The notes beneath the pieces were generated by a model. That model saw nothing but the letters and a program-made list of their open reading frames with translations. It was not told the DNA's origin and did no database searches. Made by a program: the position numbers and the translations under genes. This document shows, in pieces, positions 1-46,678 of a DNA stretch of 46,678 nt. Every line of letters begins with the position of its first letter. Position 1 is the first letter of the stretch. The stretch lies in NCBI RefSeq assembly GCF_014859505.1, contig NZ_JACUUD010000011.1, forward strand, positions 1-46,678, read 5' to 3'. This DNA comes from Halomonas sp. (GTDB lineage Bacteria; Pseudomonadota; Gammaproteobacteria; Pseudomonadales; Halomonadaceae).

Positions 1-42
1 GTGTGGGGTCTCCCCATGTGAGAGTAGGTCATCGTCAGGCAC
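1..42 (+). rRNA. rrf: 5S ribosomal RNA, 3' end (partial)
   Basis: The first 42 bases match the conserved 3' end of bacterial 5S rRNA: the GTGTGGGGTCTCCCCATG hairpin, the GAGAGTAGG segment, and a closing GTCAGGCA that would pair with the 5' end of the molecule lying outside the window. The 3' end is placed by analogy with E. coli and may be off by a base or two. An rRNA operon on the plus strand must therefore lie just upstream. Confidence 0.93.
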
Positions 43-50
43 CTTTTCAG

Positions 51-80
51 AAACCCCAGCCCAATGGCTGGGGTTTCGTC
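51..80 (+). terminator. Rho-independent terminator of the rRNA operon
   Basis: A perfect 11-bp stem (51-61 with 66-76, AAACCCCAGCC against GGCTGGGGTTT) closes a CAAT tetraloop. It starts about ten bases after the 5S end and runs into a short T-containing stretch. Position and strength fit the terminator of the rRNA operon. Confidence 0.85.
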
Positions 81-210
81 GTTTCTGGGCTGCCGAAAGG
101 GCGCGGGGCGTTTCGCGTTTCGGCCCGGGGCTCGCTAGAGACCGGCTGTCGGTGTATCTGGGATCACTGCCAGGTCGTCCCAACCAGAGTTGTTGGAGGG
201 CAACCAGGGA

Positions 211-245
211 AAAGGCCCGGGCTTTATAGCCCGGGCCTTTTTGTT
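211..245. terminator. Bidirectional terminator, probably of gdhA
   Basis: A perfect 13-bp stem (211-223 with 228-240) with a TTAT loop is followed by T residues on the plus strand and by TTTTCC on the minus strand. It lies about 30 bases past the gdhA stop codon on the minus strand and also backs up the rRNA terminator on the plus strand. Bases 77-210 between the two terminators hold nothing I recognise. Confidence 0.85.
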
Positions 246-272
246 CTGATGACTTGCCGTGAAGGGGAGGGG

Positions 273-1735
<1,463 letters not shown>

Positions 1736-1796
1736 CTGTATGGGCTATGCGCTGGTTAGACATTGATATGAACCGAACAGGCTTGAAATTGATGGA

Positions 1797-1810
1797 TTGG
1801 TGCGCACCAA
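1797..1810. promoter_or_regulatory. Perfect 14-bp palindrome upstream of gdhA
   Basis: TTGGTGCGCACCAA is a perfect palindrome in the AT-rich region about 60 bases upstream of the predicted gdhA -35 element and about 75 bases upstream of the DUF2721 promoter. It resembles a dimeric regulator site. The half-sites face the wrong way for the NtrC consensus. Confidence 0.35.
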
Positions 1811-1882
1811 ATAATAGCATTAATTAAATCTCATAGATGATAATTAAACGATAAGTGTGCCTCGTGCCGGGAGCCGCCCCGC

Positions 1883-1891
1883 TGGTATCAT
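1883..1891 (+). promoter_or_regulatory. Extended -10 promoter of the DUF2721-rlmM pair
   Basis: TGGTATCAT is an extended -10 element (TGn followed by TATCAT, five of six). No good -35 is present. It overlaps the ATG at 1890, so a transcript from here could not use that ATG; this supports the TTG at 1923 as the start of the first gene. Confidence 0.45.
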
Positions 1892-1922
1892 GGACGACTC
1901 GATTCGCTGCGGAGACTCCCCC

Positions 1923-2339
1923 TTGACCCTGACAACGCCGGCGCTACTGTTTCCGGCCATTTCGCTGCTGTTGCTGGCCTATACCAATCGCTTCCTGGTG
2001 CTTGCCCAGTTGATTCGCAAGCTGGCCGATGAGGAGCGTAACCGGCATCAGGAGGCCAACACGCGTCAGATCCTGTTGCTGCGCCGGCGGATCTCCTTGA
2101 CCAAGCGAATGCAGCTGGCCGGTGTCCTCAGTTTCCTGCTCTGCACCCTGTCGATGTTTGCTCTCTTCCTGTCGCTGGAGCTCACCGGCATGGTCCTGTT
2201 CGGCGTCAGTCTGGTGACGCTCTCGGTGTCGCTGGTCTATTCCCTCTGGGAAATCCAGATCTCCACCAACGCCTTGAACGTGCAGCTTCAGGACGTCGAG
2301 GACAAGTTGCGTGACGGGCGACAGGGAGGTGGCGCTTGA
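1923..2339 (+). CDS. DUF2721 family membrane protein
   Basis: A 138-residue inner-membrane protein of unknown function. The N-terminus LTTPALLFPAISLLLLAY is typical of DUF2721, with a first hydrophobic segment (about residues 6-24), a basic cytoplasmic stretch rich in Arg and Gln (about 30-65), and two further membrane segments (about 70-95 and 98-118). The TTG start at 1923 has GGAG eight bases upstream (1911-1914). The open frame extends back to a GTG at 1857 and an ATG at 1890, but both lie at or before the predicted -10 element. The stop overlaps the rlmM start by four bases, so the two are probably co-translated. Confidence 0.75.
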   Translation: MTLTTPALLFPAISLLLLAYTNRFLVLAQLIRKLADEERNRHQEANTRQILLLRRRISLTKRMQLAGVLSFLLCTLSMFALFLSLELTGMVLFGVSLVTLSVSLVYSLWEIQISTNALNVQLQDVEDKLRDGRQGGGA

Positions 2340-3406
2340 GCCGGGTGCCGTCGGAGCTGCTGCTCTACTGCCGTCCCGGATTCGAGCGTGACCTGGCCGA
2401 GGAGGTCGCCGACAAGGCCGGTGAGACAGGCTGGACAGGCAAGGTCATCCTGGGGATGGGAGGCGGCTTCGTGCGTTTCTGTCTGGCGGATGAGGAGCCG
2501 GCCAACGGCCTGCATCGGGCCCTGCCACTTCGCGGGCTGGTCTTCGCTCGCCAGAGTCTGGTGGCGATGCCGCCGCTGTCGCTGGAGCGGGAAGACCGTC
2601 TCTCACCGATCACCGAGCAGGTGGTCGAGTCCGCCTGGAGCTTCGAGAGCATCTGGCATGAGACGCCGGACACCAACGACGGCAAGGCGCTGGTCGGCCT
2701 GGCCAAGGCGCTGTCACGCCCGCTGGAGTCGCTGCTCACCAAGCGCGGTGCGTTGCGCCGAAAGGCCGGCGGGCGACGCCTGCACCTGCTGTGGAGCGCC
2801 GGTGACTGCGTCCAGCTCGGCATCAGTTTCCCCGGGAATCGCAGCGAGCAGCCGGGGGGAATCCGTCGCCTGCGCTTTCCCAGGTCGGCCCCGAGTCGCT
2901 CGACCCTGAAGCTCGAGGAGGCCTGGCACGAGTTCGTACCGCGGCCGGAATGGGACACCCGCCTGGCAGAGGGGATGCAGGCCGCCGACCTGGGAGCGGC
3001 TCCCGGCGGCTGGACCTGGCAGCTTGTGCATCGAGGCATGCATGTCTATGCCATCGACAACGGTCCCATGGACAAGGCGCTGATGGCCACCGGGCAGGTG
3101 GAACACCTGCGCGAGGATGGCTTCGTATGGAAGCCGCCCTATCGGCTCGACTGGCTTGTGTGCGATATCGTCGACAAGCCGTCGCGGGTGGAGGCCATGG
3201 TGGAGCGCTGGCTGGTGCGGCGCTGGTGCCGCGAGGCGGTATTCAACCTGAAGCTGCCGATGAAGCGCCGCTGGCCAGAAGTGGCGAGCTGTCTGGCTCG
3301 CCTGGAGGAGGCGCTGGACAGTACGGGGGTGGCCGCGGAGGTTGGCTGCCGTCACCTCTACCACGACCGGGAGGAGGTGACGGTTCATGTGCGGCTGCGG
3401 GATTAG
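2336..3406 (+). CDS. rlmM: 23S rRNA 2'-O-ribose C2498 methyltransferase RlmM
   Basis: Methylates the ribose of C2498 of 23S rRNA using SAM, before 50S assembly. The 356 residues fit the family. An N-terminal THUMP-like region precedes a Rossmann methyltransferase domain with the SAM motif DLGAAPGGWTWQL (218-230). Candidates for the K-D-K-E tetrad of RrmJ-like enzymes are K192, D277 in CDIVDKP, K306 in NLKLPMK, and a C-terminal Glu in the HDREEVTVHVR region. The start is TTG at 2336, inside the previous gene's stop (TTGA overlap), with GGGAGG just upstream, which points to translational coupling. Confidence 0.93.
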   Translation: MSRVPSELLLYCRPGFERDLAEEVADKAGETGWTGKVILGMGGGFVRFCLADEEPANGLHRALPLRGLVFARQSLVAMPPLSLEREDRLSPITEQVVESAWSFESIWHETPDTNDGKALVGLAKALSRPLESLLTKRGALRRKAGGRRLHLLWSAGDCVQLGISFPGNRSEQPGGIRRLRFPRSAPSRSTLKLEEAWHEFVPRPEWDTRLAEGMQAADLGAAPGGWTWQLVHRGMHVYAIDNGPMDKALMATGQVEHLREDGFVWKPPYRLDWLVCDIVDKPSRVEAMVERWLVRRWCREAVFNLKLPMKRRWPEVASCLARLEEALDSTGVAAEVGCRHLYHDREEVTVHVRLRD

Positions 3407-3435
3407 TCCCCTTGGGCTCCCGCCCATGGATTGCT

Positions 3436-3462
3436 CGGCGAGCGCCCGGATGTCGCTCGCCG
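3436..3462. terminator. Hairpin between convergent genes
   Basis: A perfect 9-bp stem (CGGCGAGCG, 3436-3444, with 3454-3462) lies between the convergent rlmM and the minus-strand gene starting at 3759. It has no T-tract, so it may be a weak bidirectional terminator or a 3'-end-protecting hairpin. Confidence 0.4.
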
Positions 3463-3468
3463 CCCGGG

Positions 3469-3759
3469 TCAGTGAGTGGTGGGCTCGTAGATGCGAATGC
3501 GCTCCTCCTCGGTGAGCAGCGGCAGCAGGCGCTGCATCACCCGGGAACGTTCCTCGCTGGTGTACCATTCCTTCCAGGCGCGAAGGTCGCGCCACTTGGT
3601 GATCATCAGACGTCGGTCGCTGTGGCCGAGTTCGACGAGGCTCTCGCCACCCACGAAGCCCCGCGCGCCGAGGGACTGGCGCATGGCTTCACGAGCGGCC
3701 TGCTCGTACTCCTCCTCGAGCCCCGGCATGATCCGACGTTCGATAATGATCTTGATCAT
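3469..3759 (-). CDS. Antibiotic biosynthesis monooxygenase (ABM) domain protein
   Basis: A 96-residue protein with the ferredoxin-like ABM fold. MIKIIIERRIMPGLEEEYEQAAREAM gives the first strand and helix, split here as MIKIIIERRI and then MPGLEEEYEQAA. MITKWRDLRAWKEWYTS (about 52-68) is the typical strand followed by a W-containing helix. Members are small dimeric oxygenases, haem degraders or proteins of unknown role, and nothing here fixes a substrate. The start ATG has GGGAG upstream. It is divergent from tusA, with 44 bases between the two starts. Confidence 0.75.
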   Translation of the reverse strand: MIKIIIERRIMPGLEEEYEQAAREAMRQSLGARGFVGGESLVELGHSDRRLMITKWRDLRAWKEWYTSEERSRVMQRLLPLLTEEERIRIYEPTTH

Positions 3760-3803
3760 CTAGCTTGCTCCCAACAGTGTTGATCCCAACGACGAGGCCA
3801 TCG

Positions 3804-4067
3804 ATGGTTGATTCCCGTGACGTCCTGCCCGAGGCGGCTCCCGACTTTCAGGTCGAGCTCGACACCACCGGGCTCTACTGCCCCGAGCCGATCATGCTGA
3901 TGCACAACAAGGTGCGTGACATGCGCGCAGGTGAAGTACTCAAGGTCATTGCCAGCGATCCGGCAACGACCCGAGACGTGCCGAAATTCTGCCAGTTTCT
4001 GGGCCATGAGCTGATTCGCCAGGAGGAGCTCGAGGGCAGCTACCGCTACTTTATCCGTTTGGGCTAA
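3804..4067 (+). CDS. tusA: Sulfur carrier protein TusA
   Basis: Accepts persulfide sulfur from a cysteine desulfurase and passes it on for tRNA 2-thiouridine synthesis and other sulfur-transfer routes. This 87-residue protein has the single-domain TusA/SirA fold, with the persulfide cysteine in LYCPEPIM (CPxP motif, about residues 27-33) and the C-terminal FCQFLGHEL region. The ATG at 3804 has GAGG six bases upstream; an in-frame TTG at 3765 would add 13 atypical residues. Confidence 0.9.
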   Translation: MVDSRDVLPEAAPDFQVELDTTGLYCPEPIMLMHNKVRDMRAGEVLKVIASDPATTRDVPKFCQFLGHELIRQEELEGSYRYFIRLG

Positions 4068-4083
4068 TCCTGTCCCGCGGGGA

Positions 4084-4797
4084 TCAGCCCCGTAAAGGGT
4101 CGTCGGCCTCCGGCATCACCATCAGGGCCAGCGCCTCGAGTGTGGCGGGATCCTCGCGACGGATGCGGTTGGCGATCTGGCGCTGGAAGAAGTAGACCAC
4201 GCGGTGGCGGCTATGGCCGGGGTAGAGGCAGGGGTCGCCGGGCAGGATCGGGGTCGACTCGATCAGCCGTTCGTCGGCCAGCAACGCCTCGACGGCGCCA
4301 TCGCTGTAGAGCCGCCAGCCGAAGACCTGCTTGAGCTGCCAGGGTGCATCCCCCTCGTCCATGCACAGGGCGTGAGTGCCCTGGGTTTCGGGGATCTGCT
4401 GGATGAGGGTGACCTGCTCTGTCTCCTCGTAGTCGAAGTAGGCCGCGGCGTGCTCGAGTTCGAACACCTTGTGTTCCGGGGCCTGTTCGAACAGTTCCTC
4501 GGTCTCGGGGTCGCGATAGCCGACGAAGCTGCCGTGCTCCGGGTCATCCAGGCGATGGCAAGCGGTCAGCGCCTCCATCCAGGGCACCATTCCGACCACT
4601 TCGCCATCCTCGCTCAGCCCCCAGGCCAGCAGTGGCATGCCGTAGAGGGTATCTGGGCTCGAGGCGAGGCGATAGACCATTTCGAGGCCATCCAACTCGG
4701 GAGCCAGGCGAATCAGGCGACGCCTGGCCAGCAGACGCTGGCGCATCGTTTCCAGGTCGATGACCTGGGCGGGGCGGTTTGACAGCGGGATTCCCAT
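4084..4797 (-). CDS. Conserved hypothetical protein
   Basis: I do not recognise this 237-residue protein. It is soluble, acidic, rich in Glu and aromatic residues, and has no signal peptide or membrane segment. The N-terminus (about 10-35) has an Arg-rich helix (LETMRQRLLARRRLIRL) and the centre repeats E/D-rich strands. The ATG at 4797 has GGAG seven bases upstream; a GTG at 4812 lacks this. It ends 16 bases from the convergent tusA stop. No function is proposed. Confidence 0.6.
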   Translation of the reverse strand: MGIPLSNRPAQVIDLETMRQRLLARRRLIRLAPELDGLEMVYRLASSPDTLYGMPLLAWGLSEDGEVVGMVPWMEALTACHRLDDPEHGSFVGYRDPETEELFEQAPEHKVFELEHAAAYFDYEETEQVTLIQQIPETQGTHALCMDEGDAPWQLKQVFGWRLYSDGAVEALLADERLIESTPILPGDPCLYPGHSRHRVVYFFQRQIANRIRREDPATLEALALMVMPEADDPLRG

Positions 4798-4943
4798 GAC
4801 GTCTCTCCACATGCTGCGTGATCACGGCATCGGCGCGAGGAGCCGGGCTCCACGGACCGCACGGAAGCGCACTGCGTCACTCTCGCTCTCACCAATAGCA
4901 CAGACGGTGGGGGAGGTTAAACCCTGCGGCGTTTCCCGTACTC

Positions 4944-5975
4944 TCAACGGCAGCGGAATGCCAGGGCCTGACGCAGCGCTTGGTGGTGGTGCCGGGCGGC
5001 CTCGAAGGCGGGGAGGGGGGCGGGCGGATACTCACGCGAGAGCCATTCTCGCTGGTAGGCGCTGACCGCATCGGGGGGGGAGTCCAGCGAGTCGAAGAGA
5101 GGCTCGAGCCCGGCCAGCCAGACATGTGCCGCGCCCTCGAGCGCCTCGAGCCACCGAGCGAGGGACTTATCGTGCTCGACCTCCTCCAGGGCGGGCGTGA
5201 GGCAGCCGTCATGGCGCGCTAGGGCACGCTCAGCCAGGGAGGAGGCCTCGTCCAGGCGCTGGGTCGCCAGCGTCAGGGTGCGCAGCAACTCGGCGGTGTA
5301 GGGGCGCTGGTCGAGGGCGCGCAGGTGTCTCTCCAGGGCCTCCAGGTCGGGTGTCGGAGCGTCATGCGATGCGGCCTTGGTCAACGCCTGCAGATAGACG
5401 AGCGATTCCAGCTGTGCCTCGGGTGGCGCCAGGGCGTCCAGGGGCAGGGGCGAACTCACCCGGGAGAAGCTGCCTGCCCACTCGTCGGAACCGAACAGGC
5501 CGTTCCAGGCCGCCCGGGGAAGCTGCTCCGTCTTGGTGGCAGCCAGGCGTTCGAGTCTCTCGCGGTCCGCCTCGGCAAGTCGCTCGGGCACCTCGCTCGC
5601 CAGACAATCGGTCAGGCGCTGCCACAGCGTCAGCTCATAGCGCCACACCTGGCTGGCCGGTGCGACCCTGCCCAGGGTGCTGTTGCGCTCCGCGACGAGG
5701 GTGGTGATATGGCACTCGCGCAGGGCAAAGACGTTGAGCATGCCCTCGCGGGTCTCGGGGATCGTCACGAGGCGTTCACGCTGGCCGGGAAAGGCGCCGA
5801 TATTGTCGGGGCTGGCCGGTGAGGGGGGCGCCAGGTCCAGGCGCCGGGCCAGGTCGCGCTGGTAGTCGATGAGCAGGTCATTGCTGTCGCCGCCGCTGCC
5901 ACAGGCGGTCAGCAGGCCACCTAGTCCCGCGATCAGCAGAGTGACGAGGCCTCTGTTAACGGATGCCCAGCGCAT
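4944..5975 (-). CDS. DUF3080 family lipoprotein
   Basis: A 343-residue predicted lipoprotein of unknown function. The signal peptide (residues 1-24) ends in the lipobox LTAC with C25, predicting lipidation and membrane anchoring. The mature part is alpha-helical and Leu/Glu/Arg-rich, as in DUF3080; NSTLGRVAPASQVWRYE (about 97-113) is a conserved-looking block. The ATG at 5975 has GGAGG upstream and lies 20 bases inside the 3' end of the MATE gene, so the two are likely co-transcribed. Confidence 0.8.
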   Translation of the reverse strand: MRWASVNRGLVTLLIAGLGGLLTACGSGGDSNDLLIDYQRDLARRLDLAPPSPASPDNIGAFPGQRERLVTIPETREGMLNVFALRECHITTLVAERNSTLGRVAPASQVWRYELTLWQRLTDCLASEVPERLAEADRERLERLAATKTEQLPRAAWNGLFGSDEWAGSFSRVSSPLPLDALAPPEAQLESLVYLQALTKAASHDAPTPDLEALERHLRALDQRPYTAELLRTLTLATQRLDEASSLAERALARHDGCLTPALEEVEHDKSLARWLEALEGAAHVWLAGLEPLFDSLDSPPDAVSAYQREWLSREYPPAPLPAFEAARHHHQALRQALAFRCR

Positions 5976-7422
5976 CGTGTCTGCCCTCCTCCGCTGCTCG
6001 GCTGATCCGCCTGAGACGCTCGCCGAGCAGAGCCGCCGCTACGGTGAGGCCGCCGATCAGGCCGATCCAGTAGCCGTGAACGCCCATTGGTTCGATGATC
6101 CCGAGAAACCCGCGGGTCCCCAGCCAGTGGCCACCTGCCAGACCGACCAGCCAGTAGGAGGCCAAGGTGATCAACATGATAATGCGGGTGTCCCGATAGC
6201 CGCGCAGGGCGCCGGCCAGGTTCACCTGCAAGGAATCCGAAAGCTGGAAGATCATGGCCAGTAGGACCAGTGAAAGGGCCAGACGTTGCACGGCCGTGTC
6301 GAGGGTATAGAGGCCGATCACCGATTCCGCAGTAACCCAGAGCAGGGCGCTGTTGAGCAGTGCCACCAGCACACTTGCGGCGATGCCGAAGGCGGCCACC
6401 TGGCGGGCATGGGCCGGCCGCTGCTGCCCCAAGGTGTTGCCGACCCTTACCGTCAGCGCCATGCTCAGCGAGAGCGGTAGCATGAAGAGGATCGAGGTGT
6501 AGTTGAGCGCGATCTGGTGGGCCGCCACGGTGATCTCGCCCAGGCTGGCGATGAGCAGCGCGATCACGGTAAACAGGGTGACCTCGACGAAGATCGCCAC
6601 GCCGATGGGCACGCCCACATGGAGCAGTTCACCGATCACCTTCAGGTGCGGCAGGGAGGGGGAGTGCCACAGCGACACCTCGCGGTAAGCCCGGGCGCGG
6701 CGTGTGTAGAGGACCATGGCCAGGCACATGATCCACAGCGACAGCGCCGTGGCGATACCGCAGCCCAGGGCGCCCAGCGCCGGCAGCGCTTGCACCCAGG
6801 CCGGCAGCCAGTCACCGAACAGGGCGGTGAGGCCGTCGCCCCCGTGGATCAGCACGTAGTTGCTGGGAATATTGACCGCCAGACCGACCAGGCTGATCCA
6901 CAGCGAGGGGCGGGTGTGGTTCATGCCGTCGGAGAAGGCGCGCAGCGCCTGGAACAGCGCTGCACCGGGCATGCCCAAGGCGACGGCCGCCAGGTAGGCC
7001 GTCGAGCGCCTGGCTACTTCTTCGGGTACCGCCATCAGCACAAAGATCGGCTGGACGGCAAACCACAGCAGGGCCGCCGCGACCACGCCCAGGACCAGTG
7101 CCACCCAAAGCGCCTGATGCACATTGGGTCGAATCTCGGTCAGGCGCCGGGCCCCCATCAGCTGGGCGACGATGGGCGTCAGCCCCATCAGGGTGCCGGT
7201 CATGAACAGCATCAGCGGCATCCACACGCTCGAGCCCACCGAGACGGCAGCCAGGTCGGTGGCGCTGAGCCGGCCGGTCATCATCACGTCCGCCACGCTC
7301 ATGCCGGCCTGGGCCAGCTGGGCGCCGCAGATCGGCAGCGTCAGGGCCAGCAGTGGGCGGGTTTCCCCGCGGCCCGTCGCGAGCAGGCGGGCGATAGGAC
7401 TGAACAAGGTCGGGCGCTCCAT
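5956..7422 (-). CDS. MATE family efflux transporter (NorM-like)
   Basis: A 488-residue inner-membrane antiporter of the MatE superfamily, with about twelve hydrophobic segments in two pseudo-repeats. Family members exchange Na+ or H+ for cationic drugs or metabolites. Typical sequences are TLPICGAQLAQAGMSVADVM near the N-terminus, split here as TLPICGAQLA and QAGMSVADVMMTG, and GALRGYRDTRI before the last segments. The ATG at 7422 (MERPTLF) is chosen over an upstream open codon at 7491 because the latter lies upstream of the predicted promoter; the ribosome binding site is weak (GAAAG). Substrate cannot be told from sequence. Confidence 0.9.
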   Translation of the reverse strand: MERPTLFSPIARLLATGRGETRPLLALTLPICGAQLAQAGMSVADVMMTGRLSATDLAAVSVGSSVWMPLMLFMTGTLMGLTPIVAQLMGARRLTEIRPNVHQALWVALVLGVVAAALLWFAVQPIFVLMAVPEEVARRSTAYLAAVALGMPGAALFQALRAFSDGMNHTRPSLWISLVGLAVNIPSNYVLIHGGDGLTALFGDWLPAWVQALPALGALGCGIATALSLWIMCLAMVLYTRRARAYREVSLWHSPSLPHLKVIGELLHVGVPIGVAIFVEVTLFTVIALLIASLGEITVAAHQIALNYTSILFMLPLSLSMALTVRVGNTLGQQRPAHARQVAAFGIAASVLVALLNSALLWVTAESVIGLYTLDTAVQRLALSLVLLAMIFQLSDSLQVNLAGALRGYRDTRIIMLITLASYWLVGLAGGHWLGTRGFLGIIEPMGVHGYWIGLIGGLTVAAALLGERLRRISRAAEEGRHDALGIR

Positions 7423-7458
7423 GCGGTCGATCTTTCGGACAGGTCGGGGAAGCCGCTC

Positions 7459-7467
7459 ACTATAGCA
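7459..7467 (-). promoter_or_regulatory. Extended -10 promoter of the MATE gene
   Basis: On the minus strand TGCTATAGT is an extended -10 (TATAGT, five of six) 36 bases before the MATE start. No clear -35 is seen. It lies back to back with the epmC promoter. Confidence 0.5.
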
Positions 7468-7480
7468 ATGCGCAGGGGGT

Positions 7481-7508
7481 TTGGCCCGCACCGCCAGGCG
7501 CCTATAAT
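7481..7508 (+). promoter_or_regulatory. Sigma-70 promoter of epmC
   Basis: TTGGCC (7481-7486, four of six) and a perfect TATAAT (7503-7508) are 16 bases apart, 29 bases before the epmC start codon. This is among the best -10 elements in the window. Confidence 0.65.
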
Positions 7509-7537
7509 GGTGTCCACCCTTCGCCCATGGAGCCTGC

Positions 7538-8101
7538 GTGACTCACCGACTCGAGGATGTCATCGCCCTGTTCGACGGCCTCTTCCACGAGACCTTCGCC
7601 ACTCGTCTGGTGCGCGGCGCCGACGAGCCCCTCTACCTGCCGGCCGATGCCATCACCCCTTTCCACCGGGTGGTCTTCGCGCGGGGCTTCTACGCCAGCG
7701 CGCTGCACGAGATCAGCCACTGGTGCATCGCCGGCGAGCGTCGCCGTCAGTGGGAGGATTACGGCTACTGGTACCTGCCCGACGGGCGTGATGCAGATGA
7801 ACAGCGGGATTTCGAGGCGGTGGAGGTGGCCCCCCAGGCGCTGGAGAGGCTGTTCACCGAGGCCTGCGGGCGGGTCTTCCATGTCAGCGTCGACAACCTC
7901 GGCGGCGTCGAGGTTGGCCGCGAGGCCTTCCGTGCGCGGGTCGAGGCTCGGTCCGAGCGCTATGAGCGCGAGGGGCTGCCGCGCCGCGCCGCCGCCTTCC
8001 GGCTTGCCCTGCAGGCGTTCTACTGGGAGGGCGCCAGCCTCGAGGCCGCCATCGCCGCGGGAGGGTGCCTCTTGGCGCCCGCGGGCGAAGTGCCGGCATG
8101 A
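7538..8101 (+). CDS. epmC: Elongation factor P hydroxylase EpmC
   Basis: Hydroxylates the beta-lysylated lysine of elongation factor P after EpmA and EpmB have acted. The 187-residue length and the metal-binding motif ALHEISHWCIAG (about residues 65-76, HExxHW) are characteristic of the YfcM/EpmC family, as is the following YGYWYLPDGRDADEQRDFE block. The start is GTG at 7538 with GGAG upstream. It is divergent from the MATE gene. epmA, epmB and efp are not in the window. Confidence 0.92.
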   Translation: MTHRLEDVIALFDGLFHETFATRLVRGADEPLYLPADAITPFHRVVFARGFYASALHEISHWCIAGERRRQWEDYGYWYLPDGRDADEQRDFEAVEVAPQALERLFTEACGRVFHVSVDNLGGVEVGREAFRARVEARSERYEREGLPRRAAAFRLALQAFYWEGASLEAAIAAGGCLLAPAGEVPA

Positions 8102-8169
8102 GCGTTGTCGACCGTGCCGGGAGAAGTCGGCTAGGCTGAAGGCGTTCCCCCTGGCAGCCGGAGTCCGCC

Positions 8170-10362
8170 GTGGCCACCTCCTCCTTCGCTTCCCTCGACC
8201 CGCTGCCCCAGGAACAGCGCTTTCTCGACGCCCTCGACCAGGACCGCTGGCCCGCGACCGAGCGCGACCGAAGTCTCGACGAGGTGGCTCTGCCTGCCGA
8301 GGCGCTGGCCGAGTTGTTCGAGTCCCAGCTGATGAGCCGCCACCTGGACCTCCAGGCTCGCCGGCTGCAGGCCCGGGGTGAGGCCTTCTACACCATCGGC
8401 AGCGCCGGCCATGAAGGGAATGCGGCGATCGCCCGCGCCCTGCGCCCGAGTGATCCCGCCTTCCTGCACTACCGCGATGCTGCCTTCCTGATCGAGCGCA
8501 GCCGTCAGGTGGCCGGCCAGACGCCGCTGTGGGACCTGCTGCTGAGCTTCGTGGCGTCCCGCGATGACCCGATCTCCGGCGGGCGCCACAAGGTGCTGGG
8601 TTCCAGGACGCTCAACATGCCGCCCCAGACCAGCACCATCGCTTCCCACCTGCCCAAGGCAGTGGGGGCGGCCCACAGCCTGGGGCTGTGGCGGCGCCTG
8701 GGGGGCGGCGGCGAGTGGCCCGCTGACAGCCTGGTGCTGTGCAGTTTCGGCGATGCCTCCTTCAACCACTCCACCGCCCAGGGAGCGCTGAATGCCGCTG
8801 GCTGGGCGGCCTTCCAGGGGGCGCCGCTGCCGCTGGTGATGGTCTGCGAGGACAACGGCATCGGCATTTCCACGCCGACGCCGGCCGGCTGGATCGAGGC
8901 CAGCATGCGAGCCCGCCCTGGCTTCCACTACCTGGCCTGCGATGGCCTCGACCTGCTCGACACCTGGCGCGCTGCCCGGGAGGCCGTTCACATCGCGCGC
9001 CACCGCAAGCAGCCGGTGTTCCTGCATATGCGCTGCGTGCGGCTGTTCGGCCATGCGGGCTCCGATGCCCAGCAGGCCTATCTCTCCGCGTCGCGCATCG
9101 CCGCCGAGGAGGCTCGCGACCCGCTGCTGTTCAGCGCCGGGCTGCTGCGCCGCCACGGGGTGTTGTCGCGGGACGAGATCGCCGCTCGCTATCGTCGAAT
9201 CGGCGAGGAGGTGACCAGGCTTGCCGAGGAAGCGATATGCCGCCCGAAGCTGGTCTCGGCCGCCGAGGTGATGGCCAGCATCGTGCCGCCCTCGCGTCCC
9301 GGGCGCCGACTGACGGGCCGCGTCGAGGTCGAGACGGCGTCCGTCCCGGGCCCCCTGGCGAAGCTGCTCAACCAGGCCCTGCAGCGTCTGATGGCCAGCC
9401 ATCCCCACCTGGTGATGGCCGGCGAGGACATCGGCCGCAAGGGGGGCGTCTACGGCGTGACACAGAAGCTGCAGGCCCGATTTGGCCCTCACCGGGTGAT
9501 CGATACCCTGCTCGACGAGCAGAGCATTCTGGGGCTCGGCATCGGCCTGGCCCACAACGGTCTGGTGCCGATTCTGGAGGTCCAGTTCCTGGCCTACCTG
9601 CACAACGCCGAGGATCAGCTGCGCGGCGAGGCGGCCACGTTAAGTTTCTTCTCCGGTGGCCAGTTCACCAACCCCATGGTGGTGCGCATCGCCGGGCTGG
9701 GCTATCAGAAGGGTTTCGGTGGCCACTTTCACAACGACAACGCCATCGCCGTGTTGCGCGACATCCCCGGGCTGTTGGTGGCCTGCCCGTCAAATGCCGC
9801 CGACGCCGTGGGGCTGCTGCAGGAGGCGGTACGCCTGGCCGACGAGGCGCAGCGGGTGGTGGTCATCATCGAGCCGATCGCGCTCTACCACACCCGCGAC
9901 CTGCTGGAGCAGGGCGATGATGGCTGGTGCTTCAGCGATCCGGGGCCCGAACATCGGCTGCCCCCGGGGGAACTCGGGCAGTGGGGAAAGGGCGTCGACC
10001 TGGCCATCGTCACCTATGGCAATGGTGTCTACCTGGCTCGTCAGGCAGCGGCGGAGCTCGACCCGGTGGGGCAGAGGCTGCGCATCATCGACCTGCGCTG
10101 GCTGACCGGCATCGACCACGACGCCGTGCACCGGGCGGTGGCCGGCAGCGCGCGGGTGCTGATCGTCGACGAGTGTCGTCGCTCGGGCTCGCCGAGCGAG
10201 GAGCTGATCACCGGACTGGTGGAGCGGGGCGTGGCCGGTGAGCGCCTGCATCGGCTGACGGCGGAAGACAGCTTCATTCCGCTGGGGCCGGCGGCCACCC
10301 TGACGCTGCCCTCCCGGGTTCAGATCGTCGAACGCGCCAGGGCGCTGCTGGGGGACGCGTGA
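8170..10362 (+). CDS. Fused alpha-beta E1 component of a 2-oxoacid dehydrogenase
   Basis: A thiamine-pyrophosphate-dependent decarboxylating dehydrogenase with both E1 subunits in one 730-residue chain. The alpha half (about 1-370) has the ThDP motif FGDASFNHSTAQGALN through EDNGIGIST; note GDA where GDG is usual. The beta half (about 395-730) has VMAGEDIGRKGGVYGVT, the LLDEQSILGLGIGLA segment containing the cofactor-activating Glu, and a transketolase C-terminal domain. It resembles branched-chain 2-oxoacid dehydrogenase E1 more than pyruvate E1, but the substrate is not certain. GTG start with GGAG six bases upstream. No E2 or E3 gene is nearby, which is unusual. Confidence 0.87.
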   Translation: MATSSFASLDPLPQEQRFLDALDQDRWPATERDRSLDEVALPAEALAELFESQLMSRHLDLQARRLQARGEAFYTIGSAGHEGNAAIARALRPSDPAFLHYRDAAFLIERSRQVAGQTPLWDLLLSFVASRDDPISGGRHKVLGSRTLNMPPQTSTIASHLPKAVGAAHSLGLWRRLGGGGEWPADSLVLCSFGDASFNHSTAQGALNAAGWAAFQGAPLPLVMVCEDNGIGISTPTPAGWIEASMRARPGFHYLACDGLDLLDTWRAAREAVHIARHRKQPVFLHMRCVRLFGHAGSDAQQAYLSASRIAAEEARDPLLFSAGLLRRHGVLSRDEIAARYRRIGEEVTRLAEEAICRPKLVSAAEVMASIVPPSRPGRRLTGRVEVETASVPGPLAKLLNQALQRLMASHPHLVMAGEDIGRKGGVYGVTQKLQARFGPHRVIDTLLDEQSILGLGIGLAHNGLVPILEVQFLAYLHNAEDQLRGEAATLSFFSGGQFTNPMVVRIAGLGYQKGFGGHFHNDNAIAVLRDIPGLLVACPSNAADAVGLLQEAVRLADEAQRVVVIIEPIALYHTRDLLEQGDDGWCFSDPGPEHRLPPGELGQWGKGVDLAIVTYGNGVYLARQAAAELDPVGQRLRIIDLRWLTGIDHDAVHRAVAGSARVLIVDECRRSGSPSEELITGLVERGVAGERLHRLTAEDSFIPLGPAATLTLPSRVQIVERARALLGDA

Positions 10363-10369
10363 CGCCGCC

Positions 10370-10858
10370 TCAGGCCTCGTCGTCGGTGCCGCTCATTCGC
10401 TGGTGGAGGTGAAGCATCACCTCCACCTCGTGCTCCGGTCGCAGCGGCTCCAACCCCAGCTCGCCGAACAGCTCGCCGCGGGCCCGGGACCAGTCGCCGG
10501 GGGGGATGCCGTTGTAGAGGCTCTCGGCGGGGGCCAGTTCCACGAAGGGGTCGAGCCCATAGGTGTCGAACAGCCGCGACAGGGCGGCCTCGTCGTCGCT
10601 GACGCCCGCCGTGTAGAGGGTGGCGCTGAAGTGGTCGTTCTCCAGCTCTCGGATCACGTCCAGCGGGCTCACGCCCATGCTGTTGAGCTCCTCCAGGCTG
10701 TACTCCCCCAGCGAGATCAGCTCGGCGTCCAGCCAGTCGTCCTCGGGCTGGATCAGGGTGTGCTTGACGCGCCCGTCGGGCAGCGTCCAGGCGATGGCCA
10801 ACGGTAGACCGCCATCCTCGCCGGTCTCCACGGCGATAAAGCCGGGCAGGTCGGACAT
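10370..10858 (-). CDS. Exonuclease-like protein, apparently degenerate
   Basis: A 162-residue acidic protein of unconfirmed function. Its pattern follows small DEDDh exonuclease-like proteins of gammaproteobacteria: FIAVETGEDGG (7-17) takes the place of FIDxEASG, LAIAWTLPDGRV the place of the second strand, LIQPEDDW (35-42) that of LIRPxPxW, and ATLYTAGVSDDEAALSRLF that of the later acidic block. The first catalytic Asp is Ala and the terminal HxxxxD is not evident, so nuclease activity is doubtful. It starts two bases after the tatD stop, with AGGAG inside tatD, so it is co-transcribed with tatD. The fold is inferred from memory of the family. Confidence 0.55.
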   Translation of the reverse strand: MSDLPGFIAVETGEDGGLPLAIAWTLPDGRVKHTLIQPEDDWLDAELISLGEYSLEELNSMGVSPLDVIRELENDHFSATLYTAGVSDDEAALSRLFDTYGLDPFVELAPAESLYNGIPPGDWSRARGELFGELGLEPLRPEHEVEVMLHLHQRMSGTDDEA

Positions 10859-10860
10859 GA

Positions 10861-11751
10861 TCAGTTCTCCTGGTGTATCGGTTGCGGGGCGGCCGGCAGA
10901 CGAAAGAAGGTTCGCGCGGTGTCGCTGGTGGCGTTAGCCAGTGCTTCCTCGCCGATGCCGCGCCAGTGGGCGATCTCCCGCACGATCCACGGCAGCAGCG
11001 CAGGTTCATGGCGCCTGCCCTTGAGTTTGGCAGGTAAATTGCGCGGCAGCAGGTAGGGGCAGTCGGTTTCCACCATCAGGCGGTTCAGGGGAATCTCGCC
11101 GACCAGCTCGCGCAGGTGATGGCCGCGGCGCTCGTCGCACAGCCAGCCGGTCAGGCCGATATGCAGGTCGAGATCCAGGTAGCCGAACAGGGTATCGCGG
11201 TCGGCGGTGAAACAGTGCACCACGGCGTCGCCGATGTCGTCCCGCCAGGCGTGCAGCATCTCGCGCATGCGTCGGCCCGCGTCGCGCTCGTGGATGAACA
11301 GCGGCTTGCCGCTCTCCACCGCGAGGGCCAACTGGGCCTCGAAGGCCTGCTCCTGCTCGGCGGGGGGGGAGAAGTTGCGATTGAAGTCGAGCCCGCACTC
11401 GCCTACCGCCACCACCTCGGGCTGGCGGTGCAGGCCGGCCATGGCGGCCGCCAGGCCGGCATCCCAGCGGCTGGCGTCGTGGGGATGCACCCCGGCGGTG
11501 GCAAACAGGGCCAGACCTGGTTCGGTGAACTGGCGGGCCATCGCCACCGCCTGCTCGGCATGTTCGCGGTCGGTACCGGTAAGGATCAGGGTGGTGACAT
11601 TGGCCGCCCGGGCGCGGCCGAGTACCGCCGGGAGGTCGCGGGCGAAGCTCTCGTGGGTCAGGTTGGCGCCGATATCGACCAGCGGGGCCGCGGCGCGCAA
11701 GCGCAACGCTTCGGGCAGGACGTCATCGAAGGTGTCGGTCGGTGCAGCCAA
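10861..11751 (-). CDS. tatD: TatD family 3'-5' DNase/hydrolase
   Basis: A TIM-barrel metal-dependent nuclease of the amidohydrolase superfamily, linked in E. coli to DNA degradation and oxidative DNA repair. The 296 residues carry the TatD hallmarks: VDIGANLT at the first strand (TatD proper lacks the HxH of YcfH), TAGVHPHDAS, VAVGECGLDFNRNFS, FIHERDA, VVHCFTADRDT, GLTGWLCDERRG and METDCPYLLPR. The start is TTG at 11751 with AAAGGAG seven bases upstream. It heads a two-gene minus-strand unit and is divergent from uup. Confidence 0.9.
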   Translation of the reverse strand: MAAPTDTFDDVLPEALRLRAAAPLVDIGANLTHESFARDLPAVLGRARAANVTTLILTGTDREHAEQAVAMARQFTEPGLALFATAGVHPHDASRWDAGLAAAMAGLHRQPEVVAVGECGLDFNRNFSPPAEQEQAFEAQLALAVESGKPLFIHERDAGRRMREMLHAWRDDIGDAVVHCFTADRDTLFGYLDLDLHIGLTGWLCDERRGHHLRELVGEIPLNRLMVETDCPYLLPRNLPAKLKGRRHEPALLPWIVREIAHWRGIGEEALANATSDTARTFFRLPAAPQPIHQEN

Positions 11752-11889
11752 GGCGCAACTCCTTTGGTCATGATGGCCGGGGCGCGGCGAAGTTTACTCG
11801 GGATCGACGGCCGTCACCATGGCGGCAGGGCCACGGCGGGTCTCAGTTGCGATACACTAGCCGCCTTCGAGATCGGATGAGGTGCGCGC

Positions 11890-13821
<1,932 letters not shown>

Positions 13822-13831
13822 AGGCGAGATG

Positions 13832-13855
13832 AAAAAGGCGCCCGGTGGGCGCCTT
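13832..13855 (-). terminator. Rho-independent terminator of the universal stress gene
   Basis: A 9-bp GC-rich stem (13835-13843 with 13847-13855) and a three-base loop are followed on the minus strand by TTTTTC. It lies 20 bases past the stop of the minus-strand usp gene; on the plus strand it follows uup but lacks a T-run. Confidence 0.8.
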
Positions 13856-13875
13856 CGGGGTCGTGCAGAGAAGCG

Positions 13876-14334
13876 TTATTCGGCGCTCTTCTCGCCCTTC
13901 GAGCCCACCCGCACGGCCAGCACATCACACTGGGCGCCGTGCAGGACGCCGGTGGAGGTGGAGCCGAGCAGCAGGGCGAAGCCGTGACGGCCGTGGGAGC
14001 CGACCACGATCAGGTCCACGTCGTTCTCCTCGGCGAAGCGGTGGATCTCGGTGTCGGGCATGCCCACCAGCACATGCTGGTTCTCCTTGGCCACGTGGGG
14101 GTCGGCGATCTCGGCCAGGCGCTGTTTGGCGTGCTCGTCGAGCTGGTCCTGGATGCTGGTCAGATCCATGGGGATATCGCCGCCGTAGGCGAAGCCCAGC
14201 GGCTCCAGGGTGTGCATGATGGAGACCTTGGCGTTGTTGTTGCGCTCGGCAATCTGGGCCGCGCGCTCCAGCACCTTGTGGGAGTCCTTGGTCAGGTCCA
14301 CGGCGACCAGTACGTGGCGGTATTCGTTGCTCAT
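13876..14334 (-). CDS. Universal stress protein (UspA family)
   Basis: A 152-residue single Usp domain. The first strand is HVLVAVDLT (6-14), with the Asp typical of nucleotide-binding members. The C-terminal loop VVGSHGRHGFALLLGSTSTGVL (about 112-133, GxxG...GS) is close to the ATP-binding motif, with one residue fewer than the canonical spacing, so ATP binding is likely but unproven. Family members are stress-induced dimers. The ATG at 14334 has AGGAG eight bases upstream; the frame is open 24 codons further with no start signal. It has its own promoter and terminator. Confidence 0.9.
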   Translation of the reverse strand: MSNEYRHVLVAVDLTKDSHKVLERAAQIAERNNNAKVSIMHTLEPLGFAYGGDIPMDLTSIQDQLDEHAKQRLAEIADPHVAKENQHVLVGMPDTEIHRFAEENDVDLIVVGSHGRHGFALLLGSTSTGVLHGAQCDVLAVRVGSKGEKSAE

Positions 14335-14377
14335 GGTAGGGCTCCTGAGTGGCATCGAGCAGAAGAGAGATGTCTTC

Positions 14378-14406
14378 ACTCTAGGCCGGCTGACTCGGCA
14401 AGACAA
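14378..14406 (-). promoter_or_regulatory. Sigma-70 promoter of the universal stress gene
   Basis: Minus-strand TTGTCT (14401-14406, four of six) and TAGAGT (14378-14383, four of six) have the ideal 17-base spacing, about 44 bases before the usp start. Confidence 0.5.
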
Positions 14407-14464
14407 CGACCTGTATCAAGACTCACGCATCAACCCCAAGCATCAACCCTACCTGGAGATGGCG

Positions 14465-14995
14465 ATGACCTGGCTGTTTATCCTGTTCATCCTGCTACTG
14501 GTGGTCTCGCCGGTGATGTGGCTCAAGCCCAGTCCACGGCAGCGCCGCATCTCGGCGCTGCGCACGGCGGCCATCAGGACCGGACTCACCGTCAAGCTGG
14601 AGAAGCCGCCACTGCACGGCATCGAGACGGCCATGCCGGCCTATCGCTGGCGCTACCCCCAGGAGCGGCCGGGCCCCGATTTCGTGCTGGTGCGTGACGA
14701 CCACGCGAGTGCGGCGCTGAAGTCCTTCGCCCACGGCTGGCGCTGGCGGCGGGAGCCACTTCGTCCGCTGCCCGAGCCGCTGGAATCTCGCCTCAGGGGA
14801 CTGCTGGAGCGGCTGCCCCAGGATGCGATAGTGGTGGAGTCCCACCGCCATGCGCTGGCCCTGTGGTGGTGGGAGTCCCAGGATTTTCCGCGCTTCTCTA
14901 CCTACCTCGAGGATTTCGTGGCGTTGCGCGATGGCCTGGCCGGACGTCCGGATGACAATGCGATCACGGCACCCTTCAGACAGCCGAAGGTCTAG
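14465..14995 (+). CDS. Hypothetical protein with one N-terminal membrane segment
   Basis: I do not recognise a named family. The 176-residue protein opens with a strong hydrophobic segment (MTWLFILFILLLVVSPVMWL, 1-20), then a basic stretch (KPSPRQRR) as expected for an N-out/C-in anchor, followed by a Trp/Arg-rich soluble part with WRWRREPLRPLP near its middle and WWWESQDFPRFS near its end. Two ATGs are close; 14465 is chosen because GGAG (14455-14458) lies six bases upstream of it but abuts the one at 14459. It converges on the marR gene, with three bases between the stops. Confidence 0.6.
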   Translation: MTWLFILFILLLVVSPVMWLKPSPRQRRISALRTAAIRTGLTVKLEKPPLHGIETAMPAYRWRYPQERPGPDFVLVRDDHASAALKSFAHGWRWRREPLRPLPEPLESRLRGLLERLPQDAIVVESHRHALALWWWESQDFPRFSTYLEDFVALRDGLAGRPDDNAITAPFRQPKV

Positions 14996-14998
14996 GCA

Positions 14999-15448
14999 TC
15001 AGGCCTGGGTCTCGGCGTCGCGCGCCTGGATGGCCAGGCCGTTGCCCTCGATGCGGGAGAGCAACTCGGCCAGGGTTGCCACGTCCTGCTCACTCAGCCC
15101 GGCGAGCATCTCGCCGCGCGCCGCGCGCACCACGGCATCGATGCGCTGGAGCAGCGGAGTGGCAGCGGGCGTCAGGAAGACACGCTTGGTCCGGCGGTCC
15201 TGGTCGCAGGGGCGTCGCTCCACCAGTCCCTGGCGAGAGAGCTGGTCGAGGGTGCGCACCAGCGAGGGCGCCTCGACGCCGATGGCACGTGCCAGGTCGC
15301 ACTGGGGCTGGCCGTCGCCGAGTCGCCACAGGTGATAGAGCGTCACCCAGCGCGTCTGGGTCAGCCCCAGCGGAGCCAGGCGCTCGTCGATGATGGCGCG
15401 CCACAGACGCGGCAGGCGGCTGAGCTGAAAACCGATATTCTCGTACAT
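14999..15448 (-). CDS. MarR/SlyA family transcriptional regulator
   Basis: A 149-residue winged-helix regulator. Helices at the N-terminus (LSRLPRLWRAIIDERLAPLG) precede LTQTRWVTLYHL, the recognition helix region GVEAPSLVRTLDQLSRQGLVERR (about 57-79) and the wing PCDQDRRTKRVFLTP (about 80-94), which carries the conserved D-x-R. Such proteins act as dimers on inverted repeats and respond to phenolic or other small ligands. Two inverted repeats lie just upstream (15476-15490 and 15496-15524), consistent with autoregulation. Its targets are not evident; the next gene upstream on the same strand is the DUF5924 protein. Confidence 0.88.
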   Translation of the reverse strand: MYENIGFQLSRLPRLWRAIIDERLAPLGLTQTRWVTLYHLWRLGDGQPQCDLARAIGVEAPSLVRTLDQLSRQGLVERRPCDQDRRTKRVFLTPAATPLLQRIDAVVRAARGEMLAGLSEQDVATLAELLSRIEGNGLAIQARDAETQA

Positions 15449-15475
15449 GGGCTAGGGGCTCCATTGGCGTTGGCT

Positions 15476-15490
15476 GGATTCTGTGAATCC
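15476..15490. promoter_or_regulatory. Inverted repeat upstream of marR
   Basis: GGATTC-TGT-GAATCC is a perfect 6-3-6 inverted repeat 28 bases before the marR start. It is a candidate operator, and possibly forms a pair with the larger repeat next to it. Confidence 0.4.
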
Positions 15491-15495
15491 GGCGC

Positions 15496-15524
15496 GTGAA
15501 ATGCAAGCCGGCTTATCATTTCAC
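15496..15524. promoter_or_regulatory. Nested palindrome upstream of marR
   Basis: Perfect 8-base arms (GTGAAATG at 15496-15503 and CATTTCAC at 15517-15524) enclose a second perfect palindrome, AAGCCGGCTT (15505-15514). It overlaps the last bases of the DUF5924 gene and has no T-run on either side. A MarR-type operator is more likely than a terminator, but the latter is not excluded. Confidence 0.45.
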
Positions 15525-16669
15525 TCGTTACCACGCCCCCCTGGCACCAGCCGGCGCAGCCCCTTGATGCCGGTCAGCAGTTCCCGCCCATCGGCCAGGG
15601 TGGCGTCATCGCCGTCGGCGACCCTGAAGCGCACCACTCCGATGCGCTGGCCGCTGTCGGTCATCACGTCGATTCGCCAGCGCCCCACGCTGTCATCCGG
15701 GAAGTTCTGCTTGTGGCTCCAGGCCCGGTAGCCCTCCTCTCGCCCGCCCTCGATCGCCAGCGCGATGCGGTCGACCTCCTCCCCGTCCTGTCGCCATACA
15801 TGGAAGACCTCTTCCCGAAGCCCCCGCGGCGCGCGGATCGCCGTGTAGGCGTAGAGTCCGCTGCCTGCCAGTGCCTCGGGGGTCAGGCGCAGCTCGCCCT
15901 GCGGGCTCCTGGCCTCCACATCAAAGGCGGGTGAGAGTGCGGCACTGCCCAGCCACAGGTTGGCCGGCGGCACCCAGATGCGGCCCGTCCAGGCCAGCCC
16001 GGCGAGCATCGGCAGCAGGGCCGCCATCATCAGCCAGCGCCTGCCTCGCTGTTGGGCGGTAAGGTGCAGCAGGCTCGGCAGACTGAAGAGCAGCATGGCA
16101 CCCAGCGCCAGCTTGAGGCTCTGGCCGGTGGTGAGCTGCAGCATGATCGGCAGGGTCACCAGCACCACCAGGAAGACGCACTGGGCGTGAAAGGCCAGAT
16201 AGAGCCAGCGATAGCGGTCCGCCACCCGGTAGTAGAGCGGATCGATGATGGAGAACACCGCCAGCCCGATCAGCAGCAGGGTGAACAGCGCCTGGCCGCT
16301 GCTCCATACGGTGGTGGCCAGCAGGAAGGGCAGCGAGAAGAACAGCGTCTCCTGGTGGATCATCTGGGCGATGAACAGGGTCGCGGCATGGGGCAGGGTG
16401 GGGTAGCCGCGGCGGGCCAGCAGCCGGCCGATCAGGCTCTCGGAAAGCAGCAGCAACCAGGCGGCGAGCATGCCCAGGGCCAGCAGGGCTCCCAGCCACT
16501 GCTGGCGCTCCACGAGAAAGAAACTGCCCAGCCCGGCACCGAAGGCCACGGGTGGCCACAGCCAGCTCCAGGGTCGCAGGCGCTCGACCAGTGACTCGAT
16601 ACGCGCCTGCAGTTGGCTCAGCCGAGGTGCGTCCGGTTGTTCGTCAGATCGAGGTGTGGGTGGGGGCAT
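15521..16669 (-). CDS. DUF5924/DUF2914 membrane protein
   Basis: A 382-residue inner-membrane protein of unknown function. After a polar N-terminus come about seven to eight hydrophobic segments between residues 35 and 230. A soluble C-terminal domain (about 250-370) has EEVFHVWRQDGEEVDRIAL and YRAWSHKQNFPDDSVGRWR followed by DVMTDSGQRIGVVRFRV, the pattern of the DUF2914 domain. I see no clear ribosome binding site at the ATG at 16669, so the start is uncertain. It precedes marR by 72 bases on the same strand. Confidence 0.78.
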   Translation of the reverse strand: MPPPTPRSDEQPDAPRLSQLQARIESLVERLRPWSWLWPPVAFGAGLGSFFLVERQQWLGALLALGMLAAWLLLLSESLIGRLLARRGYPTLPHAATLFIAQMIHQETLFFSLPFLLATTVWSSGQALFTLLLIGLAVFSIIDPLYYRVADRYRWLYLAFHAQCVFLVVLVTLPIMLQLTTGQSLKLALGAMLLFSLPSLLHLTAQQRGRRWLMMAALLPMLAGLAWTGRIWVPPANLWLGSAALSPAFDVEARSPQGELRLTPEALAGSGLYAYTAIRAPRGLREEVFHVWRQDGEEVDRIALAIEGGREEGYRAWSHKQNFPDDSVGRWRIDVMTDSGQRIGVVRFRVADGDDATLADGRELLTGIKGLRRLVPGGRGNE

Positions 16670-16786
16670 GGGGCGGGGCTACGCTGAGTGGTGACAACGT
16701 GCAAGCCTAACACCTGGCAGCGAGGGGCATCGAGGCATCGACGTGAGGGGTTGACGAGCCGGCGTTCGTGACCCAAGCTGTGTGCA

Positions 16787-16804
16787 TTCAAACGGCCGTA
16801 TGAA
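16787..16804. promoter_or_regulatory. PsrA-like operator upstream of fadBA
   Basis: TTCAAACGGCCGTATGAA is an 18-base inverted repeat with one mismatch. Its core CAAAC-N4-GTATG matches nine of ten positions of the published PsrA pattern CAAAC-N2-4-GTTTG. It ends 16 bases before the fadB start codon. TTGACG at 16751-16756 could be the -35 of the promoter, though no good -10 follows. Confidence 0.55.
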
Positions 16805-16820
16805 ATCGGGAGATTCGCGG

Positions 16821-20211
<3,391 letters not shown>

Positions 20212-20234
20212 GCTTTTGGCCTCTCCAGCAAGTC

Positions 20235-20266
20235 AGCGGCGGCGCCCTCGGGCGCCGCCGCTTTCG
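20235..20266 (+). terminator. Rho-independent terminator of fadBA
   Basis: A perfect 13-bp GC-rich stem (20235-20247 with 20250-20262) with a very tight turn (effectively a CTCG loop) is followed by TTTCG, 23 bases after the fadA stop. Confidence 0.82.
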
Positions 20267-20290
20267 CTTGGGGGCTCGTGAGTTGCCTCC

Positions 20291-20755
20291 CTAGAGCGCG
20301 CCGACCTCAAGCCCCGCGGCCATGGCCATGGCGAGCTCCTCCACCTGCTCGACGAAGGCCTCTTGCCACTCGCCGCGCAGGATCAGCGGTTCCTGGACCC
20401 ATCGCCAGCGCAGCCCGGTGACGATCGACTCCACGGCCCGGCGGGTGCCGGTGCCGTCATGGCCGGCGCGCACATAGAGCGCACAGGGCAGTCCCTGCTT
20501 CTCCTCCAGTACCGGGTAATAGCAGCGATCGAAGAAGTCCTTGGTCAATCCTGCCATGTAGCCCAGGTTCTCGGTGGTGCCGAGCAGCAGGGCGTCGCAG
20601 GCGCGGATATCGTCGGGCCCGGCGTCGAGTGGCGCCTTGACCACCACCTCCACGCCCTCGATCTCGGGATGGCGGGCGCCGCGTTCGGCGGCCTCCCGGA
20701 GCGCCTGGGTGTTGGGGGAGGGGGCATGGACGACGATCAGCAGACGCCTGGGCAT
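20291..20755 (-). CDS. Flavodoxin-like NAD(P)H-dependent oxidoreductase
   Basis: A 154-residue flavodoxin-fold protein, probably binding FMN. The N-terminal LLIVVHAPSPNTQALREAA (5-23) corresponds to the phosphate-binding loop, and DALLLGTTENLGYMAGLTKDFFDRCYY (about 54-80) to the second flavin-contacting region of the family. The substrate is unknown. The ATG at 20755 has AAGGAG eight bases upstream; an in-frame start at 20782 has none. It converges on the fadA terminator and is divergent from the PEBP gene. Confidence 0.8.
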   Translation of the reverse strand: MPRRLLIVVHAPSPNTQALREAAERGARHPEIEGVEVVVKAPLDAGPDDIRACDALLLGTTENLGYMAGLTKDFFDRCYYPVLEEKQGLPCALYVRAGHDGTGTRRAVESIVTGLRWRWVQEPLILRGEWQEAFVEQVEELAMAMAAGLEVGAL

Positions 20756-20826
20756 GTTGACAGCTCCTTGGTTGTTTCCCACGCTGAACCGGCACTGACT
20801 AGCGCTTTATATCAGGAGAATCACCG

Positions 20827-21306
20827 ATGGCCTTTGCCCTGTCGACCCTGCAGCTCACCAGCCCCGCCTTCGATGACGGCGGCGTCATCCCCGCCAGATA
20901 CACCGGTGAGGGCGAGGATCTCTCCCCGGCGCTGGTCTGGCAGGACCCCCCGGAGGGCACCAAGGGGTTCGCCCTGATCTGCCACGACCCGGATGCGCCG
21001 CTGGTACAGAACGGTACCTACGGCTTCGTGCACTGGGTGCTCTACAATATCCCGGCATCTACCACCACCCTGGAGGAGGCAACCTCGGCGGGGCGGCGCG
21101 GCAAGAATGACTTCGGCAAGCTGGGCTACGGTGGCCCCATGCCGCCGGAGGGTCACGGTTCCCACCGTTACTATTTCTGGGTGCTGGCGCTGGACAAGCC
21201 CACCGACGACCTGCCCGAGGGGTTGAAGCTCCACGACCTGCTGGTCAAGATCGAGCCTCATCTGCTCGGCATGAACCGCCTGGTGGGCACCTATCGGCGC
21301 GGCTGA
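20827..21306 (+). CDS. YbhB/YbcL family Raf kinase inhibitor-like protein (PEBP)
   Basis: A 159-residue phosphatidylethanolamine-binding-protein homologue. The ligand-site signature is present: LSPALVWQDPPEGTKGFALICHDPDAP (about 32-58, given here as LSPALVW and DPDAP), then FVHWVLYNIP and the GPMPPEGHGSHRYYFWVLAL block containing GHGxHRYxF. No signal peptide, so cytosolic like YbhB. Biological ligands of the bacterial proteins are unknown. ATG with AGGAGA eight bases upstream; single gene. Confidence 0.9.
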   Translation: MAFALSTLQLTSPAFDDGGVIPARYTGEGEDLSPALVWQDPPEGTKGFALICHDPDAPLVQNGTYGFVHWVLYNIPASTTTLEEATSAGRRGKNDFGKLGYGGPMPPEGHGSHRYYFWVLALDKPTDDLPEGLKLHDLLVKIEPHLLGMNRLVGTYRRG

Positions 21307-21312
21307 GCGGCG

Positions 21313-22257
21313 TCAGCCAGCGTCAGGGAGCTCGCCTCGGGCGGCCCGTTCCTGAGGCAGCAGGGCGGCGTGGATCATGGCATTGGCCGGCGTGGCCACA
21401 CCGGCCTCGCGACCCAGACGGACCACGGCGCCGTTCTGGGCCTCCAGCTCCGAGGGCCGGCCGGCCACGATGTCGCGCTGCATGGAGGCGGTGCTCTTCG
21501 CCGGCAGGGCGTCGATGAAGCGCAGGGCCCGGGAGGCGGCATCCTCGGGCAGCGCCACGCCCCGGGCCAGGGCCACCGCCGCGATCTCGGTCAGGATCTG
21601 CTCGATCAGCGTGCGGGTCTCGGGCAGGGTGCGGGTGACGCCGATCGTGGCGCGGGTGATGCTGCCGATGCCGCTCATGGCGCAGATGAACAGGAACTTG
21701 CTCCACACCGCCACCTGGATATCGTCGGGGATCTCGGCGGCAACGCCCCGGGCCGCGTCGAAGGCTTCCTTGAGGCGCTCGGCGCGCTTGCTGCGGCGGT
21801 TGTCGCGCTCGCCGAAGCGCACGAAGGGGTCCACGCCCGCGTGGCGGATATGTCCGGGGTCCTCCCGCCAGGCGAGGATGCCGCACAGACCGTCGAGCAC
21901 GTGGGCCTGGCCAAGCACCGAGCCCAGCTCGTCGGCGGCCTCGACCCCGTTCTCCAGCGGCACCACGAAGGTGTCGGGGCCGATCATCGGGCGTATTGCC
22001 TTGGCCGCTTCGCCCACCTGCCAGGCCTTCACGGCCACGAGAACGGCATCCACGGCGCCCACCCGGGTCGGGTCGTCGGTGGCTTTCACCTCGTGCAGGT
22101 GTACGTCGCCCTCGATGCTGGAGACCCGCAGGCCGCTGCGTTGCATTTCGGCAAGGTGCTCGCCTCGAGCGATGAAGGTCACGTCGTGTCCGGCCTCGGC
22201 CAGGCGTGCCCCGAAGTAGCCGCCCACGCCGCCGCACCCCATGATCGCCAATCGCAT
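21313..22257 (-). CDS. panE: 2-dehydropantoate 2-reductase family protein
   Basis: NADPH-dependent reduction of ketopantoate to pantoate in coenzyme A synthesis, or a related ketoacid reduction by a paralogue. The 314-residue protein has the dinucleotide motif IMGCGGVGGYFGARLA (5-20), KAWQ with the likely catalytic Lys, PLENGVEA, and in the helical C-terminal domain KFLFICAMSG and STASMQRDI...RPSELEAQNG, the substrate-binding block. Two ATGs six bases apart exist; 22257 is preferred because AGAGGA abuts the one at 22263. Read from its own promoter, divergent from the phosphorylase-like gene. Confidence 0.85.
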   Translation of the reverse strand: MRLAIMGCGGVGGYFGARLAEAGHDVTFIARGEHLAEMQRSGLRVSSIEGDVHLHEVKATDDPTRVGAVDAVLVAVKAWQVGEAAKAIRPMIGPDTFVVPLENGVEAADELGSVLGQAHVLDGLCGILAWREDPGHIRHAGVDPFVRFGERDNRRSKRAERLKEAFDAARGVAAEIPDDIQVAVWSKFLFICAMSGIGSITRATIGVTRTLPETRTLIEQILTEIAAVALARGVALPEDAASRALRFIDALPAKSTASMQRDIVAGRPSELEAQNGAVVRLGREAGVATPANAMIHAALLPQERAARGELPDAG

Positions 22258-22290
22258 GGTCATTCCTCTTTGTCAGCTTGATCGACTGTC

Positions 22291-22318
22291 AGCCTACACC
22301 CGATTCCGAGGGTGTCAC
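22291..22318 (-). promoter_or_regulatory. Sigma-70 promoter of panE
   Basis: Minus-strand GTGACA (22313-22318, five of six) and TAGGCT (22291-22296) are 16 bases apart, about 34 bases before the panE start. Confidence 0.5.
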
Positions 22319-22341
22319 ATCGCGACATTGGCCTTGCGCCG

Positions 22342-22370
22342 GTGACGCCCCTCAGGGCGACTGCTAGGAT
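22342..22370 (+). promoter_or_regulatory. Sigma-70 promoter of the phosphorylase/PRPP-synthetase operon
   Basis: GTGACG (22342-22347, four of six) and TAGGAT (22365-22370), 17 bases apart, with TGC in front of the -10 making it an extended -10. It lies 66 bases before the start codon at 22437. Confidence 0.55.
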
Positions 22371-22436
22371 TGGGCCATCTCGATACCGCGTGGCAGGATG
22401 CCTCGGCGCGCTCGGCCACGCCGCAGGGAAGAGCCC

Positions 22437-24014
22437 ATGACACGATCCAAGACGCCAGCCATTCTGGACGATGTTCTCTCACCGCTTGCGCTGAAGCGCG
22501 TGGGCATCGACACCTACCGCGAGAACGTCGCCTACCTGCACCGCGAGTGCGACCTCTATCGCGCCGAGGGCTTCCAGGCGCTCTCCAAGGTCGAGGTGCG
22601 CGCCAATGGCCGGCGCATCCTGGCCAGCCTCAACGTGGTGGATGACAGCGGGATCGTCGACCCCCATCAGCTCGGCCTCTCCGAGGATGCCTACGGCTCC
22701 CTGGGGGTGGAGGAGGGCCATCCGGTCAGCGTCTCCCAGGCCGAGCCGCCGGCCTCGATCCCGGCCCTGCGCCGCAAGCTGGCGGGCGAGCGCCTCTCTC
22801 GCGACGACTTTCGCGACATCATTCGCGACATCGCCGACCTGCGCTACTCGAAGATCGAGCTGACCGCCTTCGTGGTGGCGTGCGACCGTGGCGAGCTCGA
22901 CCGTGAGGAGGTCTTCTACCTGAGCGATGCCATGGGCCGCGTCGGGCGCCGCCTCGACTGGCACGAGCACCCGGTGGTCGACAAGCACTGCATCGGCGGG
23001 ATTCCCGGCAACCGCACCTCCATGCTGCTGGTGCCCATCGTGGCCGCCCACGGCCTGCTCTGCCCCAAGACCTCGTCGCGGGCCATCACCTCGCCCTCGG
23101 GCACTGCGGACACCATGGAGGTGCTGGCCAACGTCGACCTGCCGTTCGACGAACTGGGCGACATCGTGCGCACCCACCGCGGCTGCCTGGCCTGGGGCGG
23201 TACCAGTCAGCTCTCGCCGGCCGATGACGTGCTGATCTCCGTGGAGCGCCCGCTCTCCATCGATTCTCCGGGACAGATGGTCGCCTCTATCCTCTCCAAG
23301 AAGGTGGCCGCCGGCTCCACTCACCTGCTGCTCGACATCCCCGTGGGGCCCCACGCCAAGGTGCGTTCCATGCCGGAGGCCCGCCAGTTGCGCAAGCTGT
23401 TCGAGTTCGTGGCTGGGCGCATGGGCCTGACCCTGGACGTGGTGATCACCGACGGCAGTCAGCCGGTAGGACGGGGGATCGGCCCGGTGCTGGAGGCCCG
23501 CGACGTGATGCAGGTGCTTACCAACCACCCCGACGCACCCATGGACCTGCGCCTTAAGGCGCTGCGCCTGGCCGGGCGCATGCTGGAGTTCGATCCCGAC
23601 GTGCGCGGCGGCGACGGCTTCGGCATCGCCCGGGACATCCTCGATTCCGGCCGGGCCCTGGAGAAGATGCAGGCGATCATCGCCGCCCAGGGCGGCAAGC
23701 CCTTCGACCCCGATGCGCCTCCGCTGGCGCCCCACGCCTTCGAGGTGGTGGCCCCGGAGGCGGGCGTGGTGATTGGCATCGACAACCTCAAGCTGGCCAG
23801 GATCGCCCGCCTGGCCGGCGCGCCCAAGGCCACGGGGGCGGGCGTCGACCTGCTGGCGCGCATCGGCGATCGCATCGAGGCGGGCCAGCCGCTCTATCGG
23901 GTCCATGCGGCCTATCGCAATGAGCTGGCCTTCGCCCACCAGTCCAGCGAGCGGGACAGCGGCTTCAGTCTCGGGCAGGCCGACCAGATCACCCGGCTCA
24001 ACGTCGAGTTCTGA
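22437..24014 (+). CDS. AMP phosphorylase / thymidine phosphorylase type 2 family protein
   Basis: A 525-residue nucleoside/nucleotide phosphorylase. It differs from ordinary DeoA (about 440 residues) by an extra N-terminal domain (1-100), as in archaeal AMP phosphorylases, which convert NMP plus phosphate to base plus ribose 1,5-bisphosphate. Phosphate-site motif [11 protein letters not shown] (182-192) and [16 protein letters not shown] (211-226) match that subfamily, not the DKHSTGGVGD and GRGLGHTGGT of DeoA. The helical domain starts near 108 and a C-terminal barrel-sandwich domain near 440. The ATG at 22437 follows GGGAAGAG. It forms an operon with the PRPP-synthetase-like gene 27 bases downstream. 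Substrate is inferred, not shown. Confidence 0.85.
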
Positions 24015-24041
24015 ACAGCGGGTTCTGAATAGGGAGGTCCG

Positions 24042-24935
24042 ATGACCAGCGTACTGCTGCACTTTCCCGACGAGGCCTCACCGGCCCGGCGGCTCGCCGA
24101 GGCCTGTGGCCTTGCCGCTCGCGAGGTCGAGCGCCACCGCTTCCCCGACGAGGAACTCAAGCTCACCCTGCCCTTCGCCGAGGAAGAGGCCTTCCCCGAG
24201 ACTCTGGTGATCTATCGCAGCCTGGACCGGCCCAACGACAAGCTGGTCGAGCTGCTGCTGCTGTCGCGCCACGCCCGCGGACAGGGGGTGAGCCGCCTGG
24301 TCCTGGTGGCGCCCTATCTCGCCTACATGCGCCAGGACATCGCCTTCCACGCCGGTGAGATCGTCAGCCAGACCCTCGTCGGCGGTTTTCTCGGCGAGCT
24401 GTTCGATGCGGTGATCACCGTGGACCCCCACCTGCACCGCATCGAGCGTCTCGACCAGGCGATTCCCATCGAACATGCCATCGCCCTCTCGGGTGCCCCG
24501 CGGCTGGCCGAACTGATCGCGGAGAAGCGCCCCGGGGCGCTGCTGCTGGGCCCCGACGAGGAGGCGCTGCAGTGGGTGGCCCAGGCCGCGGAGGCCACCG
24601 GCTTCGAACATGCCACCTGCCGCAAGGTGCGCCACGGCGACCGCGACGTGACGATCTCCCTGCCCGATATCGAGCTGGCCGGTCGGCGGGTGGTGTTGAT
24701 GGATGACGTGGCGAGTTCCGGCCATACCGTGGCGCGTGCCGCCGAGGCGCTGCTGGCCGCGGGAGCGGCCTCCGTGGATGTGGCGCTGACCCATGCGCTC
24801 TTCGCCGGTGACGCCCTGGCGGTGATCCGGGACGCCGGTGTCGGCGAGATCTGGAGCACCGACTGCATCGCCCACGACAGCAACGCCATTACCATGGCGC
24901 CTGTGCTGGCCGAGGCGCTGAACACCCTGGCATGA
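24042..24935 (+). CDS. Ribose-phosphate diphosphokinase (PRPP synthetase) paralogue
   Basis: Family reaction: ribose 5-phosphate plus ATP gives PRPP plus AMP. The 297-residue protein is shorter and more divergent than housekeeping Prs (about 315), nearer archaeal forms. Motifs: PYLAYMRQD (91-99, ATP site), VDPHLHR (127-133, metal and ATP site), K195 in the catalytic flexible loop CRKVRHGDR, and the PRPP loop DDVASSGHT (221-229). The typical bacterial allosteric-loop sequence is not obvious, so it may be unregulated by ADP. GGGAGG lies just upstream of the ATG. Its pairing with the phosphorylase suggests a joint role in nucleotide and PRPP exchange. The housekeeping prs is presumably elsewhere. 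Confidence 0.84.
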   Translation: MTSVLLHFPDEASPARRLAEACGLAAREVERHRFPDEELKLTLPFAEEEAFPETLVIYRSLDRPNDKLVELLLLSRHARGQGVSRLVLVAPYLAYMRQDIAFHAGEIVSQTLVGGFLGELFDAVITVDPHLHRIERLDQAIPIEHAIALSGAPRLAELIAEKRPGALLLGPDEEALQWVAQAAEATGFEHATCRKVRHGDRDVTISLPDIELAGRRVVLMDDVASSGHTVARAAEALLAAGAASVDVALTHALFAGDALAVIRDAGVGEIWSTDCIAHDSNAITMAPVLAEALNTLA

Positions 24936-24939
24936 CAAC

Positions 24940-24963
24940 GGGGCGGGCCTCTCGGCTCGCCCC
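24940..24963. terminator. Hairpin between convergent genes
   Basis: A 9-bp stem with one G-T pair (GGGGCGGGC against GCTCGCCCC) and a six-base loop sits five bases after the prs-like stop and 30 bases from the stop of the convergent M42 gene. No T-run, so possibly a weak bidirectional terminator. Confidence 0.4.
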
Positions 24964-24992
24964 ATCGGGTGTGGCTTGCCCGTCGTCCGGGG

Positions 24993-26237
24993 CTACTTCT
25001 CGCCGGGCTCGGGCAGGTCGGCGCCCTGATGGCCGAGCGTATCGGCCTGGTCGAGGCGCGGGTGGTTGTCCAGGAACTCCCGGTGCGGGTCGGGGAGGGC
25101 GTCCAGCGCCTGGAGGCTGCGGGTGATGGCGTGGATCGCCGCCGTCACGTCGCGGGTGTTGCCCGTCTCCGAGATCGTGTGCATGTTGCGGATCGGGAAA
25201 CCGATGGAGGTGGACACGCAGTCCACGGCGGCCAGTACCCCGGCCATGCCGTCGGTGCCGGTATCGGCGCCGACGATGTCGCGCTGCATGGGGATGTCAT
25301 GCTCGCGAGCGGTGGTCTCGACGATGCGGTTGAGCTGCTCGCTGGCGATGGCCCCTACCGACAGGGTGAAGCCCTTGCCCATTTCCAGCGGCTGCATGCG
25401 GCGATCGCCGATGCCCGGAGCCGCCACATAGTCATGGTTCACGTCCACCGCGATGATGGCATCGGGCCGGAGCTCCCCGGCCAGCACCCGGCTGCCGAAG
25501 CGTCCGATCTCCTCGTAGCTGGCGATGGCGAACATCACCCGGACCTGCTTGGTGCCGCCCGCCTCGGCGATCAGCCTTGCCACCTCGGCGGTGACGAAAC
25601 AGCCCAGGCCGTTGTCCAGGTAGGCGCCGTGGAAGGTGTCCGGGCTGAAACCGTGGCGGATGGGACGGTTGAAGATGATCGAGTCCCCGGGGCGCACGCC
25701 CAGCTTCTCCACCTGCTGCTTCTTGTTCTCGCCGTGGATCTGCAGGTCCAGGTAGATCTGCTCCTTCTTGATGCCCTTGCTGCCATCGCGCTGGGCCGTG
25801 TCTGAGAAGTGGATGGCGCCCAGCGCCTCCACGGTGCCCCCCTCAATGCGCCGGTAGTTGCCGGGCGCCTTCGGGTCCTCGCTGAACAGCGTGACATCGT
25901 GGCCGATCAGCACGTTCGGCAGGAAGGCGTCGGTGTTGATCCAGATCTTGCCGTCCTCGCCGATGGAGCGCACCTGCATGCGGATCTTGTCGGCGTGGCC
26001 GATCACCATCACCTTGAACAGGTCGTCGCGGCCGGGGTGGGTGTCCAGCACCACTCCCGCATGACCCTTGAACTGGTGCAACTGCCAGCCCGCGGGGGCG
26101 AAGCCCTCGAAGTGGGGCTTGAGGACGCCATAGGTCATGGCGGCCTCCAGGCCGACCGGGCTGGGGGCCGCGAGGATGCGCCGCATCAGCTCGAACTGCG
26201 CCTCGGGCATGGGGCTCGTCCAGGGGGTATCGCTCAT
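24993..26237 (-). CDS. M42 family metallopeptidase
   Basis: A 414-residue two-metal aminopeptidase of the PepA/FrvX/TET type, cytosolic, releasing N-terminal residues from peptides. Metal-site blocks in order: IGHADKIRMQV (H and D, about 75-85; the usual DE is DK here), GAYLDNGLGCFV (bridging Asp, about 212-223), ASYEEIGRFGS (general-base Glu, about 245-255), AVDVNHD, and NMHTISETGNTRDV near the end (His ligand). The length is larger than typical M42 (about 350), with extensions at both ends. ATG with GAGAGGA five bases upstream. Single gene. Confidence 0.85.
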   Translation of the reverse strand: MSDTPWTSPMPEAQFELMRRILAAPSPVGLEAAMTYGVLKPHFEGFAPAGWQLHQFKGHAGVVLDTHPGRDDLFKVMVIGHADKIRMQVRSIGEDGKIWINTDAFLPNVLIGHDVTLFSEDPKAPGNYRRIEGGTVEALGAIHFSDTAQRDGSKGIKKEQIYLDLQIHGENKKQQVEKLGVRPGDSIIFNRPIRHGFSPDTFHGAYLDNGLGCFVTAEVARLIAEAGGTKQVRVMFAIASYEEIGRFGSRVLAGELRPDAIIAVDVNHDYVAAPGIGDRRMQPLEMGKGFTLSVGAIASEQLNRIVETTAREHDIPMQRDIVGADTGTDGMAGVLAAVDCVSTSIGFPIRNMHTISETGNTRDVTAAIHAITRSLQALDALPDPHREFLDNHPRLDQADTLGHQGADLPEPGEK

Positions 26238-26372
26238 CGTGTCCTCTCTCGCTACAGGGGGTGATCATCTCTCCCGAGCTTACCATTCCGGGCGGCTGCG
26301 GTCTGTCCGGGGGCCGCCAACGGCGGCGACTATGTCGAACTCGGCAGCGTGCTGGACCTGCGCCACTATGCG

Positions 26373-26822
26373 TTATTCCCGGATCTCGGCAATGACCTCG
26401 CCGGTCTCCTCGCTCAGCCCCGTCTCCTTGAAGCCGAGGCTGGCATAGAAGTCCCGGGCGACACGATTGGTGGGCACATAGCAGATCGCGATCCGCTCGA
26501 AGGGTCCCTGTGCCCTGATCTCGTCCAGCACACACTGCATGGCCCTGTGCCCGATGCCTCTTCCCTGATGGTGTCGGTCGATCATCAGCCGGAAGATGTT
26601 GTAGGCAGGTGGCCGGCCCTCGTGGTCGAAGGATTCGTACATGAGAAAGCCGACCACTTCTCCGTCGCAATAGATGGCGCGGGGCCGATAGGTCGGATGG
26701 AAGCTCGATTCGGCGAGGGAGTAAATATTGTCAGCGACATAGTCACGCTGCGATGTCGCTACCTCCAGCGCAATCACGGCCTCGAAGTTCTCGCGGGTGA
26801 CCGCCTTGAGTGCTACGTCCAT
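26373..26822 (-). CDS. GNAT N-acetyltransferase, BltD/PaiA-like
   Basis: A 149-residue single GNAT domain. The acetyl-CoA site is HQGRGIGHRAM (about 84-94, the Q/RxxGxG/A motif), preceded by YNIFRLMIDRH on strand four and followed by ARDFYASLGF. The N-terminal half (ENFEAVIALEVATSQRDYVADN) resembles Bacillus BltD, a spermine/spermidine acetyltransferase, so a polyamine or other small amine substrate is possible. The ATG at 26822 has AAGGAG six bases upstream; the frame is open 22 codons further without a start signal. Divergent from the VIT1-family gene. Confidence 0.82.
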   Translation of the reverse strand: MDVALKAVTRENFEAVIALEVATSQRDYVADNIYSLAESSFHPTYRPRAIYCDGEVVGFLMYESFDHEGRPPAYNIFRLMIDRHHQGRGIGHRAMQCVLDEIRAQGPFERIAICYVPTNRVARDFYASLGFKETGLSEETGEVIAEIRE

Positions 26823-26981
26823 TGCATGCTCCTTGCTTTGGGCATCACGCCTGTCGTCGTGCCGTGCTGCCCCGTCAGTATGGCGCATCCTTCGGGAGGG
26901 CGACGCCGGTGCCGGGCCTCACCTGTCACTGGCCGGCTGTGCCAAGCTGGAAGCAGGATGAAGGACACAGCGAGGTGGCCC

Positions 26982-27740
26982 ATGAACGACCGGCGGCGCG
27001 AAGCGCTGGAGCACGAGCATCGCCCCGAAGTGATCGAGCAGCGGCTGCGAGCGCCTTCCCCGGTGCGCAACCTGCCCGATGCCATCCTCGGCGGCATCGA
27101 CGGTTGCGTGACCACCTTCGCGGTGGTCTCCGGGGCCTTCGGGGCGGGCTTCTCGGCAACCGTCGCCCTGGTGCTGGGGGTTGCCAATCTGCTGGCCGAT
27201 GGCTTCAGCATGGCGGTCAGCAACTTTGAAGCGATCAAGGCCCAGCGAGAGCATATCGACGGGGTGCGTCGCAGCGAGAATCACCATATCGACGTGGTCC
27301 CTGAGGGCGAGCGCGAGGAGGTCCGCCAGATCTTCCAGCGCAAGGGACTCACGGGCGAGACCCTGGAGCGGGTGGTGGAGACCATCTGCAGTGACCGCAA
27401 GTTATGGGTGGAGACCATGGTCATGGAGGAGCATGGCCTGCAGTCCGATGGGCTGAGTCCGCTGCGCTCGGCCCTGGTGACCTTCACGGCCTTCCTGGTG
27501 GTGGGTGTCATGCCGCTGCTGCCCTACGCCATGTCGGGACTGGGCATCACGCAGCAGTTCTTTTCCAGCCTTGCCATAGCCGGGCTGATGTTCTTCCTGA
27601 TCGGCATGGGCAAGAGCCTCGTCTACCACCAGCCGGTGCTGAAGTCGGGGCTGCGGACCCTGTTGATCGGCGGGGTCGCGGCGGGGCTGGCCTTCCTCAC
27701 CGGCCATCTGGCTCAGGCGCTGTTCGGCGCGGGGATGTAA
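26982..27740 (+). CDS. VIT1/CCC1 transporter family protein
   Basis: A 252-residue membrane protein of the vacuolar iron transporter family, whose members move Fe2+ or Mn2+. NLPDAILGGIDGCVTTFAVVSGAF (about 29-52) is the first membrane segment with the family DGxxT pattern, followed by VANLLADGFSMAVSNFEA (about 66-83). A Glu-rich cytoplasmic helical region (about 85-145) is where the family binds metal; three further segments follow. The ATG at 26982 has GAGGT six bases upstream; an in-frame ATG at 26958 is also possible. Metal specificity is not determined by sequence. Confidence 0.84.
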   Translation: MNDRRREALEHEHRPEVIEQRLRAPSPVRNLPDAILGGIDGCVTTFAVVSGAFGAGFSATVALVLGVANLLADGFSMAVSNFEAIKAQREHIDGVRRSENHHIDVVPEGEREEVRQIFQRKGLTGETLERVVETICSDRKLWVETMVMEEHGLQSDGLSPLRSALVTFTAFLVVGVMPLLPYAMSGLGITQQFFSSLAIAGLMFFLIGMGKSLVYHQPVLKSGLRTLLIGGVAAGLAFLTGHLAQALFGAGM

Positions 27741-27949
27741 TCGTCCTTGTCCGCGTGGATGGAGGCCAGGATCGCCGTCTCTCCCGAGCCGAGGCACGCG
27801 GTCATCGGCTAGAGGCATGAGGGCATGACGAGAATCATGCTGATCTGTGTCAAGTGGGCCGGACAGGGTTGGGCTACCTTGATGATGAGGCGAACCCGCT
27901 CGTAGCGCGTCAGTCGCTGTTTCCCGGCCCTGACATCTCGGGTTCCGCG

Positions 27950-27983
27950 GGCCTCGCCATTCGTCAACTCCATTCGAGGAGCC
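27950..27983 (+). promoter_or_regulatory. Leader hairpin covering the hsp20 ribosome binding site
   Basis: CCTCG (27952-27956) pairs with CGAGG (27975-27979), extended by GG-CC across a two-base bulge. This would bury GAGGAG, the ribosome binding site eight bases before the hsp20 ATG. Such occlusion is how RNA thermometers of small heat shock genes work, but the pairing is short and the sequence is not a known ROSE element. Confidence 0.3.
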
Positions 27984-27989
27984 ATCATC

Positions 27990-28502
27990 ATGGCCAAGAA
28001 AGCGTCCAGGGACACCGAGGAGGTCCCGGTCTCGACCGGGAAGTCGGCACCGCAGCAGGAGTCCCGGGCGATGAGCCCGTTCCGGGAGTTCGATCGCCTG
28101 CTCGATACCTTCTTCGATCGTGGCGGTATGCCGTCACGCTGGGAGCATCCCCTCTGGCAGCGCTTTGCCGCCTTCGAGAAGGGCATGCCGAAGGTCGATG
28201 TCATCGACCGAGACGCCGAGGTGGTAGTGCGTGCCGAGGTCCCGGGTTTCGAGAGCGAGGAACTCGATGTCACGGTGACCGACGCTGCGGTGACCATCAA
28301 GGGCGACCACCGCGAGGAGAGCAAGAAAGAGGAGGGCGAGTACTTCCATTCCGAGATCTCCCGCGGATCCTTCACCCGCACGGTGGCACTGCCCGGCGAG
28401 ATCGATGCCGACAAGGCGGAAGCCAGCTTCAAGAACGGCGTCCTCGAGCTGACACTGCCAAAACACAAGAAGGCCAACCGTCGCAAGGTCGAGGTCAAGT
28501 AA
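27990..28502 (+). CDS. Hsp20/alpha-crystallin family small heat shock protein
   Basis: A 170-residue ATP-independent holdase chaperone that binds unfolding proteins. A variable N-terminal arm with FREFDRLLDTFFDR (about 31-44) precedes the alpha-crystallin domain (about 68-158): PKVDVIDRDAEVVVRAEVPGF, ITIKG-type strand VTIKGDHREE, YFHSEISRGSFTRTVALP, and the hallmark FKNGVLELTLPK. It lacks a clear I-x-I tail motif; the end is RRKVEVK, with V-x-V. ATG with GAGGAG eight bases upstream, possibly masked by a leader hairpin. No sigma-32 promoter was seen in the 249-base gap upstream. Confidence 0.93.
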   Translation: MAKKASRDTEEVPVSTGKSAPQQESRAMSPFREFDRLLDTFFDRGGMPSRWEHPLWQRFAAFEKGMPKVDVIDRDAEVVVRAEVPGFESEELDVTVTDAAVTIKGDHREESKKEEGEYFHSEISRGSFTRTVALPGEIDADKAEASFKNGVLELTLPKHKKANRRKVEVK

Positions 28503-28613
28503 CCAGCCTCCCTTCAACCCCACGAGGAAGGGGTAGCCAAGATGACTGACGCGGGGTCCGGTTGGCCGTCGTGACCCTGCGGCTGACCGGGGATGTCATG
28601 CCCCGGTGCGGCA

Positions 28614-29771
28614 TCACTGCCCGTCGTGTCCTTGACTGTTCTGGCCGGCATCGGCTGGAGCAGTCGAAGCGTCCGGTTCGGTGACGAAGGCGCTTCGATG
28701 GAAGGCGGCGGCGGCCTCCACCTCGGCGATGCCGCGCAGGCCGGGTTCCGGTGGCGCCTCGCCGGCCAGCACGCGCAGCACCGATCTCACGCCGCGGGAC
28801 AGGGAGATGAGGTTGTAGCCGCCCTCCAGCACAAAGACCAGCCGGCCGCCGCACTGCTGACGGGCCAGTTCCTGAAGGATGCCGGTCATGGCGGCAAAGC
28901 CGTCATAGGAGACATTGAGCGCCAGATCATGGCTGTGGGGGTCAAACCCGGCCGAGACCAGGATCAGATCCGGCTTGAACCACTCCGCCGCCGGCACCAG
29001 GATCTCGCGGAACGCCTTGAGGTAGGCGGTGTCACCGGCATCGGCAGGCATTGGGACGTTGATGTTGGTGCCTTCTCCCAGGCCCACCCCGACCTCCTCC
29101 AGGGTGCCTGTGCCGGGGTAGAAGGGCGCGGCGCGGTGGATATCGAAGCACAGCACATCCGGGTCGGCCCAGAAGATGTCCTGGGTGCCGTTACCGTGGT
29201 GCGCGTCCCAGTCGACGATCATCACCCGCTGGCAGCCCAGTTCCTGGTGGGCATGGGCAGCGGCCACCGCCACGTTGTTGAACAGGCAGAAGCCTCGGGC
29301 GCGCACCGGTTCGGCGTGATGGCCTGGCGGCCTCACCAGCGCGAAGCTGCTCTCCGCCCGCCCCTTGACGACCGCTTCCACCGCGGCGATCGCCGTGCCG
29401 GCTGCCACCTCGGCGGCCTCGACGCTGCCAGGTGATACCGCGGTGGTGTCCACGTCCAGCCAGGCGCTCTTGCCCCTTAGCTCCAAGATGTGGTCCAGGT
29501 AGGAGAGGGTGTGAACACGAGCCAACTGCTCCCGCGTCGCGGCCACCCCGGCCTCGAAGGTCACCCCGGGCACCGGTTCGAGCTCGAGGAGGTGGCGGAT
29601 GGCGGTCAGCCTGGCGGGGTGTTCCGGGTACTTCCAAGGCACGCCCAGCCCCGACAGCAGCGAGCGGATACGTGTGTCCATGCGCCCCGGAAGGAACGGC
29701 ACTTCGATGTCCGGTTCATGGGCCAGCATGCGCTCGTCATAGAAGGCGATCACCCGATTCTGCTGGTTCAC
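28614..29771 (-). CDS. Histone deacetylase / acetylpolyamine amidohydrolase family protein
   Basis: A 385-residue zinc-dependent deacetylase. Catalytic blocks: VRPPGHHAE (tandem His), GFCLFNNVAVAA, VDWDAHHGNGTQD (zinc-binding Asp and His), SAGFDPHSHD (second zinc Asp) and LEGGYNL (catalytic Tyr replaced in position by the GGY motif typical of the family). Bacterial members act on acetylpolyamines, acetoin or other acetylated small molecules; the protein substrate role of eukaryotic HDACs is not implied. Start is GTG at 29771 with GGGAG upstream. The C-terminal 40 residues are low-complexity and probably disordered. Confidence 0.9.
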   Translation of the reverse strand: MNQQNRVIAFYDERMLAHEPDIEVPFLPGRMDTRIRSLLSGLGVPWKYPEHPARLTAIRHLLELEPVPGVTFEAGVAATREQLARVHTLSYLDHILELRGKSAWLDVDTTAVSPGSVEAAEVAAGTAIAAVEAVVKGRAESSFALVRPPGHHAEPVRARGFCLFNNVAVAAAHAHQELGCQRVMIVDWDAHHGNGTQDIFWADPDVLCFDIHRAAPFYPGTGTLEEVGVGLGEGTNINVPMPADAGDTAYLKAFREILVPAAEWFKPDLILVSAGFDPHSHDLALNVSYDGFAAMTGILQELARQQCGGRLVFVLEGGYNLISLSRGVRSVLRVLAGEAPPEPGLRGIAEVEAAAAFHRSAFVTEPDASTAPADAGQNSQGHDGQ

Positions 29772-29872
29772 GGCTCTGACTCCCTGGTTGATGGGACCCC
29801 ACCCGGGGCCGCCAAACCCAGCATAGCCACTAAGCCAGCTCGGTGTAACGTTGTCACGCCGATGGTAGGACG

Positions 29873-30157
29873 TCAGGCACTGCGTGCGGCGGGTTCGGCC
29901 CGGATATGCAGATGCACGGCGCAGGCGACGCGCAGCATAGAGGCGAGGTTGGGCACGGCGCCCTTGGTGGCCATCACTTCTCCATACAGCTCGCTGATGA
30001 ACTGGCCGGTGGAAAGCTGCTGGTCGCGGGCCAGCAGGTCAAGGATTTCCCAGAACTCGTTCTCCAGCCGCACACTGGTGACGCTGCCCTGCAGGCGCAC
30101 CGAACGGGTGGTGCACTCGTAGCGCTCGGGGTCGGTGGATGCATAGACGTGGCACAT
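29873..30157 (-). CDS. Ribbon-helix-helix domain protein
   Basis: A 94-residue protein with the RHH_4-type domain. The strand RSVRLQGSVTSVRLENEFWEILDLLAR runs from about 18 to 44 (RSVRLQGSVTSVRL, then ENEFWEILDLLA); ST-GQFISELYGE continues the second helix. Such proteins usually bind DNA as dimers, though many RHH_4 members are uncharacterised. The ATG at 30157 gives the family-like N-terminus MCHVYASTDPERYE. It is divergent from the Tat/GMC dehydrogenase operon across 251 bases, so it could regulate it; this is inference only. Confidence 0.75.
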   Translation of the reverse strand: MCHVYASTDPERYECTTRSVRLQGSVTSVRLENEFWEILDLLARDQQLSTGQFISELYGEVMATKGAVPNLASMLRVACAVHLHIRAEPAARSA

Positions 30158-30408
30158 GGATTCTCTTCTCCGCTGGCGAAGGCCTCGTTCCGGCGACATG
30201 CCGGTTTCGCCATGCTTTGACATTGCTCTCTGTTGTCGCCCTTGAGCATTAGACCATCGTCGACGTAGTACTCCACTGTTACCCGTGCCGTGCATCGCGG
30301 GCCTACTCTCGAGCGAGGTGCCCGAAGCCTCAGGCACCCCCGACAACAACAAGAGACCAGGCGCAGGCGCTTCCCGGTGGCCTCGCCTTCACTCTGGAGA
30401 AGCCAGCG

Positions 30409-30975
30409 ATGCATTCCCCCAACCTCTCCCGCCGCGTCTTCCTCAAGGCTAGCGGCGGTGTCCTGGCCGGTACCCTGGCCTTTGCCAGCGGCCCGATTGC
30501 CCTGCTCGCGCCCTCCCGCAGCTGGGCGCTGTCCCTTGAGTCACTCAGCTCGCGTCAGGGCGAGATGCTTCTCGGTATCACCCGGCAGATCTTCCCGCAT
30601 CCGGATCTGGAGGATGCCGTCTACGCCATGGTCGTTAAGAGCCTGGATCGCAAGGCGGCCGGTGCTTCCATGCATGCCCTCCTGAAGGAGGGGATCGACG
30701 CGCTGGACGCTTCCGCCGGCGGCGACTGGCTGGCTCTGGACGAGACGGCCCGGCTCGAGCATCTCGCTCCCATGGTCGGCACTCCCTTTTTTGAGACCAT
30801 CCGCGGTGACGCGGTGGTATCGCTCTATGACAATCCGCTGGCCTACGCCCACTTCGGGTATGGCGGGGCGGAAGGCGATGGAGGCTACCTCTCCAAGGGC
30901 TTCAACGACCTGACCTGGCTGCCCGAGCCGCCCAAGCCCCAGGGTGGCTACCTGCCCTACGAGAGCGTGGGCTGA
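30409..30975 (+). CDS. Tat-exported small subunit of a GMC dehydrogenase (gluconate 2-dehydrogenase subunit 3-like)
   Basis: A 188-residue protein with a twin-arginine signal: SRRVFLK (7-13), a hydrophobic segment (about 14-35) and a plausible cleavage after SWA (A40). The mature part, with MLLGITRQIFPHPDLED, FFETIRGDAVVSLYDNPLAYAHFGYGG and the C-terminal GYLPYES, resembles the small subunit of membrane gluconate, sorbitol and FAD-glucose dehydrogenases. That subunit acts as a chaperone carrying the folded flavoprotein across the membrane. GGAG precedes the ATG. The flavoprotein gene follows 59 bases later. Confidence 0.8.
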   Translation: MHSPNLSRRVFLKASGGVLAGTLAFASGPIALLAPSRSWALSLESLSSRQGEMLLGITRQIFPHPDLEDAVYAMVVKSLDRKAAGASMHALLKEGIDALDASAGGDWLALDETARLEHLAPMVGTPFFETIRGDAVVSLYDNPLAYAHFGYGGAEGDGGYLSKGFNDLTWLPEPPKPQGGYLPYESVG

Positions 30976-31034
30976 GCCGCCGACGGTTTGCCTGCCACGA
31001 TCACGACAACAACAACGTATCCGGAGACGCCACG

Positions 31035-32618
31035 ATGGCAATGACCGACAATCAGCAGACCTTCGCCCACGACGATGACAGCGTAGTGGTGGTGATCGGG
31101 TCCGGCGCCGGGGGCGGCACCCTGGCCAACGAGCTGGCCCAGCAGGGCATCGATGTGGTGGTGCTGGAGGCGGGTGCGCTGCACACCACCGCGGACTTCC
31201 TGGCCGACGAATGGGCATCCTTCGCCCAGCTCGCCTGGCTCGACACGCGTACCACCTCGGGCAGCTTTCGCCTTGCACGGGACTTCCCCAACCTGCCGGC
31301 GTGGATCGTCAAGTCGGTGGGCGGCACTACCGTTCACTGGGCCGGGGCCAGCCTGCGCTTCCAGCCCCATGAGTTCGCGGCGCTCACCACCTACGGCGAG
31401 GTCGAAGGAGCCAACCTGCTCGACTGGCCGCTTGGCTACGATGACCTGGCCCCCTACTACGCGCGCGCTGAGCAGCGCATGGGCGTGACCCGCACCAACG
31501 GCAACAAGGGGCTGCCCGGTAACAACAACTTCAAGGTGATGCACGCTGGTGCCCAGAAGATGGGGTACTCCTGCGATACCGGCCATATGGCCATCAACAG
31601 CGAGCCGCGCGACGGGCGTGCTGCCTGTCAGCAGCGGGGCTTCTGCTTCCAGGGCTGCAAGACGGGAGCCAAGTGGTCGACCCTCTATACCGAACTGCCC
31701 GAAGGCATCGCTACGGGCCACCTGGAGCTGCGCCCGGAGTCCCACGTGGCGCGCATCGAGCATGACGACAACGGCAGGGTCACAGCCGTGACCTATTACG
31801 ATGCCGAGGGCAACGAGCAGCGCCAGAGGGCGCGGCTGGTCGCGGTGGCCGGCAACTCCATCGAGACGCCGCGGCTGCTGCTCAACTCCGCCAGCAGCCG
31901 ATTCCCGGCGGGGCTGGCCAATGGCTCGGGGCAGGTGGGACGAAACTACATGCGCCACATGACCGGGTCGGTCTACGCCACCTTCGATGAGCCCGTACAC
32001 ATGTACAAGGGCACCACAATGGCCGGCATCATCGCCGATGAGGCGCGCCATGACCCGTCACGTGGCTTCGTCGGAGGCTACGAGATGGAGACCCTGGCAC
32101 TGGGCCTGCCCTTCATGGCGGCCTTCCTCGATCCGGGTGCCTGGGGGCCGCGTTTCACCGGGGCTCTGGACCAATACGATCACATGGCCGGCATGTGGCT
32201 GGTGGGCGAGGACCTGCCCCAGAAGGGTAACCGGATCACCCTCAACCCCGAGGTCACCGATCGCTTCGGCCTGCCGGTGGCCAATGTCCACTACGATGAT
32301 CACCCCAACGACGTCGCCATGCGTGAACATGGCTATCGGCAGGGTGCTGAGCTCTACCGCTCGGTGGGGGCGAAGGATGTCTACGAGGTGCCGCCCTATC
32401 CCTCGACCCACAACCTGGGCACCTGCCGCATGAGCGAACGCCCCGAGGATGGCGTCTGCAACGCTTATGGCCGTGCTCACGAGATCCCCAACCTGTTCAT
32501 CTCGGATGGCAGCCAGTTCACCACTTCGGCGGCGGAGAACCCCACCCTGACCATCGTCTCGCTGGCGATTCGCCAGGCCGAACACATCGGCCAGCTAATT
32601 CAGCGCGGCGAGGTCTGA
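31035..32618 (+). CDS. GMC family oxidoreductase (flavoprotein dehydrogenase subunit)
   Basis: A 527-residue FAD alcohol/sugar dehydrogenase. FAD motif GSGAGGGT (22-29) with VVLEAG following; GGTTVHWAG (96-104) is the second flavin block. C198, C204 and C208 in ACQQRGFCFQGCKTG form a three-Cys motif like that holding a [3Fe-4S] cluster in FAD-dependent glucose dehydrogenase. The active-site pair is likely H459 in HNLGTCRM and N502 in ENPTLTI, at the usual 43-44 residue spacing. It has no signal of its own and is presumably exported with the Tat subunit encoded just upstream. The cytochrome c subunit usual for this complex is absent here. Substrate unknown. Confidence 0.86.
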   Translation: MAMTDNQQTFAHDDDSVVVVIGSGAGGGTLANELAQQGIDVVVLEAGALHTTADFLADEWASFAQLAWLDTRTTSGSFRLARDFPNLPAWIVKSVGGTTVHWAGASLRFQPHEFAALTTYGEVEGANLLDWPLGYDDLAPYYARAEQRMGVTRTNGNKGLPGNNNFKVMHAGAQKMGYSCDTGHMAINSEPRDGRAACQQRGFCFQGCKTGAKWSTLYTELPEGIATGHLELRPESHVARIEHDDNGRVTAVTYYDAEGNEQRQRARLVAVAGNSIETPRLLLNSASSRFPAGLANGSGQVGRNYMRHMTGSVYATFDEPVHMYKGTTMAGIIADEARHDPSRGFVGGYEMETLALGLPFMAAFLDPGAWGPRFTGALDQYDHMAGMWLVGEDLPQKGNRITLNPEVTDRFGLPVANVHYDDHPNDVAMREHGYRQGAELYRSVGAKDVYEVPPYPSTHNLGTCRMSERPEDGVCNAYGRAHEIPNLFISDGSQFTTSAAENPTLTIVSLAIRQAEHIGQLIQRGEV

Positions 32619-32626
32619 TCCCTGTT

Positions 32627-32648
32627 GCTCCCGGCCATGGCCGGGAGC
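32627..32648. repeat. Perfect 22-base palindrome between the GMC gene and gloA
   Basis: The arms GCTCCCGGCCA (32627-32637) and TGGCCGGGAGC (32638-32648) are exact reverse complements. It starts nine bases after the GMC stop and is followed 24 bases later by a T-containing stretch. It may be a weak terminator or an mRNA-stabilising hairpin that lowers gloA expression relative to the dehydrogenase. Confidence 0.5.
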
Positions 32649-32694
32649 TGCCCATCCCCTTCATGCACCCATTTTGATTTCAGAAGGAGACTCC

Positions 32695-33228
32695 ATGAGC
32701 TTTCATGGCGAGCAGCATCCCGGCGTGCAGGCCCCCACTGCCGATTCCGACGGCTTCCGTCTCAACCACACCATGCTGCGGGTCAAAGATCCCGAGAAGG
32801 CACTGGCCTTTTATTCCCGGGTGTTTGGCATGTGCGTCCTGCGCCGGCTGGACTTCGAGGAGATGCAGTTCTCCCTCTACTTCCTGGCGAAGCTGGAGGC
32901 GGACGAGGCGGTCCCCGAGAGCGTGGGCGAACGTACGGTCTGGACCTTCAGCCAGCGCGGCCTGCTGGAGCTAACCCATAACTGGGGAACCGAGACCCAG
33001 GCCGATTTTGCCTACCATGACGGCAACGCCCAGCCTCAGGGCTTCGGCCATATCTGCTTCTCGGTGCCGGACCTCGAGGCTGCAGAAGCCTGGTTCGACA
33101 GCAACGGCGTCGAGTTCATCAAGCACAGTGACCAAGGCAAGATGAAGGACGTGGTCTTCGTCAAGGACATCGACGGCTACTGGATCGAGGTGGTCCAGGC
33201 TGACCGTCTCGCCTCTCTGGGAGATTGA
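32695..33228 (+). CDS. gloA: Lactoylglutathione lyase (glyoxalase I)
   Basis: Isomerises the hemithioacetal of methylglyoxal and glutathione to S-lactoylglutathione. The 177-residue length with internal insertions fits the longer, Zn-type enzymes (yeast, human, Pseudomonas GloA3), not the 135-residue Ni-type of E. coli. Likely metal ligands are H in LNHTMLRV (about 31), E in LLELTHNWG (about 95), H in GFGHICFSV (about 122) and E in GYWIEVVQ (about 168). ATG at 32695 with AAGGAG five bases upstream; an in-frame ATG at 32674 lacks one. It follows the GMC gene by 76 bases and may be read with it. Confidence 0.9.
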   Translation: MSFHGEQHPGVQAPTADSDGFRLNHTMLRVKDPEKALAFYSRVFGMCVLRRLDFEEMQFSLYFLAKLEADEAVPESVGERTVWTFSQRGLLELTHNWGTETQADFAYHDGNAQPQGFGHICFSVPDLEAAEAWFDSNGVEFIKHSDQGKMKDVVFVKDIDGYWIEVVQADRLASLGD

Positions 33229-33258
33229 TCCTCGACGCCATCGGCACTCGGCGGCCGA

Positions 33259-33897
33259 TCACCCCAGGGCGTCGAGCAGCCGCTCCATGGCCAGGAAGAG
33301 CTGGCGGCGCGGCTGGGCGCCCTCGAGTACGCCGGCGTGCTCACCATCCACGCAGAAGCGCAGTGCCGGCACGCCATGGATGCCGAGGTCGCGGGCGGTT
33401 CGCTGGTCCTCCAGCACCGCCTGGCGATGGTCGCCCTGCTCCAGCGAGTGATGCAGTGCGCTGCCGTCCAGGGACAGTGTATCGGCCAGACCGGCGAGGG
33501 CCTGCGAGTCGGCCAGATCCAGGCTTTCCTCGAAGAACCCCCGGAACAGGGCCGTGCGCATGGCGTCGCCGGCGCCCGGGTGGTGGGCCGCCTGGGCCTC
33601 GGCCCAGGCGGCGGCCTCGTGGGCCAGCCGTGAGCGCGGCTGGATGCGTGGCAGCCGCAGGGTCATGCCGCGTTCGGCCGCCATGGGGTAGACGGCCCGC
33701 CCCCAGATGTCATGCAGGTAGTCGCCGTCCGGGTCGAGGGTCGGCTCGGGGGCGGGGCGCAGCTCGTAGGCTCGCCAGCGGATTGTCACCCGGTCGGCGA
33801 AGCGCTCGGCCAGGGCGTTGAGCTCCGGCATTTCCAGGTAGCAGAAGGGGCATACATAGTCGCTGAAGACGTCGAGCACGATACGCGGCTGGATCAT
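33259..33897 (-). CDS. DsbA family oxidoreductase, FrnE-like
   Basis: A 212-residue thioredoxin-fold protein with a helical insertion. VFSDYVCPFCYLE (7-19) holds the CPFC redox motif and GIHGVPALRFCVDG (about 164-177) the cis-Pro loop; the intervening helical region fits the DsbA/FrnE/2-hydroxychromene-2-carboxylate isomerase group. No signal peptide, so it is probably cytosolic, like FrnE disulfide isomerases. ATG at 33897 with GGGAG six bases upstream. It starts 13 bases after the permease stop and is co-transcribed with it. Confidence 0.85.
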   Translation of the reverse strand: MIQPRIVLDVFSDYVCPFCYLEMPELNALAERFADRVTIRWRAYELRPAPEPTLDPDGDYLHDIWGRAVYPMAAERGMTLRLPRIQPRSRLAHEAAAWAEAQAAHHPGAGDAMRTALFRGFFEESLDLADSQALAGLADTLSLDGSALHHSLEQGDHRQAVLEDQRTARDLGIHGVPALRFCVDGEHAGVLEGAQPRRQLFLAMERLLDALG

Positions 33898-33910
33898 GAA
33901 AGCTCCCTGT

Positions 33911-34954
33911 TCAGGTTGGCAGGACAAGGCCGGTGGCCAGGCGGCGACGCAGCGGCCTCACGGCAAGCGCCACCAGCGCGATCAGCGCCAGCGCTTCCAG
34001 CCAGGTAGGCAGCAGCTCCTGAACCTGGGCCACCTGGTGCGGAATGTCGAGCCCCCACCAGCCCGCCAGGAGGTCCACGCACAGGCCCAGCACCACGGCG
34101 CTTGCCAGGATGCCGGCCAGGTAGGCCACCAGCGCCCTGTTGCCCATCTCGCGGCGGAACACGCCGAGGGTCGCCAGGCTGGTCACAGGTGCGGCGATCA
34201 GGAAGACCAGCACGGTGCCCGGGGAGACTCCGGCCAGCAGCAGGCCGGCGGCAATCGGCGTGGCGGCGGTGGCGCACAGGTACATGGGAATGCCGATCAC
34301 CGCCATCACCAGCATGGCACCGAGGCCGCTGCCCAGGCCGGCAAGCTGCTGAGGCGGCACCAGGGCAATCAGCGCGCCGGCCACCAGCAGGCCGGCCAGC
34401 AGCCAGAGACTGATGTCATCGAGGATGTCGCTGAAGGCGTAGCCAAGCCCGGCGCGGAGCCGGCGCCCCAGGGCCGCCGGCGCCGAGTCGGGCTTGGCCC
34501 CGCAGCCGCAGCCTGTCCCGCAGCTCGGCGCCGAGGCGGGCGCCGCCGCCTCGGCGACTCGGGTGCGCCCCACCAGCAGGCCGGTGACGATGGCGGTCAG
34601 CACCGCGCTGACGCCCCTCGCCAGGGCCATGAAGGGACCCAGCAGCGCGTAGCTGATGGTCAGGGAGTCGATGCCGATGCCCGGCGTGCCGATCAGGAAG
34701 GCGGTGGTGGGGCCGCGGTCGGCCCCGCCGCGGTGCAGCGCCAGGGCGGTGGGGATGGCGCCGCAGGAGCAGAGCGGCAGGGGGGCGCCGATGACCGCGG
34801 CGCGGGCCACGCTGCCGAGGCCCTGCCCGCCGACCCAGCGCGTCAGGGCGGCCTCGGAGATCAGCCCCTTGATCAGCCCGGCGATGCCAAGCCCCAGCAG
34901 CAGCCAGGGAGCGGCCGAGAGGGCGACACCAAGGATGGCCAGCAGCAGCGTCAT
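33911..34954 (-). CDS. SO_0444 family Cu/Zn efflux permease
   Basis: A 347-residue inner-membrane permease (PF03773 type) with about eight to ten hydrophobic segments in two halves. The first half has PLPLCSCGAIPTALAL (about 58-73), a conserved Cys-containing motif in the membrane; a cytoplasmic linker has CGTGCGCGAK (about 143-152), a likely metal-binding Cys cluster; the second half has MYLCATAATPIAAGLLLAG with another Cys. Relatives export copper, zinc or arsenic species. ATG with AGGAG eight bases upstream and its own promoter; the downstream DsbA-like gene forms an operon with it. Confidence 0.82.
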   Translation of the reverse strand: MTLLLAILGVALSAAPWLLLGLGIAGLIKGLISEAALTRWVGGQGLGSVARAAVIGAPLPLCSCGAIPTALALHRGGADRGPTTAFLIGTPGIGIDSLTISYALLGPFMALARGVSAVLTAIVTGLLVGRTRVAEAAAPASAPSCGTGCGCGAKPDSAPAALGRRLRAGLGYAFSDILDDISLWLLAGLLVAGALIALVPPQQLAGLGSGLGAMLVMAVIGIPMYLCATAATPIAAGLLLAGVSPGTVLVFLIAAPVTSLATLGVFRREMGNRALVAYLAGILASAVVLGLCVDLLAGWWGLDIPHQVAQVQELLPTWLEALALIALVALAVRPLRRRLATGLVLPT

Positions 34955-34984
34955 TAGGTGGCTCCTGAGCGTGGTGAGATCATC

Positions 34985-34993
34985 ATCCTAGCA
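34985..34993 (-). promoter_or_regulatory. Extended -10 promoter of the permease-DsbA operon
   Basis: Minus-strand TGCTAGGAT is an extended -10, identical to the one before the phosphorylase-like gene (22362-22370). It lies about 30 bases before the permease start. The -35 region is weak. Confidence 0.45.
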
Positions 34994-35010
34994 TGGCCTT
35001 GCTGCCTGGC

Positions 35011-35931
35011 TCAGGTCCGAGTGCGGCGCCCGGCCAGGCAGGTCGGCAGGCTGTCGTGGAGGGTGCGCGGCAAGCTGCCCAGGTCGTCGAAGGTACCCAC
35101 GTCCTCGCCGACGAGGGTGTCCTGCTGCATCAGGATCACCTGATCGCGGGTCAGCGGCGGTGAGGGCAGGGGAGCGAGCAGGACGGCAGCGAGGCGCCAG
35201 GCCGCATAGGGTACCGGCAGCAGCGGGCGTCGGCACGCCAGGTGGGCGAGGACCTGCTCAACGATCTGGCGGTAGCTGAGCCGCTCCGGGCCACCCAGCT
35301 CGAACAGCCGACGCTCCAGTGGGCGGGCTTCGCTCAGGCGCACCGCGGCCCGCGCCACGTCATCCACATGCACCGGCTGCAGCCGGGTGTTGCCGCGGCC
35401 GAACAGGGGAAAGGCCGGCAGCCTTGCCAGGTGCATCAGCGCCGTGAGGAAGGCGTCCTCGGGGCCAAACAGCACCGAGGGGCGCAGCAGGATCGCCTTG
35501 GGCAGGGCATTGATCACGGCGCGCTCCCCGGCGAAGCGGGCGCGCACATAGGCGGAGGGGGAGTGCTCGGCGACACCGATGCCGGAGACATGGACCAGTC
35601 GGCTAACGCCGGCCTGCCGAGCGAGACGGGCCAGGCGTTCGGCGCCCGTCACGTGGATCGTCTCGAAGGTCAGGCCGGCACGGGGCCGCTCCGTATAGAG
35701 GCTGGCTGCGTTGATTACTGCACCGCTGCCGACCAGGGCGGTGGCGACCTGCTGCTCATCGCGGAGGTCGCAGGCCACGGTCTCCACTCGGTCCCCGGCT
35801 TCCAGCCAGTCGGGCAGGCGCGGGCGCCGTGCGGCGATGCGCACCGGGCGTCCAGCCTCCACCAGTTCGCGCACGATGGCGCGGCCGAGAAAGCCGGTGC
35901 CACCGAATACCGTGGTGGGGGCCTCGTGCAT
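35011..35931 (-). CDS. Complex I NDUFA9-like atypical short-chain dehydrogenase
   Basis: A 306-residue extended-type SDR with Rossmann motif [16 protein letters not shown] (8-23), RIAARRP, INAASLY and [23 protein letters not shown], where a YxxxK is not clear, as in atypical SDRs. [13 protein letters not shown] and [14 protein letters not shown] are typical of NDUFA9-like and NmrA-like proteins. The C-terminal region has a hydrophobic stretch ([14 protein letters not shown]) that may touch the membrane. Bacterial members are not complex I subunits; their role is largely unknown. ATG at 35931 with AAAGGA six bases upstream. Confidence 0.82.
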
Positions 35932-35995
35932 GGCGCGTCCTTTTTTACTGTTGAGAGTTCTACGGTCAAGCGTTGTACGGGTAAGGAGGAAAGAT

Positions 35996-36115
35996 ATGGC
36001 TCTATCCTGCCAGGCTCGAGGTGTAGCGTCATGTGCGCGGGACTTGGCTGGAGCCTGCCGGCGACGCGGTGTAGGCTTGGCGGCCTTCCTCAGCCCTTGC
36101 CGGAGCCAACCATGA
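35996..36115 (+). CDS. Small ORF (39 codons), possible leader peptide or small protein
   Basis: The ATG at 35996 is preceded by AAGGAGGA at five bases, the strongest ribosome binding site in this region. The 39-residue product has four Cys (residues 5, 13, 21, 35), an Arg cluster (RRR) and no known family. Its TGA overlaps the ATG of yjdM as ATGA, which suggests translational coupling. Against it: a possible -10 (TAGGCT, 36072-36077) for yjdM lies inside it, and Cys/Arg/Gly/Ala bias can arise from GC-rich non-coding sequence. I cannot say whether it is expressed. Confidence 0.35.
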
Positions 36116-36456
36116 GCGACCTGCCCCACTGTCCCGCCTGCGATTCCGCCTTTACCTATGACGACGGCCTGCAGTACGTCTGCCCGGAGTGCGGCCACGA
36201 GTGGTCCCGCACCGCCGACACCCGAGCCACCGATGATGAGACTCCCCAGGTGCGCGATGCCAACGGCAATCCGCTCGCCGATGGCGATACCGTCACCGTG
36301 ATCAAGGACCTCAAGGTCAAGGGCTCGTCGTCAGTCGTGAAGGTGGGCACGAAGGTCAAGAACATCCGCCTGGTGGAGGGCGACCATGACATCGACTGCA
36401 AGGTCGACGGTATCGGCCCCATGAAGCTTAAATCCGAGTTTGTGAAAAAGGCGTAG
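36112..36456 (+). CDS. yjdM: Zinc ribbon protein YjdM (PhnA family)
   Basis: A 114-residue two-domain protein matching E. coli YjdM (111 residues). The N-terminal zinc ribbon has CPACDS (8-13) and CPECGHEWS (24-32), two CxxC pairs. The C-terminal domain has the conserved [25 protein letters not shown] and [16 protein letters not shown] segments. Although labelled an alkylphosphonate protein in databases, YjdM is not part of C-P lyase and its function is unclear. GGAG lies six bases before the ATG, and the start codon overlaps the stop of a 39-codon small ORF. Confidence 0.92.
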
Positions 36457-36491
36457 GCGTCAAGCAGGCGTGAGCCATGAGCCCTCTCAAT

Positions 36492-36510
36492 GAGAACGAT
36501 TGTCGTTATT
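36492..36510. promoter_or_regulatory. Fur-box-like site between yjdM and the suf operon
   Basis: The 19 bases GAGAACGATTGTCGTTATT agree with the Fur consensus at 13 of 19 positions by direct comparison, and contain a perfect AACGA-TTG-TCGTT inverted repeat. It lies about 65 bases upstream of the suf -35, far for direct repression but compatible with an iron-responsive role in suf control. Confidence 0.4.
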
Positions 36511-36574
36511 GATGGTATCGGCGGCGATCGTGCCGGCATCCTCTCAGCCGGGCCCCGGAAACCCTGCGCTGCTC

Positions 36575-36603
36575 TTCACATCGGATCGATACAGGACTAA
36601 AAT
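36575..36603 (+). promoter_or_regulatory. Sigma-70 promoter of the suf operon
   Basis: TTCACA (36575-36580, five of six) and TAAAAT (36598-36603, five of six) at the ideal 17-base spacing, 57 bases before the first codon of the suf regulator. This is one of the two best promoters in the window. Confidence 0.75.
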
Positions 36604-36613
36604 GGTCCCCAAT
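36589..36613. promoter_or_regulatory. IscR type-1-like operator on the suf -10 element
   Basis: The core GGACTAAAATGGTCC (inverted repeat GGAC-N7-GTCC) with outer ATA and AAT matches the IscR type-1 consensus at most positions, including GACT, the AAA centre and GTC. It covers the -10 element, as expected for repression by the Fe-S-bearing Rrf2 protein encoded just downstream. Confidence 0.6.
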
Positions 36614-36659
36614 CGAGGCGTGGCCCCTGTCGGGCCGCGCACCACCGAGGAGGGCAGGC

Positions 36660-37124
36660 ATGCTCAAGCTTTCGCGGCTGACCGACTATGCCGCCGTGGT
36701 GATGGCCCAGATCGCCCGCCACCCCGAGCAGCCCCAGGCGGCAGGGGAACTGGCCGAGGCGGTGCAACTGCCGCACCCCACGGTCTCCAAGACCCTCAAG
36801 ATGCTGGTCAAGGCGGGGTTGCTGGAGTCGCGGCGCGGTGTTCAGGGGGGCTACTCCCTGGCGCGGCCGGCCTCGCGCATCACTGCCATCGACATCATCA
36901 CCGCCATCGAGGGGCCGGTGGCCATGACCGAGTGCAGCCACGCCGAAGGCGATTGCGACCTGGCCGCCACCTGTGGCGTCGCCGACAACTGGCAGCGGGT
37001 GTCGCTGGCCGTGCGTGCGCTCCTCGACAGCGTGACCCTGGCCCATCTGGCCGATACCGCACCGATCAAGCTGCCGGTGCAGATGCCCATCCAGAGCGTG
37101 ACCCTGGCCGCCGACACGGCCTGA
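36660..37124 (+). CDS. Rrf2-family SUF system regulator
   Basis: A 154-residue Fe-S-sensing repressor of the Rrf2 family, of the type that heads gammaproteobacterial suf operons. The winged helix covers residues 1-70: [13 protein letters not shown], the recognition helix [24 protein letters not shown] and the wing [11 protein letters not shown]. Cluster ligands are C92, C99 and C105 (C-x6-C-x5-C), close to the IscR arrangement. With a cluster bound it would be expected to bind the operator on its own promoter and repress suf when iron-sulfur supply is sufficient. First gene of the operon; sufB starts 68 bases later. Confidence 0.93.
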
Positions 37125-37192
37125 GTCGCCATACCGAATTCACAGCGGCGAGCCCGGCTCGCTGGCCCAATCGCCCGGGGAGGGGAGACATC

Positions 37193-38635
<1,443 letters not shown>

Positions 38636-38716
38636 GGCGCCGTTGCACTCGTTCCGGATCAGAACACGTATTTCGGGTCGCCGCGGCGGCTCACCAGAAT
38701 CGAAAAGGTAATGAAG

Positions 38717-39465
<749 letters not shown>

Positions 39466-39469
<4 letters not shown>

Positions 39470-40836
39470 GTGACGTTCAGAGCGAAGTGAAGACCTTTCT
39501 CGATCGCCTGGCCGAACGGAACGCCGAGCGCCGCGAGACACAAGGCCCCGAGCCGACCTGGATCGCTGCCCGGCGCCAGGCCGGCGCGGCGCGCTTCGAG
39601 GCGCTGGGCTTTCCGACCCGCCGCGACGAGGCCTGGAAGTACACCGACGTGCGTGCCATCGCCCGGGGCGACTTCGCCCTGGCCACCAGCGCCGAGTTTT
39701 CGCCGGCGTCTGCCGCGGCACTGACCCTGCCCATCGAGGCCCATCGGCTGACCTTCGTCGACGGAGTGTTCTCGGCGCCTCTCTCCCAGCTCGAGGAGCT
39801 GCCGGCGGGTGTGGCGCTGCTGCCGCTCTCCCGGGCGCTGGAGGAGAACCACGAGACGGTGGGGGGTCCCCTGGGCCGTCTCACCGGGGTGGAGTTCTCA
39901 CCCTTCTCGGCGCTCAACACCGCCTTCATGGAAGAGGGCGCCGTGCTGCGCCTGGCGCCGGGCACCGTGGTGGAGAAGCCGATCGTGTTGCAGTTCCTCT
40001 CCCGCGCCGGTGAGCGGCCGGTGATGAGCCACCCACGCATCCTGATCCAGGCGGCCGGGCGCAGCCAGGTCACCGTGATCGAGCACCACATCGGCGATGA
40101 GTCGGCGGCCAACTTCACCAACCTGGTGGAGGAGATCATGCTCGACCGCGGAGCGATCCTCACCCACTACAAGCTGCAGGAAGCACCGCTGGCCGACCTG
40201 CACGTGGCCAGCATCCACGTGGAGCAGGGCCGCGACAGCACCTATACCTCGTTCAACCTGAACCTCGGCGGTGGCCTGGTTCGCACCGACCTGATCAGCG
40301 AGCTCAACGGCCAGGGTGCCACCGCCAACTTCTATGGGCTGTTCTACGGCCAGGGCCGCCAGCACGTGGACAGCCACACCCTGGCCAACCACAACGCGCC
40401 GCACACCTACTCCAACGAGAACTACAAGGGCATCCTCGATGACCGCGCCCATGGCGTGTTCAATGGCAAGGTGGTGGTCAAGCGAGACAGCCAGAAGATC
40501 GAGGGCTACCAGAGCAACGCCAACCTGCTCCTCTCCGATCGCGCCGAGATCGATGCCAAGCCGGAGCTCGAGATCTACGCCGACGACGTCAAGTGCTCCC
40601 ACGGCACCACCACCGGCCAGCTCGACGAGGAGGCGATCTTCGCCCTGCGCACCCGCGGCATCGATCGCCAGACCGCCCGTGGCCTGCTGACCCTGGCCTT
40701 CGCCGGGGAGGTGCTCGAGGAGGTCGACCTGGACGCCGTGGCCGAGCGAGTCGAGCTGGCGGTGGCCGGCAAGCTGCCCGAGCGTTTCAACCTGGCGGGG
40801 CTGGTGGAAACCGCCGTGGCCCTGGGTGATGAGTGA
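39466..40836 (+). CDS. sufD: Fe-S cluster assembly protein SufD
   Basis: Partner of SufB in the scaffold, required for iron acquisition. The 456 residues have the SufD N-terminal helical part with TRRDEAWKYTDVRAIARG, then the beta-helix with GGLVRTDLISELNGQGA, YGLFYGQGRQHVDSHTLANHNAPHTYS, KGILDDRAHGVFNGKVVV and DVKCSHGTTTGQLDEEAIF, which carries the conserved Cys-His near the interface with SufB. The ATG overlaps the sufC stop by four bases, so the two are translationally coupled. Confidence 0.95.
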
Positions 40837-40862
40837 GCGCGCCCCTTGAGGAGGAACATGCC

Positions 40863-42119
40863 ATGAACGAACTGGCTACCCGCGACGTCGACGCGCCCAC
40901 CCTGGACGTGGCGGCAATCCGTGAGGAGTTTCCGATCCTCGCCCGCCAGGTGCACGGCCGGCCGCTGGTCTATCTCGACAACGCGGCCACCAGCCAGACC
41001 CCTCGCCGGGTGATCGCGGCGTTCGACGACTACTACGGTCGCTACAACGCCAACATTCATCGCGGGCTGCACACCCTGGCCGATGAGGCCACCGCTGCCT
41101 TCGAGGGGTCCCGGGAGACGGTGCGCGGTTTCCTGAATGCTGCGGATAGCCGCGAGATCATCTTCACTCGCGGCACCACCGAGGCGATCAACCTGGTGGC
41201 CAACGCCTGGGGCCGCGCCAACCTGAAGGCCGGCGACGAGGTGCTGATCTCGCGCCTGGAGCACCACTCCAATATCGTGCCCTGGCAGCTGCTGGCCAGC
41301 GAACTGGGGTTCGTGATCAAGGTGATCCCGGTGGACGAGCGCGGCGTGCTGGACATGGCGGCATACCGCGAGCTCTTCAGCGAGCGCACCCGGCTGGTGG
41401 CGGTGAACCACATCTCCAACGCCTTCGGCACTGTCAACCCGGTCAAGGAGATGGCTGCCATCGCCCACGCGCAGGGTGCCCTGATCCTGGTCGACGGCGC
41501 CCAGGCCACGCCCCACCAGCCGGTGGACGTGCGCGATATCGACGCCGACTTCTATGCGTTCTCCGGCCACAAGGTCTACGGGCCGACAGGGGTCGGCGTG
41601 CTCTACGGCAGGGCGGTGTTGCTCCAGGCGATGCCTCCCTGGCAGGGCGGTGGCGAGATGATCAGGACGGTCTCCTTCGAGGATGGCTCCACCTTCGCCG
41701 AGATTCCCCACAAGTTCGAGGCCGGCACCCCGGCCATCGCCGAGGTGATCGCCCTGGGCGAGGCGCTCAGGTGGGTGTCCGGCGTGGGCCTCGACGCCAT
41801 CGGCGCCTGGGAGCATCGCCTGCTGGTGCACGCCACCGCAGCGGTGTCGCGCATCGACGGCCTGCGCATCCTCGGCACTGCTCCCGGCAAGGCGGGGGTG
41901 CTGTCGTTCGTGGTGGACGGGGCCCACGCCCAGGATATCGGCCTGCTGATCGATCAACTCGGCGTGGCGATCCGTACCGGCCACCACTGCGCCCAGCCGT
42001 TGCTGGCCCAGTTCGGGGTGGATGCCACCTGCCGGGCGTCGTTTGCTGCCTACAACACCCTGGACGAGATCGATGTCTTTGCCGAGGCGCTCACCCGCGT
42101 CATCGGCATGGTGCGATAA
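40863..42119 (+). CDS. sufS: Cysteine desulfurase SufS
   Basis: PLP enzyme taking sulfur from cysteine to give alanine and an enzyme persulfide. The 418 residues fit the group II desulfurases. YLDNAATSQTP near the N-terminus, LEHHSNIVPWQLLA, VDGAQATPHQPVDV, the PLP lysine in FYAFSGHKVYGPTGVGVLYG, and the persulfide Cys in IRTGHHCAQPLL. The ATG at 40863 follows GAGGAGG at eight bases; a GTG at 40833 that overlaps the sufD stop is less likely. No sufE or sufU, its usual sulfur-transfer partner, is encoded in the operon. Confidence 0.95.
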   Translation: MNELATRDVDAPTLDVAAIREEFPILARQVHGRPLVYLDNAATSQTPRRVIAAFDDYYGRYNANIHRGLHTLADEATAAFEGSRETVRGFLNAADSREIIFTRGTTEAINLVANAWGRANLKAGDEVLISRLEHHSNIVPWQLLASELGFVIKVIPVDERGVLDMAAYRELFSERTRLVAVNHISNAFGTVNPVKEMAAIAHAQGALILVDGAQATPHQPVDVRDIDADFYAFSGHKVYGPTGVGVLYGRAVLLQAMPPWQGGGEMIRTVSFEDGSTFAEIPHKFEAGTPAIAEVIALGEALRWVSGVGLDAIGAWEHRLLVHATAAVSRIDGLRILGTAPGKAGVLSFVVDGAHAQDIGLLIDQLGVAIRTGHHCAQPLLAQFGVDATCRASFAAYNTLDEIDVFAEALTRVIGMVR

Positions 42120-42127
42120 GGACCCCC

Positions 42128-42700
42128 ATGAGCGATATCGAGCAGATAGCCACCCTCGAGAAGGGACAGACCCTGCCACTCCAGCGGGACGTGGAGGCAA
42201 TCTCCATCCCCTTCGGCAAGACCGTGACCCTGGCCGAGGACAGCATCGTCAGCGTGATGCAGGCCAAGGGCAGCTCGGTCAGCGTGGGCTTCGAGGGGCG
42301 GCTCTACCTGATCGAGGGGGCCAACCTCGACGCCCTGGGGCTCGAGGCTCTGCCGCGGCCGACCCTCGCCGAGGACGCCTCCGAGGAGGAGATCGAGCAG
42401 TTCGTCTGGGACCAGCTGCGTACCTGCTTCGACCCGGAGATTCCGGTCAACATCGTCGACCTGGGGCTGGTCTACGGCTGCCGCATCGAGCGGCTGATCA
42501 CCGGCGAGCGCATCGTCACCATTCGCATGACGCTCACCGCACCGGGTTGCGGCATGGGTGACGTCATCGCCGCCGACGCCCGCAACAAGATCCTCGGCGC
42601 TCCGCAGATCAGCAAGGTGCATACCGAGATCGTCTTCGACCCGCCCTGGAGCCGCGAGATGCTGAGCGACGAGGCCAGGCTCGAGCTCGGCATGTTCTAG
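42128..42700 (+). CDS. sufT: SUF-associated Fe-S cluster assembly protein SufT
   Basis: A 190-residue protein with an N-terminal extension (1-85) and a DUF59/MIP18-like domain. DPEIPVNIVDLGLVYG (about 101-116) and LTAPGCGMGDVIAADA (about 137-152), with its conserved Cys, define the domain. SufT proteins act in Fe-S cluster maturation or transfer and often sit at the end of suf operons, as here. ATG at 42128 with AAGGA six bases upstream, eight bases after the sufS stop. The sanA-like gene follows only 14 bases later and may be in the same transcript. Confidence 0.9.
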   Translation: MSDIEQIATLEKGQTLPLQRDVEAISIPFGKTVTLAEDSIVSVMQAKGSSVSVGFEGRLYLIEGANLDALGLEALPRPTLAEDASEEEIEQFVWDQLRTCFDPEIPVNIVDLGLVYGCRIERLITGERIVTIRMTLTAPGCGMGDVIAADARNKILGAPQISKVHTEIVFDPPWSREMLSDEARLELGMF

Positions 42701-42714
42701 TCTGGGGAGCTGTC

Positions 42715-43452
42715 ATGAAGCAGGCGGTGGGGAAGGCCTTTCGAGGCCTGCTGATGACCCTTGGGGCCTCCGCGCTGCTGGCGGCCCTGCTGTTCGTGAT
42801 AGCCAATCTATGGGTGCTGGGGCAGACCCATTCGCGCATCGAGCATACGCTTCCGCTGTGCGGCGGCAATCGGGTGGGCATCGTCTTCGGCACCTCCCAC
42901 TGGACCCGCAGCGGCGTGCGAAACCCCTATTTCGATGCGCGAATGAGCGCCTCGGCGCGGCTGCTGCGCCTGGGGCGCGTCGACCATCTGCTGCTCTCCG
43001 GCGACAACCGCACCCGCTTCTACAATGAACCCGTCACCATGTGGCGCGACCTGCGTGGCCGTCAGGTCCCCGATTCGGACATGACCCTCGATTATGCCGG
43101 CTTCAGTACCTTTGATACCCTGGCCCGGGCCCGGGAGGTGTTCGGCGTGGACCAAGCGCTCTTGATCACCCAGGCCTGGCATCTGCCGCGGGCGCTGTTC
43201 ATCGCCGATGCCCTGGGGCTGGAAGTCGCCGGCTGCGCGGTGCCGTCGCCCTCGCGAACCTTGAGCGGAGAGTGGCGCCTTCAGGCACGGGAGTGGGTGG
43301 CGCGGGTGGCGACCCTGGGGGATCTCTATCTTTGGGGGCGCGAGCCCTACTTCCTGGGTCCACTGGAACCGCTGGAGATTGCGCCGCGCTCCTGGGAGGC
43401 CTGGCTATTTCCTGCTGCAGGCGACCCGGCAGCGGGCGATAGAGAGGGGTAA
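42715..43452 (+). CDS. sanA: SanA-like DUF218 envelope protein
   Basis: A 245-residue inner-membrane-anchored protein of the SanA/YdcF group, connected in enterobacteria with envelope integrity and vancomycin exclusion at high temperature. One N-terminal membrane segment (about 10-34) is followed by the DUF218 domain: GIVFGTSHWTRSGVRNPYFDARM, HLLLSGDNRTRFYNEP, LDYAGFSTFDTLARAREVF and LITQAWHLPRALF. These are the strand-loop motifs typical of SanA. GGGGAG lies six bases before the ATG. Placed 14 bases after sufT, it may be transcribed with the suf genes. Confidence 0.88.
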   Translation: MKQAVGKAFRGLLMTLGASALLAALLFVIANLWVLGQTHSRIEHTLPLCGGNRVGIVFGTSHWTRSGVRNPYFDARMSASARLLRLGRVDHLLLSGDNRTRFYNEPVTMWRDLRGRQVPDSDMTLDYAGFSTFDTLARAREVFGVDQALLITQAWHLPRALFIADALGLEVAGCAVPSPSRTLSGEWRLQAREWVARVATLGDLYLWGREPYFLGPLEPLEIAPRSWEAWLFPAAGDPAAGDREG

Positions 43453-43485
43453 ACAGCGAAGCTTCGGCAGGGAGGAGCGAGTGAA

Positions 43486-43932
43486 TCAGCTGCGCTGGCG
43501 CTGCTTCTGCAGGGTGTAGAGCTCGCGGATCAGCGCGCGGCAGCCCTTCAGGCACTCCTCGATCACCGGCTCGATTTCGTCGGGCAGGGGATGGGTGTAC
43601 AGGGTCGAGAGGGCCTGCATCAGCACCCGCTCCTGCTCGAGGAGCTCGCCGATCACCACCTGACTCTCGTTGCCGACGAAGCTCTTCAGTCGGCTCCATA
43701 GCCACATGTAGTCGTCGCGCTCCACATCGGCGTCGCGGGGCAGCATGCTGAGGTGCTTGCGCGACAGCTCCTGCAACTCGCGCATCGACCGGCTCCTGAC
43801 CTCATAGTGGGGCTTCAGGGCGTCACGCAGGGTGGGACGCAGACGCTCCAGGTTGTCCTGGAAATAGTCGATGCTGTCGGCAAGCGCCTCGAGGGCGCTG
43901 TCCATCGCCACCTGGCGATTATCGAGAAACAT
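43486..43932 (-). CDS. Hypothetical helical protein
   Basis: I do not recognise this 148-residue protein. It is predicted to be almost wholly alpha-helical, soluble and charged, with four long amphipathic helices (about 5-35, 40-60, 70-105, 112-145), which suggests a helical bundle; there is no signal peptide. It has two Cys close together (EECLKGC). The ribosome binding site AGGAGGTGA is complementary to the 16S tail over nine bases and lies in a hairpin (43938-43955). It converges on sanA and is 113 bases downstream of rimK. Confidence 0.6.
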   Translation of the reverse strand: MFLDNRQVAMDSALEALADSIDYFQDNLERLRPTLRDALKPHYEVRSRSMRELQELSRKHLSMLPRDADVERDDYMWLWSRLKSFVGNESQVVIGELLEQERVLMQALSTLYTHPLPDEIEPVIEECLKGCRALIRELYTLQKQRQRS

Positions 43933-43937
43933 GAGCG

Positions 43938-43955
43938 GTCACCTCCTCCGGTGAC
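43938..43955 (-). promoter_or_regulatory. Hairpin holding the ribosome binding site of the 43486-43932 gene
   Basis: GTCACC-N6-GGTGAC is a perfect 6-bp stem; in the minus-strand mRNA its loop is GGAGGA and its 3' arm GGUGAC, so the near-perfect nine-base Shine-Dalgarno sequence AGGAGGUGA is half in the loop and half in the stem. The ATG follows five bases later. Confidence 0.4.
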
Positions 43956-44045
43956 GCAGATTGTGGCCGGGAAAACACTGTTTTACTACCCCCGGAGAGG
44001 AATAAAGCTTCCCACTATTGGGCCTGGCTGGCGCCGACCTGGCAA

Positions 44046-44954
44046 TTACCCCTTGGGCTTAGGCGGCGCCTTGCGGCTCGGTGCGGCATTCTTCTCGATA
44101 TGCTCGATGATCAGCCCGGCGATGTCCTTGCCGGTGGCGGCCTCGATGCCCTGCAGACCGGGAGAGGAGTTGACCTCCATGATCACCGGCCCGTGGTTGG
44201 AGCGCAGCAGGTCGACGCCGGCCACGCGCAGGCCCATGGCCTTGGCGGCTCGGATCGCTGTGGAGCGCTCCTCGGGGGTGATGCGGATCACGCTGGCGGT
44301 GCCACCGCGGTGCAGGTTGGAGCGGAACTCGCCCTCGGCGGCCTGGCGCTTCATGGACGCCACGACCTTGTCGCCGATCACGAAGCAGCGGATATCGGCC
44401 CCCTTCGCCTCCTTGATGTACTCCTGCACCATGATGTTGGCCTTCATCCCCATGAAGGCCTGGATCACGCTCTCGGCGGCCTGGTTGGTCTCGGCCAGGA
44501 CCACGCCGATGCCCTGTGTGCCCTCCAGCAGCTTGATGACCAGCGGAGCTCCCTTGACCATGGTGATCAGGTCGGGGATGTCGTCGGGCGAGTGGGCGAA
44601 GCCGGTGATCGGCAGGCCCAGCCCCTTGCGCGACAGCAGCTGCAGCGAACGCAGCTTGTCTCGGGAACGCGTGATGGACACGTTGTCGTTGATCACATAG
44701 GTGCCCATCATCTCGAACTGGCGCAGAACCGCGCAGCCGTAGAAGGTCACCGAGGCGCCGATGCGTGGGATCACCGCATCGAAGGGCTCGAGCTCCTCGC
44801 CCTTGAGATGGATCGAGGGGTGATGGGAGGTGATGCTCATGTAGCAGCGCAGGGTGTCGACCACCCGAGCACTGTGGCCCCGCTGTTCGGCGGCTTCCAC
44901 CAGGCGGCGGGTGGAGTAGAGATTGCGATTGCGTGACAGCAGCGCGATATGCAT
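44046..44954 (-). CDS. rimK: Ribosomal protein S6 glutamate ligase RimK
   Basis: ATP-grasp ligase that adds glutamate residues to the C-terminus of ribosomal protein S6. The 302 residues match E. coli RimK (300). N-terminal [18 protein letters not shown], then the ATP-grasp core with [38 protein letters not shown] (phosphate-binding loop), [19 protein letters not shown], and the metal-site [16 protein letters not shown]. The tail is Lys/Pro-rich. The ATG at 44954 has GGAG eight bases upstream and follows rimB by 40 bases. Confidence 0.95.
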
Positions 44955-44994
44955 CGAAGGGCTCCAGTGGCCGGGGGTCGGGGTGGCGTTCGCT

Positions 44995-45438
44995 TCAGGG
45001 TTCGCCGTGCAGGAAGGCGGCGCCGGGCGCCACCAGCAGGCGGCGCAGGGCACGGCGGCCCAGCAGCATGGGGTGACGCATGTTGCGACGGTCCGTCAGG
45101 CTCAACTCCACGGGGAACTCCAGGTCGCCAAGGCACAGGGTGGTGCGGATCACGTAGCGCCACTCCTCCTGGCCGTTGGAACTGCGCACCTTGCGGCGAT
45201 CATGCAGGTGCATGCGAAACACATGGGGAGGGGTGTCCGGGCCGCCGCTGCGGGTGGTGAAGCTGACCCAGAGGTGGCCTTCCTCCTCATAGGACTCGAT
45301 ATCCTCGGCGTGCAGCGCAGAGGTGCGCGCGCCGGTATCCGCCTTGGCGCACAGAGTCAGGTGCATCTCCGGCAGTTCCACCATCTCACGGCGGCCAATC
45401 ACCGCCTTGGGGGTGTAGGGCAGTTCTTTTATGCTCAT
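44995..45438 (-). CDS. rimB: Retropepsin-like peptidase RimB (ATP-dependent zinc protease family)
   Basis: A 147-residue protein of the family long called putative ATP-dependent zinc protease, which in Pseudomonas is encoded with rimK and works on RimK or modified S6. The sequence [19 protein letters not shown] (about 30-48) contains DTGA, the retropepsin-type active site, and [15 protein letters not shown] (about 121-135) matches the second family block (LGR). I see no zinc or ATP motif. ATG with GGAAGGA about five bases upstream. Immediately upstream of rimK on the same strand. Confidence 0.88.
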
Positions 45439-45457
45439 GGGAATCCTTCCAGGCCTG

Positions 45458-46483
45458 TCAGCGGGTCAGGGAGGCCAGGCGCCGGCCGATGGGGCTCTCC
45501 GGGGCGGCCTCGCGCAGGGTCATCAGCACCGGCAGCCGCAGCCGCGGCACCAGCGCGAGGTCGCGGGCCACGCTCATGAAGTCGGCGCACTCGCAGCCGG
45601 CGAGCCGCGCCAGGAAGCTCGGCAGCCGTTCGGCGTCCTCCAGATGATGCCAGCCGCGCCCGGCCATGGCCGCCAGCAGATCGGGGCCGCAGGCGTCGGC
45701 ATCGGCCAGCAGTTCGTCGTACCAGGCTCCGGCCAGCTGGCCCTCGGCACCGGCGACGGCGCGGACGCAGGCGGAGAACGCCTCGATGTCGCCGGATCGT
45801 GCCGCCGCTTCGCCCCGATCGCGGAGCGCCCGGGCAAGGTCGGCACCGATGGCCACATGCTCCAGACAGTAGCACAGCGAGGTGAGCACTTCGCCAGGCA
45901 GAGCCGGCAGCCGATTGGCCAGGTGGACCTGGTCATCGGCATCCATGCGCACGACGAAATCGGCCAACCCCTGCAGGCCCAGGGCCTGCCAGTCGATCTC
46001 CTGCTGACCGCTCAGGTAGGCCTCCGCCGGCTCCAGGTGCTGGCTGGCCGTCATGCCCAGATCCCGGCTGGCCCGGGCGTGCAGCAGGGCCTGGAAGGGC
46101 AGCGAGGGAGTAAAGGCCAGGGGGTTGTCCTTCATCAGGTTGTCCTCGGCATCGCCTTCCTCCCGCCCGACGCTGGCCACGCTGCGACCCAGGGTCTCCA
46201 GCAGGCGCTGCAGGAAGGCGTCGCGGGGCGCCGGTACCAGCAGGCCCTGCTCGTCGAGCGGCAGGGCCAGGAACCAGATCAGCGGGTCGTGCATGTCGCC
46301 CAGGCGGAACACCAGGCCCAGGCGTGCCTGGCCCTGCCAGGGAGCCGGCCAGGCCCGCTCGCCGGCCTCGAAGGCCGCCAGGGTCGCCATCTCGCAGGGT
46401 TCGACGCGCCGGCCCAGGTGATAGAGGCGAACCACGGCGCCGCTGTGCACGAAGAAGTCATGTAAGGTGTTGATGGGCTGCAT
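45458..46483 (-). CDS. DUF3549 family protein
   Basis: A 341-residue soluble protein of unknown function, found in gammaproteobacteria. The N-terminal MQPINTLHDFFVHSGAVVRLYHLGRRVEPC (seen as INTLHDFFVHSGA and YDLGRR-type YHLGRRV) is characteristic of DUF3549; WFLALPLDEQGLL and a Leu/Ala-rich helical C-terminal half follow. The ATG at 46483 gives the family N-terminus; the frame is open 52 codons further but that part spans the predicted promoter. It precedes rimB by 19 bases, so DUF3549-rimB-rimK form one transcription unit. Confidence 0.85.
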   Translation of the reverse strand: MQPINTLHDFFVHSGAVVRLYHLGRRVEPCEMATLAAFEAGERAWPAPWQGQARLGLVFRLGDMHDPLIWFLALPLDEQGLLVPAPRDAFLQRLLETLGRSVASVGREEGDAEDNLMKDNPLAFTPSLPFQALLHARASRDLGMTASQHLEPAEAYLSGQQEIDWQALGLQGLADFVVRMDADDQVHLANRLPALPGEVLTSLCYCLEHVAIGADLARALRDRGEAAARSGDIEAFSACVRAVAGAEGQLAGAWYDELLADADACGPDLLAAMAGRGWHHLEDAERLPSFLARLAGCECADFMSVARDLALVPRLRLPVLMTLREAAPESPIGRRLASLTR

Positions 46484-46508
46484 GCTCTCTCCCGTCTTCG
46501 AACCGTGC

Positions 46509-46537
46509 ACTCTACCTTGGCGCTGCGCCGCTGTCAG
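46509..46537 (-). promoter_or_regulatory. Sigma-70 promoter of the DUF3549-rimB-rimK unit
   Basis: Minus-strand CTGACA (46532-46537, five of six) and TAGAGT (46509-46514, four of six) are 17 bases apart, about 26 bases before the DUF3549 start codon. Confidence 0.55.
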
Positions 46538-46631
46538 CAGCTTCTGAGTGATCGACGCCTGTGTTTGGTCAATTCTTGAACGATGGAGCCAGAGGCCCAT
46601 GGGGCGTGGGTTCGAGCGTCCTTTCCAGAGT

Positions 46632-46640
46632 TTATCCACA
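46632..46640 (+). promoter_or_regulatory. DnaA-box sequence
   Basis: TTATCCACA is an exact match to the consensus DnaA box, in the 195-base non-coding tail of the window. Only one exact copy is visible here, so it may be a chance match or a DnaA site in the promoter of a gene beyond the window. Confidence 0.35.
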
Positions 46641-46678
46641 GCCCCGTTCAGGGAAACTGTGAACGATGCACAATGCCG

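Follow-up and report, generated by a model that had tools for sequence, protein, structure and literature searches.

In the pentose bisphosphate pathways described from Thermococcales and halophilic archaea, ribose 1,5-bisphosphate (R15P) forms a node between nucleotides and central carbon metabolism, from which an R15P isomerase leads on either to RuBisCO or to a phosphatase and an aldolase (PMC9700705, in extract). A further enzyme acting on this compound is PhnN, the ribose-1,5-bisphosphokinase, which converts R15P to PRPP by phosphorylation (PMC9700705, in extract, citing Hove-Jensen, 2003). Here, we describe a bacterial two-gene locus, coding for an AMP/NMP-phosphorylase-like protein (P1) and a divergent paralog of PRPP synthetase (P2), for which we propose a comparable node at R15P, but in a setting different from the archaeal one. 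The R15P isomerase is above its cut-off in none of the 398 genomes of our sample, all from one phylum (Pseudomonadota, as inferred from named relatives), with weaker matches to the wider family in 209 of them, and it is above the cut-off in three of 14 control genomes. The earlier observation, made on the window (the whole stretch of DNA analyzed, 46,678 nucleotides), that neither an R15P isomerase nor a RuBisCO partner is seen extends to the entire host assembly of 3.36 Mb, in which neither the isomerase (TIGR00511) nor RuBisCO (PF00016) has a match at an E-value of 0.001. Each of the families involved is known, and we regard the pair as a bacterial variant on the archaeal theme of NMP-to-R15P conversion; given the absence of above-cut-off isomerases from the 398 genomes and of RuBisCO from the host genome, we do not count it as a member of the archaeal pathway itself.

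The two adjacent reading frames reported in the original prediction are present in the window (Table 1). P1 belongs to an NCBIfam 'putative thymidine phosphorylase' subfamily represented by NF003338 (696.8 bits; cut-off 434) and TIGR02645 (601.3 bits; cut-off 434.6). The NF003338 match spans residues 17–513 and thereby takes in the extra N-terminal domain, whose presence had been claimed from the start, whereas the thymidine phosphorylase models begin only at residue 111–112. Among solved structures, the nearest in sequence is 4ga5/4ga6 (E-value 1.9e-105), deposited under the title of a putative thymidine phosphorylase, which we take to be the Thermococcus kodakarensis AMP phosphorylase TK0352. 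P1 is homologous to this archaeal AMP (NMP) phosphorylase, including the N-terminal domain, the GN(K/R)T stretch, presumably a phosphate-site motif, and the SSRAITS stretch, which in the longer form SSRAITSxxGTAD is found in 108 of 112 P1 sequences; a DeoA-like protein of another genome shows GDKV and AGRGLGH at the corresponding positions. Unlike the archaeal enzyme, P1 scores below the cut-off of the AMP phosphorylase equivalog TIGR03327 (491.5 versus 535 bits) and resides in a genome with no isomerase or RuBisCO match; it also falls far below the cut-off of the DeoA thymidine phosphorylase equivalog TIGR02643 (151.6 versus 570.7 bits). A search of the host genome with P1 recovered no second, DeoA-like match, and elsewhere lower-scoring DeoA-like genes coexist with P1 (e.g., in genomes G006, G282, and G344). 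We consider it likely that P1 acts on NMPs.

Table 1. Features of the P1–P2 locus, with positions in the window
Feature	Position	Strand	Basis
P1, AMP/NMP-phosphorylase-like protein, 525 aa, extra N-terminal domain	22437..24014	+	reading frame, family models, structure match
P1 residues 183–194 ([12 protein letters not shown])	22983..23018	+	GN(K/R)T, as in 4ga5
P1 residues 213–226, signature [14 protein letters not shown]	23073..23114	+	SSRAITSxxGTAD motif
Spacer between P1 and P2, 27 bases, AGGGAGG ahead of the P2 ATG	24015..24041	+	sequence
P2, divergent PRPP-synthetase paralog, 297 aa	24042..24935	+	reading frame, family models, structure model
P2 residues 34–38 FPDEE, adenine-binding flag	24141..24155	+	F, D, E kept in 133/134 rows; gap in one
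P2 residues 171–178 PDEEALQW, remodeled pyrophosphate loop	24552..24575	+	canonical PDxGG replaced by PDxE(S/A)
P2 residues 195–197, catalytic-loop Lys and Arg	24624..24632	+	kept in 134/134 rows
P2 residues 221–229 DDVASSGHT, ribose-5-phosphate loop	24702..24728	+	alignment

Across the 398 genomes, P1 is above its family cut-off in 44 (47 genes) and P2 in 40 (41 genes); two P2 genes under the cut-off, added as neighbors of P1 (G321, 299.6 versus 322 bits, and G295:C42, cut by a contig end), bring the latter to 43 genes in 41 genomes, 40 of which also carry P1 (Fisher's exact test over the 398 genomes with relatedness ignored, p = 3.5e-49). Among the 14 control genomes P1 is above the cut-off in three and P2 in none. 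The great majority of the P2 genes (39/43) lie no more than 250 bases from P1 on the same strand, and the remaining four comprise two placed 4.4 kb (G329) and 3.8 kb (G190) from P1, RNase and phosphoketolase-like genes intervening, one in a fragmented genome (G272), and one in a genome devoid of P1 (G419). Within the named loci (best 80 of 571 candidates, the best matches to P2 being from Halomonas, in line with a Halomonas-like host), P1 directly precedes P2 in 74, with flanking genes that vary by lineage; the two are separated by at most 68 bases in 73 of these 74, often with a one-base overlap, and by 169 bases in L107. One genome (G028) has three P2-like copies, each with its own P1. P2 without P1 occurs in the other six named loci (L040, L056, L066, L068, L087, and L109; L040 and G419 are probably the same assembly), in one of which (L056) just a P1 tail remains beside P2, and in a further genome (G012); its retention there suggests that P2 is either useful alone or a relic. 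There are also solitary versions of P1, namely a second copy in G340, neither paired nor fused, and a copy in G291 that is broken by a stop, falls just under the cut-off (427.8 versus 434 bits), and has neither a P2 nor a fusion. P1 and P2 thus form a conserved module; the lack of conservation elsewhere that would have told against the original prediction is not observed.

P2 is above the cut-offs of both NF005537 (368.5 versus 322 bits) and the PRPP-synthetase subfamily TIGR01251 (175.4 versus 113 bits). Its predicted structure (mean pLDDT 92.3) has as its first match the Methanocaldococcus jannaschii PRPP synthetase 1u9y, which is also the first match by sequence, and superposes on PRPP synthetases with query TM-scores of 0.81–0.89 among the 50 matches listed; by sequence and by model, P2 is predicted to have the PRPP-synthetase fold. 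It is not the sole such protein of its genome, a possibility that had been raised against a specialized role, since a canonical PRPP synthetase is encoded on contig C52. In the E. coli and human enzymes, F35 and D37 contact the adenine, H131 and D170 the alpha-phosphate and metal, and D220, D221, and T228 ribose 5-phosphate (R5P) (PMC9232217 and PMC10227994, in extract), and a catalytic Lys and Arg have been described, with the pyrophosphate loop counted among the catalytic loops (PMC12238573, in extract). An alignment of 134 P2 rows, in which some genomes are repeated, with nine canonical enzymes shows that P2 retains the equivalents of the flag F/D/E, R96, Q97, H131, D170, the catalytic Lys/Arg, D220, D221, and T228 in 133–134 of the 134 rows. 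The protein therefore has the adenine flag, the metal His/Asp, the catalytic Lys/Arg, and the Asp-Asp and last Thr of the R5P loop that typify a PRPP synthetase, and it shares with 1u9y and E. coli Prs the adenine, metal, catalytic, and most R5P residues; the inner Thr of the R5P loop (equivalent of T225) is Ser in 105 rows and Thr in 29.

The departure lies in the pyrophosphate loop, where PRPP synthetases have D-x-G-(G/A) (DxGG, or DKGA in 1u9y) and P2 has DxE(S/A). This replacement is found in all 134 rows and in all 113 sequences of a deduplicated set (each at least 271 aa), against a Gly-Gly retained in nine of the nine canonical enzymes, and it is nearly always followed by Gln-Trp (Gln in 127 and Trp in 133 of 134 rows). 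Moreover, the metal motif takes the form H-x-H-R, with a new invariant His and Arg following the metal His. A third paralog, found in Halomonas relatives away from P1, has the loop DPGG in all three instances; since this unpaired paralog keeps the canonical sequence, the change tracks the pairing with P1 rather than mere paralog status. We take the pyrophosphate loop of PRPP synthetase to be the holder of the distal phosphate of PRPP, and an acidic residue at the place expected for that phosphate would argue against diphosphate chemistry by P2. P2 further differs from the class I PRPP synthetases in its shorter C-terminal end, and from 1u9y and Prs in its linkage to P1. The position of human N200 is mostly Arg in P2 (73 of 103 rows of a first alignment, which includes genome repeats and the window's own gene). 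Loss of a beta-phosphate contact at the position of E. coli R99 was considered as a clue to mechanism and dropped: Ile occupied it in 83 of the 103 rows of the first alignment, but the wider one has Ile in 86, Met in 12, Lys in nine, Val in seven, Arg in six, and others in the rest of its 134 rows, i.e., Lys or Arg in 15.

A second line of evidence comes from four genomes with P1 over its cut-off but no P2 (G428, G418, G344, and G285), in all of which PhnN is fused N-terminally to P1, the PhnN part being above PhnN's own cut-off. In every case nadC lies directly upstream, as identified by its family model in L117 and L120 and by 63–68% identity in L118 and L119. PhnN exceeds its cut-off in 90 genomes, these four among them, and three of the four carry a separate above-cut-off PhnN as well. 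In a tree of P1 from which L155, L156, and the broken L121 were excluded, the fused versions constitute one clade (support 1.0, with a weak deep root at 0.33), which points to one fusion event rather than four. With an R15P enzyme as its fusion partner, the phosphorylase very probably produces R15P, from which it would follow that it acts on NMPs. Where other P1s read WGG and LSPADD, the fused ones read WNGR and NHS, a change suggesting that their base may differ. PhnN here fills the partner slot that is otherwise taken by P2, and this slot therefore probably serves R15P. PhnN has a fold unrelated to that of P2 (with a weak guanylate-kinase match), and P2 is not a homolog of it. The host encodes its own PhnN on contig C55, within a phosphonate-operon-like stretch (phn names read from the translations). 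The suggestion in the original prediction that P2 might handle R15P gains independent support from these P2-less fusions and from the invariant loop change.

The gene neighborhoods offer further contextual clues. From more distant genomes 40 regions were selected (not at random), of which 33, from 32 genomes, hold both genes; nine other P2 genomes in the sample fall outside this set, as does the host genome. A beta-CASP metallo-beta-lactamase with an RNA-specificity domain (beta-CASP/RMMBL RNase) adjoins P1 or P2 in 19 of the 33, and a divergent phosphoketolase lies within about 3.5 kb of the pair in five, with both genes inserted between P1 and P2 in L114 and L115; Pfam domains were assigned for two RNases and one divergent phosphoketolase of this set. 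Outside these regions, G113 has an ordinary phosphoketolase about 2 kb from P2. Neither an RNase nor a phosphoketolase is found near the pair in the 80 close relatives (flanks of up to 9 kb), and in the window the neighbors (ketopantoate reductase, M42 peptidase, GNAT, and Hsp20) are uninformative as to role; the host does encode an 800-aa phosphoketolase-like protein on contig C217 that is 55–56% identical to those beside the pair elsewhere. Genome-wide, against 39 hand-picked control genomes mostly from the same families, neither phosphoketolases of any kind (13 of 41 P2 genomes versus 6 of 39; p 0.12) nor the divergent version (4 of 41 versus none of 39; p 0.12) are significantly enriched. 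An FNR/Anr-like box with at most two mismatches occurs in 22 of 108 relatives, which are not independent of each other, versus about six in block-shuffled controls, and none is present upstream of P1 in the window (best candidate with four mismatches of ten). By name alone, the Bradyrhizobium diazoefficiens genes bll3115–3117 correspond to such a locus (MBL fold hydrolase, ribose-phosphate pyrophosphokinase, and thymidine phosphorylase family protein); they are up at 0.5% oxygen (protein log2 2.9, 4.4, and 2.1; transcript 15.4-, 7.7-, and 5.1-fold), are not up in soybean bacteroids, and belong to neither the FixK2 nor the NifA direct regulon (PMC6515984, in extract).

We tentatively favor, at somewhat less than even confidence, the reading that the pair is an R15P module in which P1 makes R15P from NMPs and P2 moves its 1-phosphate to AMP. 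P1 would convert NMP and phosphate to free base and R15P, and P2 would convert R15P and AMP to R5P and ADP, using the PRPP-synthetase geometry in reverse and with one phosphate fewer: the PRPP-synthetase reaction minus one phosphate would read R5P + ADP = R15P + AMP and involve the alpha anomer, as supplied by a phosphorylase. Given that the nucleotide site, the R5P site, and the catalytic pair are kept while the distal-phosphate loop has become acidic, we propose this one-phosphate-fewer reaction. The phosphate taken up in phosphorolysis would be conserved as ADP, and the R5P would pass to the pentose-phosphate pathway or, where one is linked, to phosphoketolase; the module might operate during the breakdown of RNA or nucleotides, for instance at low oxygen. 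The catabolic aspect is suggested because the RNase and phosphoketolase-like neighbors fit it. These components differ in strength: that P2 uses or makes R15P, which the favored reading shares with two of its rivals, is probable, whereas a catabolic flow with AMP as acceptor has somewhat less than even odds. The most extended version, in which an AMP-dependent R15P 1-phosphotransferase evolved from PRPP synthetase via the acidic pyrophosphate loop and joins P1, plus the RNase and phosphoketolase of some lineages, in a RuBisCO-free bacterial pathway from RNA-derived nucleotides to ADP, R5P, and acetyl phosphate at low oxygen, is doubtful.

The strongest counter-argument stems from the fusions themselves, for PhnN makes PRPP, and P2, if its functional equivalent, should make PRPP too. 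The main rival, which we regard as unlikely, is accordingly that P2 is a PhnN equivalent on the PRPP-synthetase fold (R15P + ATP to PRPP + ADP), with NMPs thereby converted to PRPP and free base for base exchange or PRPP recycling; the PhnN–P1 fusion beside nadC, the product of which uses PRPP, would then be the same route with another second enzyme. However, transfer on the PRPP-synthetase fold takes place at the beta-phosphorus of ATP, and moving the gamma-phosphate onto a sugar phosphate would call for a different geometry; a Glu has appeared in the loop where the distal phosphate of PRPP would be expected; and the RNase and phosphoketolase-like neighbors of P2 in distant lineages differ from those of the fusion. 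The base-exchange or nucleotide-recycling route of the original prediction finds no special support; these neighbors, which are missing around the pair in the window's close relatives, point instead to the use of RNA ribose. It is quite unlikely that P2 simply makes PRPP from R5P and ATP, in the ordinary way or under particular conditions, for re-salvage of the freed base. Its NCBIfam subfamily name, the superposition of its model on PRPP synthetases, and the largely kept catalytic and R5P residues all speak for this, but the DxGG that is lost invariantly in P2 persists in all nine canonical enzymes and in the third paralog, the host already has a canonical enzyme, and breaking an NMP only to remake it from PRPP would amount to a futile cycle.

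A flow in the opposite direction, with P2 making R15P and AMP from R5P and ADP and P1 joining base and R15P into NMP and phosphate, would amount to a PRPP-free nucleobase salvage. The equilibria of nucleoside phosphorylases usually favor synthesis, and the same P2 residues would serve this as serve the favored reading, but the RNase and phosphoketolase-like neighbors in distant lineages suggest breakdown, and we hold the reverse flow to be very unlikely. The notion of P1 as a phosphorylase of nucleosides (thymidine or uridine), which its database names and the lack of a second, DeoA-like match in the host genome would favor, with the pairing with P2 being about something else, appears highly improbable: P1 scores far under the thymidine phosphorylase equivalog, coexists with DeoA-like genes in the three genomes named above, has the motifs of 4ga5, and is the same phosphorylase that is fused to the R15P enzyme PhnN.

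Beyond the Bradyrhizobium table (PMC6515984, in extract), we found no account in the open-licence library searched of the P1–P2 pair as a unit, of the P2 loop, or of the PhnN–P1 fusion; databases label P1 a thymidine phosphorylase and P2 a spare PRPP synthetase. If the favored reading of the pair as an R15P module is true, R15P would serve as a metabolic node even in bacteria without an R15P isomerase and, in the case of the host, also without RuBisCO, and a pyrophosphokinase fold would have been converted to a single-phosphate transferase. The use of RNA ribose at low oxygen would thereby gain a testable set of enzymes, for which the PhnN–P1 fusion offers a second, independent test system.

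The divergent PRPP-synthetase paralogue (P2) is retained and the AMP/NMP-phosphorylase-like protein (P1) is absent in the loci L040, L056, L066, L068, L087, and L109, with only the tail of P1 left in L056. P1 alone seems to have been lost in L068, because its flanks match those of the P1-bearing locus L064. P1 also occurs without P2 (see table): the second copy in genome G340 lacks the exact SSRAITSxxGTAD signature and has a gene for a copper-exporting ATPase nearby, while the broken version in G291 adjoins an intact-looking beta-CASP RNase.

One genome (G028) codes for three separate P1-P2 pairs (L152, L162, and L163), two of which have genes for an RNase and a phosphoketolase-like protein alongside; the phosphoketolase-like gene of L162 is truncated by the end of the contig. 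The stand-alone phosphoketolase-like protein encoded in the window's own genome shows 55–56% identity to the pair-linked versions in L114 and L152. The additional PRPP-synthetase paralogue of three Halomonas relatives (L164, L165, and L166) has a normal DPGG loop, and no phosphorylase match was found in the 11-kb regions that contain it.

Elsewhere in the window, the two overlapping long frames are probably a single real gene and its antisense shadow; such shadow frames are common at about 67% G+C. Neighbors similar to the genes that follow the pair are found again in a few close Halomonas relatives.

Coordinates of features in the window and in the compared loci
Feature	Position	Remarks
Second P1 copy, without P2	L116:6201-7727	G340
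P1 gene with internal stop, broken, without P2	L121:4099-7507	G291
PhnN fused to NMP-phosphorylase-like protein	L117:4470-7430	nadC directly upstream
Same fusion	L118:5622-8616	nadC directly upstream
Same fusion	L119:6662-9555	nadC directly upstream
Same fusion	L120:5425-8077	nadC directly upstream
Additional PRPP-synthetase paralogue, Halomonas relative	L164:5076-5966	
Same	L165:4913-5827	
Same	L166:5035-5916	
Divergent phosphoketolase-like protein, stand-alone	L160:7246-9645	G000:C217, window's own genome
Overlapping long open reading frames of 739 aa and 860 aa	window 16782-19370	opposite strands
M42 aminopeptidase, GNAT acetyltransferase, and Hsp20 genes	window 24993-28502	after the pair

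In the fusions to PhnN (ribose-1,5-bisphosphokinase), that of L120 seems to have had the phosphorylase's own N-terminal domain replaced by PhnN. The combination of the PhnN-P1 fusion with nadC might constitute a route from NMP via PRPP to NaMN.
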